This document shows, in pieces, positions 1 to 64,000 of a DNA stretch of 64,000 bases (within the stretch, counting starts at the first letter, position 1; every line of letters begins with the position of its first letter). The notes under the pieces were generated by a model, which did no database searches, was not told the DNA's origin, and saw only the letters and a list, made by a program, of their open reading frames with translations. The position numbers and the translations under genes are program-made. This stretch comes from Spirochaetales bacterium (lineage in GTDB: Bacteria; Spirochaetota; Spirochaetia; DSM-2461): assembly GCA_003247135.1 (NCBI GenBank), contig QKAW01000057.1, positions 1 through 64,000 of the forward strand. Reading direction: 5' to 3'.

Positions 1-130
1 AACTAAATGTTTATTCGTTTACTGGAATTTTTGTGCTTTTATAAAAAAGGTCAGAGAAATAAAAGTAATTGTAGTATCCAGCTGATCAATATGAACATTG
101 AATTATAATATTGAAATATAAAAAAAGTAT

Positions 131-160
131 TTGACAATTAATAATAATAATAATAATAAT
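131..160 (+). promoter_or_regulatory. Promoter with (TAA)7 repeat in the -35/-10 spacer
   Basis: A perfect TTGACA lies at 131-136. Seven copies of TAA (139-159) fill the spacer and -10 region. AATAAT, which matches five of six -10 bases, occurs at several registers in the repeat; the one at 155-160 leaves an 18-bp spacer. A gain or loss of one TAA would move the -10 by 3 bp. The rest of 1-213 is AT-rich and I see no gene in it. Confidence 0.5.
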
Positions 161-213
161 ATCGATATTAAATTAACGTTAATTTAAAAAAAATAATAAA
201 GGAAAATTAAATA

Positions 214-1077
214 ATGAGAAAAAAAGTTTTATTAATATTAATGCTAACAACGATAATATGCTTAAATGCACATCCATATATAGATCAATTACAAAAAAAT
301 GAACATAGATTTAGTTACTGGTTTAATCCATTTGGAGGAGCAAAATATTCTCTGGATACAGTTGTTGAAGGTGTTGTAGATGGCCAACTTGTTATATCAG
401 GTTATTCAGCAGTTTATGCTCCATTATTTTTTGATACTGGTTTTGCAGGTTCTTATATATATTATGAATATGGGATTAATGATTTTTTATCCATTGGAAC
501 TAAAGTATCTGCATTAGATTTTTTGATTAACGGTTTAACTAATAATATGTGGATATTAGATGGCTCTATTTTCCATGATTTAAATATATATCCCGAATTA
601 TATAGCCTGTTATTACCACCACCGGAATTCCTCAACTTCCTTGATATCTCACTAAGCACCGAATTAAATCATTCACCTCTGTTTGCGGATAAAAAATATG
701 AAATTTGGGGTTATGGTTGCACTAACCTGTTTTTAACACTTGATCTTGGTTTTAAAATAATACAAAAAGAAAAATTTACCCTCTCTGGTTTTATTGATCT
801 GAAATATATACGAAACATGCCAGATTCTGAATATAATAAGTATCTATTTCCTGAAGATATTCTGGGATTTAGCAATTTTAATCGTATCGCAATAATGCCT
901 GGGATAGAATTAAATTTTGATAGATTATCAATATATGCTGGGTTTAATTTTAAGCTATACGATAGATCCACATATTCAATATTCAACTATCTAAATATAT
1001 ATGCAGCTGATATATCATATTTCTCTTGGGCCAATGATTTTACTCAATTAGCACTAAGTTGGGCGTATAAATTGTAA
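214..1077 (+). CDS. Secreted/outer-membrane protein of unknown function
   Basis: The 287-residue product starts with a Lys-rich n-region, a hydrophobic stretch and an Ala-x-Ala-like end near residue 19, which is a standard signal peptide. The rest is rich in Tyr, Phe and Asn with alternating hydrophobic residues and short aromatic-rich segments, and it ends in a hydrophobic strand, as outer-membrane beta-barrels do. I recognise no family. The ATG at 214 follows AAAGGA (198-203). The promoter carries a trinucleotide repeat, so expression may vary with copy number (inference). No neighbour clarifies its role. Confidence 0.7.
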   Translation: MRKKVLLILMLTTIICLNAHPYIDQLQKNEHRFSYWFNPFGGAKYSLDTVVEGVVDGQLVISGYSAVYAPLFFDTGFAGSYIYYEYGINDFLSIGTKVSALDFLINGLTNNMWILDGSIFHDLNIYPELYSLLLPPPEFLNFLDISLSTELNHSPLFADKKYEIWGYGCTNLFLTLDLGFKIIQKEKFTLSGFIDLKYIRNMPDSEYNKYLFPEDILGFSNFNRIAIMPGIELNFDRLSIYAGFNFKLYDRSTYSIFNYLNIYAADISYFSWANDFTQLALSWAYKL

Positions 1078-1181
1078 AAAACTATACCTATCTAGATTTT
1101 AGTTTTATGAAATAATAAATCCAGTATATAATTACTGAGTTTTAAAGGAAACAGATCTTGTAGTAATTAGGTAGGAATCTA

Positions 1182-2171
1182 ATGGCAATTATATACACAG
1201 TAGGTGAGTTACTGGTTGAAATTATGAGACCAGAACCGAATTTACCCTTAAATAACACCGGAGCTTTTATTGGTCCTTTCCCTAGCGGAGCACCTGGGAT
1301 ATTTATAAGTACAGCAGCTCGCTTAGGACACAAAACATTAATCTATGGCAGTGTAGGTAGTGATAAATTTGGTCAAAACATTCTTGAAAGACTCAAAGCC
1401 GATGGAGTTGATTGTTCACAAATAAACAGTAGTAATAAGCCTACTGGAGTCGCTTTTGTCTCCTATGATAACTCCGGGGAACGTGAATTTATATTCCATA
1501 TAAATAACACAGCTGCAGATGATTTTGAATTCAGAGCACCACAAACTATCCCGGAGTGCCTGCATATAATGGGTTGCTCATTAATGGCTAGCAATAAAAT
1601 GCATAACGAGATTTTACAGGCATTCAATTATTTTTCTAATAAAAATGTAAAAGTAAGTTTCGATCCCAATATTAGACCAGAGCTTTTAAAAGAGAGAAAA
1701 TTTTCTGAACTAACTTATGAAATTATGAACAGATGTAATATCTTTCTTCCCGGAGTTCCTGAATTAATGATGGCAACCTATGATACAGATAAATTTAGTG
1801 AAAATGACTCGGATATTGATAAATTGATTTTGGAAGCTGTTAATACTCTTTTTGACAGATATTCAAATATGGAGATAATTAATGTAAAACTGGGAGAGAG
1901 AGGTTGCATTATTTTTACCAGGAGTAACTCTCCTGTCCATGTTGAAGGGTATAAAATTAGTGAGAAATATCCTGTTGTAGACCCTACAGGGGCAGGAGAC
2001 TGTTTTGATGCTGCCTTTGTAGGTGCAATAATTGATAAAGTCCCACTTGAAAAAGCAGGATTTATGGCAGTAAAAGCTGGAGCATTAAATGTTATTAAAT
2101 TAGGCCCAATGGAAGGTGATATGTCTTTAATCCTCAAAAAAATGCTTCCTGAAGATGAAAAGTTTATATAA
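1182..2171 (+). CDS. PfkB-family carbohydrate kinase
   Basis: A 329-residue ribokinase/PfkB-fold sugar kinase. The N-terminal part has the Gly-rich segment of the family (GPFPSGAPG near residue 28, then NxA-type helix ISTAARLG). The C-terminal signature DPTGAGDCFDAAFVGA (around residue 265) contains the catalytic Asp and the anion-hole Gly-Ala-Gly. Length is normal. Fructokinase or 2-keto-3-deoxygluconate kinase is the usual role of such proteins; the substrate cannot be read from sequence. It stands alone, with TAGGAA ahead of the ATG. Confidence 0.85.
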   Translation: MAIIYTVGELLVEIMRPEPNLPLNNTGAFIGPFPSGAPGIFISTAARLGHKTLIYGSVGSDKFGQNILERLKADGVDCSQINSSNKPTGVAFVSYDNSGEREFIFHINNTAADDFEFRAPQTIPECLHIMGCSLMASNKMHNEILQAFNYFSNKNVKVSFDPNIRPELLKERKFSELTYEIMNRCNIFLPGVPELMMATYDTDKFSENDSDIDKLILEAVNTLFDRYSNMEIINVKLGERGCIIFTRSNSPVHVEGYKISEKYPVVDPTGAGDCFDAAFVGAIIDKVPLEKAGFMAVKAGALNVIKLGPMEGDMSLILKKMLPEDEKFI

Positions 2172-2228
2172 AAACTCAAAATTATAACTATTTAATTATA
2201 AATTGTCAGAATTCTTGTTTTAATACAG

Positions 2229-2684
2229 CTATTTATCATCTTCTCTGGTTATAGCATAGTGAATTGTTGAGAGAATAATCTTCCACTTCTGATTAATGTG
2301 TGGTCTACCACAAAGACAACCAGCAAAGTTTTCCTGAATACTCTCTACTATTGCAAACTCAAGCTCCTTTCCAATAACCGGATCATTTTTTATCATGTTC
2401 ATAATATCTGGAACAGGTGTACACATCTTTTCTGCGGATTCCATCTGATCTTCGGGAATATCTATCCAGGCATCGGTAATAATTCCGTTTTTTTCATTTT
2501 TATCTAATTTTATATTTAAAATTGATGTAAATGGTACGCCCCCGTTTTTGCATGTACTTCCTAGATAATCGTAGGTATAATGTATTTTTCCATCCTCTGA
2601 AATAGTAGATTTTAAATTATTCACAATCCATTTTTTTAGAGCTCTCTCGTGGAAAGGGTATTTAATTTCTGCTGAATTTTCCAT
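2229..2684 (-). CDS. Conserved hypothetical protein, 151 aa
   Basis: A soluble, acidic protein with no signal peptide or membrane segment. It has six cysteines, including CxC near residue 128 (AGCLCGRPH) and isolated ones near residues 46 and 87, so metal binding is possible. I do not recognise the family. GGAGAT precedes the ATG. It converges on the sugar kinase and is divergent from the methyltransferase at 2847, which has cysteine zinc chemistry; a link is only a guess. Confidence 0.6.
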   Translation of the reverse strand: MENSAEIKYPFHERALKKWIVNNLKSTISEDGKIHYTYDYLGSTCKNGGVPFTSILNIKLDKNEKNGIITDAWIDIPEDQMESAEKMCTPVPDIMNMIKNDPVIGKELEFAIVESIQENFAGCLCGRPHINQKWKIILSTIHYAITREDDK

Positions 2685-2846
2685 ATTTATCTCCCTGATA
2701 CAAGTTCTTTTTATTATATAGCATACTTTATATATTAAAAAAATAGTAACAAATTTTTTTACAAAAAATAATTCAATAATTATATAACTATTTACTCTCA
2801 GAATATTTAATAGTAGATGAAATTATTCAAATTGCGGAGAATTATA

Positions 2847-3884
2847 ATGACATCATTAGAAAGAGTAGCGTTAACATTACAGCATAAGGAAGCTGACAGA
2901 GTTCCTGTTTACCCATTAGTAAATAGTGTATCAAGAAATAGTTTAGGAATTAATTATAAAGAGTGGACTATGGACACAGATAAGTGTGCAGAGTCAATTA
3001 TAAAAACAACAGAAGAGTTAGGACTTGATGTAATCTGTTCATTAACAGATCTGTCGGTAGAAGCGGCGGATTATGGTCAACAGTTATTATATTTTGAGAA
3101 TGAAGCAGCCTGTCCTGATCATAATAACAGATTAATAAAAAGCATTGATGATTATAAAAAGATTGGGGTTTTAAACCCAAGGGAAACTCACAGGATGAGT
3201 GAGCATATTAGAATGTGTGATATTTTAATGAAGAGAAAAGGCCATGAAGTTCCAGTTGTTGCCTTTGTATTTGGACCTTTGGGAATTGCATCAATGTTAA
3301 GAGGGCAGGCAGAGATGTTTGTTGATATGTATGATGAACCTGAAACAGTAAAAAAAGCTGTTGAGAATATAACTGAAACTTTAATGGAATACTGTAAAGC
3401 ATTAATGGAAACCGGGGTTCATGCGATAATGTTCGATACACTGTTTGCTTCCCAATCTATATTAAGTAAAGATATGTGGGATGAATTTGAGGGAGACTGT
3501 ATTGAACGTCTGGCAAAATATGTTCATGATCAGGGTTGTATGGTTATGATTCATAACTGTGGTAACGGTATATACTTTGATGCTCAGATTAAACGTATGA
3601 AACCTGAGGCAATCTCATTTTTACATATTCCCGATGACTGCTCATCTTTTGAGGAGACAAAGGAGAAGTATGGAAAACAGACAACCTTAATTGGGTGTAT
3701 TAATCCGGGGTGGTTGTTAAACGCTTCAATAGAAGAGGTAGAAGCAGAGGCTAAAAAAGAGATCGATACTTTTAAAAAAGATGGTGGTTTTATACTTTCT
3801 ACAGGTTGTGAGTATCCTGCATCACTTAATAATGACAAGGCAAAGGCTATAATAAATGTAGCCAGGGAGTATGGTAAATACTAA
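2847..3884 (+). CDS. Uroporphyrinogen decarboxylase-fold methyltransferase (MtaA/CmuA type)
   Basis: A 345-residue UroD-like TIM barrel. Residues near the end of strand regions match the methylcobamide:thiol methyltransferase branch rather than true HemE: an HNCGN motif (about residue 240) and a late Cys in STGCEYP give the His/Cys zinc site that activates the thiol acceptor. Known members move methyl groups between corrinoid proteins and CoM or folate. No corrinoid protein or partner methyltransferase is adjacent, so the substrate is unknown. I chose the ATG at 2847, preceded by GGAG; an upstream ATG at 2817 has no ribosome site and adds ten atypical residues. Confidence 0.8.
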   Translation: MTSLERVALTLQHKEADRVPVYPLVNSVSRNSLGINYKEWTMDTDKCAESIIKTTEELGLDVICSLTDLSVEAADYGQQLLYFENEAACPDHNNRLIKSIDDYKKIGVLNPRETHRMSEHIRMCDILMKRKGHEVPVVAFVFGPLGIASMLRGQAEMFVDMYDEPETVKKAVENITETLMEYCKALMETGVHAIMFDTLFASQSILSKDMWDEFEGDCIERLAKYVHDQGCMVMIHNCGNGIYFDAQIKRMKPEAISFLHIPDDCSSFEETKEKYGKQTTLIGCINPGWLLNASIEEVEAEAKKEIDTFKKDGGFILSTGCEYPASLNNDKAKAIINVAREYGKY

Positions 3885-3891
3885 AAGCTAA

Positions 3892-3933
3892 AACCAGTGT
3901 AAAATTCCTTGTGTAAGAATTTTTACACTGGTT
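3892..3933. terminator. Bidirectional hairpin terminator
   Basis: A perfect 13-bp stem (AACCAGTGTAAAA at 3892-3904, its complement at 3921-3933) lies between the converging genes ending at 3884 and 3942. T-rich sequence follows on the plus strand and a shorter T-rich stretch on the minus strand. Confidence 0.8.
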
Positions 3934-3941
3934 AAATTTTA

Positions 3942-4604
3942 CTATTTACCTTTAATAATCAGGTGAAGTCCGTAAGGGATAAATCCGATTCCAAGAAAAA
4001 GTGTTGCTATAAGTCCAATTATATCAATATCAGGATTACACATAAGCAGAGAACCAATTAATATAAATATTGATGTTTTTTTGTTTATAACTTTGGTTGA
4101 GACTAATCCAATACCCAGTATAATAAAACCTATTGGGAGAAGGGGTAATAACTTTAATATTCCAAGGTACCCTCGATAATTGAACATTGCATAAATTCCG
4201 GGAATAATACCATCGTATTCAACAGCCAGTAGGGTGTCAAAAGCACTTGGCACAAAGCAGAGGGCAGACTTATCCAGAGCCAGGATAAATGCTCCAAAAC
4301 ATGCCAAAGCGTTACCAATAAGGCTTAGAAGTGGTTTTTCATTTTTTAGCAGATTCATAAAATGAATTGAGATTACAATTAGTGCTGGAACACCTAAAGC
4401 CATTAAAAGGTGTCCAAAGTGCATTAGATTATTACCATGAAATTCGGAAATTTTCTCAGCTATTGGCTGATTTACTGCCAAACTTAAAAGGTTTGGATGT
4501 GATGCAAATGCAAAACCTGCAAAAAGTGGGTATAAAATTAGTGCAATCCCTGTGGATCTAATTTTTATTTTATTGGTAATTTCCAATTCTTCGTTAATTT
4601 TCAT
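3942..4604 (-). CDS. Integral membrane protein of unknown function
   Basis: A 220-residue protein with about six hydrophobic segments, starting near residue 19. A His-rich turn (FHGNNLMHFGH, about residue 54) precedes the second span. No transporter or enzyme signature is visible. AAAGGAG lies upstream of the ATG. It is the last gene of a minus-strand run with the DUF2141 protein and a MarR regulator, 14 bp from its neighbour, so it is probably co-transcribed and MarR-controlled (inference). Confidence 0.7.
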   Translation of the reverse strand: MKINEELEITNKIKIRSTGIALILYPLFAGFAFASHPNLLSLAVNQPIAEKISEFHGNNLMHFGHLLMALGVPALIVISIHFMNLLKNEKPLLSLIGNALACFGAFILALDKSALCFVPSAFDTLLAVEYDGIIPGIYAMFNYRGYLGILKLLPLLPIGFIILGIGLVSTKVINKKTSIFILIGSLLMCNPDIDIIGLIATLFLGIGFIPYGLHLIIKGK

Positions 4605-4618
4605 ATTTACTCCTTTTC

Positions 4619-5068
4619 TTATTTTGATAATTCCAGTTGAAACTCTTTATCTTTTTCCAGATTAAAGCTTATATCACTAAAAGATACTGGATATTTCGGC
4701 TTTGTTTTCCAGGAAAGGGCCCAGGGTTCTTTTGGCCCTAAAATTCCACTGTCCAGAACACCATTATTATTCTTGTCCTGGTAAACTCTAATAGCGTATG
4801 TTCCTTCAGGTACATTTGTAAATAACACTGAACCTGAGGCTTCTTCCCCATTAATTGTCTTAACTTCCAAACCTGTGCCAACTTTGGAAAAATGTCCTTC
4901 ATCAATTAAGTATACAAAGATTGGGTTTTCGTACTTTATGTTTTTAATATTAACAGTTACATTGTAGGCCGCTTCACCTATTAGGGACAAAGGGGTCATA
5001 GATATAAAACTGCATAATAAAACAAGTTTTGTTAACCAGGTTAACTTTCGGTTAAAAAAATATTTCAT
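4619..5068 (-). CDS. DUF2141-family secreted protein
   Basis: A 149-residue protein with a signal peptide (a Lys/Arg start, then a hydrophobic core to about residue 30). The mature part is the DUF2141 beta-sandwich: a first strand VTVNIKNI, the loop VPEGTYAIRVYQDKNNNG and the later GILGPKEPWA. Function of the family is unknown; members are periplasmic or exported. The ATG at 5068 shares its A with the TGA of the upstream MarR gene (TGATG), and GGAGG lies at the right distance, so the two genes are translationally coupled. Confidence 0.75.
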   Translation of the reverse strand: MKYFFNRKLTWLTKLVLLCSFISMTPLSLIGEAAYNVTVNIKNIKYENPIFVYLIDEGHFSKVGTGLEVKTINGEEASGSVLFTNVPEGTYAIRVYQDKNNNGVLDSGILGPKEPWALSWKTKPKYPVSFSDISFNLEKDKEFQLELSK

Positions 5069-5505
5069 CAATTTTCCTCCATAGAATTGATAAGTTTTAA
5101 CATATATTTCTCAATAATTTGAAACTCCTCAGGTGGTAATTCATTTGTAATCTTGTAAATTTTGTCAAAGAGTTCACTCTCGTATGCAATATGCTTCTCT
5201 ATTGCAGTTTTTCCCTTTGAAGTTAGCATTATATTAATTTCCTTTTTATTATCACTGCTTTTTTCTTTATATAAATAGTCGAGGGATACCATTTTTTTTA
5301 CAAATTTAAAAGCCGCGGGTTTTGAAACAATAAGACTCTCTGCAAGCTGTGTTAAGTTGCACCCTGGATTTTTTGCAACAGCTGTTACAGTATGAATATC
5401 TGCAGAATAGAGTAGGTCTCCTGTTCCATAATCTCTTGGGGTACTCTCTATATTCTGAAGAATTTTGTGAGTTTTATATATTAACTCCATTAATCTTTTA
5501 TTCAT
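5068..5505 (-). CDS. MarR-family transcriptional regulator
   Basis: A 145-residue winged-helix regulator. The recognition helix region (NLTQLAESLIVSKPAAFKFVKKM, about residues 50-72) and the basic wing that follows (around SSDNKKEINIML) match MarR proteins, with long N- and C-terminal dimerisation helices. It heads an operon with the DUF2141 and membrane-protein genes and probably autoregulates through the TTAAC-TAG-GTTAA dyad just upstream. No Shine-Dalgarno is visible; AATAAT lies six bases before the ATG, compatible with a leaderless transcript. Confidence 0.85.
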   Translation of the reverse strand: MNKRLMELIYKTHKILQNIESTPRDYGTGDLLYSADIHTVTAVAKNPGCNLTQLAESLIVSKPAAFKFVKKMVSLDYLYKEKSSDNKKEINIMLTSKGKTAIEKHIAYESELFDKIYKITNELPPEEFQIIEKYMLKLINSMEEN

Positions 5506-5515
5506 ATAAGTATTA

Positions 5516-5528
5516 TTAACTAGGTTAA
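5516..5528. promoter_or_regulatory. Candidate MarR operator
   Basis: The dyad TTAAC-TAG-GTTAA lies 11 bp upstream of the MarR start codon at 5505 and overlaps the probable -10 region. That placement suits autorepression; the assignment is inferred. Confidence 0.4.
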
Positions 5529-5549
5529 CAATAATGTCAATATAAAAAC

Positions 5550-5981
5550 TTATCTAGTTTTAAAAATATTTTTAGTCAGAGTTTCAATAGAATCTAAGGA
5601 CATCTCTACATCAGAATCTGACAGGTGACTTATTGAGGTCATAAAGTCTTTTTTTATAATAGTGATAAAATTTTCAATAAAACTTACCCCTTTATCGGAT
5701 AAGTGGATCTCTGTTACTCTCTTATCATCTGTTGTGCTTTTCTTTAGTAGATAGCCCTTGTTTACCAGGTTTTTAACCTCTCTACTACAGTTTGGCAGGT
5801 TTATATTTAGGCATTTACTAAGCTCTGATAAGTTTTTAGGCCTGGAAAAGTACAAAATTTTAAGAATATTAGACTGCATATTTGTTAGCTCTTTATTACT
5901 AAAGGAGCTGTATCTGGATTCATAGTCCATAACATCTGATATTAACTCAATTGTTTTTGAAAATAACAAATCCCTGTTCAT
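5550..5981 (-). CDS. MarR-family transcriptional regulator
   Basis: A 143-residue MarR protein, a second regulator next to the one at 5068 but clearly different in sequence. The winged helix (NLSELSKCLNINLPNCSREVKNL, residues about 54-76) is followed by the wing with DDKRVTEIHLSDKG. It is divergent from the quinone-reductase/antiporter/flavoprotein operon at 6110, so control of that operon is the natural inference. Its ATG has no Shine-Dalgarno; TATAAT sits exactly six bases upstream with TTGCCC 17 bp further. Confidence 0.85.
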   Translation of the reverse strand: MNRDLLFSKTIELISDVMDYESRYSSFSNKELTNMQSNILKILYFSRPKNLSELSKCLNINLPNCSREVKNLVNKGYLLKKSTTDDKRVTEIHLSDKGVSFIENFITIIKKDFMTSISHLSDSDVEMSLDSIETLTKNIFKTR

Positions 5982-5987
5982 ATATTA

Positions 5988-5993
5988 ATTATA
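5988..5993 (-). promoter_or_regulatory. -10 element of leaderless marR gene
   Basis: On the minus strand TTGCCC, 17 bp, TATAAT, six bases and then the ATG at 5981. Transcription should begin at or next to the start codon. Confidence 0.6.
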
Positions 5994-6002
5994 TCACCAG
6001 GT

Positions 6003-6090
6003 TTATCATTGGGCAATTATCAAATTATAATTATTGTTTAATAATTATCAATTGACAATCAATATTCAAAGTATTATTATCAAAAGATAA
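6003..6090. promoter_or_regulatory. Cluster of TTATCA repeats, candidate MarR operators
   Basis: TTATCA occurs at 6003, 6017, 6045 and 6077. Two copies sit in dyads: TTATCAATTGACAA (6045-6058, one mismatch) and TTATC-AAAA-GATAA (6077-6090, perfect). They fill the gap between the divergent MarR gene and the operon at 6110. Binding by the MarR protein is inferred. Confidence 0.5.
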
Positions 6091-6109
6091 TGACATAAAG
6101 GAGAGATAG

Positions 6110-6697
6110 ATGAATATTCTAGTTGTATTTACCCATCCAAATAGTAAAAATAGTTTGTGTAGCAGTTTCCTGGAAAGTACTATGACAGGCTTAAGTAACA
6201 ATAAAAGAGTTAAAAATGTTGAAGTTCTTGATCTCTATAAGGATAATTTTAACCCGGTTCTGGTTTTTAATGATGATTTTAAAAGAAGGGATATGCATAA
6301 ATCCATGGAGATGGAGAAGTATAGAGAACAGGTAGTTAAAGCAGATAAGATTATTTATATATACCCTATATGGTGGGGAAGACCACCGGCAATGCTTTTG
6401 GGTTATATTGATAAACTTTTTGCAACAAATTTCGCTTTTAAATATAGTAAGGGGAAGATTTTACCTGAAGGCTTATTAAAAGGCAAAGAGGTAATGTGCA
6501 TCTCAACCATGAAAGGTCCTACTGGCTATTTAAAGCTTTTTATGGGGAACGTTCATAAAATTTTGATGAAAAAAGTTCTTTTTAATTTTGTTGGAATTAA
6601 CAAGGTTAAGTTTTATGAGTTTGGCAGCATGGAAAATAGTGGTGGACAACAGAAAAAAAAGATTGAGCAGATAGAGAGAGTTATGAGGGCTATTTAA
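6110..6697 (+). CDS. NAD(P)H:quinone oxidoreductase, KefF/MdaB type
   Basis: A 195-residue flavodoxin-fold protein. It opens with the beta strand and FMN-phosphate loop ILVVFTHPNSKNS and has the family signature YIYPIWWGRPPAMLLGYID (about residues 85-103) that stacks on the flavin and quinone. Length is normal. AAAGGAGA precedes the ATG. The next gene is a cation/proton antiporter, which recalls KefF partnering KefC in enterobacteria; here the antiporter lacks a nucleotide-binding tail, so the analogy is only partial. The operon is divergent from a MarR regulator. Confidence 0.85.
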   Translation: MNILVVFTHPNSKNSLCSSFLESTMTGLSNNKRVKNVEVLDLYKDNFNPVLVFNDDFKRRDMHKSMEMEKYREQVVKADKIIYIYPIWWGRPPAMLLGYIDKLFATNFAFKYSKGKILPEGLLKGKEVMCISTMKGPTGYLKLFMGNVHKILMKKVLFNFVGINKVKFYEFGSMENSGGQQKKKIEQIERVMRAI

Positions 6698-6714
6698 TAC
6701 CAAATAAAATATGC

Positions 6715-6720
6715 TAATAT
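6715..6720 (+). promoter_or_regulatory. Extended -10 directly before antiporter ATG
   Basis: TG-C-TAATAT ends six bases before the ATG at 6727, which has no Shine-Dalgarno. The antiporter may have its own leaderless transcript besides read-through from the reductase gene 30 bp upstream. Confidence 0.45.
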
Positions 6721-6726
6721 ATTTCA

Positions 6727-7914
6727 ATGAGTCTAAATATCACTATACTTCTAATATTAGGTGGAGGCTGGATTTCCGGTAAACTTTTTTCCAGGATTAA
6801 ATTACCTTCAGTTTTGGGTATGACTGTTCTTGGTATACTTATTTCGGTTTTTATTAAAGACCAGATCCCCGGTGTTTTATGGGATATAGCTCCATTTTTA
6901 AAATCTCTGGCACTTATTGTTATACTCCTTAGAGCTGGTTTGGGGATAAAGAAAAGTGTTTTAAAAAAAGTGGGGAAAGCAGCCCTTTTTATGGCTTTTA
7001 TTCCATGTCTTTTTGAAGGTACAGCATTAACATTACTCTTCTATTTTTTTACTCCCTTTAACTTTTTTACATCAGCTTTAACAGCTTCACTACTCTCTGC
7101 TGTATCTCCGGCCGTTGTAGTTCCTTCCATGCTAAATTTAAAAGATGCGGGGTATGGAGAAAAAAAAGAGGTTCCAACTCTTATTTTGGCAGGAGCTTCC
7201 CTGGATGATGTTTTTGCAATAACTCTCTTTACAATGTTTCTTGGTCTTTTAACAGGTAATGGACAAGGTGTAGGATTAACCCTGTTATCAATTCCTCTTT
7301 CAATAGCTGGAGGGGTAGTAAGTGGAATTACTATTGGATTATTACTAAGTTTTTATTTTAAAAAATATCATGATCGCTTAAAAGCTACTGAAAAGGCTCT
7401 TATTATATTAACAATATCTCTGTTTCTATTTCAAATAGGAGAGTGGTTACATATTGCTGCTCTTTTAGGTGTCATGACAGCTGGCTTTGTTGTATTGGAA
7501 AAGGCTGAACATGCAGCTCATGAAACAGCAAGACAGTTAAACGGCGCATGGATTTTTGCAGAAATTATTCTATTTGTAATTATAGGGTGCTCTGTGGATG
7601 TAAATGTTGCAATGGAGGCGGGGTTAAAAGGTGTTCTTATTATTTTAGGAGGACTTCTTTTTAGGTCATTTGGTGTATTAGTAGCCACTATAGGATCAGG
7701 TCTGAATTTTAATGAAAGAGTATTCTGTATTATTTCATATCTGCCTAAAGCCACTGTTCAGGCAGCCCTGGGAGCAATTGCACTAGAAAGAGGACTCCCT
7801 TATGGTAAGGAAATTTTAGCTTTTGCAGTATTGGCTATTGTAATAACAGCCCCTTTAGGTTTATTGGGTATTAATTTATTTGGTCCAAAATTATTGGAGA
7901 GGGAGATTAAATGA
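6727..7914 (+). CDS. Cation:proton antiporter (CPA family, membrane domain only)
   Basis: A 395-residue polytopic protein with about twelve hydrophobic spans and the family's paired half-helices (SAVSPAVVVPSMLN, about residue 125; GASLDDVFAI, about residue 155, with the paired acidic residues expected at the ion site). The whole length is membrane domain; there is no RCK/TrkA-N tail as in KefB/KefC. It exports Na+ or K+ in exchange for protons by family analogy. The last base trio overlaps the next gene (ATGA), so translation is coupled to the flavoprotein. Confidence 0.85.
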   Translation: MSLNITILLILGGGWISGKLFSRIKLPSVLGMTVLGILISVFIKDQIPGVLWDIAPFLKSLALIVILLRAGLGIKKSVLKKVGKAALFMAFIPCLFEGTALTLLFYFFTPFNFFTSALTASLLSAVSPAVVVPSMLNLKDAGYGEKKEVPTLILAGASLDDVFAITLFTMFLGLLTGNGQGVGLTLLSIPLSIAGGVVSGITIGLLLSFYFKKYHDRLKATEKALIILTISLFLFQIGEWLHIAALLGVMTAGFVVLEKAEHAAHETARQLNGAWIFAEIILFVIIGCSVDVNVAMEAGLKGVLIILGGLLFRSFGVLVATIGSGLNFNERVFCIISYLPKATVQAALGAIALERGLPYGKEILAFAVLAIVITAPLGLLGINLFGPKLLEREIK

Positions 7915-8507
7915 AAGTTTTAGGAATTTGTGGTAGTCCAAAACAGGAAGGTAGTACAACACTTTTTGGGCTTAAAAAAGCATTGGAGAAAGTTTCCGAA
8001 CACGGTATCGATACAGAGATTATTGAGTTAGGGAAATTTAAAATTGCAGGGTGTGATGCCTGTGGTGACTGTAAAAAAACAGGATACTGTTCAATAAATG
8101 ACGATTTCTCAAGTAAGTTATTTAATATTTTAGATGACCCTGAAGTTAAAGGGTTTGTTTTTGCTTCACCGGTATACTTCGGTGGTATGACATCACAAAT
8201 GAAAGCACTACTGGACAGGTGTGTTGTTTTTAGAAGAAGAGGATTTAACTGGGAGAACAAAGTTGCCGGGGTTTTAACTATAGGAAATTCCAGAAATGGT
8301 GGTCAGGAGTTAGCTGCTATGAATTTAATAGCCTCTTTAATGATACATGGAATGGTTATTGTTCCGGATTCATCACCATCAAGTCATTTTGGTGGAATCC
8401 TTCATGCAGGACATCCTGGAGGTGTTGAGTGCGATGATATGGGTATTCAAACCTCCCAGAACCTTGGTTTTAAAGTTGGTGAAATAACAAAAAAACTGCA
8501 CTCGTAA
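7911..8507 (+). CDS. Iron-sulfur flavoprotein / NADPH-dependent FMN reductase family
   Basis: A 198-residue flavodoxin-like protein. The start KVLGICGSPKQEGST is the FMN-phosphate loop. The compact cysteine set GCDACGDCKKTGYC (about residue 46) matches the CxxCxxC-type cluster motif of archaeal and clostridial iron-sulfur flavoproteins, which bind a 4Fe-4S cluster beside FMN and act in oxidative-stress electron transfer. SPVYFGGMTSQMKALLDR completes the fold. It overlaps the antiporter stop by four bases. Confidence 0.85.
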   Translation: MKVLGICGSPKQEGSTTLFGLKKALEKVSEHGIDTEIIELGKFKIAGCDACGDCKKTGYCSINDDFSSKLFNILDDPEVKGFVFASPVYFGGMTSQMKALLDRCVVFRRRGFNWENKVAGVLTIGNSRNGGQELAAMNLIASLMIHGMVIVPDSSPSSHFGGILHAGHPGGVECDDMGIQTSQNLGFKVGEITKKLHS

Positions 8508-8616
8508 ACCATTTATGGTAATTTTTACCATGAGAAAGTGACAGAACCTCCCAAATAACTGGTTTAATACTTGGTACGCTAATTGCAGGTCTAAGTAATA
8601 TAAATTGGGAGGGATT

Positions 8617-9327
8617 ATGAAAAAAGTCTTTTTAATAATAATTGTAATAATTGCTGCAACAGTAATCTTTAGTAAAAATGTAAATGAGAATAATAGCTCA
8701 GCATACTCATACACCGGAATTAAAAATATAAAAACATCTATGGTCATTATTAATATAGAAGTTATTGGCAGCGACAGGAGGGATGTTGAACTGGAATATG
8801 TTAACATACCGGATGAGATCAAATTGGAAGTTGAGAAAAAGGGAGATACTCTCTCAATTGTTAGTAATTACAAGAAAAAATGGTTTAATGGAATAAATTT
8901 ATCAAAGTTTAAATTGATTGTTTATGCTCCGGAAAGTACTGATCTAAATCTTGAAAGTGTCGCAGGTAAAATAAGTGTACGTGGAATAAATGGTCAAGTA
9001 ATCACTTCTACTACAGCAGGGAAGCAGTCCTTTGAAAATCTCACAGGAGTAATTAAAGCTACAACTACTGCCGGAGATATTAATGGAACTAACATTACCC
9101 TTTATGGGGATTCTGACTTTGAAACAACAGCAGGAAATATTCGAATAGACTTTAAAAACAGTTTAGATGATATCTCATTTGATATGAAAGCTGTTGTCGG
9201 GGAGATAGAAGTTAATAATAATTCAAAAGGAAGAGAGTATAGCAATAGTTCCGGTTTATACAGACTAAATACCAAATCCGTTTTTGGGAATCAGGAAATT
9301 AAGACCAGTAATTTATTAACCCTTTAA
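8617..9327 (+). CDS. DUF4097-type secreted adhesin-like beta-helix protein
   Basis: A 236-residue protein with an N-terminal hydrophobic signal or anchor (residues 4-20). The rest is a repetitive beta structure with DUF4097 hallmarks: NLESVAGKISVRG, then TSTTAGKQ, ATTTAGDI and ETTAGNI turns at regular spacing. Role of the family is unknown. I use the ATG at 8617 because GGGAGG sits seven bases ahead; an in-frame TTG at 8605 lies inside that ribosome site. The last 12 bases overlap the converging MBL gene. Confidence 0.75.
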   Translation: MKKVFLIIIVIIAATVIFSKNVNENNSSAYSYTGIKNIKTSMVIINIEVIGSDRRDVELEYVNIPDEIKLEVEKKGDTLSIVSNYKKKWFNGINLSKFKLIVYAPESTDLNLESVAGKISVRGINGQVITSTTAGKQSFENLTGVIKATTTAGDINGTNITLYGDSDFETTAGNIRIDFKNSLDDISFDMKAVVGEIEVNNNSKGREYSNSSGLYRLNTKSVFGNQEIKTSNLLTL

Positions 9328-9924
9328 TACTCTTAAGTATTTAAAATCATCAAAATCCTTAACCATAAAGGGGTTGTTTAATTTTTCAGCCCCTAATGTT
9401 GTGTTTGTTGATGGAAAATTTTTATCTAGTAGACTTTTGTAATAACTGGAATCAAGACCTTGTGAATCAAGAAACTCAATTGAGTAGTTTAAATATTCAT
9501 GGCCAGGATAAATAATTGTTTCATCCGGGAGTTGTGCCAGTGTTTGTAATGAGTTATGGAACTCTCTATAGTCCCCTTCAAAAAGTCTCCCGCATAAACC
9601 TGTAAATAGAGTGTCTCCTGTAAAAAGTGCCTTCAATTTAGGGAAATAGAAGCAACAGGAGTCCTTTGTATGCCCAGGTGTATCTATTTTCAAATACTCC
9701 TTATGATTGATTACCTTTACTCCATAAACCTTTTTGAGTTCTTTTGCTCCATCTATATGGTCGTAATGATTGTGGGTTAGCAGTATTTCAATATTTTTTA
9801 TATCACAACTAATTAAAGCCTTGTTTACCGGCTCAAACTCTCCCGGGTCAATAACAGTTGCGTAATCCCTATATGTAATTATATATGAGTAGTTATTCTC
9901 CAGTGTCTGTACAATTTTTATCAT
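9316..9924 (-). CDS. MBL-fold metallohydrolase, glyoxalase II-like
   Basis: A 202-residue metallo-beta-lactamase fold enzyme. All metal ligands are present: THNHYDHID (HxHxDH), TPGHTKDS, the bridging Asp in FTGDTLF, and YPGHEYLN. The GLCGRLFEGD loop is typical of hydroxyacylglutathione hydrolases, which hydrolyse thioesters; at 202 residues it lacks the full glutathione-binding C-terminal domain. It is expressed with ccdA: the two genes share one base (TAATG). Confidence 0.85.
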   Translation of the reverse strand: MIKIVQTLENNYSYIITYRDYATVIDPGEFEPVNKALISCDIKNIEILLTHNHYDHIDGAKELKKVYGVKVINHKEYLKIDTPGHTKDSCCFYFPKLKALFTGDTLFTGLCGRLFEGDYREFHNSLQTLAQLPDETIIYPGHEYLNYSIEFLDSQGLDSSYYKSLLDKNFPSTNTTLGAEKLNNPFMVKDFDDFKYLRVLKG

Positions 9925-10853
9925 TATAGCCCCTGAAATGTTAAATATTTTAAAACAGTCTCTCCGTAATTAATAATATGAAAATAAGTTATTACTGAAA
10001 AAATCAGAAAGAATAGTGTCAGTAGTATAGAGAAATAGGGTTTCTTTCCAATTTTTACTTTTTTAACTGAAAATCTTGTTATAACCAATACAATCAGAAG
10101 GTCAATCATGCCCAAAATTCTATCAAATATAATATAATTCAATTTGTACCAGTCTGAAAAATTGTAAGCCATTCTAAATAAAAATGCATTCAGGTTACTT
10201 AATCGATCCAGAAAAATCAGGATTCCAATAAAGGTTATAAAAATACCGCTGAAAATCTTAATCTTATTCATCTGGTTTTTAATTATTTTACTCTTCTCTT
10301 TAAATTTTGAGATAAAAAGACCGGATAATAGAAATGGCAGTCCCAATCCTGCAGAAAAAACTAATAAGAGAGCTAATCCGCTAAGAAGAGTTTGGGAATT
10401 CCCGGCAAGAAATAAAATTGATGCTAATATTGGTCCTATACATGGTGACCAACCGGCACCAAATGCCATTCCTAATAAAACGCTGCTTATTATTCCTCTG
10501 TTTTTTATTTTGTACTCAATTTTTTTCTGGGTATCTAAAATTTTAATAAAGCCAAAAATTGTATTTAATCCCAGAATAATAACTACAGAACCTGATACTC
10601 TGGATATGATTACTGCATAATCTCTAAAAGCAAATCCCAGTGTGCTAAAGGCAACACCCATAATTGAGAAAACTATTGAAAAACCAGCTATAAATCCCAA
10701 TATTAATGGGACAGCTCCTCTATTTCTTTTAAATCCGTCATCATAGGTTGCGGCTCCAATATATCCAATATATGATGGAATTATTGGAAAAATACATGGT
10801 GATAAAAAAGAGATAATTCCAGCAATAAATGCAATAAAAACATTAACTTCCAT
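9924..10853 (-). CDS. ccdA: CcdA/DsbD-like thiol-disulfide membrane transporter
   Basis: A 309-residue membrane protein with about eight spans. The first span holds the redox pair region SFLSPCIFPIIPSYIG and the repeat GAGWSPCIGPILASIL; each PC/SPC motif supplies one of the two membrane cysteines that pass electrons from cytoplasmic thioredoxin to the periplasm. Roles include cytochrome c maturation. The ATG at 10853 has AAGGAG; the reading frame extends upstream but without a ribosome site. A 17-bp sequence shared with the XRE promoter lies just upstream. Confidence 0.85.
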   Translation of the reverse strand: MEVNVFIAFIAGIISFLSPCIFPIIPSYIGYIGAATYDDGFKRNRGAVPLILGFIAGFSIVFSIMGVAFSTLGFAFRDYAVIISRVSGSVVIILGLNTIFGFIKILDTQKKIEYKIKNRGIISSVLLGMAFGAGWSPCIGPILASILFLAGNSQTLLSGLALLLVFSAGLGLPFLLSGLFISKFKEKSKIIKNQMNKIKIFSGIFITFIGILIFLDRLSNLNAFLFRMAYNFSDWYKLNYIIFDRILGMIDLLIVLVITRFSVKKVKIGKKPYFSILLTLFFLIFSVITYFHIINYGETVLKYLTFQGL

Positions 10854-10870
10854 ATATTCTCCTTGATTTT

Positions 10871-10887
10871 TGTCGCAAATAGCATCA
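10871..10887 (+). repeat. 17-bp direct repeat, copy 1
   Basis: TGTCGCAAATAGCATCA, identical to 11790-11806. Similarity extends upstream: CTTGA occurs at the same offset in both copies. It lies in the ccdA 5' region. On the minus strand it reads as an extended -10 (TG-C-TATTTG). Confidence 0.6.
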
Positions 10888-10927
10888 AAATAAAAATAAT
10901 TAAATTTTTTCATCAGGATTCTATTTA

Positions 10928-11365
10928 TTGGAAATTGTAAATAAAAAACAGATTGCACTGTTTATTAGGCATGTAAAGAATATTAACAGAATCCCTTTCT
11001 ATTATTATAGACTAAAATACTATAAAATTCACCTTATAACAGAGCTTTTAATTTCCTCCAATATTACTCTTAATGAAATTTTATTAATTCGTCGAGAGGA
11101 TATTGATTTTGATAAGAGAGTAATTAAATCAGTAAACAGGAATATTGAAATTTCGAATTATATAGGAGAAATATTAAAAATATATACTGATTTAATCCAT
11201 AAATCATCTACTGGAGTTATATTCAATTTTGATTCCAAATTTGCAACAAAGTTAAACAGCATATTCAAAAAATGTTCAGCTAAGGCAGGTATTCCTTTAT
11301 TGACCCTGGAATATATAGAGTCTCTACCAGTTTGTGTAAAAAAAGGGTTTAATCGAGAATTTTAA
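10928..11365 (+). CDS. Tyrosine-recombinase-like protein lacking catalytic residues
   Basis: A 145-residue protein. Residues about 39-70 (LLISSNITLNEILLIRRED then IDFDKRVI) follow the box-I pattern of phage integrases, but the catalytic Arg is Thr. The part that should carry His-x-x-Arg (KKCSAKAGIPLLTLEYIES) has neither, and no Tyr nucleophile motif follows. It is either a decayed integrase or a recombinase-fold protein used for binding. The start is the TTG at 10928 with AGGA ten bases ahead; no ATG is available. It lies between two 17-bp direct repeats. Confidence 0.5.
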   Translation: MEIVNKKQIALFIRHVKNINRIPFYYYRLKYYKIHLITELLISSNITLNEILLIRREDIDFDKRVIKSVNRNIEISNYIGEILKIYTDLIHKSSTGVIFNFDSKFATKLNSIFKKCSAKAGIPLLTLEYIESLPVCVKKGFNREF

Positions 11366-11367
11366 AA

Positions 11368-11748
11368 TTATTTCTTATTAGCTTTAATAAGATCATCCAG
11401 TGTTTTTAGGATATTACGCTTATTATGTTCGGGAAGTTCTTCTATCTCTTTTATTCTTTTTGTATATTTTAATGTAACTATCTCTTTTACAGTATCTTGA
11501 TGTTCAAACCCCAGAAGACTGTCGGTTGAAACTCCAAGGGCTAGTGCAATTCTGACAATCATTTCATCATAAATTCTTGATCTGCCTCTTTCATAGTCTG
11601 CAAGTGTTACACGGGTTATGCCTAATTTTTGGGAAAGTTGTTCTTGAGTTAAACCACGCTCTTTACGTAGTTCAGCTATTCTTTCACCTATGGTTTTACC
11701 ATCTTTGTTCTCAATTTCAGGTAAATCGTATTTAAATTTTCTAGGCAT
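11368..11748 (-). CDS. XRE-family helix-turn-helix regulator
   Basis: A 126-residue protein. The Cro/C1-type domain spans about residues 20-75 (RIAELRKERGLTQEQLSQKL, then GITRVTLADYERGR), with a charged helical C-terminal tail. It resembles single-domain phage or chromosomal repressors. Its ATG has no Shine-Dalgarno but TAAAAT lies exactly six bases upstream. A 10-8-10 perfect dyad covers this -10, so autorepression is likely (inference). Convergent with the recombinase-like gene, two bases apart. Confidence 0.85.
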   Translation of the reverse strand: MPRKFKYDLPEIENKDGKTIGERIAELRKERGLTQEQLSQKLGITRVTLADYERGRSRIYDEMIVRIALALGVSTDSLLGFEHQDTVKEIVTLKYTKRIKEIEELPEHNKRNILKTLDDLIKANKK

Positions 11749-11750
11749 AA

Positions 11751-11778
11751 AAGGATTTTATCACTCTCTAAAATCCTT
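11751..11778. promoter_or_regulatory. Perfect 10-bp dyad over XRE promoter
   Basis: AAGGATTTTA (11751-11760), eight bases, TAAAATCCTT (11769-11778). On the minus strand the downstream arm contains the TAAAAT -10; AAGACA lies 17 bp upstream of it as a weak -35. Probable operator of the XRE protein at 11748. Confidence 0.6.
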
Positions 11779-11789
11779 GTCTTGACCTC

Positions 11790-11806
11790 TGTCGCAAATA
11801 GCATCA
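11790..11806 (+). repeat. 17-bp direct repeat, copy 2
   Basis: TGTCGCAAATAGCATCA, identical to 10871-10887 and in the same orientation, 919 bp away. It lies just upstream of the XRE promoter. The pair could be attachment-like ends of a small element or copies of a shared regulatory site. Confidence 0.6.
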
Positions 11807-11829
11807 TAGAGTGAGAGGAGTGGATCCTG

Positions 11830-12150
11830 CTATAATGAAGGAAGAATTTGTTTGTGTAAAGAGACATCAAAACTTTCAACATGCTGTGGTTTTCCATCGT
11901 TTAGAAAATCAAGCAGGTATTTCTTTTGACAGTGGGTGTCAAATGTTTTTTGATCATACCATGTCTCAATAAAAGTTATCTCCTCAGGGTTTTCAATGCT
12001 CTGATTTAACTCATATCTAATACATCCATCTTCCTGGGTTGCTAGTCTAATAAAACCATGTAAAATATCCAGTAGTTGTTCAACTTCACCTTTTTTTGCA
12101 AAAAATTTGGCGATACAAACTAATTGTGTTTCATTTTGTAAGAAATTCAT
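11830..12150 (-). CDS. Antibiotic biosynthesis monooxygenase (ABM/YgiN-like)
   Basis: A 106-residue dimeric ferredoxin-like protein. The ABM pattern is clear: an opening strand (LVCIAKFFAKKGEVEQLL), the EDGCIRYELNQSIENP segment and EITFIETWYDQKTFDTHCQ. Known members are cofactor-free quinol monooxygenases such as YgiN, or haem-degrading relatives. GGAGGG precedes the ATG. It stands alone upstream of the XRE gene. Confidence 0.85.
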   Translation of the reverse strand: MNFLQNETQLVCIAKFFAKKGEVEQLLDILHGFIRLATQEDGCIRYELNQSIENPEEITFIETWYDQKTFDTHCQKKYLLDFLNDGKPQHVESFDVSLHKQILPSL

Positions 12151-12225
12151 ATTCCCTCCTTTATAATTCTCATTCTATTAAAAAATATAAAATTATGATA
12201 CAATTTTTGGAAGGAGAAAAATATA

Positions 12226-12441
12226 TTGAAAGAGTTAATTATTCAGATAGTCATAGCTGTTATACCCTTTGCCTATGGACTTTCTTTATTGTATAAAGCA
12301 TACAAGATAAAAGGTTACAATAATGAAGAAGAGAAAGAGGAGAATAATAAAAAGATAAATAGCCTCAGGAAAAGCGGAAATCTCTTTTTTATAGTTGGGC
12401 TTTTCCTGTTTTATGAAGTATATAAGATGAATTTCAAATAA
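12226..12441 (+). CDS. Small membrane protein with two spans
   Basis: A 71-residue protein with two hydrophobic helices (about residues 4-24 and 48-66) joined by a Glu/Lys/Asn-rich cytoplasmic or periplasmic loop. No family recognised. The start is TTG at 12226, chosen because AAGGAG lies nine bases upstream and no ATG fits. It converges on rlpA. Confidence 0.6.
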   Translation: MKELIIQIVIAVIPFAYGLSLLYKAYKIKGYNNEEEKEENNKKINSLRKSGNLFFIVGLFLFYEVYKMNFK

Positions 12442-12443
12442 TA

Positions 12444-13022
12444 TTATCCACGGTGAATTATCAGAATATTATCTATACCCATCTCTTCCAATTTTTTTAC
12501 TATTTCGAAGCTTTTATTTATTGGAACATCTGGAAGCATAACCCTCATAATTCCTTTATTGCTCATGGATGTTTTGGGAGTAAATCCGGCATCCATCAGT
12601 CTTTTTTTCATAGTTGAAGCATAGGTCAGGTTTGAATAGGCCGCTACCTGAATATCCATTACCTGGGGTGGAGTCGGCATCTCAATTATCTCTAGTGAAA
12701 CATTAGCTGTTCCACTCTTTATCATATCAATATCTGTTGCAGCTTTTTGGGAAAGATCAATAACTCTACCTTCAACAAATGGTCCTCTGTCATTTATTCT
12801 TACCCTGGTCTTTTTTCCTGTATCCAGATTTGTAACTTCCACAATTGTGTTGAAGGGTAGTGTTTTGTGAGCTGCAGTGCTTTTATTTGTGTCAAATATC
12901 TCGCCATTAGCTGTCTGTCTCCCAACAAATTTTCCTCCATACCATGAGGCAACACCATTTAAATTATGGGAAAACATTAAAAATGGTATCAATATAAAAA
13001 ATATAAACAAAATTCTTTTCAT
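12444..13022 (-). CDS. rlpA: RlpA-like septal lytic transglycosylase with SPOR domain
   Basis: A 192-residue exported protein. After a signal peptide (residues 1-18) comes a double-psi beta-barrel with the RlpA signature: [19 protein letters not shown] and [19 protein letters not shown], including the catalytic Asp. Residues about 120-190 are a SPOR-like domain ([20 protein letters not shown]) for binding denuded glycan strands. RlpA cleaves such strands at the septum. There is no lipobox Cys, unlike in E. coli. It is divergent from lysS. Confidence 0.85.
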
Positions 13023-13070
13023 AGCAAAAATATCGGTTATAAAAGGGTTAATCCTTAACCCAAAATTCTA

Positions 13071-13076
13071 TATAAT
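13071..13076 (+). promoter_or_regulatory. -10 element of leaderless lysS
   Basis: TATAAT ends eight bases before the LysRS ATG at 13085; no Shine-Dalgarno is present in between. Confidence 0.55.
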
Positions 13077-13084
13077 AATAATTT

Positions 13085-14668
13085 ATGAATAATAGACCTA
13101 AATCGACACATTGGGCGGATATAACCGCTGAAAAAATTATCAGAGAGAAAGGGGACAAGGAGCTATATACTTGCGCTTCTGGAATAACCCCTTCAGGTAC
13201 GGTTCATGTAGGAAATTTTAGAGAGATAATCTCAGTTGATCTGACCGTTAGAGCACTTAGGGATATGGGTAAAAATGTAAGATTTATTTACTCTTGGGAC
13301 AATTATGATGTTTTTAGAAAGGTTCCCAAGGATATGCCGAAGCAAGAGGAAATGGCAAAATATTTAAGAAAACCTATTGTTTTAGTACCAGACTTTCTGG
13401 ATGGTGAAGAAAGTTATGCTCGGGCAAATGAAAAGCGTCTGGAAAAATTACTTCCAGAAGTAGGTATTTACCCGCAATATATATACCAGGCACAAAAGTA
13501 TAGAAATAGTGACTACGCAGACGGAATGAAGACAGCTCTTCAAAACAGAGATGTTATTAGAAGAGAGCTTAATGGAAGCAGAACTTCTGATCTTCCGGAT
13601 GACTGGTGGCCTATTTCAGTGTTCTGTTCCCAATGTGACAAGGATACAACAACAGTTTTAGATTGGGATGGAGAATATGGCGTTCACTATTCCTGTGAAT
13701 GCGGTAATGACGAAACTGTAGATATGAGAAAAACACCATGGGTTAAACTTCCATGGAGAATTGACTGGCCAATGAGATGGGCTTACGAAGGTGTAGATTT
13801 TGAGCCTGCTGGAAAAGATCACCACTCTGACGGTGGAAGTTTTGATACAGCTAAACTAACCTGTAAAGAAGTTTATAATCATGAAGCACCTGTAACATTT
13901 CAGTACGATTTTATTGCTGTAAAGGGAAGAGGGGGAAAAATGTCCTCATCTGCTGGTGGAGTTGTGTCTTTAGCTGAAGTTCTGGAAGTTTACCAACCAG
14001 AGATTATCAGATTCCTTTTTGCCGGAACCAGACCAAATTCAGAATTCTCAATTTCATTTGACTTAGACGTATTAAAAATTTATGAAGACTATGACAAGTG
14101 TGAAAGAACTTATTTCTCAAAGCCTGAAAATGATAAGCAGATGAAAAAATGGGAAAAAGAGGCAAGAATATATGAACTTTCCCAGGTTGCAGAAGTTCCA
14201 ACAGAGATGCCATACCAGATTCAGATAAGACATCTTACATCTCTTTTAAATATTTATGCAGGAGATATTGATAAAGTAATTGAATCTTTAGGAGATGTTA
14301 AACCATCCCAAATTGAGAGATTAAAAAGAAGATGTCAATGTGCATGGAACTGGTGTAGAGATTTTGCTCCGGAAGATTTTAGATTCTCAATTAACGATGA
14401 GAATAGTGAACTTTTAGAGGTTACTGATCAGGAAAGATTAGTTCTGCAGAAACTAAACAAGGTTGTTGATGAAAACCTTGGTAAAGTAACTGAAAAAGAG
14501 TTTGGAGTTATGGTATATGACATTGCCAGAGAGCTTGAAATGGAGACAACCGTTATGTTTCCATTAGTATATAAAGCTGTAATTGGTAAAGATAATGGTC
14601 CAAGACTTGTATCATTTCTATCAACAATTGGTCCTTATAAACTAAGAAAAATTTTAAACCGATATTAG
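13085..14668 (+). CDS. lysS: Lysyl-tRNA synthetase, class I
   Basis: A 527-residue class I LysRS, which charges tRNA-Lys. The HIGH-type motif is SGTVHVGN (residues 37-44) and the KMSKS-type motif is GKMSSSAGG (about residue 284). A CxxC...CxC pattern (CSQCDKDT, YSCECGNDE; residues about 180-212) suggests a zinc knuckle. A helical anticodon-binding domain fills the C-terminal third. Most bacteria use an unrelated class II enzyme; the class I form is typical of archaea, spirochaetes and alphaproteobacteria. Monocistronic, followed by a hairpin terminator. Confidence 0.95.
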   Translation: MNNRPKSTHWADITAEKIIREKGDKELYTCASGITPSGTVHVGNFREIISVDLTVRALRDMGKNVRFIYSWDNYDVFRKVPKDMPKQEEMAKYLRKPIVLVPDFLDGEESYARANEKRLEKLLPEVGIYPQYIYQAQKYRNSDYADGMKTALQNRDVIRRELNGSRTSDLPDDWWPISVFCSQCDKDTTTVLDWDGEYGVHYSCECGNDETVDMRKTPWVKLPWRIDWPMRWAYEGVDFEPAGKDHHSDGGSFDTAKLTCKEVYNHEAPVTFQYDFIAVKGRGGKMSSSAGGVVSLAEVLEVYQPEIIRFLFAGTRPNSEFSISFDLDVLKIYEDYDKCERTYFSKPENDKQMKKWEKEARIYELSQVAEVPTEMPYQIQIRHLTSLLNIYAGDIDKVIESLGDVKPSQIERLKRRCQCAWNWCRDFAPEDFRFSINDENSELLEVTDQERLVLQKLNKVVDENLGKVTEKEFGVMVYDIARELEMETTVMFPLVYKAVIGKDNGPRLVSFLSTIGPYKLRKILNRY

Positions 14669-14683
14669 TTTTATAAAAAAGTT

Positions 14684-14713
14684 GGAGAAGAATTACAAAG
14701 TAATCTCTTCTCC
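14684..14713. terminator. Bidirectional terminator between lysS and lipoprotein gene
   Basis: Stem GGAGAAGAATTAC (14684-14696) pairs with 14700-14713 with a single bulged base. Read on the minus strand it is followed by AACTTTTTT, so it should end the lipoprotein operon at 14723 best; on the plus strand the T-tail is weaker. Confidence 0.75.
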
Positions 14714-14722
14714 TGTAAATAT

Positions 14723-15412
14723 TTAGCTAGTCCAGTAAACTTCCCAACTACCTGTATTATCTACATTAAATTCTAACCTGAAATACCACCAACCAATAAA
14801 ATTATCTACACCAAATAGACTAGTTGAACTTGTTATGTTTTCTATTGTTCTGCCAACAGTATAATTTGCATCCCATAGAGTTTTGTAAAGAACTGAAGCG
14901 TCGACTTGTGAGTTAACATTAAATAGAAACATATGGCATTGCGCCCATAATATTCCTAGATTAATATAGCAAGTCTCACCTGTATACCCATACATTAAAG
15001 CATTACCTCGTAAATTATTGTTCCTAATCAATTGAATCTTTATTGATTTTGAAATTTTTTTGTAATCTTTTTTTTGGGAGCTTATTTTATCTCTATATTC
15101 ATCGGCTAGAGTTTGATTAATGCTTCTATCATTATTTATTCCTACTGTAGGATCTTCTATTAGAATTAATATATCTTTTTTATTACCAGTAAAAACTAAA
15201 GAAAAAACTTCATCTTTAGTAATATCAAAATCCTTCTTTACAGATATAATGTCTTCATTAAAACTGTTGTCTCTGTTTACATGATCATGATAAATCTCCC
15301 ATTCATTAGGAAGTTCTAAAATCTCACTTTTCTTATCGATATTATTTGTTGATAATGAGCATGAAAAGAACATTAAGATAACGAGTAAAGGTATTGTTGA
15401 ATTAAATTTCAT
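14723..15412 (-). CDS. Lipoprotein, paralogue of the one at 15960
   Basis: A 229-residue lipoprotein: hydrophobic signal followed by a lipobox ending FFSC (Cys near residue 18). It shares scattered landmarks with the product of 15960-16688: EDPTVGI against EDPQVGI, a YxGxxG-type stretch, and a C-terminal FIGWWYFRLEF against FLGWWKYEVLF. I know no named family. It overlaps the beta-barrel gene by 11 bp, so the three genes 16688-14723 form one operon. Surface location is inferred from the lipid anchor and the barrel neighbour. Confidence 0.7.
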   Translation of the reverse strand: MKFNSTIPLLVILMFFSCSLSTNNIDKKSEILELPNEWEIYHDHVNRDNSFNEDIISVKKDFDITKDEVFSLVFTGNKKDILILIEDPTVGINNDRSINQTLADEYRDKISSQKKDYKKISKSIKIQLIRNNNLRGNALMYGYTGETCYINLGILWAQCHMFLFNVNSQVDASVLYKTLWDANYTVGRTIENITSSTSLFGVDNFIGWWYFRLEFNVDNTGSWEVYWTS

Positions 15413-15956
15413 TTTTTGAGTCCTTTAAAGAGTATAGTATTGAGAAGCCAAGGGCTACTTTATTTTTATTAGTATTGAAGTAATCATTACTATTTCCGGA
15501 AAAATAAATAAAACTATAACCGATATCCAGAATATATTTAAAATGTTCTATTTTTTTCTCAAGTGAAATATTTACACCTAACAACTCATTTAAATTATTC
15601 TGACCTATATCATCAATTGCTAGATAAATTACATTACTTCCATTTATACCAATATTTAATTTGAAATTATCAAAATTAAAGATTGAGTAGGATACACCTA
15701 AGTTTGAGTTAAGGGTAATAACTGTCCTTCCAAGCATCGTATTTGTTTGTGGTGAGAAATAGCTGTCACTTGTATTTAAATCAAGGGAGAGATTTAAGTT
15801 ATCAATGCTGTATTGAACTCTTAATAATAAGTCACTAACAATAGCATCTTTATTTACAAAGTCTATATTCTCTTTTACACCTAATGATATTTCTGAAAAT
15901 AGAGTAAAATTTGCAGTTAATAACATCATAATAAAAACTGCTCTACCAATATTCAC
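15402..15956 (-). CDS. Outer-membrane beta-barrel-like protein, paralogue of 21665
   Basis: A 184-residue protein with a signal peptide ending near FSEIS (residue 22). The mature part is a series of amphipathic strands rich in Asn, Ser, Tyr and Phe, ending in a hydrophobic Tyr-rich strand, as in small eight-stranded barrels. It is close to the product of 21665-22195 along its whole length, for example FKLNIGINGSN against FKFNIGINGSN, and GQNNLNELLGVNISLEK against GQNNLNGLLGANISLEK. It lies between two related lipoprotein genes (overlap 11 bp on one side, 3 bp gap on the other). Confidence 0.75.
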   Translation of the reverse strand: MNIGRAVFIMMLLTANFTLFSEISLGVKENIDFVNKDAIVSDLLLRVQYSIDNLNLSLDLNTSDSYFSPQTNTMLGRTVITLNSNLGVSYSIFNFDNFKLNIGINGSNVIYLAIDDIGQNNLNELLGVNISLEKKIEHFKYILDIGYSFIYFSGNSNDYFNTNKNKVALGFSILYSLKDSKNEI

Positions 15957-15959
15957 CTA

Positions 15960-16688
15960 TTAATCCCTCCATCCAAATAAAAACGTAGTCTTTGTTGTTG
16001 GAGCTGAGAAAAGAACTTCATATTTCCACCATCCCAAGAATGGTCCTCCAGAAATATCAACTTGTCCGGATCCTAAAACAACTTCTTTTTCATCGACAAC
16101 TGTTGCAGTACCTCCCCATATAGGATAGTATCTGGTTTTAAAAATTAAATACCCTTCAGGAGTACTATTATCAATAATTGCTCCAGCTTTAGCATCACCC
16201 CACATAAATCCCATATCAATGCCTCCAATTGTTCCTGGTGCTAGAGTCATCTTGCCTTGCATATCATAGCCACTTAAAATCGCTCTTTTTGATTCGATGA
16301 TATAGTTGAAGTACACAGTTTCATTATTGGTTTTTGAATAACTAGAGCCATAATTTTTAAGTTTTTCTTGATATTCAATGACTTTTGAAGAATTACATGG
16401 ATTCTTCTGATCTAATATACCAACTTGAGGATCTTCAACTAAACATTCTAAAGCTTTTTTTGAACCTATAACCTCAAGTTTGATTTTATTTCCTTCTCTG
16501 TCGGTAAATTCTTTAAAAACCTTATATAGTCCAAGACCTCTTGTTTGAGCAGATGAATTATTTGTTAAGAGCCAGCCATTATCAATAATTTGCTCATTTT
16601 GATTTATGCTATTCTTTACATTTTGTAATTCCAAACTACATGCAGTAAAAATTAACAAACTAAACATTAAAAATACAATTTTTTTCAT
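15960..16688 (-). CDS. Lipoprotein, first gene of surface operon
   Basis: A 242-residue lipoprotein with lipobox IFTAC (Cys near residue 16). It is related to the lipoprotein at 14723 (shared EDPxVGI, FxGWW near the C-terminus). The mature region is rich in Gly and Trp and probably beta-sandwich-like. No family recognised. GGAG precedes the ATG. Its upstream region carries nine copies of a 10-bp A-tract repeat, which may bend the promoter or vary its strength (inference). Confidence 0.7.
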   Translation of the reverse strand: MKKIVFLMFSLLIFTACSLELQNVKNSINQNEQIIDNGWLLTNNSSAQTRGLGLYKVFKEFTDREGNKIKLEVIGSKKALECLVEDPQVGILDQKNPCNSSKVIEYQEKLKNYGSSYSKTNNETVYFNYIIESKRAILSGYDMQGKMTLAPGTIGGIDMGFMWGDAKAGAIIDNSTPEGYLIFKTRYYPIWGGTATVVDEKEVVLGSGQVDISGGPFLGWWKYEVLFSAPTTKTTFLFGWRD

Positions 16689-16701
16689 TTTTTTCTCCTA
16701 A

Positions 16702-16794
16702 TGATTTTATTTGATTTTATTTGATTTTATTTGATTTTATTTGATTTTATTTGATTTTATTTGATTTTATTTGATTTTATTTGATTTTATTTGA
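16702..16794. repeat. 10-bp tandem repeat, nine copies
   Basis: Nine exact copies of TGATTTTATT (16702-16791) followed by TGA. Read on the minus strand each unit has an AAAA tract, one per helical turn, which is the arrangement that produces intrinsic DNA curvature. It begins 14 bp upstream of the lipoprotein start codon at 16688 and touches a divergent promoter at 16791. The perfect identity of all copies points to recent slippage. Confidence 0.9.
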
Positions 16795-16819
16795 CAAAGT
16801 CAAACACTTTTTTTATGTT
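16791..16819 (+). promoter_or_regulatory. Promoter of the GNAT pseudogene
   Basis: TTGACA (16791-16796), 17 bp, TATGTT (16814-16819). TTTGAC-AAA-GTCAAA (16790-16804) is a dyad over the -35. It starts where the 10-bp repeat ends. Confidence 0.5.
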
Positions 16820-16843
16820 AGTAATAAATAGGACAAAATAATC

Positions 16844-17353
16844 ATGGAAAATATAATTATTATAGAAGCTAAATCAGATGATGCAAAAGCAGTTCTTGAT
16901 TTTAGATATAAAGTTTATGGAGAGACTGAGTATTTATTAAATACATCTGAAGAGTTTAATCATAAAGTTGAAAAGCAGGAAATATTTCTTCGTGATACTG
17001 AAAAAAGGGTTACTGGATGTTTTTTTTTGCTCTTAATGGTGATATGGTTGTTGGGATCGCTGGGCTTAACTGGACAAATAGTTCTAGAGTGCGTCATTAT
17101 GGTGAGTATGGAACTACTGTATTAAAGAGTTACTGGGGAAAAGGTATTGCAACAAATTTGTTTAGCCATATATTGAAAGAAGCACCAAATTGCAAAATAG
17201 AAAAGATTGGACTTGAAACATCTGAAATGAATGAATCAGCCTTAAAATTATATAAAAGACTTGGTTTTGTTGTGGAAGGAAACTAAAGTTGATGCATTTA
17301 AAATTAATGATGAATTAACTAATGTTATAGTTATGGGAAAGAGGTTGGTGTAA
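16844..17353 (+). pseudogene. GNAT acetyltransferase, two frameshifts
   Basis: Three pieces in different frames make one GNAT protein. Piece 1 (from 16844) ends in a T9 tract at 17020-17028. Piece 2 carries the acetyl-CoA loop region (SYWGKGIATNLFSHIL) and the ALKLYKRLGFVVEG end. Piece 3, after an extra A near 17279, reads TKVDAFKINDELTNVIVMG and stops at 17353. Ten Ts in the tract would join pieces 1 and 2. The second lesion is outside a long tract, so simple phase variation cannot restore the gene. Confidence 0.8.
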
Positions 17354-17476
17354 CACAGTAATCATTGAAATTTTAATTTAACTGACCGGTTTTCTGAACA
17401 CTTTCAGACCATAACAAAATGTAAAGAAAACACTCAATGAACAATACTCTAACTGACCATAAAGAAAAATATATCT

Positions 17477-17759
17477 GCAGAAGAGGAGTTTATTTTCGAC
17501 CTGCAGCTTTCTCTTGCAAAGAGGGAAATTAAACTCCTGTCTTAATTTCCGGGCTCATTATAGAGAGAGCCAAGATAGGAATTAAAAAAGCCAGGAATCC
17601 GGAAAACACATAGGCCGTCCTTTCGGATCAACTAAACTGACAGAACAACAAAAAAACAAAATTTATGCTTTTCTATCCTTGGGAGAAAAAAAGAGCACAA
17701 TCGCAAAAGTAGTTGGTATTAGCAGAACAACGCTATGTCATTATTTAAAATCTTTATGA
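17477..17759 (+). pseudogene. Serine recombinase (resolvase/invertase) C-terminal remnant
   Basis: The best piece is 17613-17759: GRPFGSTKLTEQQKNKIYAF, then LSLGEKKSTIAKVVGISRTT and a final LCHYLKSL. This is the HTH tail of a resolvase/invertase, with the GRP linker, the LT-E-Q helix and the GISRTTL recognition helix. Upstream in other frames are EEEFIFDLQLSLAKREIKLL and ERAKIGIKKARNP, which fit the end of the catalytic domain and the long E helix. The catalytic Ser part is missing. The tail overlaps the KAP gene's 3' end by 19 bp. 17354-17476 holds nothing else I can name. Confidence 0.75.
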
Positions 17760-20188
17760 CTTTTTACAATATGCATCATTTCTTCATAAAAACTTTTCGT
17801 ATGGTCACTGGAAAAATTTAATAATTTGTCCAAGACTTCTAATTTCTCTTCTAAATCAATATAGTCAAGTAATCCATCTTTAAATAATTTTACTCTTTCA
17901 TCTTTTTTGAATAGCATATCATTCCTTTCAACAACAAATGCAGGAGTTAAAATATTTAAATATTCCTTTTCTGTAATGAATTGTAGCATATTTTTATCAT
18001 TATCACTATACGAATCATATTCTGTATTATTTATTTCTACATACCACTGATAATAATTTTTTATATAATTTTTAGCTTTAGTAATAAGTTTATTTTCAAA
18101 GTCATTTGTAGGAACTTCAGAACTATCTATTTTAGAAAATCTATCTTCTAAAGATCTAAAAATGCTGTTTATAATAATTATTCTAAATAATGGATCTATT
18201 TCTGATGAATTAATATATTTATCAAACTCAATTAGTAGTTCATTTTTTACTGATAGAATACTAGAGCTATTAAAGAAATAAGTGTAAATATTACCGCAAT
18301 GTGATTGTAATTTATCAATATCAATTTTTTTTGATTTTTCATTCAACAACTTTAATAAGCTCATTTTATTTATAATGTCTGTTTTATCTTTAGAAAACTC
18401 AAGGATGTATTTAAATTGTTCCTCCTGGATACTTTTGAATGCAGTATTATTAAGATCACATATAACTGATTCAAATGTGGTCTCTTCTTTATAAAACTTT
18501 TCAATAATTTTTTTACACTCATACACCAGTAGATTTGAAATACTAAGTGAAAAGGTTGAAAAATTTTCTAAATAAAAATAAATATTTTCGTTGAAAGTAA
18601 TTTCATCTTCGGAAAAACTACTTTTAAAAAGAATTTTAAATAATTCTTTTAAATCATCATTCTCAAAAATCATTTTATATTCTTCTTTTTGTGAAATCAT
18701 TCTATTAATTTCATTTTCTTTTTTATCTACAATTTTATCTTCATAATATACAGCGGTCCTGGCTATTCTATCATAATCATAAATATCCTTTAGTCCTTTC
18801 AAATAGCTTGTGTCAGTATTTAAATATGAAGGATATTTAAAAACTATAATATTAATTTTTATAAATTGTTCTATATTTAGTTTCATTTCATCTAAATATT
18901 TAAAATGATAACTATTATTGGTATGCTTACTTATTATTGATTTTATTTGACATGTATAATTTCTATATTGTAAATCTAGTACATTTAACTTCGATATATA
19001 TTTTTTTATATCTCGAATATTATCAAAATATTTGTAGATTTTGTAACTTTCAATATGTTCTTCTGATACTTTAAAAATTACTCCCTTATAGTTTTTTTTT
19101 AATAATTTTTTTACTATGTGTTTTTTTTGATCATCATGTAAGGGTGGTATAATTCTTTCAAACTGAAAAAATTTCTCTAAATAGTCTTTATCTTTATTAA
19201 TAACTTTTAAAGTGTTTTCTTTATCAAAAGCAGTCACATATATAATATTTGAAAATCGTGCAGAATTTCTAATGATTTTTAAAACAGCATATAATTCTTC
19301 TGCATCTAATCTATCTAAATCATCAATAAAAACTAAAATTTTTTTATTATAGCTTGCTAAATATTCATCTATTTTTATATAAAAATCATTCTGATTATCA
19401 TAATTAAAGAGAGAGTTTAAAATGTTATTAGTACTAATTATTGTAGAAATATATTTGTTAACTATTTTTTCAAGATAATCATCCTCAAAATTATTAATAA
19501 GAAGATTAAAAAAAGTTTTTATTATGTGATCAACTGATGAACATCTCCAAGGATAAAAATTAATTATGTCATATTTAATATAATCGCTAAGTGAATTTTT
19601 TACAACATTTATAAAACTTGATTTTCCACAACCCCATCTCCCTGTTATTGCAATGCTTAAACTTTTTCCACTGTAGTCTTCAAGTATTTCTAAAAACGAT
19701 TCTAATAATATAGAAAAATCTTCTCTTAAATCTTCTTCTATATTATTTATTTCTAAGTCCTGAGAAACAATACTAGTACTATTTTCACCAGAATTTTTTC
19801 TTCTTTTCTTTATAATCAAGGATATTTTATATGTGGAAACAAATAATACAATTATGAATATAGATGTATAAAATGATTTATTAAAATATAAGTCTTTATT
19901 TTGTATAATATCCCTAATTTCATATACAGATTTGAACATATAAAAACAGAATAAAATTACAGAGTAGTAAAAATACTTATTATTTATAAAGCTAAAAGAC
20001 AATAAAATAATTAGACATATAGGGATTATATAATAAATTGCATTTGAAGGTGTGGCGCTAATGATATTATTTATAATAGTATCGACTTTTTTTAATCCAA
20101 AAATATATGTATTAATACCCTTTGAATAAATACAAGTAATAATGAATAAAATTGCTAGTATGATTTTATTTCGATTTGTTAAGTTCAA
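17741..20188 (-). CDS. KAP-family P-loop NTPase with four membrane spans
   Basis: An 815-residue protein. Hydrophobic segments at about 8-22, 51-68, 72-86 and 107-126 come first, then Walker A GRWGCGKS (183-190) and Walker B ILVFIDDLDRL (284-293) with the double Asp typical of KAP NTPases. The membrane spans inserted next to the P-loop domain are also a KAP feature. The C-terminal half is a large Lys/Glu/Asn-rich helical region without known motifs. KAP proteins include phage T7 exclusion protein PifA, so defence is possible, but no partner gene is present. Start TTG at 20188 with AGAGGA ahead. It is even more AT-rich than its surroundings and is flanked by broken genes, which suggests acquisition. 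Confidence 0.85.
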   Translation of the reverse strand: MNLTNRNKIILAILFIITCIYSKGINTYIFGLKKVDTIINNIISATPSNAIYYIIPICLIILLSFSFINNKYFYYSVILFCFYMFKSVYEIRDIIQNKDLYFNKSFYTSIFIIVLFVSTYKISLIIKKRRKNSGENSTSIVSQDLEINNIEEDLREDFSILLESFLEILEDYSGKSLSIAITGRWGCGKSSFINVVKNSLSDYIKYDIINFYPWRCSSVDHIIKTFFNLLINNFEDDYLEKIVNKYISTIISTNNILNSLFNYDNQNDFYIKIDEYLASYNKKILVFIDDLDRLDAEELYAVLKIIRNSARFSNIIYVTAFDKENTLKVINKDKDYLEKFFQFERIIPPLHDDQKKHIVKKLLKKNYKGVIFKVSEEHIESYKIYKYFDNIRDIKKYISKLNVLDLQYRNYTCQIKSIISKHTNNSYHFKYLDEMKLNIEQFIKINIIVFKYPSYLNTDTSYLKGLKDIYDYDRIARTAVYYEDKIVDKKENEINRMISQKEEYKMIFENDDLKELFKILFKSSFSEDEITFNENIYFYLENFSTFSLSISNLLVYECKKIIEKFYKEETTFESVICDLNNTAFKSIQEEQFKYILEFSKDKTDIINKMSLLKLLNEKSKKIDIDKLQSHCGNIYTYFFNSSSILSVKNELLIEFDKYINSSEIDPLFRIIIINSIFRSLEDRFSKIDSSEVPTNDFENKLITKAKNYIKNYYQWYVEINNTEYDSYSDNDKNMLQFITEKEYLNILTPAFVVERNDMLFKKDERVKLFKDGLLDYIDLEEKLEVLDKLLNFSSDHTKSFYEEMMHIVKSHKDFK

Positions 20189-20231
20189 TATATTCCTCTT
20201 TACTCTTAAATAAATTTTTTTTCATCCAAAA

Positions 20232-20658
20232 CTAAATATTAGTATTTTTCATATTAATAAACCAGGTTATTTCATTCCAGTTTAAATCTCGAGATGTAAT
20301 CTTACAGCTTTTACGACGCCTAAGCTTAGATAGGTTACACTTTACCAGTAAATTAGGGAAAGACATACAATCATCCCAAAGTTCTATCATTTCTTCACTT
20401 TAATCATGCAACACCGGATTAATCATAGTTACAGGTTTGTCTACATTAAAACAAATAATTTTTTTTTAACCCAAGCTGAGGCGCTGCGATAGCTCTACCT
20501 GCTCCATATTTATTTCTGTAATCAACGACTGTCTTATGTAATTCATTAATTTCCGGTAGAAAGTCATTTAATTCAGAAAAATCTACATCTCCAGAAGTTT
20601 TATATAGTCTTTCATCGCCCAACAAAAGAATTTTATCAATGCTCAAAATAATCTCCAA
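20232..20658 (-). pseudogene. Peptide deformylase, frameshifted and truncated
   Basis: The first part (LLLGDERLYKTSGDV, then GAGRAIAAPQLGLKK) contains PDF motif 1. It shifts frame in a T9 tract (20459-20467 on the plus strand), then continues IICFNVDKPVTMINPVLHD, hits an in-frame TAA and goes on SEEMIELWDDCMSFPNLL, where DDCMS stands in for the EGCLS motif. It ends at 20232 with no HExxH metal site. So it has a frameshift, a nonsense codon and a missing C-terminus next to the KAP gene. It starts at a TTG (20658 or 20646); no ATG is present. Confidence 0.8.
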
Positions 20659-20824
20659 CTTTTTTATAAATATAATTTACTGCTATAAAAAATAGCCGTC
20701 TATATACGTAAGAAATAAAAGTTATTTAGTTTTCTGGTTTAAAGAAACTGCTGGTTGCTAGAATGATATATTCAGTTGATTGAAAAAAGTATTAGCAAGG
20801 ATAAAATATTTTTATGGAGTAATA

Positions 20825-21496
20825 ATGGATATTGGACAAAGAATATATGAACTAAGAAATAACATAGGGTTAACACAAGAACAATTAGCAGAAAAATTAA
20901 ATATCTCAAGACAATCTGTTACTAAGTGGGAAAGTAATAGATCTGCACCGGATCTCGATAGACTCATCCAATTAAGTAATTTGTTTGGAGTTACTATAGA
21001 TTTTCTGATTAAAGGGAAAAATGAATATACAAGAGGTTTAAATTTTGATCCTGAAGATTCAGGAGTAATAAAAACATTTTTATGCACTGCAAAAAAGAAT
21101 ACATATGCGGCACACGGTTCCGAGATTCAATCAACTCGAATAAATTCTCACGATTTATTTTATGAAGAGGGGAAGTTCTCATATTTAGATTCATATTTTG
21201 GTGGAGAAAATTTTATTGGGGAAGAAGTTTTATATATTAATAAAAGTGCTTATTGGTCTATGAATTATATGGGAAGAGTTCTTGATGATAATTTTTCTGG
21301 TGATTTTCTTAAGAAATGCTTATTAGCTGTAAATCCTGATAATCCATTTAGAGGTCCTGAAATATACTAGGATGGTAATTTTACATATCATTGTTCTATA
21401 AAAGGATCTTTTAATTGGTTTACTGGGGAAGAAGAAATCTTTTTCCAAAATGAAAAAGTCTATGAGTGTATTTTTCATGGAGGTATAATAAAATAA
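20825..21496 (+). pseudogene. XRE regulator with DUF5680 domain, interrupted by one TAG
   Basis: Residues 1-65 are a Cro/C1 HTH (MDIGQRIYELRNNIGLTQEQ, then ISRQSVTKWESNRS). Residues from about 80 are a DUF5680-type domain (NTYAAHGSE, HDLFYEEGKFSYLDSYFGG, FSGDFL, NPFRGPEIY). A single in-frame TAG (21368-21370) stops it at residue 181. The same frame then continues DGNFTYHCSIKGSFNWFTGE to HGGIIK and TAA at 21496, which is the normal end of this family. GGAG precedes the ATG at 20825. A truncated product retaining DNA binding could still be made. Confidence 0.75.
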
Positions 21497-21613
21497 AGAG
21501 TAAGTTATTTCTTTAATTTGGGTTGAATGTCTAACATTATCTGTATTATTTTCGCCATTCATCCCCACCCCTTGAAATGTTACTTAATTTAGCCGTAACC
21601 TAAAAGAATAATT

Positions 21614-21654
21614 AACAAGCCTATCTTAATTGGATTACATTTTTAGGCTTTGTT
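21614..21654 (-). terminator. Weak hairpin downstream of barrel gene
   Basis: AACAAGCCT (21614-21622) pairs with AGGCTTTGTT (21645-21654) apart from one bulge, with a 22-nt loop. It follows the stop of the barrel gene on the minus strand and is trailed by an AT-rich stretch. The rest of 21497-21664 shows no gene. Confidence 0.35.
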
Positions 21655-21664
21655 CCCTCACTGG

Positions 21665-22195
21665 TTAAAATGTATAGAGTATTGAAACCCCAAGTTTTAT
21701 CCGATCGCTAATAGTCGATAAGACTTTTTCATTACTTTGAGATAAAATAATAAAATTATAGCCAAAGTCCACAAAATATTTAAATTGATCGATTCTTTTC
21801 TCCAGGGAAATATTAGCACCTAATAACCCATTTAAATTATTCTGACCAACATTATCAACTGTTAAGTAAACAGCATTACTACCATTTATTCCAATGTTAA
21901 ATTTAAAATTATTTATGTTAAAAATTGAGTACGATAGGCATAAATTGGAGTTAAGGGTTGTAACTATTCTAGGTAATATAGAATCAGTAGTAGAGAAATA
22001 ATTTTCACTTGTATTTAATCCTAGTGATATATTTAAATTTTCAAAGTTATATAGTGTTATTATAGATAAATCACTAACTAACGCATACTGGTTGATAAAT
22101 TCAAAACTATCCTTAACACCAAAAGAGATTTCTGAAAAGATTGAAAAGTTTAAAAAAAATAAGGACAATACGATAAATTTTCGTAATTTTAACAT
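21665..22195 (-). CDS. Outer-membrane beta-barrel-like protein, solo paralogue
   Basis: A 176-residue protein closely similar to the one at 15402 across its length, including the signal peptide end (FSEISFGVK against FSEISLGVK) and the GQNNLNGLLGANISLEK stretch. Here no lipoprotein gene accompanies it. Strand-like amphipathic segments and a terminal hydrophobic strand suggest a small outer-membrane barrel. GGAG lies 12 bases before the ATG, a little far. A duplicated copy moved within the accessory region is the simplest account. Confidence 0.7.
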   Translation of the reverse strand: MLKLRKFIVLSLFFLNFSIFSEISFGVKDSFEFINQYALVSDLSIITLYNFENLNISLGLNTSENYFSTTDSILPRIVTTLNSNLCLSYSIFNINNFKFNIGINGSNAVYLTVDNVGQNNLNGLLGANISLEKRIDQFKYFVDFGYNFIILSQSNEKVLSTISDRIKLGVSILYTF

Positions 22196-22612
22196 TTATT
22201 AATATCTCCATTCAATTAAAAATTACTGAATCTCAAAAAAGATACACTGTATATTTCCTCTTGAGTTGAAACGGAAACTGATAATTTATATAGCATTTTC
22301 ATGTTTACACTATTTAGAAATTATAACTTTATAAAATTTTTTCCTGATTATTTGATTATATTTGATAATTCAAGGAAGTGTCAAATATATTTCTATTGTC
22401 GATTTATTTAGTAAGTGTAACTAGTTTAATATTATTATGATTTATTGTTAAAAATACACCAGTATTAATGATGCAGGTATTTTTTTGAAAATCTAAAAAT
22501 ACTGGTAATTGATGAATCTCTTAATTAAAGTACCCCTACAGTAATCTTCTACAAACCCTGTACTGCGTGATAGAATTAAATTATACTCACCGTTCATTGT
22601 TCGGGAGATTGA
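22196..22612. other. Intergenic region without a recognisable gene
   Basis: 417 bp of AT-rich sequence. It has one clear inverted repeat, ACCAGTATT (22458-22466) with AATACTGGT (22498-22506), too widely spaced for a standard terminator. A variant of the TTTGATTTTAT theme appears near 22350, but I see no tandem array. Confidence 0.5.
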
Positions 22613-23100
22613 ATGAATAGAGACTTTACAATAGATTCTCAAGTTAAACTGATACAAATTACTCAAATTGATAGCAAACTCGTTACTGAGATTAAGGGAG
22701 TTTTATCAGACGAAAATGTACATAGATATCTACCATTTAAATCTTCACCAAATGAAACAGAAGTCATAACCTTTTTAAACCGAATTATGGGTGCAAAAGC
22801 TATTCTCTGGGGTATTGTATTTAACAATGATTTTATTGGGATAATAGATTTAATCAATATAGATAAAGGTTCAACATATCTTGCATATTTTATAGCTCAA
22901 AAGTATCAGGGGCGAGGGATAATTTCTTCAGCAATAAGTCATGTTACAAAATTTGCTTTTAATATGCTGAATTTGACTGAAATTAAAGCTTCTATAGTAT
23001 CGCGTAATATTGCCTCTAGACGAGTCCTGGAAAAAAGGTTAATTTTGATGGTATCGATGACGTAGTTCAGTTATATATTTTAAAAAAGTGTAAGTTATAA
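22613..23100 (+). pseudogene. GNAT acetyltransferase (RimJ/RimL type), 3' frameshift
   Basis: The main frame from ATG 22613 carries an N-terminal HRYLPFKSSP segment, a central WGIVFNNDFIGIIDL strand pair, the acetyl-CoA loop AQKYQGRGI (about residue 97) and the ASRRVLEK helix. At an A6 tract (23031-23036) the frame shifts and would end at 23065; one more A restores KVNFDGIDDVVQLYILKK and a stop at 23098-23100, the expected family end. It may be partly active. A deleted copy lies at 24211. Confidence 0.7.
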
Positions 23101-23382
23101 TGAAAATCAAACAGCATTAGATATATCAATCGGAAATAAATTTATGATTGCATAACTATATTAAATAAGGCTTATCAAAACCTTAAAATTGTTAACTGAG
23201 GAACTTTACGCATATATTTGGGCAAGATACTACTTGTAAAAAACTTTTCTGTTGGAGGTGTTTTCCTGTTATCCATTATTGAAGAATGTTTATCCTAGAA
23301 CTTCAGTAGCATTTTTCTCAAAGGATCAACTCTTACTAGTTAATGAACTTTATTGTATTCTCAATGAATGGAATTAGTAATA
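23101..23382. other. Intergenic region without a recognisable gene
   Basis: The bases after the GNAT stop encode a seven-codon stub (ATG at 23100) that matches the start of the small membrane protein at 24537, so the ancestral pair was GNAT plus small ORF. The rest of the stretch shows no coding signal I can support. Confidence 0.45.
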
Positions 23383-23419
23383 AACTTGAGAATTGACCTC
23401 TCAAGTTAAAAGCTATAAT
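23383..23419 (+). promoter_or_regulatory. MNT-HEPN promoter with perfect 9-bp operator dyad
   Basis: AACTTGAGA (23383-23391), seven bases, TCTCAAGTT (23399-23407). The centre holds TTGACC (-35, 23393-23398); TATAAT follows at 23414-23419 after 15 bp. The ATG is eight bases beyond, so the message should be leaderless. Placement suits autorepression by the antitoxin or the complex. Confidence 0.65.
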
Positions 23420-23427
23420 ATTTACTT

Positions 23428-23727
23428 ATGACTTTAAGTGACACACCACAGCAATTTCATAAAGATATCTCAAGTGCAGTATCCTATTTAAATTCATTAG
23501 GGTTAGATGAAGTTTATTTATTTGGATCTTTAGCAAAAAATGAAGCAACTAATGATTCAGACATCGATATAGCTGTTAGGGGTATACAACCAAAAGATTT
23601 TTTCACGGTTTACGGAGAATTGCTCATGAGATTATCTCATCCTGTAGATCTTATTGATTTAGATCTGCAATCATCCTTTGGGGAGAAACTCGCAAATAGT
23701 GGTGAATTAAAAAGAGTATATTTATGA
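23428..23727 (+). CDS. MNT-domain nucleotidyltransferase antitoxin (MntA-like)
   Basis: A 99-residue minimal nucleotidyltransferase. The signature LFGSLAKNEATNDSDIDIAV (about residues 32-51) has the GS and DxD residues that bind ATP and metal; PVDLIDLD near residue 74 gives the third Asp. In HEPN-MNT toxin-antitoxin pairs this protein adds AMP to the HEPN RNase and silences it. The gene overlaps the next one by four bases (ATGA). It appears intact while its partner is broken. Confidence 0.85.
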   Translation: MTLSDTPQQFHKDISSAVSYLNSLGLDEVYLFGSLAKNEATNDSDIDIAVRGIQPKDFFTVYGELLMRLSHPVDLIDLDLQSSFGEKLANSGELKRVYL

Positions 23728-24140
23728 CCTTCGATGAAAGAATTGAAGCTGAAATCACAAATATCAGAACTGAACTGGAAATAGTACAGATACTAAATAA
23801 AAAGCTTAATTCAAAATTATCATTAGATTGTATCGAGGTAAGAGCTGCTGCATTATCGTTAATATCCATTTATAACGGAGTCGAAAAGGTCTTAGAAAGA
23901 ATTATCAAAGCAAAATATACCTTCAGTAGTAGTTCAAATTGACATGTAGAACTCTTAAAATTTTCAAGAGATATGAATATAATTAGTGAAAGTGTTTATA
24001 AAAACTTAAAAAGTTATTTAGCTTTCAGGCATTTTGTAAGACATGCTTATAGTTTTGAGATAAATTCAAAAACTATAGAATCTGTACTTACGATGGTTCC
24101 TAATTTAATAGAAAATTTTATACAAGAATTATCCTATTAA
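23724..24140 (+). pseudogene. HEPN (HepT-like) RNase toxin with in-frame TGA
   Basis: 138 codons of one frame with TGA at codon 73 (23940-23942). Before it: MTFDERIEAEITNIRTELE and the helix ending IYNGVEKVLERIIKAKY. After it: HVELLKFSRDMN, then the RNase motif RHFVRH (R102-x4-H107) and a final helix, stop at 24140. Relatives have Trp at the TGA position (WHxxLL), so TGG to TGA is the likely single change. The Arg/His active site would be lost in the truncated 72-residue product. Confidence 0.75.
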
Positions 24141-24210
24141 ATACCATCCCAAACTATATATTTATACTTCAGGCAATAAATTTTTTTATTACTGAAAATA
24201 AATTGCTAAT

Positions 24211-24537
24211 ATGTTACAGTATACAAGATTAAATATTTCTCTGTTGATTCAATCATACTTAACAATAGATAAACTGATACAAATTACTCAAATTGACAGC
24301 AAACTCGTTACTGGGATTAAGGGAGTTTTATCAGATGAGAATGTATACCGATATCTACCATTTAAATCTTCACCAATAACTCATGTTACAAAATTTGCTT
24401 TTAATATGCTGAATATGTCTGAAATTAAAGCCTCAGTTGTATCGCGTAATAGTGCCTCTAAACGAGTCCTGGAAAAAAGTTTAATTTTGATGGTATCGAT
24501 AGTTCAGCTATATATTTTAAAAAGGAGTAAGTTATAA
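24211..24537 (+). pseudogene. Deleted duplicate of the GNAT at 22613
   Basis: From about 24261 the sequence matches 22640-23100 closely (KLIQITQIDSKLVTGIKGVL). A clean 186-bp (62-codon) in-frame deletion after KSSP removes the core including the acetyl-CoA loop, and the 3' end carries the same A-tract frameshift plus a 5-bp deletion. The original start codon is gone; the open frame begins at an unrelated ATG (24211). The stop overlaps the next gene (TAATG). Confidence 0.75.
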
Positions 24538-24695
24538 TGAAAAACAAGCTATTTTTAATTGCTGGTGTATGTTTTTATGCTGCATCAATCGTCTTTTTTC
24601 TGACTTTGACAGAGAATAAAGTTATTTTCATGAGTGCTTTTGCTACAATTGGAACAGCTTTTATTGTTTTGTATAATACAAGGAAAAAGAGCTAA
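24537..24695 (+). CDS. Small membrane protein, 52 aa
   Basis: The product begins MKNKLFLIAGVCFYAASIVF and has two hydrophobic helices (about 4-22 and 29-46) and a basic tail ending TRKKS. AAGGAG lies ten bases before the ATG. It directly follows the GNAT remnant (TAATG overlap), and a stub of the same start follows the other GNAT copy, so the two were a pair. Function unknown. Confidence 0.55.
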   Translation: MKNKLFLIAGVCFYAASIVFFLTLTENKVIFMSAFATIGTAFIVLYNTRKKS

Positions 24696-24725
24696 ACACT
24701 AAACAGTTGTAATTATAATAAAAAA

Positions 24726-24756
24726 GGCTGTTACAACTTTTACTTTTGTAACAGCC
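24726..24756 (-). terminator. rpsD terminator
   Basis: Perfect 11-bp stem GGCTGTTACAA / TTGTAACAGCC with a 9-nt loop. On the minus strand it is followed by TTTTTTATT, a standard intrinsic terminator for rpsD. Confidence 0.9.
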
Positions 24757-24778
24757 CACAATAATTTGAAAACAGTTA

Positions 24779-25396
24779 TTATTTAGAGTAGAACTCAACA
24801 ACAACCTGTTCGTTAGCAATTGTATCAATATCTGTTCTAAATGGAATTCTTTCAACTTTTCCTTTTAGGCTATCAGCTTCAAGAGATAACCAAGCTGGAA
24901 CTGGTCTACCAGATTTAGAGATATTCTCTCTAACCATTTTTACAGAAGTATCAGCTTTTTTAATTTCGATAATATCCCCTTCTCTTACAATTGCAGAAGG
25001 AATATTTAATTTTCTACCATTAAAAACAACATGACCGTGGCTTACTAATTGTCTAGCCTGGCTTCTTGTTGTTGCCATACCTAATCTGTAAATAACGTTA
25101 TCTAATCTTCTTTCTAACATGATCATCATGTTATCACCAGTTAAACCTGGTAATGCTTTTGCTTTTAAGAAAGAGTTATAGAATTGCTTTTCAGACATTC
25201 CATAAGCAAATCTAATCTTTTGCTTTTCATTTTGTTGTTTACCGAAGTCACTAATTTTTGATTTAGCTCTTCCACCTCGTTCCTTACCAGGACCCTGAGG
25301 TTTTTTCTTAAGTAATTTATCGTATTTACTGTTACCGTAAATGTTGACGCCTAATCGACGGACAATTTTACCTTTAGCTTTGGTGTTTCTTGCCAT
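24779..25396 (-). CDS. rpsD: 30S ribosomal protein S4
   Basis: A 205-residue S4, the 16S rRNA primary binder of the 30S body. The N-terminal basic part (RRLGVNIYGN, KISDFGKQQNEKQKIRFAYG) and the S4 RNA-binding domain (MLERRLDNVIYRLGMATTRS then QARQLVSHGHVVFNGRKLNI, residues about 93-133) are intact; the C-terminus is normal. It lacks the N-terminal Cys zinc finger, so it is the C-minus form. The gene is alone rather than in the usual S13-S11-S4-rpoA cluster. GAGAGGT precedes the ATG. Confidence 0.95.
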   Translation of the reverse strand: MARNTKAKGKIVRRLGVNIYGNSKYDKLLKKKPQGPGKERGGRAKSKISDFGKQQNEKQKIRFAYGMSEKQFYNSFLKAKALPGLTGDNMMIMLERRLDNVIYRLGMATTRSQARQLVSHGHVVFNGRKLNIPSAIVREGDIIEIKKADTSVKMVRENISKSGRPVPAWLSLEADSLKGKVERIPFRTDIDTIANEQVVVEFYSK

Positions 25397-25542
25397 TACT
25401 TACCTCTCTTTTATAGTTTATTCTGTATTATATACAGGAATTGTATAATATAATTCTATAGGATTAAAGTCAATAAAAGTTGTTGCCATAACTATTTTAT
25501 TATATAATTATTACTAAATGTACATTTAAAAAAGAGGTATTT

Positions 25543-25887
25543 ATGATGATAATGAATTTGGATGGATTTATTCAGGAAATGGATAATGACATTGAAGATG
25601 TTAATTTTATTATTTCAGAGCTTATTAGTACTATAGTTATTCAAATTCCTGATATGGAGTTATATCTGAAAAATGAGGATTACTCTTCACTCTCCCGGGA
25701 GGCACATTCCATAAAAGGTGGTGCCCGGAATATTATGGCTAATGAATTGGCTCTTAGTGCTGAAGAGTTGGAAGTAGCAGCTAAAAACTTGAATAAAGAG
25801 GGATCAATAGCAGGGCTTGAAGGGCTAAATTTGGCTTTTAACAGATTTGAAAATTTTATAAGAGAAAATCTTCATATTACTTTATAG
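25543..25887 (+). CDS. HPt phosphotransfer domain protein
   Basis: A 114-residue single-domain HPt protein. The phosphorylatable His lies in REAHSIKGGARNIMA (His near residue 56) inside a four-helix bundle. Such proteins relay phosphate between hybrid kinases and response regulators. No kinase or receiver gene is adjacent, so the pathway is unknown. GAGG lies six bases before the ATG. Its 3' end overlaps the converging NicO gene by 11 bp. Confidence 0.85.
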   Translation: MMIMNLDGFIQEMDNDIEDVNFIISELISTIVIQIPDMELYLKNEDYSSLSREAHSIKGGARNIMANELALSAEELEVAAKNLNKEGSIAGLEGLNLAFNRFENFIRENLHITL

Positions 25888-27250
25888 AACTTAGCATTAA
25901 TAAAGAGAATAATAACAGAATTATTAAGCCGGCCCACTCAAGAGAATAAGAAATAATATTCAAACTCTTTTTGTTATAGTTTTTTAAGATTGTTTTAGTT
26001 TTTAAAGTAATAACCGAGATAACCGACAGGGTTAAAGCAATACCTACAGACATTGCGACAACAGTAATAATTCCAATATTTAGCATTTTTAATGATAAGG
26101 AGAAAAGTATTATAGTTACTGCTCCAGGGCATGGAACAAGACTGGATATAATAATTAGTGAGAGACCAACAGGCTTTTCAACTCCCTTCTCCCTTTTTTT
26201 AAATGAAAGAATCTTTAGGATTATAAGGGTTACAGCCAGTAGCAAAACACCTATATAACTATAAAATTCAATAGACCTGTTTAATTCAGTAATTAAAGCG
26301 GGTTGAATTTTAAGAAAAACAAGACTGAGTATAAGAACCAGAGAAACCCCGCTGGCAGAGTGAATTAAAGCAGATAGAAAACTAAGGGATATAACATTAA
26401 TATAAGATGTTATATTTTTAGTTAGTATGTAGGAGGATAATATAATTTTTCTATGTCCCGGGCCTAATGCATGAACTACTCCATATATAAGGGATAGAAG
26501 CAGAATAAAAAATATAGATTTACTATTTTTACTCTCTTTTACGGATTTTAAATATTTTGAAAGTTCAATATAAAGATACCTCTGTATTTGAGCTAACTTC
26601 TCTTTAACAGAAATTGAGTATGTACTATTTTTATCCAGTAGTGGTTTTTTACTAAAAATAACCTCTGTTGGATAAGCCATTAACCACCCTTTTTGGGGTT
26701 TTGATGTATCCAGAATCTCACCTCTACCTGCCTGAGGGTCATAATAGTAAGGAGTAGTTCTGTTTTTATATATTGCTGTGTAGAAATCTCCAATTATTAG
26801 TAAATCATCCTTTTTCGGTTCACTGAAGGATATGAAATATGAAGTGTCAAAATGAGTAACAGAAAATTGTTCGCTTTTATCAGTAACTGGAATATTTAAC
26901 TCAAAGGAGACACTCAGATTTTTCTCACTGGAAACATAAGCATTAAAATTGAGTATCTCATCCACAGGGTAGATTTTATCATCACTCTTAACAGTTAAAA
27001 AAAAGTTATAATCCTTAATCTGTTTAAACCCTTCGGTGTAGAGATTAAATGACTCCTTTTCATTTAATTTTCCATCACCATCATCATCAAAAAAATATAT
27101 CTTGTTCTCTGATTCTATTGGATCAAAGGTCCAGGTAACCTTAACCTTGTCAAAGGTTTCCAGCTCCATGTTTACATATATAAATACATGGGGATGTGAA
27201 AATAGTAATAGCGTGGAAAAAAAGAGTAATGGTAAATATATTTTTTTCAC
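25877..27250 (-). CDS. DUF1007-NicO fusion, nickel/cobalt exporter family
   Basis: A 457-residue fusion. After a signal segment, residues about 20-205 form a DUF1007-type periplasmic domain (opening SHPHVFIYVNMELETFD) containing an EF-hand-like loop FDDDGDGKLNEKE. The second half has six spans with NicO/RcnA motifs YGVVHALGPGHRK and SSLVPCPGAVTI. The pair occurs in Ni2+/Co2+ or other metal transport. I take the GTG at 27250 as start because a TTG 21 bases upstream is itself part of a GGAGG site. It follows the U32 gene by four bases. Confidence 0.8.
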   Translation of the reverse strand: MKKIYLPLLFFSTLLLFSHPHVFIYVNMELETFDKVKVTWTFDPIESENKIYFFDDDGDGKLNEKESFNLYTEGFKQIKDYNFFLTVKSDDKIYPVDEILNFNAYVSSEKNLSVSFELNIPVTDKSEQFSVTHFDTSYFISFSEPKKDDLLIIGDFYTAIYKNRTTPYYYDPQAGRGEILDTSKPQKGWLMAYPTEVIFSKKPLLDKNSTYSISVKEKLAQIQRYLYIELSKYLKSVKESKNSKSIFFILLLSLIYGVVHALGPGHRKIILSSYILTKNITSYINVISLSFLSALIHSASGVSLVLILSLVFLKIQPALITELNRSIEFYSYIGVLLLAVTLIILKILSFKKREKGVEKPVGLSLIIISSLVPCPGAVTIILFSLSLKMLNIGIITVVAMSVGIALTLSVISVITLKTKTILKNYNKKSLNIISYSLEWAGLIILLLFSLLMLSSIK

Positions 27251-27254
27251 AAAA

Positions 27255-28469
27255 CTACCTGTTACCTCCAAGAAGATGTGGAGCTCTCTTTCTAATTATA
27301 TACCCCTCTTTTACAGGGACTGATGGTTTAATAAAAGATGTTTTACAGTGGTCAGTTTTGTTGGTAATCTCTCTGTTTTTATCGTAAAGGGTAAAACTGC
27401 TATCTTTAACATAAAGTAGATCAGGTCCAATAAATTCAATATCGTCACCCATCTCAATCTGGTTTTTAACATCAAGAAGGAATGTTCCATCCTCCTGCTC
27501 CCTGCCTATAGCACCTAGAAATACAAACTCTCTGGAGTATGACTCTTTGCTGGACCTGGATATGTCTGCATGGTCGTAATAGAAACCGGTTGAGAACTCC
27601 CTGTGGCTAACTTTATTTATTTCATCCTGGTAACCCTCTAAATCCGGAACTTTAATTCCATTTAGCTCATCTAAAGTTTTTCTGTAGGCCCTGGTAACAA
27701 CTGCAGTGTAGTAGATTGATTTCATTCTACCTTCAATTTTAAGGCTGTCAACTCCAGCATCTTTCATATCCTGAAGGTGATTAATCATATTAATATCTTT
27801 TGAAGACATAATTGAAACACCCCGGTCATTTTCATAAATTGGGTAGTACTCTCCAGGTCTTTTTCCCTCTTCAAGGACTTTATAATCCCAACGGCATGAG
27901 TGAGAACACTCACCCTGATTGGCCGAACGGTCAGTCATCCAGCTACTTAAAAAGCAACGACCAGAATATGCTAGGCACATAGCCCCATGGACAAAACACT
28001 CAACTTCAAGTTTCGGGATTGCATTTTTTATCTCGGAAATATTTCTTAAAGATACCTCTCTAGCTGGTACTATTCTTGAAAATCCCAAGTCGTGATAGAG
28101 TTTTGCTGCCTCAACATTGGTACAGTTAGCCTGAGTACTTAGATGTAACTCTTTATCGGGGAAGTATTTTTTCATTAAATTGAGTATCCCTAAATCACTA
28201 ATTATAAAACCATCAAAAGGATACTGTTTAAAATATTCAAGTTCTGCTTCGAGTTTTTTTATATCTTCATTCATAAAATAGATGTTTAAAGCACAGTAAA
28301 GTTTTTTATCACCCTTTATAACTCTTATCTCTTCATGTTCGTTTTCAGAAAAATTATCAGCTTTTGCTCTTAAACTAAAATTTCTTATCCCTATATATGC
28401 TGCATCTGCTCCATATTCGTAGGCATACTTAAGCTTTTCAATATTTCCTGCTGGTGCTAAAAGTTCCAT
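27255..28469 (-). CDS. Peptidase U32 family protein (TrhP/YegQ-like)
   Basis: A 404-residue U32 protein. The family start MELLAPAGNIEKLKYAYEYG and the signature ECFVHGAMCLAYSGRCFLSS (about residue 155) with downstream SANQGECSHSCRWDYKV supply the cysteines thought to bind an Fe-S cluster. YegQ/TrhP and RlhA relatives hydroxylate tRNA or rRNA using prephenate. Length matches the TrhP branch. GGAGGG precedes the ATG. Confidence 0.85.
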   Translation of the reverse strand: MELLAPAGNIEKLKYAYEYGADAAYIGIRNFSLRAKADNFSENEHEEIRVIKGDKKLYCALNIYFMNEDIKKLEAELEYFKQYPFDGFIISDLGILNLMKKYFPDKELHLSTQANCTNVEAAKLYHDLGFSRIVPAREVSLRNISEIKNAIPKLEVECFVHGAMCLAYSGRCFLSSWMTDRSANQGECSHSCRWDYKVLEEGKRPGEYYPIYENDRGVSIMSSKDINMINHLQDMKDAGVDSLKIEGRMKSIYYTAVVTRAYRKTLDELNGIKVPDLEGYQDEINKVSHREFSTGFYYDHADISRSSKESYSREFVFLGAIGREQEDGTFLLDVKNQIEMGDDIEFIGPDLLYVKDSSFTLYDKNREITNKTDHCKTSFIKPSVPVKEGYIIRKRAPHLLGGNR

Positions 28470-28648
28470 TTTCCCTCCACTGTAATGGAATTAGACTATT
28501 AAACCTTTAATTTTTAGTCAATTAAAGGGTAATTGATTTAGGTAATTATTACTACTTTATAAAATTTTAAGAAATTTTTAATTAAAATGTATTTGTTTAT
28601 GAATAAATAAGTTGTTACAGTTGTTATAAGTAATAAGGAGTTAATCAA

Positions 28649-29347
28649 ATGGCGATAGTAGAGCTAAAAAACGTTCACAAGAAATATCCACTAGGGAAGA
28701 CAGAAGTACACGCAGTACAGGGTGTATCATTTGAAATTACAAAAGGTGACTTTGTCTCTATTGCAGGACCATCAGGATCTGGAAAATCTACAACACTTAA
28801 TCTTATTGGTTGTATCGATACTGCAACAGAGGGTGATGTATTAATAAATGGAATAAATACAAAGGGATTAAAAGATAAGGTTATTACAAATTTAAGACAC
28901 GATACATTGGGATTTATTTTTCAGTCTTTTAACCTTATACCGGTTCTAAATGTTTACGAAAACATAGAATTTCCACTTTTACTAGGGAGTGGAAAACGTG
29001 GGAAAAGAGCAGAGGAGAGGGATTGGATTGACCACTTAATTGAAGAAGTAGGTTTAGCTGACTGGCGTAACCATAAATCCAATGAGTTGTCAGGGGGGCA
29101 GAGACAGAGGGTTGCAATTGCAAGAGCTCTTGTTACAAAACCGGAAATTGTTTTAGCAGATGAACCTACTGCAAACCTTGATTCAAAAACCGGGGAAGAC
29201 ATTTTAAATTTGATGAAGAGAATCAATCGGGAGCAGAATACTACATTTATATTTTCAACCCACGATGCAACAATTGTAGAAATGGCGGATCATATAATAA
29301 GACTAAAAGATGGATTGATAGTTAAAAACGAAAGAGTTAGCAGGTAA
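28649..29347 (+). CDS. ABC transporter ATP-binding protein (MacB/LolD type)
   Basis: A 232-residue ATPase. Walker A is GPSGSGKSTT, the signature is LSGGQRQRVAIARAL, and Walker B is IVLADEPTANLD. The QxFNLIP Q-loop region and the length fit the LolD/MacB group that drives mechanotransmission rather than transport across the inner membrane. It heads a five-gene operon with two FtsX-type permeases, a LolA-like protein and an outer-membrane barrel. AAGGAG precedes the ATG. 28470-28648 holds its promoter region and no gene. Confidence 0.9.
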   Translation: MAIVELKNVHKKYPLGKTEVHAVQGVSFEITKGDFVSIAGPSGSGKSTTLNLIGCIDTATEGDVLINGINTKGLKDKVITNLRHDTLGFIFQSFNLIPVLNVYENIEFPLLLGSGKRGKRAEERDWIDHLIEEVGLADWRNHKSNELSGGQRQRVAIARALVTKPEIVLADEPTANLDSKTGEDILNLMKRINREQNTTFIFSTHDATIVEMADHIIRLKDGLIVKNERVSR

Positions 29348-29350
29348 TTT

Positions 29351-30826
29351 ATGGGAACAATTGAAAAAATTGCATTTAGAAATTTAAAGGAACATAAAGC
29401 CAAAACACTAATTGTGGGTATTTTAATTGCAATAGGTATAATGGTTTTAATTTTAAGTAACTCAATTCTTGATTCTGCAGAAGAGGGGAGTAAGAAAGTT
29501 TTTATTGAGAACTATACAGCACATCTTCTTGTCGCAAAAAAGATGGATAAAGGTAGTGTAACAGCCTTCGGATATGAGTCCGGGCAGTTTGGGCCTCCAG
29601 GAGGTGATAGCAATCCTACAATTCCTCAATACGGTAAAGTGTATGAGTATTTAACATCATTAAAAGATGCAGTTGCGGTAAATTCCGAGACAGCAGGAAT
29701 GGGAGCATTAATTAAATTTTCTGAAGGAATGGAAGAGGGTGCATTTGGAATGTTCTGGGGTATAGACCCGGACTCCTATATTAATATGTTTCCAAATAAT
29801 ATCGAAATAATTGAAGGTGAGTTTTTAAAAAGTAACGAACAGGGTGTAATGCTTAACGAGAAGGTTATTAAGGATATTAAAAAAGAACTGGGCCGAGAAG
29901 TTAAAGTTGGAGATATTATTACACTTCAATCAATGGGGAATGGAATAAAAATTCACGAAGTTCAGTTAAAAGGTATCTATAAATATAAAAATGGTAACGC
30001 AACAGTTATGCAGATGAACCTACTGGATGTAGAATCCTATAGAATTCTTGCAAAAATGATAGTAGGTACTACAGATGTTATTAAGGTTGATGATTCTGAT
30101 ACCGCTCTATTGGATGATGATGTAGATTTTGACTCTATGTTTTCAGATGATATTGAGTCGGGTTATGTTGATGAGGATTTCAGTTTTGATGATGTTCTTG
30201 GGGACCTTTCTCAAAGAGAAGCATTAACTAAACCAAGTACAGGAACATGGACATTTACACTGGTTATGCTGGATGACATAAATAAGGTAGATAGAGTAAA
30301 GGCTCAGATTGATAGTTGGGCTGAAGATAATGATATTAATCTGGAAGTTAAAACCTGGAAAACATCAGCAGGAACAACAGGAGATACTATAAAATATGCA
30401 AAAATAATAATTAACGTGTTCATTATAATAGTATCAATAGTAACAATTATAATTATTATGAATACCTTGGTTGTATCAATTATTGAGAGAACCTCGGAAA
30501 TTGGTACTATGAGAGCAATCGGGGCGAACAAATTTTTTATTAGGCGTATGTTTATTGCTGAGACATTAACAATTGCTATGGTTTTTGGAGCTATTGGAAT
30601 TGTTCTGGGGTTAATTCTGCTCTTTATTTTTAACAGAGTCGGGATCTCATTTAATGGGAATATTCTACTGGAAGCAATATTTGCGGGGGAGAAACTATAC
30701 CCTGTTACAAGTATAGGGACAATAATTAATGGTATCTTTGTAAGCTTCTTTATAGGTATTATATCCAGTCTGTATCCTGTATCTGTTGCTCTTAGAATTC
30801 AACCGATTAAAGCGATTCAGGGGTAG
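29351..30826 (+). CDS. ABC transporter permease, FtsX/MacB family
   Basis: A 491-residue permease. One span near residue 20-40, a large periplasmic domain (about 45-345) and three spans at the C-terminus follow the MacB/LolC layout; ERTSEIGTMRAIGANKFFIR is the typical coupling-helix motif. The periplasmic domain includes a very acidic insert around residues 250-285, rich in Asp and Glu, which is unusual and could bind divalent ions. It starts three bases after the ATPase gene. Confidence 0.85.
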   Translation: MGTIEKIAFRNLKEHKAKTLIVGILIAIGIMVLILSNSILDSAEEGSKKVFIENYTAHLLVAKKMDKGSVTAFGYESGQFGPPGGDSNPTIPQYGKVYEYLTSLKDAVAVNSETAGMGALIKFSEGMEEGAFGMFWGIDPDSYINMFPNNIEIIEGEFLKSNEQGVMLNEKVIKDIKKELGREVKVGDIITLQSMGNGIKIHEVQLKGIYKYKNGNATVMQMNLLDVESYRILAKMIVGTTDVIKVDDSDTALLDDDVDFDSMFSDDIESGYVDEDFSFDDVLGDLSQREALTKPSTGTWTFTLVMLDDINKVDRVKAQIDSWAEDNDINLEVKTWKTSAGTTGDTIKYAKIIINVFIIIVSIVTIIIIMNTLVVSIIERTSEIGTMRAIGANKFFIRRMFIAETLTIAMVFGAIGIVLGLILLFIFNRVGISFNGNILLEAIFAGEKLYPVTSIGTIINGIFVSFFIGIISSLYPVSVALRIQPIKAIQG

Positions 30827-30834
30827 GTGATAGT

Positions 30835-32142
30835 ATGAAATATATTAAAATTGCACTTAGAAATTTAAGTAGAGAGAAAAAAAGATCATTTTTACTAGGT
30901 GGTGCTATAGCTTTTGGACTACTTATAATTACAATTGTTAACTGCGCATCGGCAGGTGCGGTTAAGGCTATAAGTGAGAATATTACAAAAATTGCAGATG
31001 GTCATATCTTTATTCAGGGGCAAAATAAGCTTGAAAGTGGTAACGAAGTATCAAGCTTAGCTGATAAAGAGGAAATCCTTCAGATAATTGATGAATCTGG
31101 AATTAATGTTATTAAATTGAATATGAGATCTGAAGTAAGGGCAGACCTGATATTTGGTGATGAAAATACACGTTCTGCAATATCCGGTATGAACTGGGAT
31201 AGAGAGATTGACGTTAAAAATGGTTTTAGGTTTAAAGAGGGAAATCTTGATGAAGCTATTGCAGAAAAGTATGGAATTATTATAAATCAGAAACTAGCCG
31301 AGACTCTGGATGTTCATTTAGGAGATAGTATAATCGCCAAGGTAATGACTGTAACAGGCCAGACAAATGTTGGTGATTTCATTGTATCCGGAATTCTGGA
31401 AGGTACGGATATGTTAAGTTCCATGTCTTCCTATGCAAATATTGATTATATCAATGAGTTACTGGGACTTGAGAAAGATGATTATCAAACAATCTATATA
31501 AGGTTGGAATCACTGGAAGTGGTAGATCCGGCAGCGGATAAACTCTACTCTCTTTTAGGTGAAAGATTCCAGATGAAAGAGCGAACAGATAACTCAAATG
31601 TAGACCTCTTCTCTCTGGCTTTTAAAAATGATGAAGCTGAGTGGGAAGGGCAGAGATACTCCTTAACAGCAGTAACTGAGATGGTTGGAATACTGGATCA
31701 GTTTGTTGGTGTTGTTGATGCTGTAAGTTTCTCTGTTTTAATACTACTCTTTTTAATAATTATAGTTGGTGTAGCAAACACTTTCAGAATGATTATGTAT
31801 GATAGAGTAAAAGAGATTGGTTCCATGAGAGCTATGGGTATGCAGATGTGGGGAGTAAGATCTATCTTCCTTTTTGAAGGTTTCTTCCTCTCTTTAGCAG
31901 GTGCATTCTCTGGGATTATTATTGCAGGTCTAATAATGTTCGGCTTAAGTTTTATAGATTTAGGGACAGACCATGCTGGAGCTTTCTTTTTAAATAATGG
32001 ACATCTGGTTTTTATTCCAGTTGTTATACCAATTATCAGAAATGTTTTAATTGTTGGTCTTTTAACAGTGTTGGCAGTTTTATTCCCAGCAAATAAAGCA
32101 GCTAAACTTGATCCGGCTAAAGCAATAGCCGCAATGTATTAG
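30835..32142 (+). CDS. ABC transporter permease, FtsX/MacB family
   Basis: A 435-residue second permease with the same one-plus-three span layout. The cytoplasmic motif DRVKEIGSMRAMGMQMWGVR is present before the last spans, and the C-terminus AKLDPAKAIAAMY matches the family's conserved end. The two permeases should form a LolC/LolE-like heterodimer with the ATPase at 28649. No lipoprotein-specific motif is visible. AGGTGAT lies ahead of the preceding junction; eight bases separate the genes. Confidence 0.85.
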   Translation: MKYIKIALRNLSREKKRSFLLGGAIAFGLLIITIVNCASAGAVKAISENITKIADGHIFIQGQNKLESGNEVSSLADKEEILQIIDESGINVIKLNMRSEVRADLIFGDENTRSAISGMNWDREIDVKNGFRFKEGNLDEAIAEKYGIIINQKLAETLDVHLGDSIIAKVMTVTGQTNVGDFIVSGILEGTDMLSSMSSYANIDYINELLGLEKDDYQTIYIRLESLEVVDPAADKLYSLLGERFQMKERTDNSNVDLFSLAFKNDEAEWEGQRYSLTAVTEMVGILDQFVGVVDAVSFSVLILLFLIIIVGVANTFRMIMYDRVKEIGSMRAMGMQMWGVRSIFLFEGFFLSLAGAFSGIIIAGLIMFGLSFIDLGTDHAGAFFLNNGHLVFIPVVIPIIRNVLIVGLLTVLAVLFPANKAAKLDPAKAIAAMY

Positions 32143-32150
32143 GAGTTGAA

Positions 32151-32900
32151 ATGAAAAAATTAGTTATAGTTTTAAGTTTTTTAATATTTACCGGGGTAAG
32201 TATTTTTTCTCAAACTGCAGATGACAAGATTCTGCAGGACCTGGATAATCTGCAGAACTTTGATGACGTAGATCTCTCAATGGAGTGGACTATTGTTTCC
32301 CAAAAACCGGGAGAGGATAAAAGTGTAAATGTTATTCAAATTTTTAGAAGAGACTCTGAAAAGAACGCACTTTATCTTATTTTGAAACCGGAAGTTGATA
32401 AAGGTTCCGGGTTCTTAATGTCAGGGGATAATGCATGGTCCTACGACCCGGGAAGTAGAAAGTTTTCTCACTTCTCACTAAAAGAGAATATTGGGGACTC
32501 AGATGCAAACAATAATGATGTTAGGGCATCTTCCTATGTTGACGATTACAATATTGTTGATGCAGAAGATGGGGTTTTAGGAAAAATCGAAGCAAGAATT
32601 TTAACACTTGAGGCTAAAAATAACGAAGTTGCCACTCCAAAACTTAAAATTTGGATAAGAAAAGATAAAAATCTGCCATTAAAACAGGAAGAGTACTCAC
32701 TTTCAGGTAGGTTAGTTAGAACAATTATTATTCCAAAATGGACATCTGTTGGAGGTAAATTTATCTCAACCCAGACTCTTATTCAGGATAATCTTAAAGA
32801 AGGGGAAAAAACACAAATTTCTGCAGACAAGATTTCTAACCAGCCAATACCAGACGATGTATTTACAAAGGCTTATCTAGAGAGAATAAACAATAAATAG
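32151..32900 (+). CDS. LolA-like outer membrane lipoprotein-sorting protein
   Basis: A 249-residue exported protein with a signal peptide ending near FSQTA (residue 21). The core is the LolA/LolB-like beta-sheet family found in sorting proteins of this type: SGDNAWSYDPGSRKFSHFSL and SLSGRLVRTIIIPKWTSVGG. Such proteins carry lipids or lipoproteins through the periplasm. Between an inner-membrane LolCDE-like transporter and an outer-membrane barrel, a bridging role is the natural inference. GGAG precedes the ATG. Confidence 0.8.
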   Translation: MKKLVIVLSFLIFTGVSIFSQTADDKILQDLDNLQNFDDVDLSMEWTIVSQKPGEDKSVNVIQIFRRDSEKNALYLILKPEVDKGSGFLMSGDNAWSYDPGSRKFSHFSLKENIGDSDANNNDVRASSYVDDYNIVDAEDGVLGKIEARILTLEAKNNEVATPKLKIWIRKDKNLPLKQEEYSLSGRLVRTIIIPKWTSVGGKFISTQTLIQDNLKEGEKTQISADKISNQPIPDDVFTKAYLERINNK

Positions 32901-32909
32901 GGGAGAAAT

Positions 32910-34394
32910 ATGAAAAAACTGACAATTATACTACTATTTCTTCTTTCATTATCTATTTATGCTGATGATGAGACAGATTTCTTCTCCGATGATGTAAGTT
33001 TTGAAGATTTCGATATGGATGAACTTTTTGGAGATGAGGGAAGTGAGGATTTTATCGAGGTAGTAGAAGATAAGTCCTCAATGGAGGCTGCTATTCCAGA
33101 AACAGTTCTGTTAACAACCCAGGGTGTTGAGTTTGGTGGATCATTTTCATCATCAATATCTGCAGGGTTAGTTTATGCTACACTACCTGAAAAGTTTGAA
33201 GATATTACAGACAGTAAAAAGTACAAGGAGACTTTCTCTCCATCTCTATCTGCTTCACTTCACTTTAATGCCAGACCAGATGCAAATAGTCGATATTTTG
33301 GTAAAGTTACAACCTCTCTGCCTTTTTATGATGGAGCTAAAGCTCTTGTAGAGAATCCTGCAAAGAAAGGGGATACATCTGAAGCTGACTTTGCAGATGT
33401 TAAAATACCAAAAATTAAGGTTTATGAACTTTTTGCAGATTTTAACTATAATAACAAGCTTTTCTTTAGAGTAGGTAAGCAGAATGCTAAATGGGGTGTT
33501 GGTTACTTCTTTAGTCCAGCAGATTTTTTAAGTCTCGAGACTATAGACCCTCAGAACCCAACTGCTGATAGAGAAGGCCCAATCGCAATAAAAGTTAATA
33601 TGCCCTTTGGTCTAAACAACCTTTATACATATTTTACTGTTCCTAACTCTATGTTCAGTAAAGTAGACCCAAGTGTTACAGACCTTATTATTGCACCTAT
33701 GTTCCAGATGTTATTAGGGGAGACCGAAGTAAGTACCGGTATTTATTATCAGAAAGATAGTGCTCCAAGGGGAATGATTAGTGCAACATACGGAACTAAT
33801 ACTTCAATTGGTCAGTTCTCTTTCTTTGGTGAAGCTGTTGGTCTCTATGGTTCTGATAAAATATTTATTAAAGATGATTATACAACTGAAAAATTTTCAG
33901 AAAAGCTCTTTTTTAATGGAACTGTAGGTTTTATGTGGAGTAAAAAAATCCTTGAGAATAATTTTTCTCTAGCAGTACAGTATCTCTATAATGGAGAGGG
34001 TTACGATAATGACTCTAAATTGGTATCAAATGTACTTAAAGCCTTAAAAGGCGATGTAAGTGGGATTCCCCTACAGTATATGGCAAATATTGAACCCCTA
34101 CGTAGTTCTGGTTTAGGTTATACAGATTTAAGTAACAGGAATCAGCACTATTTAGGAGTAAACTGGGGTATATCTAATATGTTTAATATTGATAAGCTCT
34201 CTGTTAGTACATTCGCAATGATGAATTTAGCTGACATTTCCGGATTTGTACAACCATCAATCAGTTACAGATTCTTTGACGGGTTATCTACAGCTCTAAG
34301 CTGTAATGTCAATATCGGTGAAGAAGGGGATGAGTATTTTGGTAATAAATTGTCAGTTAGTTTAAAATTTAATATGGGTTTAGGTAACTTCTAA
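32910..34394 (+). CDS. Outer-membrane beta-barrel protein with acidic N-terminal linker
   Basis: A 494-residue protein. After a signal peptide (residues 1-18) there is a strongly acidic stretch (about 19-55, mostly Asp, Glu, Phe and Ser), then a porin-like barrel with many amphipathic strands and a C-terminal aromatic strand ending MGLGNF, the usual BAM recognition form. It is the last gene of the ABC/LolA-like operon and is followed by a terminator. It may be the outer-membrane partner or cargo of that system. Specific function unknown. Confidence 0.75.
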   Translation: MKKLTIILLFLLSLSIYADDETDFFSDDVSFEDFDMDELFGDEGSEDFIEVVEDKSSMEAAIPETVLLTTQGVEFGGSFSSSISAGLVYATLPEKFEDITDSKKYKETFSPSLSASLHFNARPDANSRYFGKVTTSLPFYDGAKALVENPAKKGDTSEADFADVKIPKIKVYELFADFNYNNKLFFRVGKQNAKWGVGYFFSPADFLSLETIDPQNPTADREGPIAIKVNMPFGLNNLYTYFTVPNSMFSKVDPSVTDLIIAPMFQMLLGETEVSTGIYYQKDSAPRGMISATYGTNTSIGQFSFFGEAVGLYGSDKIFIKDDYTTEKFSEKLFFNGTVGFMWSKKILENNFSLAVQYLYNGEGYDNDSKLVSNVLKALKGDVSGIPLQYMANIEPLRSSGLGYTDLSNRNQHYLGVNWGISNMFNIDKLSVSTFAMMNLADISGFVQPSISYRFFDGLSTALSCNVNIGEEGDEYFGNKLSVSLKFNMGLGNF

Positions 34395-34399
34395 TACTA

Positions 34400-34427
34400 A
34401 GAGTCTGTCTTGCAGACTCTTTTATTA
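34400..34427 (+). terminator. Terminator of the ABC/LolA/barrel operon
   Basis: AGAGTCTG (34400-34407), five bases, CAGACTCT (34413-34420), then TTTTATT. It starts six bases after the barrel stop. Confidence 0.85.
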
Positions 34428-35267
34428 ATAATCAGTTAGTTTAAAAAAAACATCTCCCAGGTAGTTGGGGTTGGTTAAAAAAGCATTTGCGGTTTTACTC
34501 TTCTGTTCCTCAAGTTCTGAACTATTTGTGTATATATATTTATTGTAACCAACCACTGTTTTCATTATATTACACTCATCTTCTGCCTGTTTGTATGCAT
34601 CCTTTACATCGGAAAATGCCATTACAGCAATAAAATCTACTATATCTTTTAGTAGTGCTGTGTCACCGGAGGGTAGAACTCCATCTCTGAATTTTGAATC
34701 GTACCACCAGGTTATTACTGTGGAGTAACTGTAACCAGTACCAATTAGTCTATCTTTAACATCCCTGTGAAGCTGAAGCCACTGTTTTAACAACTCTTCC
34801 CGAACACCATCATTAAAATCATCTGCATCTTTCCACTGGTCAAGGGCATGGGGTTCTATATCCAATTGAATCCCTTCAAAGACAACATGGGGTTTGTTAT
34901 TAAAGAACTGAATTACTCTATAAACTTCTTCTAAAGCCAGATAATGATTCTCTTTTAGAGTATAACTTGGTTGTTCGCATATTAGTAAATAAACTTTAAT
35001 CTGGTTTGATTCTGCTAAAGTAAGAAAATCTACGACTTTATTCTGATACTCCAAATGACCTGTGGAATTCAGGTAGGCAGGACTTATACTTATAAATGCT
35101 GTATTTAACTGACTGGAAATAATTTTATTAACAAGCATTTCATTTGAAACCCCTTCAAAATCATATATCCATGCTGAATGAATTTTATCCTCCACTAATG
35201 TTTCCATTGGCTGTTTACAAGAGACAAATAAAGCTAATAACAAAAAAACAACTGTATTTTTAATCAT
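34425..35267 (-). CDS. Lipoprotein with glycosidase-like TIM-barrel features
   Basis: A 280-residue lipoprotein (signal ending FVSC, Cys near residue 17). The body alternates strands and helices, and FEGIQLDIEPHAL (about residue 128) resembles the strand-4 DxxxDxE motif of family 18-like glycosidases, though the usual acid set is only partly matched. I would not name a substrate. The ATG has no Shine-Dalgarno; TATTAT lies seven bases upstream, so the message may be leaderless. It converges on the barrel operon. Confidence 0.55.
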   Translation of the reverse strand: MIKNTVVFLLLALFVSCKQPMETLVEDKIHSAWIYDFEGVSNEMLVNKIISSQLNTAFISISPAYLNSTGHLEYQNKVVDFLTLAESNQIKVYLLICEQPSYTLKENHYLALEEVYRVIQFFNNKPHVVFEGIQLDIEPHALDQWKDADDFNDGVREELLKQWLQLHRDVKDRLIGTGYSYSTVITWWYDSKFRDGVLPSGDTALLKDIVDFIAVMAFSDVKDAYKQAEDECNIMKTVVGYNKYIYTNSSELEEQKSKTANAFLTNPNYLGDVFFKLTDY

Positions 35268-35274
35268 GTAGGAT

Positions 35275-35280
35275 ATAATA
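35275..35280 (-). promoter_or_regulatory. -10 element of leaderless lipoprotein gene
   Basis: TATTAT on the minus strand, seven bases before the ATG at 35267. Confidence 0.5.
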
Positions 35281-35327
35281 CATTATATAGATGTGATCTC
35301 CTAATAGATTTTAATTTTTGATTTACA

Positions 35328-35333
35328 TATACT
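35328..35333 (+). promoter_or_regulatory. -10 element of leaderless permease gene
   Basis: TATACT ends six bases before the ATG at 35340; no Shine-Dalgarno is present. Confidence 0.55.
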
Positions 35334-35339
35334 GCTTTC

Positions 35340-36584
35340 ATGATTAAAGCATCGTTAATTTTTTTAATGACATATATTATTATTTCTGGTAGACGGTTAC
35401 ATTTTATTAAAATTGGCAGACCAGGTGGAGTTCTTTTGGGAACTGTTTTAATGGTTCTTTTCGGGGTATTAACACCTCAGGATGTCTATAAAGTAATAAA
35501 CTGGGATACTGTTTTTCTTCTTTTAGGTATGATGATAGTTGTTGAGCATCTAGCTGAAGCAGGTTTTTTTACTTCAATTGCTGAATTCTTTAACAGGTTT
35601 AATCCGTCACCAAGGATTTTGCTAGCATTTATAGTATTTGGAACAGGGCTTTTAGCAGGTTTTTTTGTTAACGATATAGTTTGTATTTTTTTTACACCAT
35701 TACTTATTATCTGGATAAAAGAGAGAAAACTTCCTCCACTTCCGTTCATTATAGCCCTGGCTACATCAACTAATATAGGGGGAATAATTACATTTACAGG
35801 AACTCCTCAGAATATGATTATAGGATCAATCTCTGGTATAAATTTTACAAGGTATTTTCTAATAATGTTTCCAATAGGGCTCTTGTGTTTAAGCATCAAC
35901 TATATACTTTTAATAACTTTGTTTAAAAAGGAGTTCAATAGTTGGGTTAAACCTGAAATTAAAACAGGAGTTACACCTGTTCCTAGAGTAGAAACAGGAT
36001 TAAAAAGATCAGTTTTTATCACCCTGCTAGTAATAATAGGATTCTTTTTTTATGGGAATTTGCCATTTGTTGCTTTGGCAGGTGGAAGTTTCCTTTTTGT
36101 TATATCTAACAGGGAGGAATCTAAAATTTTAAATAGAGTCGATTGGAATCTTTTGCTTTTCTTTGCAGGACTTTTCACTGTAATAGGCGGATTAAAAGTT
36201 TCAGGTGTTATTGATAATATATTATATCCTATAAAAGATTTTATACAGCCTACTGTAATGGGAGGTTGGCTTTTGGGTATTGTATCCATTATCGGCTCCA
36301 ATCTTTTTGCTAATGTTCCCTATGTTCTAGTAATCTCTGAATCAGTTAAAGATGTTTCCAATCCGGAGTTCTTATGGTTAACATTGGCATTTACAACAAC
36401 TATTGCCGGAAATCTGACTATTATAGGTGCCATTGCAAATATAATTGTAATTGATAGAACAAAGAATATACGGGAAGTATCATTTATGGAATTTTTAAAA
36501 TTTGGTCTACCATCAACAATTTTATGCTTTATTGTTGGCCAGTCAGTTTTATCAATCTATAAATACTCAGGAATAATCCATTAA
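35340..36584 (+). CDS. ArsB/NhaD-type anion or Na+/H+ permease
   Basis: A 414-residue protein with about eleven spans. The ion-transporter superfamily motifs are present: FVNDIVCIFFTPLLI (about residue 109), the TSTNIGGIITFTGTPQNMII loop (about residue 145), and a second-half counterpart SNLFANVPYVL with TTIAGNLTIIGAIANII. ArsB exports arsenite, NhaD exchanges Na+ for protons, and SLC13-like members move carboxylates; the sequence does not decide between them. No ars genes are nearby. Confidence 0.8.
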   Translation: MIKASLIFLMTYIIISGRRLHFIKIGRPGGVLLGTVLMVLFGVLTPQDVYKVINWDTVFLLLGMMIVVEHLAEAGFFTSIAEFFNRFNPSPRILLAFIVFGTGLLAGFFVNDIVCIFFTPLLIIWIKERKLPPLPFIIALATSTNIGGIITFTGTPQNMIIGSISGINFTRYFLIMFPIGLLCLSINYILLITLFKKEFNSWVKPEIKTGVTPVPRVETGLKRSVFITLLVIIGFFFYGNLPFVALAGGSFLFVISNREESKILNRVDWNLLLFFAGLFTVIGGLKVSGVIDNILYPIKDFIQPTVMGGWLLGIVSIIGSNLFANVPYVLVISESVKDVSNPEFLWLTLAFTTTIAGNLTIIGAIANIIVIDRTKNIREVSFMEFLKFGLPSTILCFIVGQSVLSIYKYSGIIH

Positions 36585-36632
36585 CCACACTCTTATTAGT
36601 TCTATAGTTATAGCTATTATTAATTAAAAAAG

Positions 36633-36648
36633 CGTGATATATATCACG
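36633..36648. promoter_or_regulatory. Perfect 16-bp palindrome, CRP/FNR-family-like site
   Basis: CGTGATATATATCACG contains GTGA-N6-TCAC, the core of CRP/HcpR sites, and also TGAT-N4-ATCA, the FNR core. It lies 70 bp upstream of the cupin start. It is more GC-rich at its ends than the surroundings. A CRP/FNR-type regulator is the likely binder (inference). Confidence 0.55.
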
Positions 36649-36717
36649 GTCAGCTTTAAAATTACAGTATAAAATTAAACTCATCTGATGATAATGAATA
36701 AGATGAAGGAGAATGAA

Positions 36718-37038
36718 ATGATAATAAAGAGTGTAATAGATGCTGAGGTTGTAAAGTCTAAAAATGGAGTAAAAGCTCAAAAGATTCATGATGATAGTAA
36801 CTCACAGGCAATTCACTTAACATTAGAACCTGGAGCTAGATTGGATACACATATAACACCTGTAGATGTATTTTTCTATATACTGGAGGGTGTTGCTACC
36901 ATTGAAATAGGGGATGAGAAAGAGAACATAGTGGCTAATTCAGTAGTTGAAAGCCCGAAAGATATTCCTCATGCTGTAGAAAATTCAAGTAATAGTGAAG
37001 TTTTAAGGGTTTTAGTAGTTAAAACTCCTCACCCTTGA
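36718..37038 (+). CDS. Small cupin-domain protein
   Basis: A 106-residue single-domain cupin. The motif regions are ARLDTHITPVDVFFYILEGV (about residues 41-60) and the PKDIPHAVENSS segment. The first motif has fewer His ligands than usual, so metal binding may be incomplete. I chose the ATG at 36718 because AAGGAG lies six bases ahead; earlier ATGs lie upstream of that site. A perfect CRP/FNR-like palindrome precedes it. The 3' end overlaps the converging membrane protein by 10 bp. Confidence 0.8.
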   Translation: MIIKSVIDAEVVKSKNGVKAQKIHDDSNSQAIHLTLEPGARLDTHITPVDVFFYILEGVATIEIGDEKENIVANSVVESPKDIPHAVENSSNSEVLRVLVVKTPHP

Positions 37039-37676
37039 TTTTTTAAGAGCTTAATTCCAACAAAAATAAACCATAACATCTGGGTTATTCCAAATAGACC
37101 AGTAAGATCAACTAATAGAGGAATTAGTGACAGGATTCCAAATATTCCTGTTACAATTCCCAAAATATTGATTGCTTTATTAAAAATTCCGGATTTAATT
37201 GATGCCATACTTATTAGAAGCGTCATAATTCCACCAAGAATCTCACCATTTGCTCCACCTAAACCATTTGCAACTGCCTCAATACCAAGCCAGAAGTTAG
37301 CCCCCAGTTCCGGGTTACTACTAAAGATTTCAAGAGCCGGTTTAATTCCTGCATTAGAAACCATACCACTGGCTATAAGTAATCCACCCCAAATAATTCC
37401 GATAATTGCAGAAATATCTGCAACAAATTTACACTTCTCTTTAAGCAGATCTCTAACTGTTAAAACGAAGGCTATTAAAACAAAACCGAAGAAAATATAC
37501 ATAATAAGATTGGTTATTATAATAACACCAGAACTACTTTCCAGTAGTTTTATTTTATCAGATGGTTCTGTTATTGAGGGGTAATTTAGTACAAAAAGAA
37601 AAATTGTTATACCAATTAAATATGCTACTGCCATATATAATGCTGAAAATCCACCAATCTTTGCTTTTTTATCCAT
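37029..37676 (-). CDS. DUF4386-like membrane protein
   Basis: A 215-residue protein with about six spans, beginning KIGGFSALYMAVAYLIGI. The layout and the loop between spans 3 and 4 (GMVSNAGIKPALEIF) resemble DUF4386 proteins, which have no known function. GGGGTAA precedes the ATG. It lies 18 bp after leuS and may be part of its transcript. Confidence 0.6.
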   Translation of the reverse strand: MDKKAKIGGFSALYMAVAYLIGITIFLFVLNYPSITEPSDKIKLLESSSGVIIITNLIMYIFFGFVLIAFVLTVRDLLKEKCKFVADISAIIGIIWGGLLIASGMVSNAGIKPALEIFSSNPELGANFWLGIEAVANGLGGANGEILGGIMTLLISMASIKSGIFNKAINILGIVTGIFGILSLIPLLVDLTGLFGITQMLWFIFVGIKLLKNQG

Positions 37677-37694
37677 TTTATTACCCCTAAAAAT

Positions 37695-40115
37695 TTATTT
37701 TACTACAATATTAACAAGTTTTCCAGGAACAGCAACAACTTTAACTATATGTTTCCCATCAGTATGAGATTTAACATTTTCGTTATCAAAAGCTGCTTTT
37801 TCCATCTCTTCCTTGGTTATATCCGCAGGCATTTGCATCTTTGCTCTTAATTTACCGTTTACCTGAACAACAATTGTAACTTCGTCATCAACTGTGTACT
37901 CTTCAACGTAAGTTGGCCATTTTTCATTTGCAATAATATCCTTATGACCAAGAATCTGCCATATCTCTTCTGCAATATGAGGAGCATAAGGTGCAAGCAG
38001 TTTGATAAATGGTTCAAATATTGCTCTATTTACTTTCTCGTCTCCATAGTTCTCATTTACAAAGATCATCATCTGGGCAATACCAGTATTAAATTCAAGT
38101 TTGCTAGTATCATTTGTAAGTTTTTTTATAGTTTTATGCAGACTTTTTAACTGTTCTTTTGTAGGTTCATCTTCAGAAACTTCTCTGTTTGCCATATTCC
38201 AAACTCTGTTAAGAAATCTGAAAACACCTGAAATACCACTAGTTGCCCATGGTTTAGTCACTTCAAGAGGCCCCATAAACATTTCGTAAAGTCTCATGGA
38301 ATCCGCACCATACTCATTTATTACATCGTCAGGGTTTATAACGTTTCCAAGGGATTTTGACATCTTAATCCCACCTTCACCTAGAATCATCCCTTGATTA
38401 ATTAATCTGTGAAAAGGCTCTCTTGTTGAAACAAGACCTAGGTCATGAAGTACGTGGTGCCAGAATCTTGCATATAAAAGGTGAAGAACAGCATGTTCAG
38501 CTCCTCCTACATATAGTCCAACAGGCATCCAGTACTCTTCCTTCTCTTTGGAACAGAAAGACTCTGTGTTTTTAGGGTCAATATATCTTAAATAATACCA
38601 GCATGAACCAGCCCATTGTGGCATTGTATTTGTCTCTCTCTTAGCTGCGCCACCACACTTTGGACAACTGCAGTTAACCCATTCATCAATATTAGCCAGT
38701 GGAGATTCACCAGTCCCTGATGGTTCATAACTTGTAACTTCAGGAAGTTCCAGTGGTAATTCACTCTCAGGTACTGGAACAGTTCCACAAGAAGGACAGT
38801 GAACTAAAGGAATTGGCTCTCCCCAATATCTTTGTCGACTAAATACCCAGTCCCTAAGTTTGTAATTTACAGATTTATGACCAATACCTTCCTCTTCTAA
38901 CCATTTTATAATTGCAGGTATTACATCCGCGGTTTTCATTCCATCAAATTTTCCGGAATTTACAGCTACTCCATCTTTAGCCGGATAAACTTCTGTAAGT
39001 TCTTTAATATGACCATCTTCAGAAACAACCTGTTTAATTGGCAGATCAAAGGTTTTTGCAAACTCCCAGTCTCTTTCATCATGGGCAGGAACTGCCATAA
39101 TAGCTCCAGTTCCATAGGATATTAAAATATAGTCGGAGATCCATACAGGAATTTTGTCTCCATTAACTGGATTAATTGCATAAGCCCCGGTAAAGACTCC
39201 GGTTTTACCCTTTGCAAGATCAGTTCTTTCCAGATCAGATTTTAGAGCTGCCTGAGTTTTATAATTTTCAACAGCATCTTTAAATTCTTGAGTTGTTATT
39301 TTATCTACCAGTTTATGTTCAGGGGATAGAACCATATATGTTGCACCAAAAAGAGTATCTGGTCTTGTTGTATAGACTTCTATTTGTCCCTGACCATTCT
39401 CCAGTTTAAATACAACATTAGCTCCCTCACTTCGACCAATCCAGTTATTCTGCATAGCTTTAACAGATTCAGTCCAATTAATATCGTTTAGACCTTCAAG
39501 AAGGCTATCACCATATTCTGTTATTTGAAACATCCACTGTCTAAGGTTTTTTCTTGTTACCGGAGTACCACATCTGTCACATCCGCCATCTTTAACTTCC
39601 TCATTTGCCAGACCAGTTTTACACTCCGGGCACCAGTTTATTGGTGTTTCAGCTTCGTATGCTAAACCTTTTTTATATAATTGAAGAAATATCCACTGAG
39701 TCCATCTGTAGTACTCAGATGTATGGGTTGAAACTTCTCGATCCCAATCGTAACAAAACCCAAGGGATTTGATTTGACGTCTGAAGTTCTCAATATTTTC
39801 CATTGTTGTTTTTTCAGGGTGTGTTCCTGTTTTAATTGCGTAGTTTTCAGCTGGGAGTCCAAAGGAATCGAAACCCATAGGATGGAGGACATTATATCCG
39901 TTCATTCTCAGGTATCTGCAATACATATCTGTTGCTGTGTACCCTTCCGGGTGACCAACATGGAGACCTGCTCCAGAAGGATATGGAAACATGTCCAAAA
40001 CATACATTCTTTTCTCTTTAGGATAACTAGGGTCTTCAGTAACTTTAAAAGTTCTGTTTTCATCCCAGTATTTTTGCCATTTCTGTTCTATTTCTGTAAA
40101 ATTATAACTACTCAT
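37695..40115 (-). CDS. leuS: Leucyl-tRNA synthetase
   Basis: An 806-residue class I LeuRS of bacterial type. The HIGH region is [15 protein letters not shown] (residue about 42), the zinc knuckle is CPECKTG...CDRCG (about 160-185), the editing domain has [13 protein letters not shown] and [18 protein letters not shown], and the KMSKS motif is [13 protein letters not shown]. The C-terminal domain is complete. The ATG has no Shine-Dalgarno and sits seven bases after TATTAT, again suggesting a leaderless message. Confidence 0.97.
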
Positions 40116-40122
40116 AAAAACG

Positions 40123-40128
40123 ATAATA
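40123..40128 (-). promoter_or_regulatory. -10 element of leaderless leuS
   Basis: TATTAT on the minus strand, seven bases before the leuS ATG at 40115. Confidence 0.5.
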
Positions 40129-40157
40129 TCAGAAGTAGAAAACTTGGTCTAGAAAGT

Positions 40158-40556
40158 TTATCTCTTTCCTCTACATCTATAACATCCTAAAACGTGAACA
40201 TGGTTTTTTCCGGGTTTTTCAAAAAGTCTTGCAATTACGAATTCATTAGGCTCAAGGTTTTTATTACAAGAAGGGCATTTCTTTACTGCTAGTTTATCAA
40301 ATTCTACTTTGGGATGATCTTTATAACAGTATTTACATCCATATATATGCATTGTTACATCACTTTGGGCTCTATAAATAACAGAGTGTACTCTTTCATT
40401 TTTTTGAAGCAGGGATTGGCATAGAGGGCAGGGCTTACCTGAAAAGTCCATGTGCTGTTTATCTTTTAAAGTGATATTTTTAGAATGAGTCTGATAATAA
40501 AATAGTAAAAAAATTATTAAAATCAGAGAAACAATAACCAAAATATAGGGAAGCAT
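40158..40556 (-). CDS. Membrane-anchored zinc-ribbon protein
   Basis: A 132-residue protein: one N-terminal span (residues about 3-22), then two related Cys blocks. Block 1 is CPLCQSLL with CKYCYKDH; block 2 is CPSCNKNL with CYRCRGKR. Each block gives four Cys spaced like a zinc ribbon, with a short His-containing stretch between. No family recognised. I use the ATG at 40556, six bases after TAATAT; a TTG two codons upstream has no ribosome site. It lies upstream of leuS in the same orientation. Confidence 0.65.
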   Translation of the reverse strand: MLPYILVIVSLILIIFLLFYYQTHSKNITLKDKQHMDFSGKPCPLCQSLLQKNERVHSVIYRAQSDVTMHIYGCKYCYKDHPKVEFDKLAVKKCPSCNKNLEPNEFVIARLFEKPGKNHVHVLGCYRCRGKR

Positions 40557-40562
40557 AGCCAA

Positions 40563-40568
40563 ATATTA
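40563..40568 (-). promoter_or_regulatory. -10 element of leaderless zinc-ribbon gene
   Basis: TAATAT on the minus strand, six bases before the ATG at 40556. Confidence 0.5.
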
Positions 40569-40623
40569 TGGATAATGATTTTAAAAAGCAAGATAAAAGA
40601 CTTTAAATTCTCCGACACTATGT

Positions 40624-40629
40624 TATAAT
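40624..40629 (+). promoter_or_regulatory. Extended -10 of leaderless gene
   Basis: TG-T-TATAAT, eight bases before the ATG at 40638, with no Shine-Dalgarno. Confidence 0.55.
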
Positions 40630-40637
40630 TGTAAAAT

Positions 40638-42254
40638 ATGAGTGATATCGATGATATTTTAGGACTACCAGGAAAGAAACCAGAAAATAGTAATATGGAT
40701 ATCTCTATAAATCCTTCATTTAATGAGCTGTTTGAAGAAGAATCAGATAATAGTAACGAAAGTGGTTTGGATTTAAAAGAGAGTTTTGAAGAGATAAAAG
40801 AATTTAAAGGTACTCCAAATGAAAGTATTTTTAGTGAAAAGTATTATAAAACTGTACTTTCTGGTGAGGATGAGATAGCTCAAAAGCTCCATAAATCCCT
40901 GGCTAGTTTTTTAAATGCTAAAGATCCCCAGGATAAAACCATGTATAGAAACAGGTTACAGCCGGTTGTATGGGATTTTCTTGAGCAGGTTATATTAAAA
41001 ATTGGTAATGCCATGCCAATTGAGAAGAGATTTTTTATTAGATATGCACTTCTTTTACCCTCATTAATAAGCAAAAGTCAGAAAGAGAACCTTTCTGTTA
41101 TAATAAAAGATAATATATATGATGAACCGGTACACTATGTTGATGAGTGGCTTCAAATGGTTTGCATGGGGGATGTCCAACCACTTGGCTCTGATGAAGA
41201 ACCAATCAAAGTAAAAAAGGATAGGGGAACTGCAGGGCTCAGAATGCAGCAAGATAAACTGAGAGGTGCTCTGGATACTCGTTTAGGATTAATAAAAAGT
41301 TATCAGAAGAAAAGAACAAAAACGGAACAGGATATTGTCAATATTATTAAAACTTTGGCTAATCACTCGATACATCCATCATTTGAATCGGTTGAGATGC
41401 CATACTCAGTTATTCAGAAAAACTCATTATCTGAACTTCAAAATCTTGCAAAGTATCTTGTAAAACTTGACAGAGAGTATGGGTTTGCACTGGATGAAGC
41501 AAAAGAAGCCCGGGCAAAACTGGATGCTGTAAATGAGAAAATAACAGATGAGCCTGTGCAGACTGCAAATCCCTCGGTTTTAAGAAAGGAGATTAACAGT
41601 TTAAGACAAATACATAAAATGTGTGTAGGTCGGCAAGGAAACCACTTCCCTATATTAAGTGGAAATTTTATATCATCAAACTTTAATGATCTGGCTACCA
41701 GGGAGCAGATTATATCAGTTCTTAGTATGGTAGAGAGAATAGATCCAGGAGTATTCCTTCGATCACATCGTAGAGAATTTCATAGAATTGTTCCCCATGT
41801 TCTTATCATACCTTGCTATGGAGATAAGGGAATCTGCTGGGAGCCTTTTGAAAAATTTAATAGAGCAACAAGTCGTGGAAGGATTGCTGTACCTCTTTAT
41901 CCAAAGGATATTAAGTTTGCAGTAATAACTGCTTTAGCAGATCTTCGTTGGGAGGTTGCAAAAGCTAAAGCTCAGTATTACTGGATGGAAGAGGGACTAA
42001 CTGGCCGTTATTTTCAGTGGTTTGAAGAGCGTAAACTTAAGGGAGATGTTAAATTAAGGTTTATTGATGATTATATTCTTTGGATTACAAAAGAGAGTTC
42101 AGGAACTCAAAAACTCGATAAAGATGTAAGGGGTATTTTCTGGAGAAATATACCTTTTCCTAAAGAGATTAGGGAAAACCTTAAAAATAGAGGTTTTGTA
42201 TATAATGAGCTTTATAAAAAAGATATAAATCGAGAATTAAGCGACGGTTATTAG
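40638..42254 (+). CDS. Conserved hypothetical protein, 538 aa
   Basis: A soluble protein with no signal or membrane segment. The first 60 residues are acidic and probably disordered. Residues about 190-300 are charged and helical (KDRGTAGLRMQQDKLRGALD region), possibly coiled coil. The last third is more conserved-looking, with Trp-rich segments (DLRWEVAKAKAQYYWMEEGL and YFQWFEERKL). I do not recognise it. It converges on a small membrane protein three bases away. Confidence 0.6.
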   Translation: MSDIDDILGLPGKKPENSNMDISINPSFNELFEEESDNSNESGLDLKESFEEIKEFKGTPNESIFSEKYYKTVLSGEDEIAQKLHKSLASFLNAKDPQDKTMYRNRLQPVVWDFLEQVILKIGNAMPIEKRFFIRYALLLPSLISKSQKENLSVIIKDNIYDEPVHYVDEWLQMVCMGDVQPLGSDEEPIKVKKDRGTAGLRMQQDKLRGALDTRLGLIKSYQKKRTKTEQDIVNIIKTLANHSIHPSFESVEMPYSVIQKNSLSELQNLAKYLVKLDREYGFALDEAKEARAKLDAVNEKITDEPVQTANPSVLRKEINSLRQIHKMCVGRQGNHFPILSGNFISSNFNDLATREQIISVLSMVERIDPGVFLRSHRREFHRIVPHVLIIPCYGDKGICWEPFEKFNRATSRGRIAVPLYPKDIKFAVITALADLRWEVAKAKAQYYWMEEGLTGRYFQWFEERKLKGDVKLRFIDDYILWITKESSGTQKLDKDVRGIFWRNIPFPKEIRENLKNRGFVYNELYKKDINRELSDGY

Positions 42255-42257
42255 AAA

Positions 42258-42542
42258 TTATCTTCTTTTAGGTCTAAAAAGAGGTTCCAGGTGTTTCTCT
42301 ATGTTGAATTTTTTTTGAATTAATTTTGTAATTTTTGAATATACAAAAAAAGCCAGAACCATACCACCCAGAATTGCTGCAATTAAACCTGGTACATAAA
42401 TTGCGTGGGTTGGTTCAAATCCAAGAACTCTTAATAAAGAGGTTACTCCTGCTAATAATCCAATAATAAATATAAACATTAATAAAATATTAAGAAGTGT
42501 CCCTGATATAATAAATATTAGTGTACTTAGTTTACGGTTCAT
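42258..42542 (-). CDS. Small membrane protein, two spans
   Basis: A 94-residue protein with hydrophobic helices at about 8-32 and 47-68 and a basic C-terminal tail (FRPKRR). No family recognised. AAAGGAGT lies upstream of the ATG. It is the third gene of a minus-strand run Nif3-LspA-like-this, six bases from its neighbour, so it is likely co-transcribed. Confidence 0.6.
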   Translation of the reverse strand: MNRKLSTLIFIISGTLLNILLMFIFIIGLLAGVTSLLRVLGFEPTHAIYVPGLIAAILGGMVLAFFVYSKITKLIQKKFNIEKHLEPLFRPKRR

Positions 42543-42548
42543 TAAAAA

Positions 42549-43007
42549 TTACTCCTTTTCTTTTATTAGGGATAGTATCATAAAAATACCGCATAGTACT
42601 ACAGTAAAATCTGCAATATTAAAGAGTGGTACAAAAGGCAGCCACTTAACCATAAAAATTTTCTTTATAATAAACTTTTTAAATAAAAGCTCCATTCTGC
42701 AAGAAATTGTAACAGTTATCATTATCCAGAGAAAAAATTGCTGAAGTTTACTAAAAAAATTTTTTTTTAATAGAACAAAACTTACCCCCAGAGCAAGGAT
42801 TATAGGCAAAAAAACTTGAACAATAAAGTTTACAATATAGTTATTATAAATATTTACTCGAATATTTTTATTAGTTATATAGATTCCAAATTTTACAATT
42901 TTATAATTATTTAAATAGACCAGTTTATCTATGTATATCTTTGAAATCTGGTCTAATGCTGCAATAACTAATGATAAAATTATTGGAGTTTTAAATATTT
43001 TAGCCAT
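42549..43007 (-). CDS. Signal peptidase II-like protein lacking one catalytic Asp
   Basis: A 152-residue, four-span protein with LspA architecture. The start has ALDQISKIYID, and the C-terminal catalytic motif FNIADFTVV is intact. The other catalytic motif, normally GNxIDR at the end of span 3, reads TISCRMELLF, so the first catalytic Asp is missing. LspA cleaves lipoprotein signal peptides; this copy is probably inactive or altered. Its ATG overlaps the Nif3 stop by one base. True LspA should be elsewhere in the genome (inference). Confidence 0.75.
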   Translation of the reverse strand: MAKIFKTPIILSLVIAALDQISKIYIDKLVYLNNYKIVKFGIYITNKNIRVNIYNNYIVNFIVQVFLPIILALGVSFVLLKKNFFSKLQQFFLWIMITVTISCRMELLFKKFIIKKIFMVKWLPFVPLFNIADFTVVLCGIFMILSLIKEKE

Positions 43008-43765
43008 TAAGCACCTGTAGGTATATCTATAAAAACAGACTCAATTCCAAACTCTTTTTGAATAAATTTACCTAATGATTTAACTCCATTTGTCTCTGTT
43101 GCATAGTGTCCTGCAGAAATCATGTTTATACCCTCTTCAATACAGGTATGATAAACTTCATGATTTATATCTCCAGTAATAAACAGATCAATATTGTCAT
43201 TTATAGCTTCGTGAATTGATTGTGTTCCTCCTCCGGAAACTATTGCAACTGTTTTTACACTGTTACTTCCTCCTGGAACAATATAAACTGGTTCATTATC
43301 ACCAATGAGTAATTTTTTTATCTCATCTATACTCTTTTCTTCAACAAATTCACCTTTTACACCTATATATGAGCCATGATAACGTCCAAAGGCTTCAATT
43401 TTGATAAGTTTCAAAATATTTGCTAGACCAATATTATTTCCAAGAACCATATGGGCATCAAGGGGAAGATGTGCTGCAAATAGAGCTATGTCATTATCAA
43501 TTAAGAATTTTATTCTATTATAATGGCTTCCCTTAATAGCCAGAGGCTTACCCCAAAATAGGCCATGATGACAGATTATAAGATCCGCATTATTGGCTTT
43601 TGCCTGTTTGAAACTCTCTAAAGAAGCATCTACCACTAATGCAATTTTTTTTATTTCCTTATCCAGATTACCAACCTGAACTCCATTTAAGGATTTATCA
43701 GATGCTGAAAAAAGAGCCATATTTAACTCCTCATAAAGTTTATTTTCTAATTCTTTTAATTTCAT
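43007..43765 (-). CDS. Nif3-like dinuclear metal centre protein (YbgI family)
   Basis: A 252-residue Nif3/YbgI protein. Metal ligands are visible in ICHHGLFWGKP (about residue 64), FAAHLPLDAHM and the C-terminal ITGDINHEVYH with SAGHYATE. The domain pair forms hexameric toroids in known structures; roles in GTP cyclohydrolase-like chemistry are proposed but unsettled. The family is near universal. The ATG has TAAAAT exactly six bases upstream and no Shine-Dalgarno. Confidence 0.9.
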   Translation of the reverse strand: MKLKELENKLYEELNMALFSASDKSLNGVQVGNLDKEIKKIALVVDASLESFKQAKANNADLIICHHGLFWGKPLAIKGSHYNRIKFLIDNDIALFAAHLPLDAHMVLGNNIGLANILKLIKIEAFGRYHGSYIGVKGEFVEEKSIDEIKKLLIGDNEPVYIVPGGSNSVKTVAIVSGGGTQSIHEAINDNIDLFITGDINHEVYHTCIEEGINMISAGHYATETNGVKSLGKFIQKEFGIESVFIDIPTGA

Positions 43766-43771
43766 AGAATA

Positions 43772-43777
43772 ATTTTA
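43772..43777 (-). promoter_or_regulatory. -10 element of leaderless nif3-like gene
   Basis: TAAAAT on the minus strand, six bases before the ATG at 43765. Confidence 0.55.
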
Positions 43778-43841
43778 GTTGTTATTTTTAAATGGAACAA
43801 GTAAATATAAAAGTTTATTGTTTTTTACATAAAAATAGTGT

Positions 43842-43847
43842 TATAAT
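43842..43847 (+). promoter_or_regulatory. -10 element of leaderless HDOD gene
   Basis: TTGTTT (43818-43823), 18 bp, TATAAT, six bases, ATG at 43854. This is the clearest example of the leaderless layout in the window. Confidence 0.7.
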
Positions 43848-43853
43848 ATAGCT

Positions 43854-45335
43854 ATGATTTCAGAGGCACAGAGAGATAAAATATATACGGCATTGACCAA
43901 ATCAATACCTATTACAATAACAACTCATAAAGTATCTAGGGATACTGAGCTAAGAATAGAAGCTATTTTAGAGTTGATTTTAACAGAATTTGGTCTTTTA
44001 GATGTGCATGACAAAATATCGTACTGCCTTAAAGAAATTGTTACAAATGCAAAAAAAGCCAATACGAAGCGTGTATATTTTGAGATGAACGGTCTTAATA
44101 TGTCCTCTCCTGATGACTATGTAAAGGGAATGAAGACCTTTAAAGAGGATACTTTAACTAATATCGATTACTACTTAAACCTTCAGGAAGAAGCAGGATT
44201 GTATGTTAAAATTTCATTTCACGCCCAGGGTAATGCATTAATTTTAACAGTAAGAAACAACTCGGAGATTTCACAGAAGGAGTTATCCAGAGTATATGAC
44301 AGAATGGCACGAGCTAGAACCTACCACTCAATGGAAGAGGCTTTTTCTGAAATTCTAGACGATTCTGAGGGTGCCGGATTGGGTATTGTTATAATGGTTT
44401 TAATGTTAAGGAAAATTGGTTTAACAGAGGAAGCCTTCGAAATAACTGTAAACTCAGGTGTTACCAGTGCTGCATTAACCTTAAAGATGGCTGATGTTAG
44501 AGCACAGGGTATAGAGCTGTTAATAGATGAAATAGTAAATGGAATTGAGAGTATACCTCAGTTTCCCGAGAATATAAGAAGAATTCAGAACTTGATAAAT
44601 GACTCTGAATCATCAATGACAGATATTGCAAAACAGATAAGTATAGATCCGGCTATGACAGCTGATGTACTAAAAATTGTAAATTCATCTCAATTTATGC
44701 TACCAAATAAGGTTGAAAATTTACTTAGTGCGGTCTCATTAATTGGGATGAAGGGATTAAGAGATCTTATTCTTAGATACGGAGCTCAGAAGACCCTGAA
44801 GTTCGAAGGAAGTAAGGAGCTATGGGAACATTCGCATTTTGTTGCTTTCTCTGCCTATTCCCTGGTTAGAAGCAGAAGATTGTCTAAAGATATAGCTGAA
44901 GATGCTTTTATGGGTGGAATCCTTCATGATATTGGAAAAGCTGTTTTTGCAAATATTAGTACAGGTTTAATGGCAAGGTTTCAAAGTATTGCAAAAGATA
45001 AAAATCTTCCAACTAAAATAATTGAAGATCTATTTGCAGGTTACAGCCATGCAGAGATTGGTGCCAGAATAGCAGAGAAGTGGAATTTCCCTGACTCTTT
45101 AGTTAGCTGTATCAGATTTCATCATGATCCCGGTAATTGTAACCGTAATGATAGAGGATATGTCTATGCTGTTTATCTGGCCAATATAATTGCTGATTAT
45201 AAAGAGGATGAAGTTACATTTGATCAGATAGACACTCAGGTTTTAGCTTTCTATAATATTAAAAATGAAGCAGATTTAAAGAAAGTTGTTAGTGAGCTTG
45301 ATCAGAAATTTTCCAAAGAGAGATCAACTTTTTAG
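43854..45335 (+). CDS. HATPase-HDOD fusion signalling protein
   Basis: A 493-residue protein. Residues about 45-210 resemble a GHKL ATPase: N-box CLKEIVTNAKKANTKR and G2-type loop DSEGAGLGIVIMVL. There is no dimerisation/His-phosphorylation helix, so it is not an ordinary histidine kinase. Residues about 225-470 are an HDOD domain with MGGILHDIGKAVFANIS and a later FHHDPGN. HDOD proteins act as signalling scaffolds. The combination suggests an ATP-dependent switch (inference). The 3' end overlaps the converging TrmH gene by 12 bp. Confidence 0.8.
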   Translation: MISEAQRDKIYTALTKSIPITITTHKVSRDTELRIEAILELILTEFGLLDVHDKISYCLKEIVTNAKKANTKRVYFEMNGLNMSSPDDYVKGMKTFKEDTLTNIDYYLNLQEEAGLYVKISFHAQGNALILTVRNNSEISQKELSRVYDRMARARTYHSMEEAFSEILDDSEGAGLGIVIMVLMLRKIGLTEEAFEITVNSGVTSAALTLKMADVRAQGIELLIDEIVNGIESIPQFPENIRRIQNLINDSESSMTDIAKQISIDPAMTADVLKIVNSSQFMLPNKVENLLSAVSLIGMKGLRDLILRYGAQKTLKFEGSKELWEHSHFVAFSAYSLVRSRRLSKDIAEDAFMGGILHDIGKAVFANISTGLMARFQSIAKDKNLPTKIIEDLFAGYSHAEIGARIAEKWNFPDSLVSCIRFHHDPGNCNRNDRGYVYAVYLANIIADYKEDEVTFDQIDTQVLAFYNIKNEADLKKVVSELDQKFSKERSTF

Positions 45336-46073
45336 TAGTTTTTCATGCCATCTTTGTAGAAGTATTGCTGAAGCATTTGTTACATTAAGAGAACTCTTTG
45401 AACCTGTAAGGGGTATTGTTACTCTTCCAAGACTGTTATCTGCAATTTTTAAAGCTTCAGGGGATACTCCCAGTTCCTCACTCCCTATAATCACTGTCCC
45501 TTTTTGGGGAAAATTAAATTCATCAATAGGTGTTCCACCTAATTCCAGTGCAAAAAAAGGTCCTTCAATATCTGTCAATTTTTTTATTTCCCAATCAACA
45601 AGCTCTGTACACCCCATTGAGGTTCTTTTTGCTCTATCATGATCTGGTGAAGTTGAGTTTTCTGATATATAAATCTTTGATACAGAGAAACACTCCCCGG
45701 TTCTGATAAGGGATCCAAGATTAAAAGGGGATCTGATATCTTCCAGAAACATACTTATGCCAAGTTTAAAGGAGCTTTTTTCTCTATCTAATGGAGCAGT
45801 AAAATCCCACTCACTTGGTTCTATATTCAGGAATTTCTGTATAGAAAACTTAAGGTTGCTAATATTCCTTAAATTCATTTCTTGATTTGCGAGGTTTCTG
45901 CACTCCAAAGGGAGGTTAAGTTCCTGTCTTATTTCACTTAAAATAGAGTTATAGTATATTAAATTGTTATCTTGATCATTTTTCAAAATCTCTTCTAATT
46001 CATTTAAAATAACTACATATTTTCTAAATCTTGTACTTTCTTTTAAAGATTTTATTTTTTTAACAGTAATCAT
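45324..46073 (-). CDS. TrmH/SpoU-family RNA 2'-O-methyltransferase
   Basis: A 249-residue enzyme. The knotted SPOUT domain shows motif 1 LEDIRSPFNLGSLIRTGE (about residue 111), motif 2 TVIIGSEELGVSP and motif 3 IPLTGSKSSLNVTNASAIL. It methylates a ribose in rRNA or tRNA with SAM; the N-terminal 90 residues may bind substrate. The target nucleotide is not evident. The gene shares one base with the stop of the gene upstream. Confidence 0.9.
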   Translation of the reverse strand: MITVKKIKSLKESTRFRKYVVILNELEEILKNDQDNNLIYYNSILSEIRQELNLPLECRNLANQEMNLRNISNLKFSIQKFLNIEPSEWDFTAPLDREKSSFKLGISMFLEDIRSPFNLGSLIRTGECFSVSKIYISENSTSPDHDRAKRTSMGCTELVDWEIKKLTDIEGPFFALELGGTPIDEFNFPQKGTVIIGSEELGVSPEALKIADNSLGRVTIPLTGSKSSLNVTNASAILLQRWHEKLLKS

Positions 46074-47029
46074 TAAAATGCTTTTTCTACAATTTTTATA
46101 ATATTGGATCTATTACTGCAAATACTTGTTAACTGTTTTATTGAAAAGCCTAAGTCAACCAATCGTAAAGTGATATTACTGCTATTAAGAAATTCTCTTA
46201 CTCTTCCTGACAGTAAATTTTCAGAATTTGAATCCAGCAGCCATGGGAGTAGTTTAGCCATCATTATTTTTGGATTAAATTTAAATCTGAATCCTGCAAG
46301 CCAGGAGTAGATTGACAGATCAAGCTCGGTATCTGTAGATGATTCATGGTAAAATGATGCAGTAATGCCATACTTTAAAAGAGAGTCTAAATTTATAGTT
46401 CTGTTTTCTAGATCTGTAATGAGTCTAGTAAAAAGATTTTTTGATTCTGTAACTGCAACAAAATTATTCCCAGGATTTATAAACAGTTGAGCTAAGTCAA
46501 ATAGAATAGATAAGCCTGTCAGGTTAATTTCAACATCGTTCATTTTACGTATGAAGTTTTTATCTATGTGAATACTGTTAATACTGTCATAATTCATATT
46601 TAAAATATCAAAATTATCACCAACTCTGTTTGAATATATTGAGGCAGGTATAAGCATGTATGGGTTGTAAGCTACAGTAGGTAATTCAAAATAATTTAAT
46701 GATAATCTTTGTGATATAAATCTTCCGCTCATTCTCTGATTAAAATCGCCAATTGATATAACAGAAGATATATTAAAATTTTCGGCTCTTAACTGTAGTT
46801 CTTCCAGATAATCTTTATTTATGAAATTATCTGACTGATCACACTGTATATATGTTAAATTAAAACCGGTTAACTGTTTTTTAAGTTCATTGATTGAGTC
46901 TTTATCTTTATTGTCGGAAGCTCCAATTAAAAGAATTCTCCCACCTATCTCCTGTAATCTGTTTCCTAGATCAATATGCGCATTTGATTCAAATGTTATA
47001 TCAGTTATTGTTCTGGAAAGATTAAACAT
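46073..47029 (-). CDS. Hypothetical protein, possibly decayed iron-ADH-like fold
   Basis: A 318-residue soluble protein. The first third (GGRILLIGASDNKDKDSINE then SSVISIGDFNQRMSGRFISQ) has the layout of the nucleotide-binding half of iron-dependent alcohol dehydrogenases or dehydroquinate synthases, and LPTVAYNPYMLIPASIYS could be the PTTAGTGS-like segment. The GGGS and metal His residues of those enzymes are absent. I treat the likeness as tentative. It lies between flgM and the TrmH gene in one operon. Confidence 0.5.
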   Translation of the reverse strand: MFNLSRTITDITFESNAHIDLGNRLQEIGGRILLIGASDNKDKDSINELKKQLTGFNLTYIQCDQSDNFINKDYLEELQLRAENFNISSVISIGDFNQRMSGRFISQRLSLNYFELPTVAYNPYMLIPASIYSNRVGDNFDILNMNYDSINSIHIDKNFIRKMNDVEINLTGLSILFDLAQLFINPGNNFVAVTESKNLFTRLITDLENRTINLDSLLKYGITASFYHESSTDTELDLSIYSWLAGFRFKFNPKIMMAKLLPWLLDSNSENLLSGRVREFLNSSNITLRLVDLGFSIKQLTSICSNRSNIIKIVEKAF

Positions 47030-47035
47030 TTAATA

Positions 47036-47320
47036 TTATAACCCGAAGTCTTCCATTATTTTATCTGCAACTGAATCAATTACTTTACTGTTTATGTAAT
47101 TTGGGTCTTGTAGTTTTTTCATTACTTCTGCCACTTTATCGGCTCTAATATCAGGAGAATTCTTAGCAATGGAAGAAGCTTTAAACAGTTCTGCCTTATC
47201 AATAGCTGATTTGGAAACTTTTATTGAGTCTCCTGATTCCAGGTTTTTGTTTGCCTGTACCTTTTCTGATTTATTTAATTTATTTATTGAATCCAGCGGT
47301 CCAATCCTGTTTATTGTCAT
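47036..47320 (-). CDS. flgM: FlgM-family anti-sigma-28 factor
   Basis: A 94-residue protein with a disordered, Lys/Ser/Asn-rich first half and the FlgM C-terminal sigma-binding helices (SPDIRADKVAEVMKKLQD then NSKVIDSVADKIMEDFG). FlgM holds FliA inactive until the flagellar hook is complete and FlgM is exported, which fits a motile spirochaete. AAGGAG precedes the ATG. No flagellar gene is adjacent. Confidence 0.8.
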   Translation of the reverse strand: MTINRIGPLDSINKLNKSEKVQANKNLESGDSIKVSKSAIDKAELFKASSIAKNSPDIRADKVAEVMKKLQDPNYINSKVIDSVADKIMEDFGL

Positions 47321-47367
47321 AACTTCTCCTTAGGCTCTTTCATAATCGACAATACCCGTTAAAAACT

Positions 47368-48042
47368 TTATTCTTTACCTGCAACAATAATTGCAAACTC
47401 ACCTTTAATTGTAGTTCTTGTTGACATATTTTCCAAGACCTCTGTGGTAGTTCCCTGAATAAATTCTTCAAAATTTTTAGTCATCTCTCTTCCAAGTAAC
47501 AAGTGTCGTTCCTTATTAATTTCGGCAAGCTCAGTTAAAAGCTTTACTATTCTGTAGGGTGATTCATATATAATAAATGATTCTTCCCTTTCCAGTAATT
47601 CTTCCAATCTTTTTTTTCTTTTTCCTGATTTTTGCGGGAGAAAACCTTCAAATGTTACTGTTTTTCCAATAAAACCACAGACACTGACTAAAGTACCAAA
47701 GGCATTTGGTCCTGGGATTGGTACTATCTTGTGCTCTGAACCTCTAACAGCCTGAAGAAGTATAGCTCCAGGGTCACTTAATACCGGGGTTCCAGCATCT
47801 GAAACATAGGCTATATCCTTTCCTTCATCCAGTAGTTTAAGAACACCAGGTGCAGATGTTTTTTCATTTCTAGCTCTTACACTTATTAAATGTTTCTTAA
47901 TTCCGTAATGATTTAATAACTTCGATGATTGCCTGGTGTCTTCACATGCAATAACATCAACATTTTTTAAGGTCTCAATAGCTCTGTAGGTTATATCTTC
48001 TAAATTTCCAATTGGTGTTGCAACCATATATAATGTGGACAT
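47368..48042 (-). CDS. rsmI: 16S rRNA (cytidine1402-2'-O)-methyltransferase
   Basis: A 224-residue RsmI. The tetrapyrrole-methylase-like fold is clear: VATPIGNLEDITYRAIETL at the start, ACEDTRQSSKLLNHYGI, and YVSDAGTPVLSDPGA (about residue 77). It 2'-O-methylates C1402 in the decoding centre. It is slightly shorter than the E. coli protein, lacking part of its C-terminal extension. The ATG follows TAAACT by six bases, with no Shine-Dalgarno. It may lead the flgM operon, 47 bp away. Confidence 0.92.
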   Translation of the reverse strand: MSTLYMVATPIGNLEDITYRAIETLKNVDVIACEDTRQSSKLLNHYGIKKHLISVRARNEKTSAPGVLKLLDEGKDIAYVSDAGTPVLSDPGAILLQAVRGSEHKIVPIPGPNAFGTLVSVCGFIGKTVTFEGFLPQKSGKRKKRLEELLEREESFIIYESPYRIVKLLTELAEINKERHLLLGREMTKNFEEFIQGTTTEVLENMSTRTTIKGEFAIIVAGKE

Positions 48043-48048
48043 GGCTAT

Positions 48049-48054
48049 AGTTTA
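48049..48054 (-). promoter_or_regulatory. -10 element of leaderless rsmI
   Basis: TAAACT on the minus strand, six bases before the ATG at 48042. Confidence 0.45.
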
Positions 48055-48141
48055 AAACTATTTTTTACTAATTGTATAGCACTTAATTATAATTACTTGT
48101 AACTTGGGTTAGAAAGAATTATATTTCATGTAAGGTTTGGA

Positions 48142-50067
48142 ATGAATTTTAAAATATATGTGGAGAGCGGGTTAGAGGAGTTAGTTGAAGGACTTGATGA
48201 TTATTTTTATACTCAAGTCTCTATTAATCACTATATCCCACTAATTCAAAACCACCTTGCCAGTAAAATATCTCAATCTTTTTTGTTTATTGTTTCTTAT
48301 AAACTACTGGAACCTATATCTATTTTCATGAGAAAACATGGAGAGTCGAAATACCAATTCGTAGTTATTGGTTCCTCGGTTCTAGAAGATGGAATTATAC
48401 TACCAATAAATAGCATTTTAGGAATGAAGAAACATGGACTCAAATACCATGAACTTGAGTGGTATTTGGCTAAGTTTGGTGAATATATTAAAATTGAAAG
48501 AGCTAAAACTGTTGTAAATGATATAGAAGCCAAGGATTTTATAGAGGATCAGAACGAACTTATCGCCATTGGTCAGATGCTGGCAGTGGAGAGGGACAGG
48601 GAGAAACTAATCCAGAAAATACTTATGACATCTTTAAAAATTACCGGAGCAGATGCTGGCTCAGTCTTCCTTGTTGTTGACAATAAAGATGGAACAAAAG
48701 GATTGTTGTTTAAATACTCTTTTACTTATAGTCGTAATATAGATTTTAAAGAATTTGTAATGCCTTTAAATGAAAAATCCATAGCAGGCTTCTGTGCAAT
48801 AAATGATGAAGTAGTAAATATTCCAGATGTTTATCATATTGATAAAAATGCTAAGTTTTCCTTTAATAGAGAGATAGATAAACAGTATGATTATCTATCA
48901 AAAAGTATGCTTGTTATACCTATGAAAAATCATTTAGGGGAGATTCTTGGAGTTATACAACTAATAAACAGTAAAGAGGATTTTAATAACAGGGATATAA
49001 ATGATGAAACTGAATCCTATCAGATTCTTCTGGAAACCAAAAAAGATTTTATTAATAAAGTTCATCCCTTTGCGGAACGGTATGAAGATATAATGCTCTC
49101 TGTTGCAGGTCAGGCATCTGTGGCTCTTGATAATATTAAGATGATAAAACAGCTAGAGGATCAGTTTGAAGGTATGGTAAGAGCCTCTGTAGATGCAATT
49201 GATTCCAAGGATCCTGCAACAAGTGGACACTCTTTTAGAGTTGCACAAATGGGCGTGAAATTTTTAAAAGTTTTAAATAAGATTTCAGACCACAAATTTG
49301 GACAGTTTTCCAAAGTTGAGATTAAACAACTGGAGTACGCTGCACTTTTACATGATTATGGTAAGGTTTACATTGATAATGAAATCTTTAAGAAAGCTAA
49401 AAAATTGTTTCCAAAGGATTTTACTATATTAAAACTTAGGCTGGATCTAATAATTGAAACATTAAGAAATAAAAATGCTTCAATGGATATAATTAATCAT
49501 GTTATTCAAATAAGAAATATGGTTATTTCATTAAATGAACCAAGAATTATAAATGAAAATCCCAAGGATATAATTGATAATATTCTTAATTTTAATAGTG
49601 ACTTTTCAGTTTTTGATGGTGATAATAATGAGATCCCTATTTTAACTGAAGAGGAAATAACCAATTTGCAAATTGCCAGAGGAACACTAAATGATGTTGA
49701 GAGAAGAGAAGTTGAATCCCATGTAATTTACTCCTTTAACTTTTTAAAATCCATTCCCTGGCCAACAGTTCTAAGCAGAGTTCCTGAAATTGCCGGGGCT
49801 CATCATGAAATGCTTGATGGTTCAGGCTATCCACATGGACTAACAGCAAAGGATATATGTCTTGAATCTAGAATTTTAGCAATTTTAGACATTTTTGATG
49901 CTTTATCAGCTTCAGATAGACCATACAAGGCTGCTGTCCCTTTTAACAGAGTTCAATCTATCTTGATCGAAGAAGCTGACAAGGGACGTTTGGATAGAGA
50001 ATTAGTTGACATCTTCTATCAGAACAAAATTTACGACGGTTTATATAATAAGAGTGAACTGTGCTAA
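48142..50067 (+). CDS. GAF-HD-GYP cyclic-di-GMP phosphodiesterase
   Basis: A 641-residue cytoplasmic protein. Residues about 140-330 are a GAF domain (DAGSVFLVVDNKDG, VIPMKNHLGEILGVIQLINS). Residues about 345-630 are an HD-GYP domain with HSFRVAQ, LLHDYGKVYI, AGAHHEMLDGSGYPHGL and DIFDALSASDRPYKA; an insert of about 90 residues separates the HD motif from the HHExxDGxGYP motif. HD-GYP enzymes hydrolyse c-di-GMP; the GAF domain would gate activity. All metal ligands appear present. AAGG precedes the ATG. Confidence 0.88.
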   Translation: MNFKIYVESGLEELVEGLDDYFYTQVSINHYIPLIQNHLASKISQSFLFIVSYKLLEPISIFMRKHGESKYQFVVIGSSVLEDGIILPINSILGMKKHGLKYHELEWYLAKFGEYIKIERAKTVVNDIEAKDFIEDQNELIAIGQMLAVERDREKLIQKILMTSLKITGADAGSVFLVVDNKDGTKGLLFKYSFTYSRNIDFKEFVMPLNEKSIAGFCAINDEVVNIPDVYHIDKNAKFSFNREIDKQYDYLSKSMLVIPMKNHLGEILGVIQLINSKEDFNNRDINDETESYQILLETKKDFINKVHPFAERYEDIMLSVAGQASVALDNIKMIKQLEDQFEGMVRASVDAIDSKDPATSGHSFRVAQMGVKFLKVLNKISDHKFGQFSKVEIKQLEYAALLHDYGKVYIDNEIFKKAKKLFPKDFTILKLRLDLIIETLRNKNASMDIINHVIQIRNMVISLNEPRIINENPKDIIDNILNFNSDFSVFDGDNNEIPILTEEEITNLQIARGTLNDVERREVESHVIYSFNFLKSIPWPTVLSRVPEIAGAHHEMLDGSGYPHGLTAKDICLESRILAILDIFDALSASDRPYKAAVPFNRVQSILIEEADKGRLDRELVDIFYQNKIYDGLYNKSELC

Positions 50068-50783
50068 TATTTCAAGAGCCTACTGATGCTGAGGAAGTTG
50101 TCTGTCCCTATATTGATACTAACAGATTTACTCAACGTTATGCATTTTTAAAGGATCTCTCTCCAGAGGAGTTTGATATGATGCTTAATAATGGATGGCG
50201 ACATTTTGGTTTCTTCTTTTTTATTCCAAACTGCAGGAGTTGTAATTTATGCACACCTGTTAGAACCTCAATTTTTAATTTTTCCATGAGTAAGAGTCAA
50301 AGAAGAAACTTATCAAAAAATGATAAAATAATAGAAGTAGAATTTGTTAACCTGGAATATAAGAAAGAGTATTTTGAGATTTATAAAAAACATTCGATGG
50401 TTAAATTCAATCAGGAAACTTCAGAAAAGGACTTTATAGAGAGTTTTTTTTCAGATTCATTATCCGGTAGTACAAGAATTTCCCTATATAAATATAACAA
50501 TAAATTAGTCGCTATAGGATTTATTGATATTTCCGAAACAGGTATCAGTTCTGTATATTTCTGCTATGATACTGATTACTCAAGGTTTGGATTAGGGGTA
50601 TATAGTGTTTTAAAAGAGATTGAGTATGGAAAATTATTAAATAAGAGTTACTACTATTTAGGTTACTATATTAAGGGGAATCAATCCATGGAGTACAAAA
50701 TCAAATATACCCCATGTGAATTTCTTGATTGGAACAGAGGTTCCTGGCATCCTTTTAAATCAGAGAATAAAGTTTTAGTGTAA
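50061..50783 (+). CDS. bpt: Aspartate/glutamate leucyltransferase (Bpt/ATE family)
   Basis: A 240-residue aminoacyl-tRNA-protein transferase. The N-terminal Cys block CPYIDTNRFTQRYAFL, PNCRSCNLCTPVRT and the later QRRNLSKN match the family, as do FNQETSEKDF, GFIDIS and the closing YKIKYTPCEFLDWNRGSWH. Bpt tags proteins bearing N-terminal Asp or Glu with Leu for ClpS/ClpAP degradation. The GTG start at 50061 overlaps the HD-GYP stop by seven bases, so translation is coupled. Confidence 0.88.
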   Translation: MLIFQEPTDAEEVVCPYIDTNRFTQRYAFLKDLSPEEFDMMLNNGWRHFGFFFFIPNCRSCNLCTPVRTSIFNFSMSKSQRRNLSKNDKIIEVEFVNLEYKKEYFEIYKKHSMVKFNQETSEKDFIESFFSDSLSGSTRISLYKYNNKLVAIGFIDISETGISSVYFCYDTDYSRFGLGVYSVLKEIEYGKLLNKSYYYLGYYIKGNQSMEYKIKYTPCEFLDWNRGSWHPFKSENKVLV

Positions 50784-51690
50784 AATAGATATACATTAGT
50801 ATAAGAAGAAAACCATAAATTCTGTAAACTTTTTTTGCCTGACCAATTATCATAAAAATCAGTCCAGACATTATTAGCATTGGTAGGGTAAATGAGATTA
50901 CTGAGGATGGGATTATTAGTGGACTTATCATAGATGGTATTCCCATAACGGCCAAAATATTAAATAAATTGGAACCCAGAACATTCCCTACTGCAATCTC
51001 ATTTTGTCCTCTTTTTCCTGCTTGTATTGATACCATAAGTTCAGGCAGGGAAGTTCCCAGAGCAACTGCTGTTGATGCTACAATTTCATTTCCAACACCA
51101 ATAAATTCCGCGATCTCTTTTATTGATATAATAAGATATTTTGAACTAAAGTATATAACAGCAGGGGAGGCAACAATAAGAATCCAGTCTTTTAATCTAG
51201 GAGTGTGAACCTTCTCTTCTATTATTGATTCCAAAGCACCATCTTTTAAGGATCTGTATAGGTAAAGTATTAGCATTATCAGACAGAAGATACCTTCACC
51301 AAAGGTAAATTGGAGATCGTAAACTGCAATTGATATATATCCTGTTGCCAATAGGAGAAATGGTAAGTCTGTTTTCATTATATCGTGTTTAATAATAAAA
51401 TGACTTGAAAAGAGTGTTGCAACACCAAATACTAGGAAGATATTTGCAATATTGGAGCCAAAAACATTTCCAACAACAATTTCAGAACTATTATCAAGAA
51501 CTGCTACTAGAGATGTTACTAATTCAGGGAGTGAAGTTCCAATACCAACTAAAAGAACACCAATAATAAATGAGGGAAGTTTTAAAAACTTCCCTATTGA
51601 TTCTGCTGCTTCAATAAACTTGTCTGATGACCATACTAAAACAGCAACTGATAATATAAAAATTAAAGTTTGAAATAATAAATTTGTCAT
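50755..51690 (-). CDS. CaCA-family Ca2+/Na+ (cation) antiporter
   Basis: A 311-residue protein with ten spans and both alpha repeats: VGIGTSLPELVTSLVAVLDN with VGNVFGSNIANIFLV (about residues 48-90) and ALGTSLPELMVSIQAGKRG with VGNVLGSNLFNIL (about 210-250). It is of the YrbG type. It follows oadB by nine bases, so it is the fourth gene of the oad operon. The Na+ gradient made by the decarboxylase could drive Ca2+ export here (inference). Its end overlaps bpt by 29 bp. Confidence 0.9.
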   Translation of the reverse strand: MTNLLFQTLIFILSVAVLVWSSDKFIEAAESIGKFLKLPSFIIGVLLVGIGTSLPELVTSLVAVLDNSSEIVVGNVFGSNIANIFLVFGVATLFSSHFIIKHDIMKTDLPFLLLATGYISIAVYDLQFTFGEGIFCLIMLILYLYRSLKDGALESIIEEKVHTPRLKDWILIVASPAVIYFSSKYLIISIKEIAEFIGVGNEIVASTAVALGTSLPELMVSIQAGKRGQNEIAVGNVLGSNLFNILAVMGIPSMISPLIIPSSVISFTLPMLIMSGLIFMIIGQAKKVYRIYGFLLILMYIYFTLKLYSLI

Positions 51691-51699
51691 AACTCCATT

Positions 51700-53010
51700 T
51701 TATGCGAAAGCTGGAATTAATGCTAGTAAAATACCTGCAGCTACCGCAGACCCTACAACACCAGCTACATTTGGCCCCATTGCGTGCATTAATAAATAGT
51801 TTGAAGAATCCTCTTCCAAACCAACTTTATTTGCAACTCTGGCAGCCATAGGTACTGCGGAAACCCCGGCAGCTCCAATTAAAGGATTAATTGGTGTTTT
51901 AAGAAACTTATTCATAAGTTTAGCTAATAGAACTCCACTGGCGGTACCTATACTGAATGCTACTAACCCTAAAGCTAGAATACCAAGTGTTTTTGGATCA
52001 AGGAACTTTTCAGCCGCCATTTTTGAACCAACAGAAAGCCCAAGAAAAATAGTAACTATATTTATAAGTTCATTCTGCATAGTTGTTGCCAATCTATCTA
52101 CTTTACCACACTCTCTTGCTAAATTTCCAAACATTAGTGCACCAATTAGTGGTGTTGCACTTGGTAGAAGTATAATACATAGTATTAATACAACTAAAGG
52201 AAAGATTATTTTTTCGGTTTTTGTTACATGACGTAATTGAACCATTTTAATTGTTCTTTCCTGTTTAGTAGTCAATAACCTCATTATAGGTGGTTGAATA
52301 ATTGGTACCAGAGCCATATATGAATAGGCAGCTACAGCAATAGCTCCTAACAGGTTTGGTGCCAGTTTTGAAGCTAGAAAGATTGCTGTTGGTCCATCTG
52401 CTCCACCAATAATACCTATTGCTCCTGCTTCAGGAAGTGTAAAATTTAATATTCCTAGATTACTCAACCCTAAAGCTCCCAGAAGTGTAGCAAAAATCCC
52501 AAATTGAGCTGCTCCTCCTAACAGGGCTGTTTTAGGATTTGCTAATAAAGGTCCAAAGTCAGTCATAGCCCCTACACCCATAAATATTAGTAGTGGGAAA
52601 AGACCACTTTCTACACCAAAACCGTATAACTGTCCAACAAGACCTCCGAATGATGTAAAATGTCCCTCTGCAATTCCCAGGAATCCATTAAAATTATCAG
52701 TTGTTATGCCCAGCTCTTTTGCCTTGCTAAGAACTCCTCCTCCATAATGGGAAAGGGTCTCGGAATCCATACTTTTAATAAAATTAACTGTTGCATCTGC
52801 TATTCCCGCTGTAGGTATATTTGCAAATATAGCTCCCATTCCAATTGGAACAAGTAGCAATGGTTCAAAATCCTTTTTTATAGCCAGGTATAGAAGAAGC
52901 AGGCCAACCAGTATCATTATTCCCTGACCAAGGGTGAAGTTCATAATCCCTGTGGATTTCCAGACCTCACCTAATGCACTTTTTATGTCTATTTGAAGTA
53001 ATAAATTCAT
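51700..53010 (-). CDS. oadB: Na+-translocating decarboxylase subunit beta
   Basis: A 436-residue integral membrane subunit. The conserved segments include [20 protein letters not shown] (about residue 205), the pore loops [15 protein letters not shown] and [14 protein letters not shown], and the C-terminal [19 protein letters not shown] and [14 protein letters not shown]. It decarboxylates carboxybiotin and pumps Na+ out. The length is normal. It follows oadA by three bases. Confidence 0.95.
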
Positions 53011-53013
53011 AGC

Positions 53014-54801
53014 CTATCCTCGTATTGTAAACAGTTCTTGACCAGCAGTTACCTGATCACCTTGTTTTACACTTATTCTCTCTACAATTCCTGTCTTCTT
53101 TGCGGTAATTGGGGATTCCATTTTCATTGCTTCAAGTACTAAAATTTCTTCACCTTCTTCTACAGAATCTCCTGCTTGAACACTAACTCTTAATACAAGA
53201 CCGGGAAGAGGAGCAATTGTCGCTTCTCCATCACCTGAAGAGACTGGAGTTGATGTTTTATCAATTCCATTGGAAACATTTACATCATACTCTTTTCCAT
53301 TTACTATAGCCTTGCCGTTTTGCATTTCAACAGCGTATTTCTTTCCGTTAACTGATACAGTATATCCACCAGATGTATTTCCGGAGCTTGTCTGTGTTTT
53401 GTCAATTTTTCTAATATTAGCTGTAGCTTTTCCCTGAAGAAAGAGAATTCCTTTCTCTCGGCAGGTGGCAGCAATAAATATATTCTCATCGTTAATAGGT
53501 AGATCTGCATCTTCAAGCATTTTGGTTGCAGCCTTAATCCCAAGAGATGCATCCCGGCCATTAATATCTACAACTTTTTCAGTTGTCGGTTCTAAACCTA
53601 ACTGTTCCTGAGCAATTTCTACAATACGTTTATCCGGTTCACATGGTGTTGTTCCGAAGTAACCTAAAACCATTTTTCCGTAACCATCAGCTATCTTCTT
53701 CCATGGACCAAACATAACATTATTAAATGCCTGTTGGAAATAAAATTGTGAAACCGGGGTTACTGATGTTCCAAAACCACCTCTCTCTACAACTTCTCCC
53801 ATGGCTTTTGTTATATCAGGGTATTTATCCATAAGGTTGTTATCTCTTAACATCTGTGTATTTGCTGTCAATGCACCTCCAGGGAGAGGGGAGAATGGAA
53901 TTAATGGATTAACCGCTTTTGCTTCTGGTGGCATATAGTAGTCTTTTAGACAATCCTTTAGTGTTTCTTCAACTTCTATAATCTTAATAGGATCAATCCC
54001 TAGGTCGAATTTCGATCCTCTTAGAGCATGCCACATTGTCATAACATCTGGTTGACATGTTCCACCTGAAACCGGGTCCAGTGAAAGATCTATTTGCGAA
54101 GCACCTGCTTCTAGGGCAGCTTTATACTGCATAACACATATTCCTGCTGTTTCATGGGAGTGGAATACAATATTCATGTCTTCGCCTAAAAGTTTTCTTG
54201 CCTCTTTTATCGTATCGTAAACTTTGGCAGGAGTACTTGTTCCTGATGCATCTTTAAAACAAATAGAGTCGTATTTAATCCCGGCATCCAATATTTTTTT
54301 TAGAACGGAAGTATAAAATTCTGCTGTATGTGCACCCTCACAACCTGGTGGGAGTTCCATCATAGTTACACAAACTTCGTGCTTTAATCCGGCTTTTAGT
54401 ATACAGTCACCAGAATATATTAAATTGTTGACATCATTCAATGCGTCAAAGTTTCTAATAGTTGTCATTCCATGCTTCTTGAATAGATCAGCATGCAATT
54501 TAATTATATCTCTAGGCTGTGACGCTAGACCAACAACATTAACACCTCTGGACAGTGTCTGTAAATTAGCATCTGGGCCAGTAGCTTTTCTGAAATCATC
54601 CATTACATCAAAGGCATTTTCATTACAATAGAAAAAAGGAGCTTGGAATCTGGCTCCACCACCAGCTTCAAAGTGTCTGATTCCTGCATGAGCAGCAGCT
54701 TCGACTGCAGGCAAGAAATCCTTGGATAGAACTCTGGCTCCATAGACTGATTGAAACCCATCTCTAAAGGCTGTTACCATAAAATTAACACGTTTTTTCA
54801 T
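53014..54801 (-). CDS. oadA: Oxaloacetate decarboxylase subunit alpha with biotin domain
   Basis: A 595-residue subunit. Residues about 5-290 form the carboxyltransferase TIM barrel (VTAFRDGFQSVYGAR start, CFKDASGT with the metal Asp and catalytic Lys, HSHETAG). A PYC-OADA domain follows (to about 460). Residues 525-595 are the biotin carrier with EAMKMESPI, the biotinylated Lys in MKM. It opens KKRVNFMVTAFRDG, a slightly unusual TAFRDG rather than TTLRDA. Pyruvate carboxylase subunit B is the alternative, excluded by the beta and gamma subunits alongside. Confidence 0.93.
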   Translation of the reverse strand: MKKRVNFMVTAFRDGFQSVYGARVLSKDFLPAVEAAAHAGIRHFEAGGGARFQAPFFYCNENAFDVMDDFRKATGPDANLQTLSRGVNVVGLASQPRDIIKLHADLFKKHGMTTIRNFDALNDVNNLIYSGDCILKAGLKHEVCVTMMELPPGCEGAHTAEFYTSVLKKILDAGIKYDSICFKDASGTSTPAKVYDTIKEARKLLGEDMNIVFHSHETAGICVMQYKAALEAGASQIDLSLDPVSGGTCQPDVMTMWHALRGSKFDLGIDPIKIIEVEETLKDCLKDYYMPPEAKAVNPLIPFSPLPGGALTANTQMLRDNNLMDKYPDITKAMGEVVERGGFGTSVTPVSQFYFQQAFNNVMFGPWKKIADGYGKMVLGYFGTTPCEPDKRIVEIAQEQLGLEPTTEKVVDINGRDASLGIKAATKMLEDADLPINDENIFIAATCREKGILFLQGKATANIRKIDKTQTSSGNTSGGYTVSVNGKKYAVEMQNGKAIVNGKEYDVNVSNGIDKTSTPVSSGDGEATIAPLPGLVLRVSVQAGDSVEEGEEILVLEAMKMESPITAKKTGIVERISVKQGDQVTAGQELFTIRG

Positions 54802-55022
54802 AAGTTATTCTCCTTTGTTGTAAAATTCTGAATGGCCGCTATAGAAATGGCTATTTCTACATCTTGGGACACTTTGGTTTTAACCTGTGCCACAACTTCC
54901 TTCTCAGGTGCTACTTTCTGAATGATTTTTGACATAAGCCCCATTGCTAAAACAAGAACAATAAGGAAGACAAAAACCCCAAGCATACCGACTAATGTTA
55001 TAATTATACCTACATCGAACAT
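54798..55022 (-). CDS. oadG: Oxaloacetate decarboxylase subunit gamma
   Basis: A 74-residue protein with one N-terminal span (about residues 6-28) and a short charged, Val/Ile-rich tail, the OadG plan. It anchors the alpha subunit to beta and helps metal binding. It overlaps oadA by four bases (ATGA) and heads the oadGAB-CaCA operon. GGAG precedes the ATG. Confidence 0.8.
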   Translation of the reverse strand: MFDVGIIITLVGMLGVFVFLIVLVLAMGLMSKIIQKVAPEKEVVAQVKTKVSQDVEIAISIAAIQNFTTKENNL

Positions 55023-55102
55023 ACGTTCAACTCCTGCAAAAAGATTGATTAATAGATAAATAGTATTCCATTTGTTTTATGAGTTCAATAGGTGTGGTTG
55101 AG

Positions 55103-55123
55103 TTTGTTGTTAAATTCAACAAA
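55103..55123. promoter_or_regulatory. 7-7-7 dyad upstream of the oad operon
   Basis: TTTGTTG, seven bases, CAACAAA. It lies 80 bp before the oadG start and 14 bp after the cyclase stop. No T-run follows on either strand, so an operator is likelier than a terminator. Confidence 0.35.
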
Positions 55124-55137
55124 CAATTTTGAAAATA

Positions 55138-57882
55138 TTATTTTGAAGTAAGGTTAAAAACACCATCCCAATTTAGTTCAGGCTCTTTCTCAATAAATTT
55201 TTCACATAATTGTATATATCTTATTGAAGGTTTATCATCTGGTGAAATAAGTAAAACTTTCTTAAAAGCTTCCCGGGCTTTTATCCACTCACGCTTTTCA
55301 AAAATTGTTAAAGCTTCTTCAAAGGCATTAACCATATTAATCAGCTCTTCGCTGGCTTCTGATCTAACAGCTAATGGGTTATAGAGTCTTATAGGGTTAT
55401 TTATACCAACTACTCTAACTCTGTCCAGTCTTCTGGCAAGGAATATATCTTCAGTTTTACTCATGGTTCTTTCACTTGCAAGAATCCAGGTTCCGTATTG
55501 CTTGTTTACTCCTTCAAGTCTTGCAGCTATATTTACGTCACTACCCATCATTGTATAGTCCATTTTCTTAGCAGTACCCATGTTTCCTACTACGCAAGGC
55601 CCTGAATTAATACCAATTCTTGTGTGTAGAGGTGTTGGGGTCATATTTTTTTCTTGAAAAACAACGTTTAGCTTATCTTCTTTCTCTTTCATCCTAATAG
55701 CTGTTAAAACTGCTTTTGTTGCATGATCAGGAAGGGGAGCGGGAGCACCAAAGAATCCGATAATGGCATCGCCCTCATATTTATCAATTGTTCCTTTATG
55801 TTCCAGAGCAATATCACTCATTGCTGAGAGGTACTCATTAAGAAGAGTTACAAGTTCATCTGGTGTCAGGTTCTCTGAAATTGTAGAGAAACCTTTAACA
55901 TCTGTAAAAAATGCAGTGATCTCCTTTTCTTCTCCTCCAAGTTTAAGTTTTGAAGGGTCGTTAATAATATCTTTAATAACATCTTCTGAAAGATACTGAC
56001 CAAAAGCATTTTTAATAAATGTCCTGTCTTTAGATGTTGAAAGTAATTTACTTGATATTTTTTGAATAAATACAACAGCAAAACTTAGTAATGGAACCAG
56101 GAAGTTTATATAGTAACCGGTAAATATAAATGTAAAGAGGTATAGCGCTATAACAGTTACGAATAGGCCAAAACCAAGAAGAATGGAATTTACAGCCTCA
56201 TTACGTTTTATTATTAAAGATGATAAAAAAGCAAGTACAAATGCAATTATTATTGATGTCCACATAGGAAGAATAGTTATAAATTTTTCAGAAAAGAGAT
56301 TATTAGCTATTGTTGCATAGATTCCCATATTGTAAAAATTCTCTTCAAAAGGGTTAGAACCAAAGTCAAATGTAGAAGTTGCAGTGTATCCTAGTGTTAC
56401 TGTGGCATCTTTAACAACATTTTTCAAATACTCTTTTTTTGATACCAGATTCTCATAAGTTACTCTTCCATCCTCAAAGATTTTTGTAATTACAGCAGTC
56501 AAATCGTAATAAGGCTTACTCTCTTCCTGGCTGAATTTCTGATTTTTAACAAATCCTTCTACTAGGTCTTTATATAATCTGTCTAAACTAGGGTACTCAT
56601 CAGTGCCATTTAAGAGTTTTCCGGAATTTTCAATAAAGAGTTCTCTGTATTTAATATAATCATCAATATTTTCTTTATTTCCTACCTTTTTTATATCCTC
56701 TGCCATATTATAAAGCTGAATAACATTCTGATAACCTATATCAACAGCATAGGCATTAGTATTTGGATTATTTAGTATTTTGGTTAATATCTGGTTTATT
56801 ACCCTTAAGAGTTCATCATATTCATATAAAAGATAAAAATTAGCGTGGGTAAATGTTTCCTGGTACTCTTTTCCTGCCCAGTAAATAACCAGTTCACCTT
56901 TATCTGTTATTGGTATTTTTAAGTCATAGGGTTCCATCCCATCTTTTTTTATACCTTTAAGAATAATTTTATTTTTATAAACTTCTATATCAGGTTTGCC
57001 GACACGATCCAAATAATATTTAAAAGAGAGCTGAGGATAGTAATATCCATCTTTGTTATAAAGAAGGTCTGTTTTTCTGGTGGCACCATCGGAGTCAAGA
57101 ACTGTAGCTACAAAACCTGAGCCCAGGGTACTTTCCATGATTGGTTGAATAGTAGGATTATTTTCCTCTTTTCTATGAAATGGATCGTGATAAAGTGTTA
57201 TGTTTTTTATTGATTGAGTCTCTTCCAGATATTTATGGAATTCAGGAGAGATGTTTTTTTCAAAACCAATAATATACTCCTCTTCAAAATCGTTTGTTGA
57301 GTATACGTTGTTTGCAAAACTGAAAACTTTTGCTATATATTCATCATAATCCAGGGCGATCTGTTTGGTTTCATCATGAAGATTTTCAAAAAGTTCATCA
57401 TATTGTTCTCCAAGATCATTAATATACTCTTCAGACTCTTCCAGGGCGTATTCATTCTGACCTAACTGACCGCTTGCATAAGCCCTTATTAATTGAGATG
57501 CAAGGCCCAAACTGTTATTTTTTGTTTGATTAATTGTCCCTTCAATGTTTTCCATCTTTGCCAGATTAATTCCTGGAGGTGTCGGATCAACCATTTGTGT
57601 ATCAAGGAGTACATAAGAAGCACCAAGCTCTCTAAGAACAAGAACTCCATCTGCTACGGTGGATCTTTTTAGAGGGTACATGTTTAATTTGTCCAGGGTT
57701 CCATCATCAACCTCAATCTGAAGATACTTTCCATTTTCCTCAAGCAAAGGTTTTATATTTAATGCTGCATCAAATAATTTATAATCAATATCTATCATTA
57801 CTTGAGCATATATCCCAAGAAAGCTGATAGCTGTAACGATAATTAGTGGTATAATAAAACTTGTAAAGCTCTTTTTTTTCAT
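55138..57882 (-). CDS. CHASE2-domain class III adenylate cyclase
   Basis: A 914-residue receptor cyclase. One N-terminal span is followed by a large extracytoplasmic CHASE2 region (to about residue 530; RSTVADGVLVLRELGASYVL with a QMVDPTPPG stretch is typical), then a cluster of spans (about 545-630) and a class III catalytic domain (about 665-850) with both metal Asp (FFTDVKGFS, KYEGDAIIGFFG) and the transition-state Asn/Arg (GSDVNIAARLEG). The Lys in DKYEGD favours ATP. The CHASE2 region carries a long insert. A short helical tail (ALTIFEKREWIKAREAFKKV) resembles TPR. It is divergent from the barrel/FecR genes. Confidence 0.88.
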   Translation of the reverse strand: MKKKSFTSFIIPLIIVTAISFLGIYAQVMIDIDYKLFDAALNIKPLLEENGKYLQIEVDDGTLDKLNMYPLKRSTVADGVLVLRELGASYVLLDTQMVDPTPPGINLAKMENIEGTINQTKNNSLGLASQLIRAYASGQLGQNEYALEESEEYINDLGEQYDELFENLHDETKQIALDYDEYIAKVFSFANNVYSTNDFEEEYIIGFEKNISPEFHKYLEETQSIKNITLYHDPFHRKEENNPTIQPIMESTLGSGFVATVLDSDGATRKTDLLYNKDGYYYPQLSFKYYLDRVGKPDIEVYKNKIILKGIKKDGMEPYDLKIPITDKGELVIYWAGKEYQETFTHANFYLLYEYDELLRVINQILTKILNNPNTNAYAVDIGYQNVIQLYNMAEDIKKVGNKENIDDYIKYRELFIENSGKLLNGTDEYPSLDRLYKDLVEGFVKNQKFSQEESKPYYDLTAVITKIFEDGRVTYENLVSKKEYLKNVVKDATVTLGYTATSTFDFGSNPFEENFYNMGIYATIANNLFSEKFITILPMWTSIIIAFVLAFLSSLIIKRNEAVNSILLGFGLFVTVIALYLFTFIFTGYYINFLVPLLSFAVVFIQKISSKLLSTSKDRTFIKNAFGQYLSEDVIKDIINDPSKLKLGGEEKEITAFFTDVKGFSTISENLTPDELVTLLNEYLSAMSDIALEHKGTIDKYEGDAIIGFFGAPAPLPDHATKAVLTAIRMKEKEDKLNVVFQEKNMTPTPLHTRIGINSGPCVVGNMGTAKKMDYTMMGSDVNIAARLEGVNKQYGTWILASERTMSKTEDIFLARRLDRVRVVGINNPIRLYNPLAVRSEASEELINMVNAFEEALTIFEKREWIKAREAFKKVLLISPDDKPSIRYIQLCEKFIEKEPELNWDGVFNLTSK

Positions 57883-57971
57883 AATTAAACCTTTAATTCT
57901 TGTAAATTATTAGATACTGATTTAATTTTAGGTTATAATTAAAAGAAAAAGCAAGGGAGTTAATTTATCTT

Positions 57972-59201
57972 ATGAAAAAACGTTTCTTATTTATCTATAT
58001 AGCTCTAATTATTTCTTATTCTCAGGGGTTAAAGGTTGATTATGGTCTATCTGCCGATTCATTTATCGGAGGGACACTGTCAGAAAGCCCAAGTTTATTT
58101 GGTTATGAGAAAGCATCTGTTTATGCATCCTTTCAGTTTTCTGATGATATTAGTATGGCATTTGATGGGTTTTATAAATTTTTATATAGCTCAACAACTA
58201 CTGCCAATTACCTCGATTTCGAAACTATTGTAGCAATTTTTCCAGTTGGAAATATCGCTTTTCAGCTAGGTCGTAACAATTTCTCTGATTTTTCAGGTGA
58301 TATCATCTCCCATAAACTGGATGGAGTTATGATTAATTTACCCCTTGGATTTGCGGATTTAACAGCAAAAGTAGGTTATTCCGGTTTAGTGAACAGAAAT
58401 GATATAACTATATTATCTGCTTCCGATGAAACTGGGCAGATAAACAGATTAATCGAGAGTGTGGACATTGTAAAAGAGTTTGATATTACTACTATTTGGG
58501 GTTCTTTCGTATCTTATCAGGCACTTAATGATTATATGACAAAGGACTTGGGAATTTATCTTGGTGGTGGTATCAGTGGGGCATTTACTGGGGATATGTT
58601 TTATTCTCTTCGAAGCAATTTCAAAACAGGACTTTTCAATTACAAAGATAGTGTAACAGTTGAATCAGCTGGAGCACCGATTGTTGCAGGAATGGGTGTT
58701 TTATCTTTAAGCTGGTATATAAATATGGAAGATGATCTTATAAATTCACTCTCTCCATATGTTACTTTAGATTTTGGTGTAAGTTCCGGTGACGGTAATT
58801 TAGCCAAAGCTGATTTAGGTGTTCAGCAGTCAGGAATATCTAGTGGTGTTTCAATATACTCTCCAATTATGAAGAGTAGTCCAGGTGTAATTTACAGTGT
58901 AAATAATCAGAATCTAACTTATTTTAAACTGGGAATATCCGCATCACCACTAAAAAATCTTCAGGCTCAAATAGTCTCCACTGCATTTTTTAGAACCGTT
59001 AAAGGTGTAATGTCTGATACCAGCGTTGATAAAAATGCTGAAGGAAATTATATAGGTACAGAATTGAGTTTAACAGGAAATTACAGACTATTTTCTGATT
59101 TGGGTATTACCTTTGTTTCAGGTTTATTTATTCCTGACGGTACAGTTCTTGTTTCAAAAGTATCAGGATTGATTTCTGCATATGTATCATTGAGCTTATA
59201 G
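57972..59201 (+). CDS. Outer-membrane beta-barrel-like protein
   Basis: A 409-residue protein with a signal peptide ending near residue 17 (SYSQG). The mature part has regularly spaced amphipathic strands with aromatic belts and a final strand ending SLSL, in the manner of an outer-membrane barrel. No family recognised. GGGAG lies 11 bases before the ATG. It is divergent from the CHASE2 cyclase (89 bp gap) and nine bases ahead of the FecR-domain gene. Confidence 0.7.
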   Translation: MKKRFLFIYIALIISYSQGLKVDYGLSADSFIGGTLSESPSLFGYEKASVYASFQFSDDISMAFDGFYKFLYSSTTTANYLDFETIVAIFPVGNIAFQLGRNNFSDFSGDIISHKLDGVMINLPLGFADLTAKVGYSGLVNRNDITILSASDETGQINRLIESVDIVKEFDITTIWGSFVSYQALNDYMTKDLGIYLGGGISGAFTGDMFYSLRSNFKTGLFNYKDSVTVESAGAPIVAGMGVLSLSWYINMEDDLINSLSPYVTLDFGVSSGDGNLAKADLGVQQSGISSGVSIYSPIMKSSPGVIYSVNNQNLTYFKLGISASPLKNLQAQIVSTAFFRTVKGVMSDTSVDKNAEGNYIGTELSLTGNYRLFSDLGITFVSGLFIPDGTVLVSKVSGLISAYVSLSL

Positions 59202-59210
59202 GAGTGTTTT

Positions 59211-59981
59211 ATGAAAAGAATATTAGTTACTTTAATTCTTATATTTAGTTTTATTAATTTATACTCAACAACTGTTAAAAGTTTTTCCGGAAAAGTGAAA
59301 GTTCGTTATGAAGGTGAGTCCGCCTGGAGTGAAATAACAGTTGGTCTTGAGTTGCCTGCAAACGCAACGGTATCTACAGGGTTTAATTCCAAAATAGTTC
59401 TTGATCTAGGAAATTCGACTACTGTAGATGTTTTGCCACTAACCCGAATGACTGTAGGTGAGATTACAGAAAATGGTGATTCTATAAAAACTTCCTTGAC
59501 TCTTCAAGGTGGAAAAATTACTGCTGATGTTGGTAAGATTGAGGGGAAAATTACAGATTTCAGAATTAAAAGTCCTGTGGCAACAGCTTCTGTAAGAGGG
59601 ACAAAGTTTAGTTTTACTGGGAATTCTTTAGTGGTTACCCGGGGTGTTGTGGCATTTGCTCCAACGGTAAAGGAGCCGGGATCAGGTGAAGCTGTTAATG
59701 ATATTAAGTTCGATGATAATAAAAGTGTAGCTGTTAGAGCAGGTGGACGTACTGAGTTAACTGCTCCCGGAGGAAAGCCTGTAAAACCTCAGGTAGCTGT
59801 TCAGAAAGTTCGTGAAGTTAGAAGTTCTACTAAGCCAGTTGTTTTAAAACGTGATAGAACTCCAAAATCTGTAACTAATTCAGAAATTAAAGATAGTGCT
59901 CCAGTTCCTGGTGAAGTAAAAAGTAATATTGAAGGTTTTAAAAGAGTTAAAATAGAAGTTGCTCCTATAGAGTATAATTAA
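59211..59981 (+). CDS. FecR-domain secreted protein
   Basis: A 256-residue protein with a signal peptide (residues 1-19). Residues about 20-165 match the FecR beta domain: a first strand GKVKVRYEGESAWSEI, a mid segment TVSTGFNSKIVLDLG, and VASVRGTKFSF-like text (reads PVATASVRGTKFSFTG). A basic Lys/Pro/Val-rich tail follows. Unlike iron-sensing FecR it has no cytoplasmic or membrane part. CHASE2 cyclases and FecR proteins are often neighbours, which supports a shared signalling or envelope role (inference). GGAG precedes the ATG. Confidence 0.85.
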   Translation: MKRILVTLILIFSFINLYSTTVKSFSGKVKVRYEGESAWSEITVGLELPANATVSTGFNSKIVLDLGNSTTVDVLPLTRMTVGEITENGDSIKTSLTLQGGKITADVGKIEGKITDFRIKSPVATASVRGTKFSFTGNSLVVTRGVVAFAPTVKEPGSGEAVNDIKFDDNKSVAVRAGGRTELTAPGGKPVKPQVAVQKVREVRSSTKPVVLKRDRTPKSVTNSEIKDSAPVPGEVKSNIEGFKRVKIEVAPIEYN

Positions 59982-60023
59982 TTATTATTAATTTATTCCG
60001 CAACTAAAAATGAGAGGTTTAGA

Positions 60024-60776
60024 GTGAAAAAGTTTTTTATATTTATATTTGTTTTAATTACTGGTGTTTCAATTTCTTTTGGACAGTCTGATGAACTTTT
60101 GGATAAATTATATCAGAATGATCTGGCAGATACTTTTTATACTTCGTTGATTGTTTTACAAGCTTCTGGAAACTTGAGTGATGAAGCTTCCTTAGAAGAT
60201 GCAAAAGAGTTTCTTATGGGTACTAAATGGGGAGAATCTGTTTTAAAGGATGAAGGTTTTATCACTACCGGTGGGTTTTCATTACTTGTAATGGAGTCCT
60301 TCAATCTTCCTCATGGATTAATATATAATATTCTACCTATTAGAAGGTATGCTCTTAAAGAGATGGTTTATCTTGGTTATTTAGTTGGGAATCCCTATTC
60401 TGATGATTTAATGTCCAGTTTTGATGTTATTTATGCTTTATCATCTATTCCTGTTGATGAGAATATCAATAAAAATTATGTAAGTCCTGTGCCTGAAGTT
60501 GAACCGACTACAGTTGAACCAGCTAAAGTTGAACCAGCTAAAGTTGAACCGGCTAAAGTTGAACCGGCTAAAGTTGAACCGGCTAAAGTTGAACCGGCTA
60601 AAGTTGAACCGGCTAAAGTTGAACCTGTTACAGTTGAACCAGCTAAAGTAGAACCAGCTAAAGTAGAACCAGCTAAAGTAGAACCAGCTAAAGTAGAACC
60701 TGTTACAGTTGAACCGGCGACAGTTGAACCGACTACAGTTGAACCGACTACAGTTGAACCAGCTACAGTTGAGTAG
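60024..60776 (+). CDS. Secreted protein with VEPxx repeat tail
   Basis: A 250-residue protein. Signal peptide (residues 1-20), then a helical domain of about 135 residues without known family, and from residue 159 eighteen copies of a five-residue repeat ([20 protein letters not shown]) to the C-terminus. Extended Pro-rich repeats of this kind can span periplasm or cell wall, like TonB-type linkers. Start GTG at 60024, chosen because GAGAGG sits six bases ahead. It follows the FecR gene by 42 bp and probably belongs to the same unit. Confidence 0.65.
60498..60767 (+). repeat. 15-bp coding tandem repeat, 18 copies
   Basis: Eighteen units of the type GTTGAACCGGCTAAA with a few synonymous (GTT/GTA, CCG/CCA) and coding variants. 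Blocks of identical variants lie next to each other, which indicates recent unit duplication. Because the unit is a multiple of three the frame is kept whatever the number. Confidence 0.9.
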
Positions 60777-60839
60777 ATGAAGGTAATTTTAATATTAAAT
60801 ATAAGAGGCTATTTACTATTCTTTAGCCAGGTTTTTAAT

Positions 60840-60845
60840 TACAAT
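60840..60845 (+). promoter_or_regulatory. -10 element of leaderless M16 peptidase gene
   Basis: TACAAT ends six bases before the ATG at 60852; no Shine-Dalgarno is present. Confidence 0.5.
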
Positions 60846-60851
60846 TAGTCT

Positions 60852-63701
60852 ATGAATCATAATTTCTATGAATATCAATCTTATCCTAATGACCCTTATG
60901 GTGTTCGAATATACACTTTAGGTAATGGACTTAAAGTGTATCTATCCCAGGACTTTGATGAACCAAGAATAAGAACCAGAATTGCTATTAAAGCAGGAGC
61001 AACATCTGATCCTGATGATGCTACAGGTTTAGCCCACTATGTTGAACATATGATGTTTAAGGGAACGGATCTTATAGGGGCTCTGGACAGAGATAAAGAA
61101 GCATCACTTATTGCAAAGATTAAAAACAGTTATGAGGATTTAAACAGAACCGATTCTCCTGATGAGATTGATCGACTAAATAAAGAAATTGATAAATTAT
61201 CATCTGCTGCCAGTTTGGAAGCAATTCCTGGTGAGCTGGATAAGTTGTACTCAATTATGGGTTGTCGAAATACAAACGCCAGAACAGGATTTGAAGAGAC
61301 CGTTTACGAGAATGATATTCCAAAGGTTGAATTGGAAAGATGGGCAAGTCTGGAAAAGGAGCGATTTACAAGTCCGGTATTAAGACTTTTTCCACCTGAG
61401 CTTGAAGTCGTATATGAAGAATTTAATCAGTCCCAGGATGATGATATTTCCAGAGCCTTTGATATATTTTTAAATAACATGTTTCCAAATCATCCCTATG
61501 GGAGAGCAGGGATTCTTGGTAAAGGAGAGCATCTAAAAAAACCTTCTATGGAGAAAATTGAAGATTTTCTAAATAAATGGTATGTCCCTGCTAATATGGC
61601 AATTATTCTAACCGGTGATCTTGATTTTGATAAAACTATAGAGATAATCAATAAGTATTGGGGAAGTATTCCAAGAGGGAACCCTCCTGTGAAAAATGCA
61701 ATTATTGAAGAAAAACAGAGAAAACCTTCAATTAGCACAATATATGGACCAGATTCGCCCTTTATTATTCTTGGTTACAGATTTGATGGTTTCGGTAGTG
61801 AAGATGAACTTTACTTAACATTAATTGATATGATAATGAGCAACAATCAGGCAGGAACTCTGGATTTAAATCTGGTTCAGAAACAGTTGGTGCTAGAAGC
61901 TGAATCATCTTATGAAGTGTATAGAGATTATAGCTGGTTTTCACTTTATGGAGTCCCTCTTGCATCTCAAAGCCTGAAGAAAGTTGAATCCCTTCTCTTA
62001 AGAGAGATCGAAAAGCTTAAAAAAGGAGAGATAGATTCCTGGTATAATGATGCAGTTATTACCTGTTTTGAGATAGATCAACTAAATGATTTGGATGGTG
62101 CAAATAAAATAGAAAGTTTTGTTGATGCTTTTGTTACAGGTTTAAGCTGGGATATTTTCTTAAAAAGGATAGAAAGCCTTAAAAAAATAACAATTAATGA
62201 TTTGGTGAATTTTGTAAAAAGAAAATTTGGTTCAAACTACACAGTTGTTTATAAGAAAAAGGGCACTCCAAAAAATTTACTGTTAATAACTAAACCAAAC
62301 TTAACTCCGGTTTTATTAAATAGAGATATAGAGTCTAGTTTTTGCACATCATTTAAAAATATTGAAGTTCCCAGAAATAAAGCATCATTTCCCGATTTAA
62401 CAGAGCTTACAGCAGTAGAAATAGGATTAAATCGTAAACTTTTTTATGAGTACAATGACAAAAATGAACTTTTCGAATTACAGATAAGTGTTGATAAAGG
62501 CAGATTTCATGATCTTAAAATTCATTATGGTTCTGAATATCGGGATTATATTGGGGCAGGCAAATATGGTCCTGGAGAGTTCCAGAAGGAGTTATTTAAA
62601 AGGGGCCTTGATCTTGAAATAAGCGGAAGGGACAATAGTACCGTCCTAAGCCTCTCCGGTAGAGAGAGAGACCTGGAATTCGGTCTGAAATTACTGGAAC
62701 TTTTTATAAAAGATGGAAAGTCTGATAAAAAAGTGTACAAAAAATATTTAAATAGAATAAAAGTATTACGAGGGAATGCTAAAAGTAATAAGCGGACTAT
62801 TCTTTGGGGAGGCATGTATAACTATCTTCATTATGGAAAAGATAATCCCTTTTTATTCTATTTAAAGCTTAGGGAGTTAAAAAAAATTGGTAGTAAAACT
62901 CTTATTGATACTTTAAGAGACTTATTTTCTGCTGAATTTGAAATTTACTATTATGGCCCGGGGAATATTGAACATATCTCTGAACTAACCCGAAGTTTTA
63001 GTCAAACAATGCCCTATGTAAAAAATGAAACAGTGAGAAAAGTTTTTCAGCCCCAGATATGTTCTGAACCAAAATCCTATTTTGTTAATTATAATATGGT
63101 TCAGGGTGAAATTCTGGTTTCTTCCCAAGGAGTGCCTTTTCAGAAGGAACTGCTGCCAATAGTGTTTCTTTTTAACGAGTATTTTGGTGCCGGTATGGAT
63201 TCTGTTGTTTTTCAGGAGATTCGAGAGAGAAGAGGTTTGGCTTATTCAGCTTATGCCAGTTATTCACTACCAAACAATAAGGATGAAAATTTTGTTTTTA
63301 ATTTTTATGTAGGGACCCAGGGAGACAAAGTAATAGATGCATTAAGATGTATTCTTGGTTTACTTGAGTTTTTTCCAAAAGTACAGAGCTATTTTGATGC
63401 TGTAAAATCATCAGTCCTAAAGAATATTGAAAGTGAATCTGTTTTAAAAAGAGATTATTATTTTGTTTTGAAAAATGTTCAGAAATATGGTATGGATATT
63501 GATATAAGACAGTATGTTTATGACAAAATAAAAATGCTAACAGTTACAGATCTTGAGGATTTCTTTAATAAATATATTAAGAATCTTGTTTTTAACCTTT
63601 TAATTCTTGGTGATAAAAATAATATTTCAATAAAAGAGATCAATTATGTAATTGAGAGAAAACTAAAAATATTGCCATTAAAAAAGTTGTTTGGTTATTA
63701 G
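60852..63701 (+). CDS. M16-family (insulinase-like) zinc metallopeptidase
   Basis: A 949-residue two-part M16 peptidase. The inverted zinc motif HYVEH (residues 62-66; HxxEH) and the distal Glu in EVVYEEFNQ (about residue 190) make the N-terminal half catalytic; the second half (from about 520) has the M16_C domains with FQEIRERRGLAYSAYASYS near the end. There is no signal peptide, so it appears cytoplasmic, unlike pitrilysin. A Lys/Glu-rich insert (about residues 77-120) follows the zinc motif. The CDF transporter gene starts nine bases after it. Confidence 0.9.
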   Translation: MNHNFYEYQSYPNDPYGVRIYTLGNGLKVYLSQDFDEPRIRTRIAIKAGATSDPDDATGLAHYVEHMMFKGTDLIGALDRDKEASLIAKIKNSYEDLNRTDSPDEIDRLNKEIDKLSSAASLEAIPGELDKLYSIMGCRNTNARTGFEETVYENDIPKVELERWASLEKERFTSPVLRLFPPELEVVYEEFNQSQDDDISRAFDIFLNNMFPNHPYGRAGILGKGEHLKKPSMEKIEDFLNKWYVPANMAIILTGDLDFDKTIEIINKYWGSIPRGNPPVKNAIIEEKQRKPSISTIYGPDSPFIILGYRFDGFGSEDELYLTLIDMIMSNNQAGTLDLNLVQKQLVLEAESSYEVYRDYSWFSLYGVPLASQSLKKVESLLLREIEKLKKGEIDSWYNDAVITCFEIDQLNDLDGANKIESFVDAFVTGLSWDIFLKRIESLKKITINDLVNFVKRKFGSNYTVVYKKKGTPKNLLLITKPNLTPVLLNRDIESSFCTSFKNIEVPRNKASFPDLTELTAVEIGLNRKLFYEYNDKNELFELQISVDKGRFHDLKIHYGSEYRDYIGAGKYGPGEFQKELFKRGLDLEISGRDNSTVLSLSGRERDLEFGLKLLELFIKDGKSDKKVYKKYLNRIKVLRGNAKSNKRTILWGGMYNYLHYGKDNPFLFYLKLRELKKIGSKTLIDTLRDLFSAEFEIYYYGPGNIEHISELTRSFSQTMPYVKNETVRKVFQPQICSEPKSYFVNYNMVQGEILVSSQGVPFQKELLPIVFLFNEYFGAGMDSVVFQEIRERRGLAYSAYASYSLPNNKDENFVFNFYVGTQGDKVIDALRCILGLLEFFPKVQSYFDAVKSSVLKNIESESVLKRDYYFVLKNVQKYGMDIDIRQYVYDKIKMLTVTDLEDFFNKYIKNLVFNLLILGDKNNISIKEINYVIERKLKILPLKKLFGY

Positions 63702-63709
63702 GAGTATCC

Positions 63710-64000
63710 ATGGAAAATGAGTATCGTTACGGCAAAAAAGTTACAGCAGTAGGAACTGTTGTTAATATTATTCTAAGTGTTATTAAACTAATTATTGGTT
63801 TTTTATCAGGAAGTTTAGCTTTAATTGCTGATGGTTTTCACTCTCTATCAGATTTAGCAAGTGATATTGTTGTTTTTGTTGGTTTGAGTTTTGCAGAAAA
63901 GCCTGATGATAGTAGCCACCATTTTGGGCATGGGAAATTCGAGACATTTGCTGCATTTTTGGTTGGTGCAATGCTGGCTTTGGCAGGAATTGTAATAGGA
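63710..64000 (+). CDS. Cation diffusion facilitator transporter (5' part)
   Basis: The first 97 codons of a CDF protein; the gene continues beyond the window. The first spans and the metal site on span 2 are present (GSLALIADGFHSLSDLASDI with HSxxD), followed by the HHFGHGKFETFAAFLVG loop and the third span. CDF proteins export Zn2+, Mn2+, Fe2+ or Co2+ for protons; HSLSD with DxxxD is compatible with any of them. GGAG precedes the ATG at 63710. Confidence 0.92.
   Translation, partial: MENEYRYGKKVTAVGTVVNIILSVIKLIIGFLSGSLALIADGFHSLSDLASDIVVFVGLSFAEKPDDSSHHFGHGKFETFAAFLVGAMLALAGIVIG

Follow-up and report, generated by a model that had tools for sequence, protein, structure and literature searches.

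What is a run of nine identical 10-bp repeats doing in the short space between two divergently oriented genes of a spirochaete, how did it come to be there, and does it resemble repeats already described in other bacteria? The array in question lies in a 64,000-nucleotide stretch of DNA (hereafter the 'window'), from a genome assembly of 2,693,952 bases (2.69 Mb) in 58 contigs with a completeness of 71%. A preliminary description of the window had drawn attention to the repeats and had proposed that they bend the DNA strongly. The analysis reported here favors, with roughly even confidence, a different reading: that the array arose when slippage multiplied the -10/start segment in an operon's promoter, giving a repeat leader whose length would be set by the number of copies.

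The array and its position

The array spans 93 bp with 100% matches between its copies (nine full copies of TGATTTTATT and the TGA of a tenth, equal to 9.3 copies), which confirms the nine perfect repeats in a divergent promoter region that were first reported. The interval originally assigned to them, 16689-16843, corresponds to the whole intergenic space; the array itself covers only 16702-16794. Most of those 155 bp, bounded by the ATG of a predicted lipoprotein gene (16688, minus strand) and that of a GNAT gene (16844, plus strand), is nevertheless occupied by the repeats. At one end the array stops 13 bp before the ATG of the lipoprotein gene, and at the other the bases TTGA are common to the array and to the -35-like hexamer TTGACA (16791-16796) of the opposite gene, so that both the placement upstream of the lipoprotein gene and the contact with the opposite -35 hold as described.

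In composition the array is 89% A+T with a 10-bp period, carries stop codons in all six frames and presents, on the minus strand, nine TAAAAT hexamers resembling a -10 element in 10-bp steps. Among the perfect arrays of period 5-60 in the 64 kb it is the longest (93 bp versus 89 bp for the next). That other long array (60496-60772; a 15-bp unit in 18.5 copies) lies within a reading frame and encodes KVEPA-like pentapeptide repeats. The array studied here has one of the features of simple-sequence 'contingency loci', which vary in phase by slipped-strand mispairing: a perfect short tandem repeat in a promoter, leader or reading frame. The coordinates of all features are collected in Table 1.

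Table 1. Features at the array locus and at the paralogous locus (window coordinates)
Feature	Position	Strand	Basis or description
Tandem array	16702..16794	-	9.3 perfect copies; TGATTTTATT on +, AATAAAATCA on -
Predicted lipoprotein gene, first of putative operon	15960..16688	-	Signal peptide and cysteine, by reading of sequence
Second gene of putative operon, exported, barrel-like	15402..15956	-	Reading of sequence; no family above cut-off
Third gene of putative operon, second predicted lipoprotein	14723..15412	-	Reading of sequence; no family above cut-off
-35-like hexamer TTGACT of lipoprotein operon	16798..16803	-	Consensus match; spacing as in paralogous promoter; just past far end of array
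-10-like hexamer TAAAAT inside array	16774..16779	-	18 bp from TTGACT; consensus match
Predicted 5' leader, ~79 nt, mostly repeat copies	16689..16767	-	Start site inferred
Shine-Dalgarno-like AGGAG adjoining array	16695..16699	-	Sequence
15-bp dyad TTTGACAAAGTCAAA over both -35-like hexamers	16790..16804		Pattern TTTGACNNNGTCAAA unique in genome
Promoter-like TTGACA-17-TATGTT of GNAT gene	16791..16819	+	Consensus match; array on upstream side
GNAT acetyltransferase gene, apparently split over two frames	16844..17286	+	Pfam and reading frames
Paralogous unexpanded promoter-like site	22342..22384	-	TTGACA (22384-22379), 18 bp, TATAAT (22360-22355), CAAATAATC, AGGA
Paralogous barrel-like gene	21665..22195	-	5.5 kb from array; behind unexpanded site

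The predicted lipoprotein operon and the opposite gene

The three genes that follow the array on the minus strand (15960 > 15402 > 14723) appear to form a single operon with one promoter region, in which the array lies: the first lipoprotein gene is separated from the barrel gene by 3 bp, and the gene for the second lipoprotein overlaps the barrel gene by 11 bp. The first lipoprotein matches no Pfam family at E 0.1 and finds in NCBIfam only an N-terminal match below the cut-off (E 0.012), and its predicted structure has a mean pLDDT of 47. A search of 61 genomes found, besides the protein itself, only the window's second lipoprotein (the two are 24-25% identical to each other), with no relative in the 60 related genomes and none in a wider contig collection.

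Read from the far end towards the first lipoprotein gene, the locus comprises TTGACT, 18 bp, TAAAAT, CAAATA, further copies of the unit and then AGGAG. Such promoter calls are based on agreement with a consensus, in DNA that is AT-rich, and eight promoter-like sites occur in a 600-bp region against 3.8 +/- 2.3 in shuffled sequences; the argument made below therefore rests on a paralogous site rather than on the consensus. A leader beginning near the predicted start would have no strong predicted structure: the 99 nt of 16670-16768 fold with a minimum free energy of -1.5 kcal/mol (z 0.39), and 120 of 200 shuffled sequences fold at least as well. When the whole region (16670-16843) is folded, at -11.4 kcal/mol (z -0.38), the Shine-Dalgarno sequence pairs with the far end, a pairing that would be relevant only if transcription began upstream of the array. 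The dyad TTTGACAAAGTCAAA, which spans the -35-like hexamers of both directions, is a possible operator; in a genome-wide search its pattern TTTGACNNNGTCAAA was found at this single site and is absent from the paralogous promoter.

On the other side, the GNAT gene appears to be broken, a point missed in the preliminary description. The match to Acetyltransf_1 lies in its second frame (17017-17286) and begins at profile position 35; its first frame (16844-17125) matches no family. A run of nine T residues (17020-17028) is found at the overlap of the frames, where the match changes frame; gene decay or faulty assembly could account for it, or it may be another site of slippage. Since the gene is apparently split, its expression may not matter.

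A paralogous promoter without the array

The barrel-like protein of the putative operon (15402-15956) has a paralog in the window (21665-22195, 54% identical), and the intergenic stretch before that paralog provides a second view of the same kind of promoter. The window (64 kb, both strands) was scanned with the array's own 20-bp word in all 10 phases, independently of the sequence at the paralog. Apart from the array itself, the two highest-scoring places are 22347 and 22348, each matching at 18 of 20 positions (a match helped by the AT-richness of the stretch); they precede the paralogous barrel gene and are oriented to it as the array is to the operon. Six places outside the array match at 17 or more of 20 positions, five of them before the paralog, in an intergenic stretch of 417 bp that makes up 0.7% of the window, and one (18931) inside another gene.

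The site so identified resembles the array locus in its parts: the spacing between -35 and -10 is again 18 bp, CAAATA follows the TATAAT, and AGGA follows the promoter-like segment as it does at the array (9 nt behind the -10 at the paralog, where no start codon stands directly after it). Across the genome and within one mismatch, ATCAAATAWAATCAAATA is confined to the array, with 8 sites, and to 22349-22366; a reversed control gave none. In the 2.69 Mb, the composite pattern TTGACW-18-TAWAATCAAATA is matched exactly at the array locus and the paralogous site and nowhere else; allowing up to two mismatches adds nine sites (one with 1 mismatch and eight with 2), against three for the control. 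Both of these patterns were written after the two sites had been seen, whereas the 20-bp-word scan was derived from the array alone.

Alignment of the two leaders gives support that depends on the number of array copies kept, in that the score was reached by 134 of 500 shuffled sequences with one copy, 4 with two, 5 with three and 22 with all nine. The lipoprotein gene's 3' end also has an 85% match, over 26 nt, ahead of the paralog. When both lipoproteins were compared by tblastn with the sequence there, no hit had an E value below 0.13, so a gene remnant at that place rests on those 26 nt. Taken from the sequence, the upstream regions of the two loci are probably paralogous. The unexpanded site itself repeats ATCAAATA at a distance of 10 bp, forming the near-duplicate ATCAAATATAATCAAATA, which we infer to be a natural seed for slippage. 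The common spacing, the best word match and the unique core at the paralogous site are the reasons for regarding the array as a slippage expansion of a -10/start segment, and its origin as an expanded promoter segment is fairly well supported by these comparisons.

Predicted curvature of the array

The preliminary description had placed one A-tract in each helical turn and predicted strong intrinsic bending from it. The unit, however, reads G-ATTTT-ATTT, with ATTTT every 10 bp and a second tract, ATTT, about 5 bp away on the other face; every 10 bp thus brings two A-tracts, separated by roughly half a helical turn. Curvature was calculated with two models (Bolshoy and De Santis), each with two tilt signs, using GA4T4C as a bent control and GT4A4C as a straight one. 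The Bolshoy set with tilt +1 was left out because it fails this control (GA4T4C straight and GT4A4C bent); it ranked the array at the 76th percentile for shortening and the 86th for angle.

For the remaining three sets, which behave correctly on the controls, the ratio of end-to-end distance to contour length is 0.983 (Bolshoy, one sign) and 0.957 and 0.909 (De Santis, either sign), which places the array at the 6th, 68th and 90th percentiles for shortening among 3196 93-mers of the window, and at the 24th, 69th and 87th for angle. Vector sums diverge in the same manner: the 37th percentile for Bolshoy, with 671 of 1000 shuffled sequences reaching the array, and the 96th for De Santis, with 52 of 1000. 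Phased A6 tracts gave ratios of 0.41-0.74 in the same three sets, the array being straighter in every one. Strong bending was accordingly set aside as the main explanation, the control-passing models disagreeing with one another over a range from straight to moderately bent that always falls below phased A6. The array may thus be moderately bent.

The unit in other genomes

Searches for the unit in the window's own genome, in its genus and in its phylum used one phase of the unit. The preliminary description had suggested looking through the rest of the genome for the same unit, and this turned up no second array in the 2.69 Mb: two copies at up to three mismatches are found in the array and at eight scattered sites, each with three mismatches, against seven for a reversed-pattern control. 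Many arrays of one unit, the arrangement of a repeat-based regulon, are therefore not found in this genome. Three copies at up to two mismatches occur in 1 of 392 genomes of the phylum, namely the window's own, and are absent from the 391 others; at up to three mismatches they occur in 1 of 3 genomes of the genus (one genome per species), again the window's own, and are absent from the two congeneric genomes. The suggestion that the expansion was recent fits the perfection of the copies together with their absence from these two congeneric genomes and the 391 others.

In a wider contig collection, three exact copies were also found in four unrelated genomes (two cyanobacteria and two archaea), in arrays of 3.5-4.7 copies; three of these lie outside open reading frames of at least 60 amino acids, and one overlaps the start of a predicted frame by 11 bp. 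No viral contig held three exact copies. Rfam returned no match at 16500-17500, and a literature search with the 10-mer TGATTTTATT gave, among the matches listed, no title or abstract opening about such a repeat.

The surrounding region

The nearest genes encode predicted lipoproteins, the GNAT protein, a KAP-type NTPase and a lysine--tRNA ligase. Iterons of plasmid partition or replication stand next to par or rep genes, and none of the latter is among these named neighbors. Thirteen proteins of the window were compared with 16 kb from one congeneric genome and with a contig of 10.4 kb from the other; both stretches surround lysS (13085-14668 in the window) and reach 11 kb and 3.8 kb past it. 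The proteins of 9924-10958 and 12444-13022 and LysS match in both, and that of 11368-11748 in one; that of 11830-12150 has no match in either. Eight of the proteins are encoded to the right of lysS, and the only match among them in these stretches is a weak one, between the helix-turn-helix protein of 20780-21370 and a left-side gene of one congeneric genome. The gene rpsD (24779-25396, identified by reading), to the right of the array here, is about 450 kb from lysS in one congener and on another contig than lysS in the other. Given these positions of rpsD and the lack of right-side matches, the roughly 10 kb from lysS to rpsD, in which the array lies, are not at this place in either genome. 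The barrel protein and the KAP-type NTPase (17741-20188) are each present in 1 of the 3 genomes of the genus, the window's own, the NTPase not being found in the two congeneric genomes.

Several further observations concern this stretch. The KAP-type protein, a P-loop NTPase, weakly matches QatA of the Qat anti-phage system, far below the cut-off. At 17586-17759 a match that narrowly misses the Pfam cut-off (HTH_7, E 9.4e-5) points to the helix-turn-helix part of a resolvase, which is perhaps the remnant of a mobile element beside the array. At 23428-24140 a nucleotidyltransferase (Polbeta, NTP_transf_2) is followed by a gene with an in-frame stop, the second piece of which matches HepT-like_2; the two look like a decayed MNT/HEPN toxin-antitoxin pair. 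A second GNAT gene (22613-23065) has a nearby partial duplicate, lacking an internal stretch, at 24267-24547 (92-93% identical to 22642-23110, in three blocks). The stretch between lysS and rpsD thus holds genes that look broken, among them the GNAT gene, the resolvase piece and the HepT-like gene.

Origin and function of the array

The preferred reading begins with a slipped-strand expansion of the -10/start-site segment in the promoter of a lipoprotein-barrel-lipoprotein operon. The ancestral segment would be the one still standing before the paralogous barrel gene, which already carries the 10-bp near-duplicate that could have seeded slippage. With the -35 hexamer TTGACT immediately outside the array at its far end, and the -10 hexamer TAAAAT within the repeats at 18 bp, the predicted start of transcription is near 16767; the six to seven copies that are left would form an A/U-rich, unstructured leader running up to the Shine-Dalgarno sequence. 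A change in copy number would then alter the length of this leader in 10-nt steps, possibly with use of additional -10 hexamers, and would leave the spacing between -35 and -10 as it was, so that translation or the level of the mRNA would be tuned and the operon would not be switched on and off. Judging from known biology, an open A/U-rich leader could favor ribosome binding or alter the stability of the message. A function as a modulator of expression is plausible on this basis.

A bolder form of the same idea, which we put forward only tentatively and consider rather improbable, holds that the promoter has multiplied its own -10/start segment, each of the nine copies bringing a -10 hexamer and the -35 determining where, at one end, the first start lies. 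An array of about two copies would place the Shine-Dalgarno sequence at or before the start site, a state close to the unexpanded paralog, and one of at least three would place it inside the message. Because the -35 would be fixed and slippage would move the start codon in 10-nt steps, copy number would set translation of the surface operon without touching promoter spacing.

Three further explanations have to be weighed against the preferred one. The repeats might be a neutral by-product of slippage at an AT-rich 10-bp near-duplicate in a fast-evolving, decaying region, with no regulatory role. The region after lysS does differ in both congeneric genomes, broken-looking genes lie nearby, and the same unit has reached 3.5-4.7 copies in four genomes unrelated to this one; against this, nine identical copies stand between a -10-like site and the Shine-Dalgarno sequence of three open genes, where a neutral expansion would have no particular reason to occur, although nothing can be concluded from a single case. 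We regard the neutral explanation as somewhat unlikely. An unlikely role is that of a phased A-tract element, a bent or 'UP-like' sequence stimulating the opposite TTGACA-17-TATGTT with a strength tuned by copy number. Its proximity to the opposite -35, its A+T content, its period and the De Santis values, by shortening and by vector sum, would suit such an element, but there are two A-tracts per turn, the control-passing Bolshoy calculation gives a straight path (the Bolshoy vector sum stands at the 37th percentile), and the gene that would be stimulated is the one apparently split over two frames.

Very improbable, finally, is an array that binds a regulator, whether as an iteron-like operator or as a target of an RNA-binding protein, as has been suggested for the TAACTGA repeats of Beggiatoaceae. 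The regular 10-bp spacing, the two-copy version kept in the paralogous promoter and the unique 15-bp dyad at the far end would all accord with it, as would a position before a start codon like that given in PMC4679880. The genome, however, offers no further sites from which a regulon could be formed, the dyad is confined to the array locus, and the Rfam comparison of the region gave no match.

Relation to known repeats and significance

Several described systems bear on these readings. In Moraxella catarrhalis, uspA2 carries AGAT repeats in its 5' untranslated region, in 6-23 copies depending on the strain, with the highest expression at 18 copies in one strain (PMC4679880, citing Attia and Hansen 2006). 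The array resembles them as a short tandem repeat in the leader (here a predicted one) of a surface-protein gene, and a uspA2-type layout, with repeats between start site and Shine-Dalgarno sequence, is what TTGACT-18-TAAAAT and the paralog together predict, the start site being itself a prediction. The two differ in the unit (10 bp here versus 4 bp), in the -10-like hexamer contained in each copy here, and in that variation and its effect were measured for uspA2, while the present array is known from sequence. The 7-bp promoter repeats of hmw1A and hmw2A in Haemophilus influenzae (10-63 copies in one table), where more copies generally lowered measured expression (PMC10127715), likewise are tandem repeats in the promoter region of surface-protein genes; their unit is different, and the likeness is one of position and gene type, not of protein comparison.

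The lkt promoter repeats of Mannheimia haemolytica, present as 3 or 4 units in 17 tabulated strains, also stand in tandem next to a promoter and have A-tracts in phase with the helix; it has been proposed that they vary and tune the promoter (PMC2697988). They lie upstream of the core promoter, whereas the array is on the start-site side of the predicted promoter of the operon. For the opposite promoter the closest model is another promoter-adjacent repeat, the T-tract near the -35 of Helicobacter pylori sabA, with a reported effect on polymerase binding that tunes promoter output (PMC4081817); that tract is a homopolymer, as opposed to the 10-bp unit found here by inspection of the DNA. The Beggiatoaceae TAACTGA repeats (a 7-bp unit, suggested to have a translational role) share with the array the form of intergenic direct repeats just before start codons, and occur in 169 sets in one genome as compared with the single array here (PMC4679880).

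Judged by its position and by the predicted type of its genes, the array fits as another example of the known repeats that tune expression of surface genes, not as a new kind of element. What is distinctive is the 10-bp unit carrying a -10 hexamer, along with an unexpanded sister promoter in the same window. The two paralogous regions would constitute a 'before-and-after' pair for a promoter acquiring an array, a near-duplicate at one and nine perfect copies at the other. If the predicted layout is true, with the repeats on the start side of the -35, promoter spacing would be protected and only the leader would vary; and if copy number changes expression, this would be another bacterial lineage that tunes its surface proteins by repeat length.
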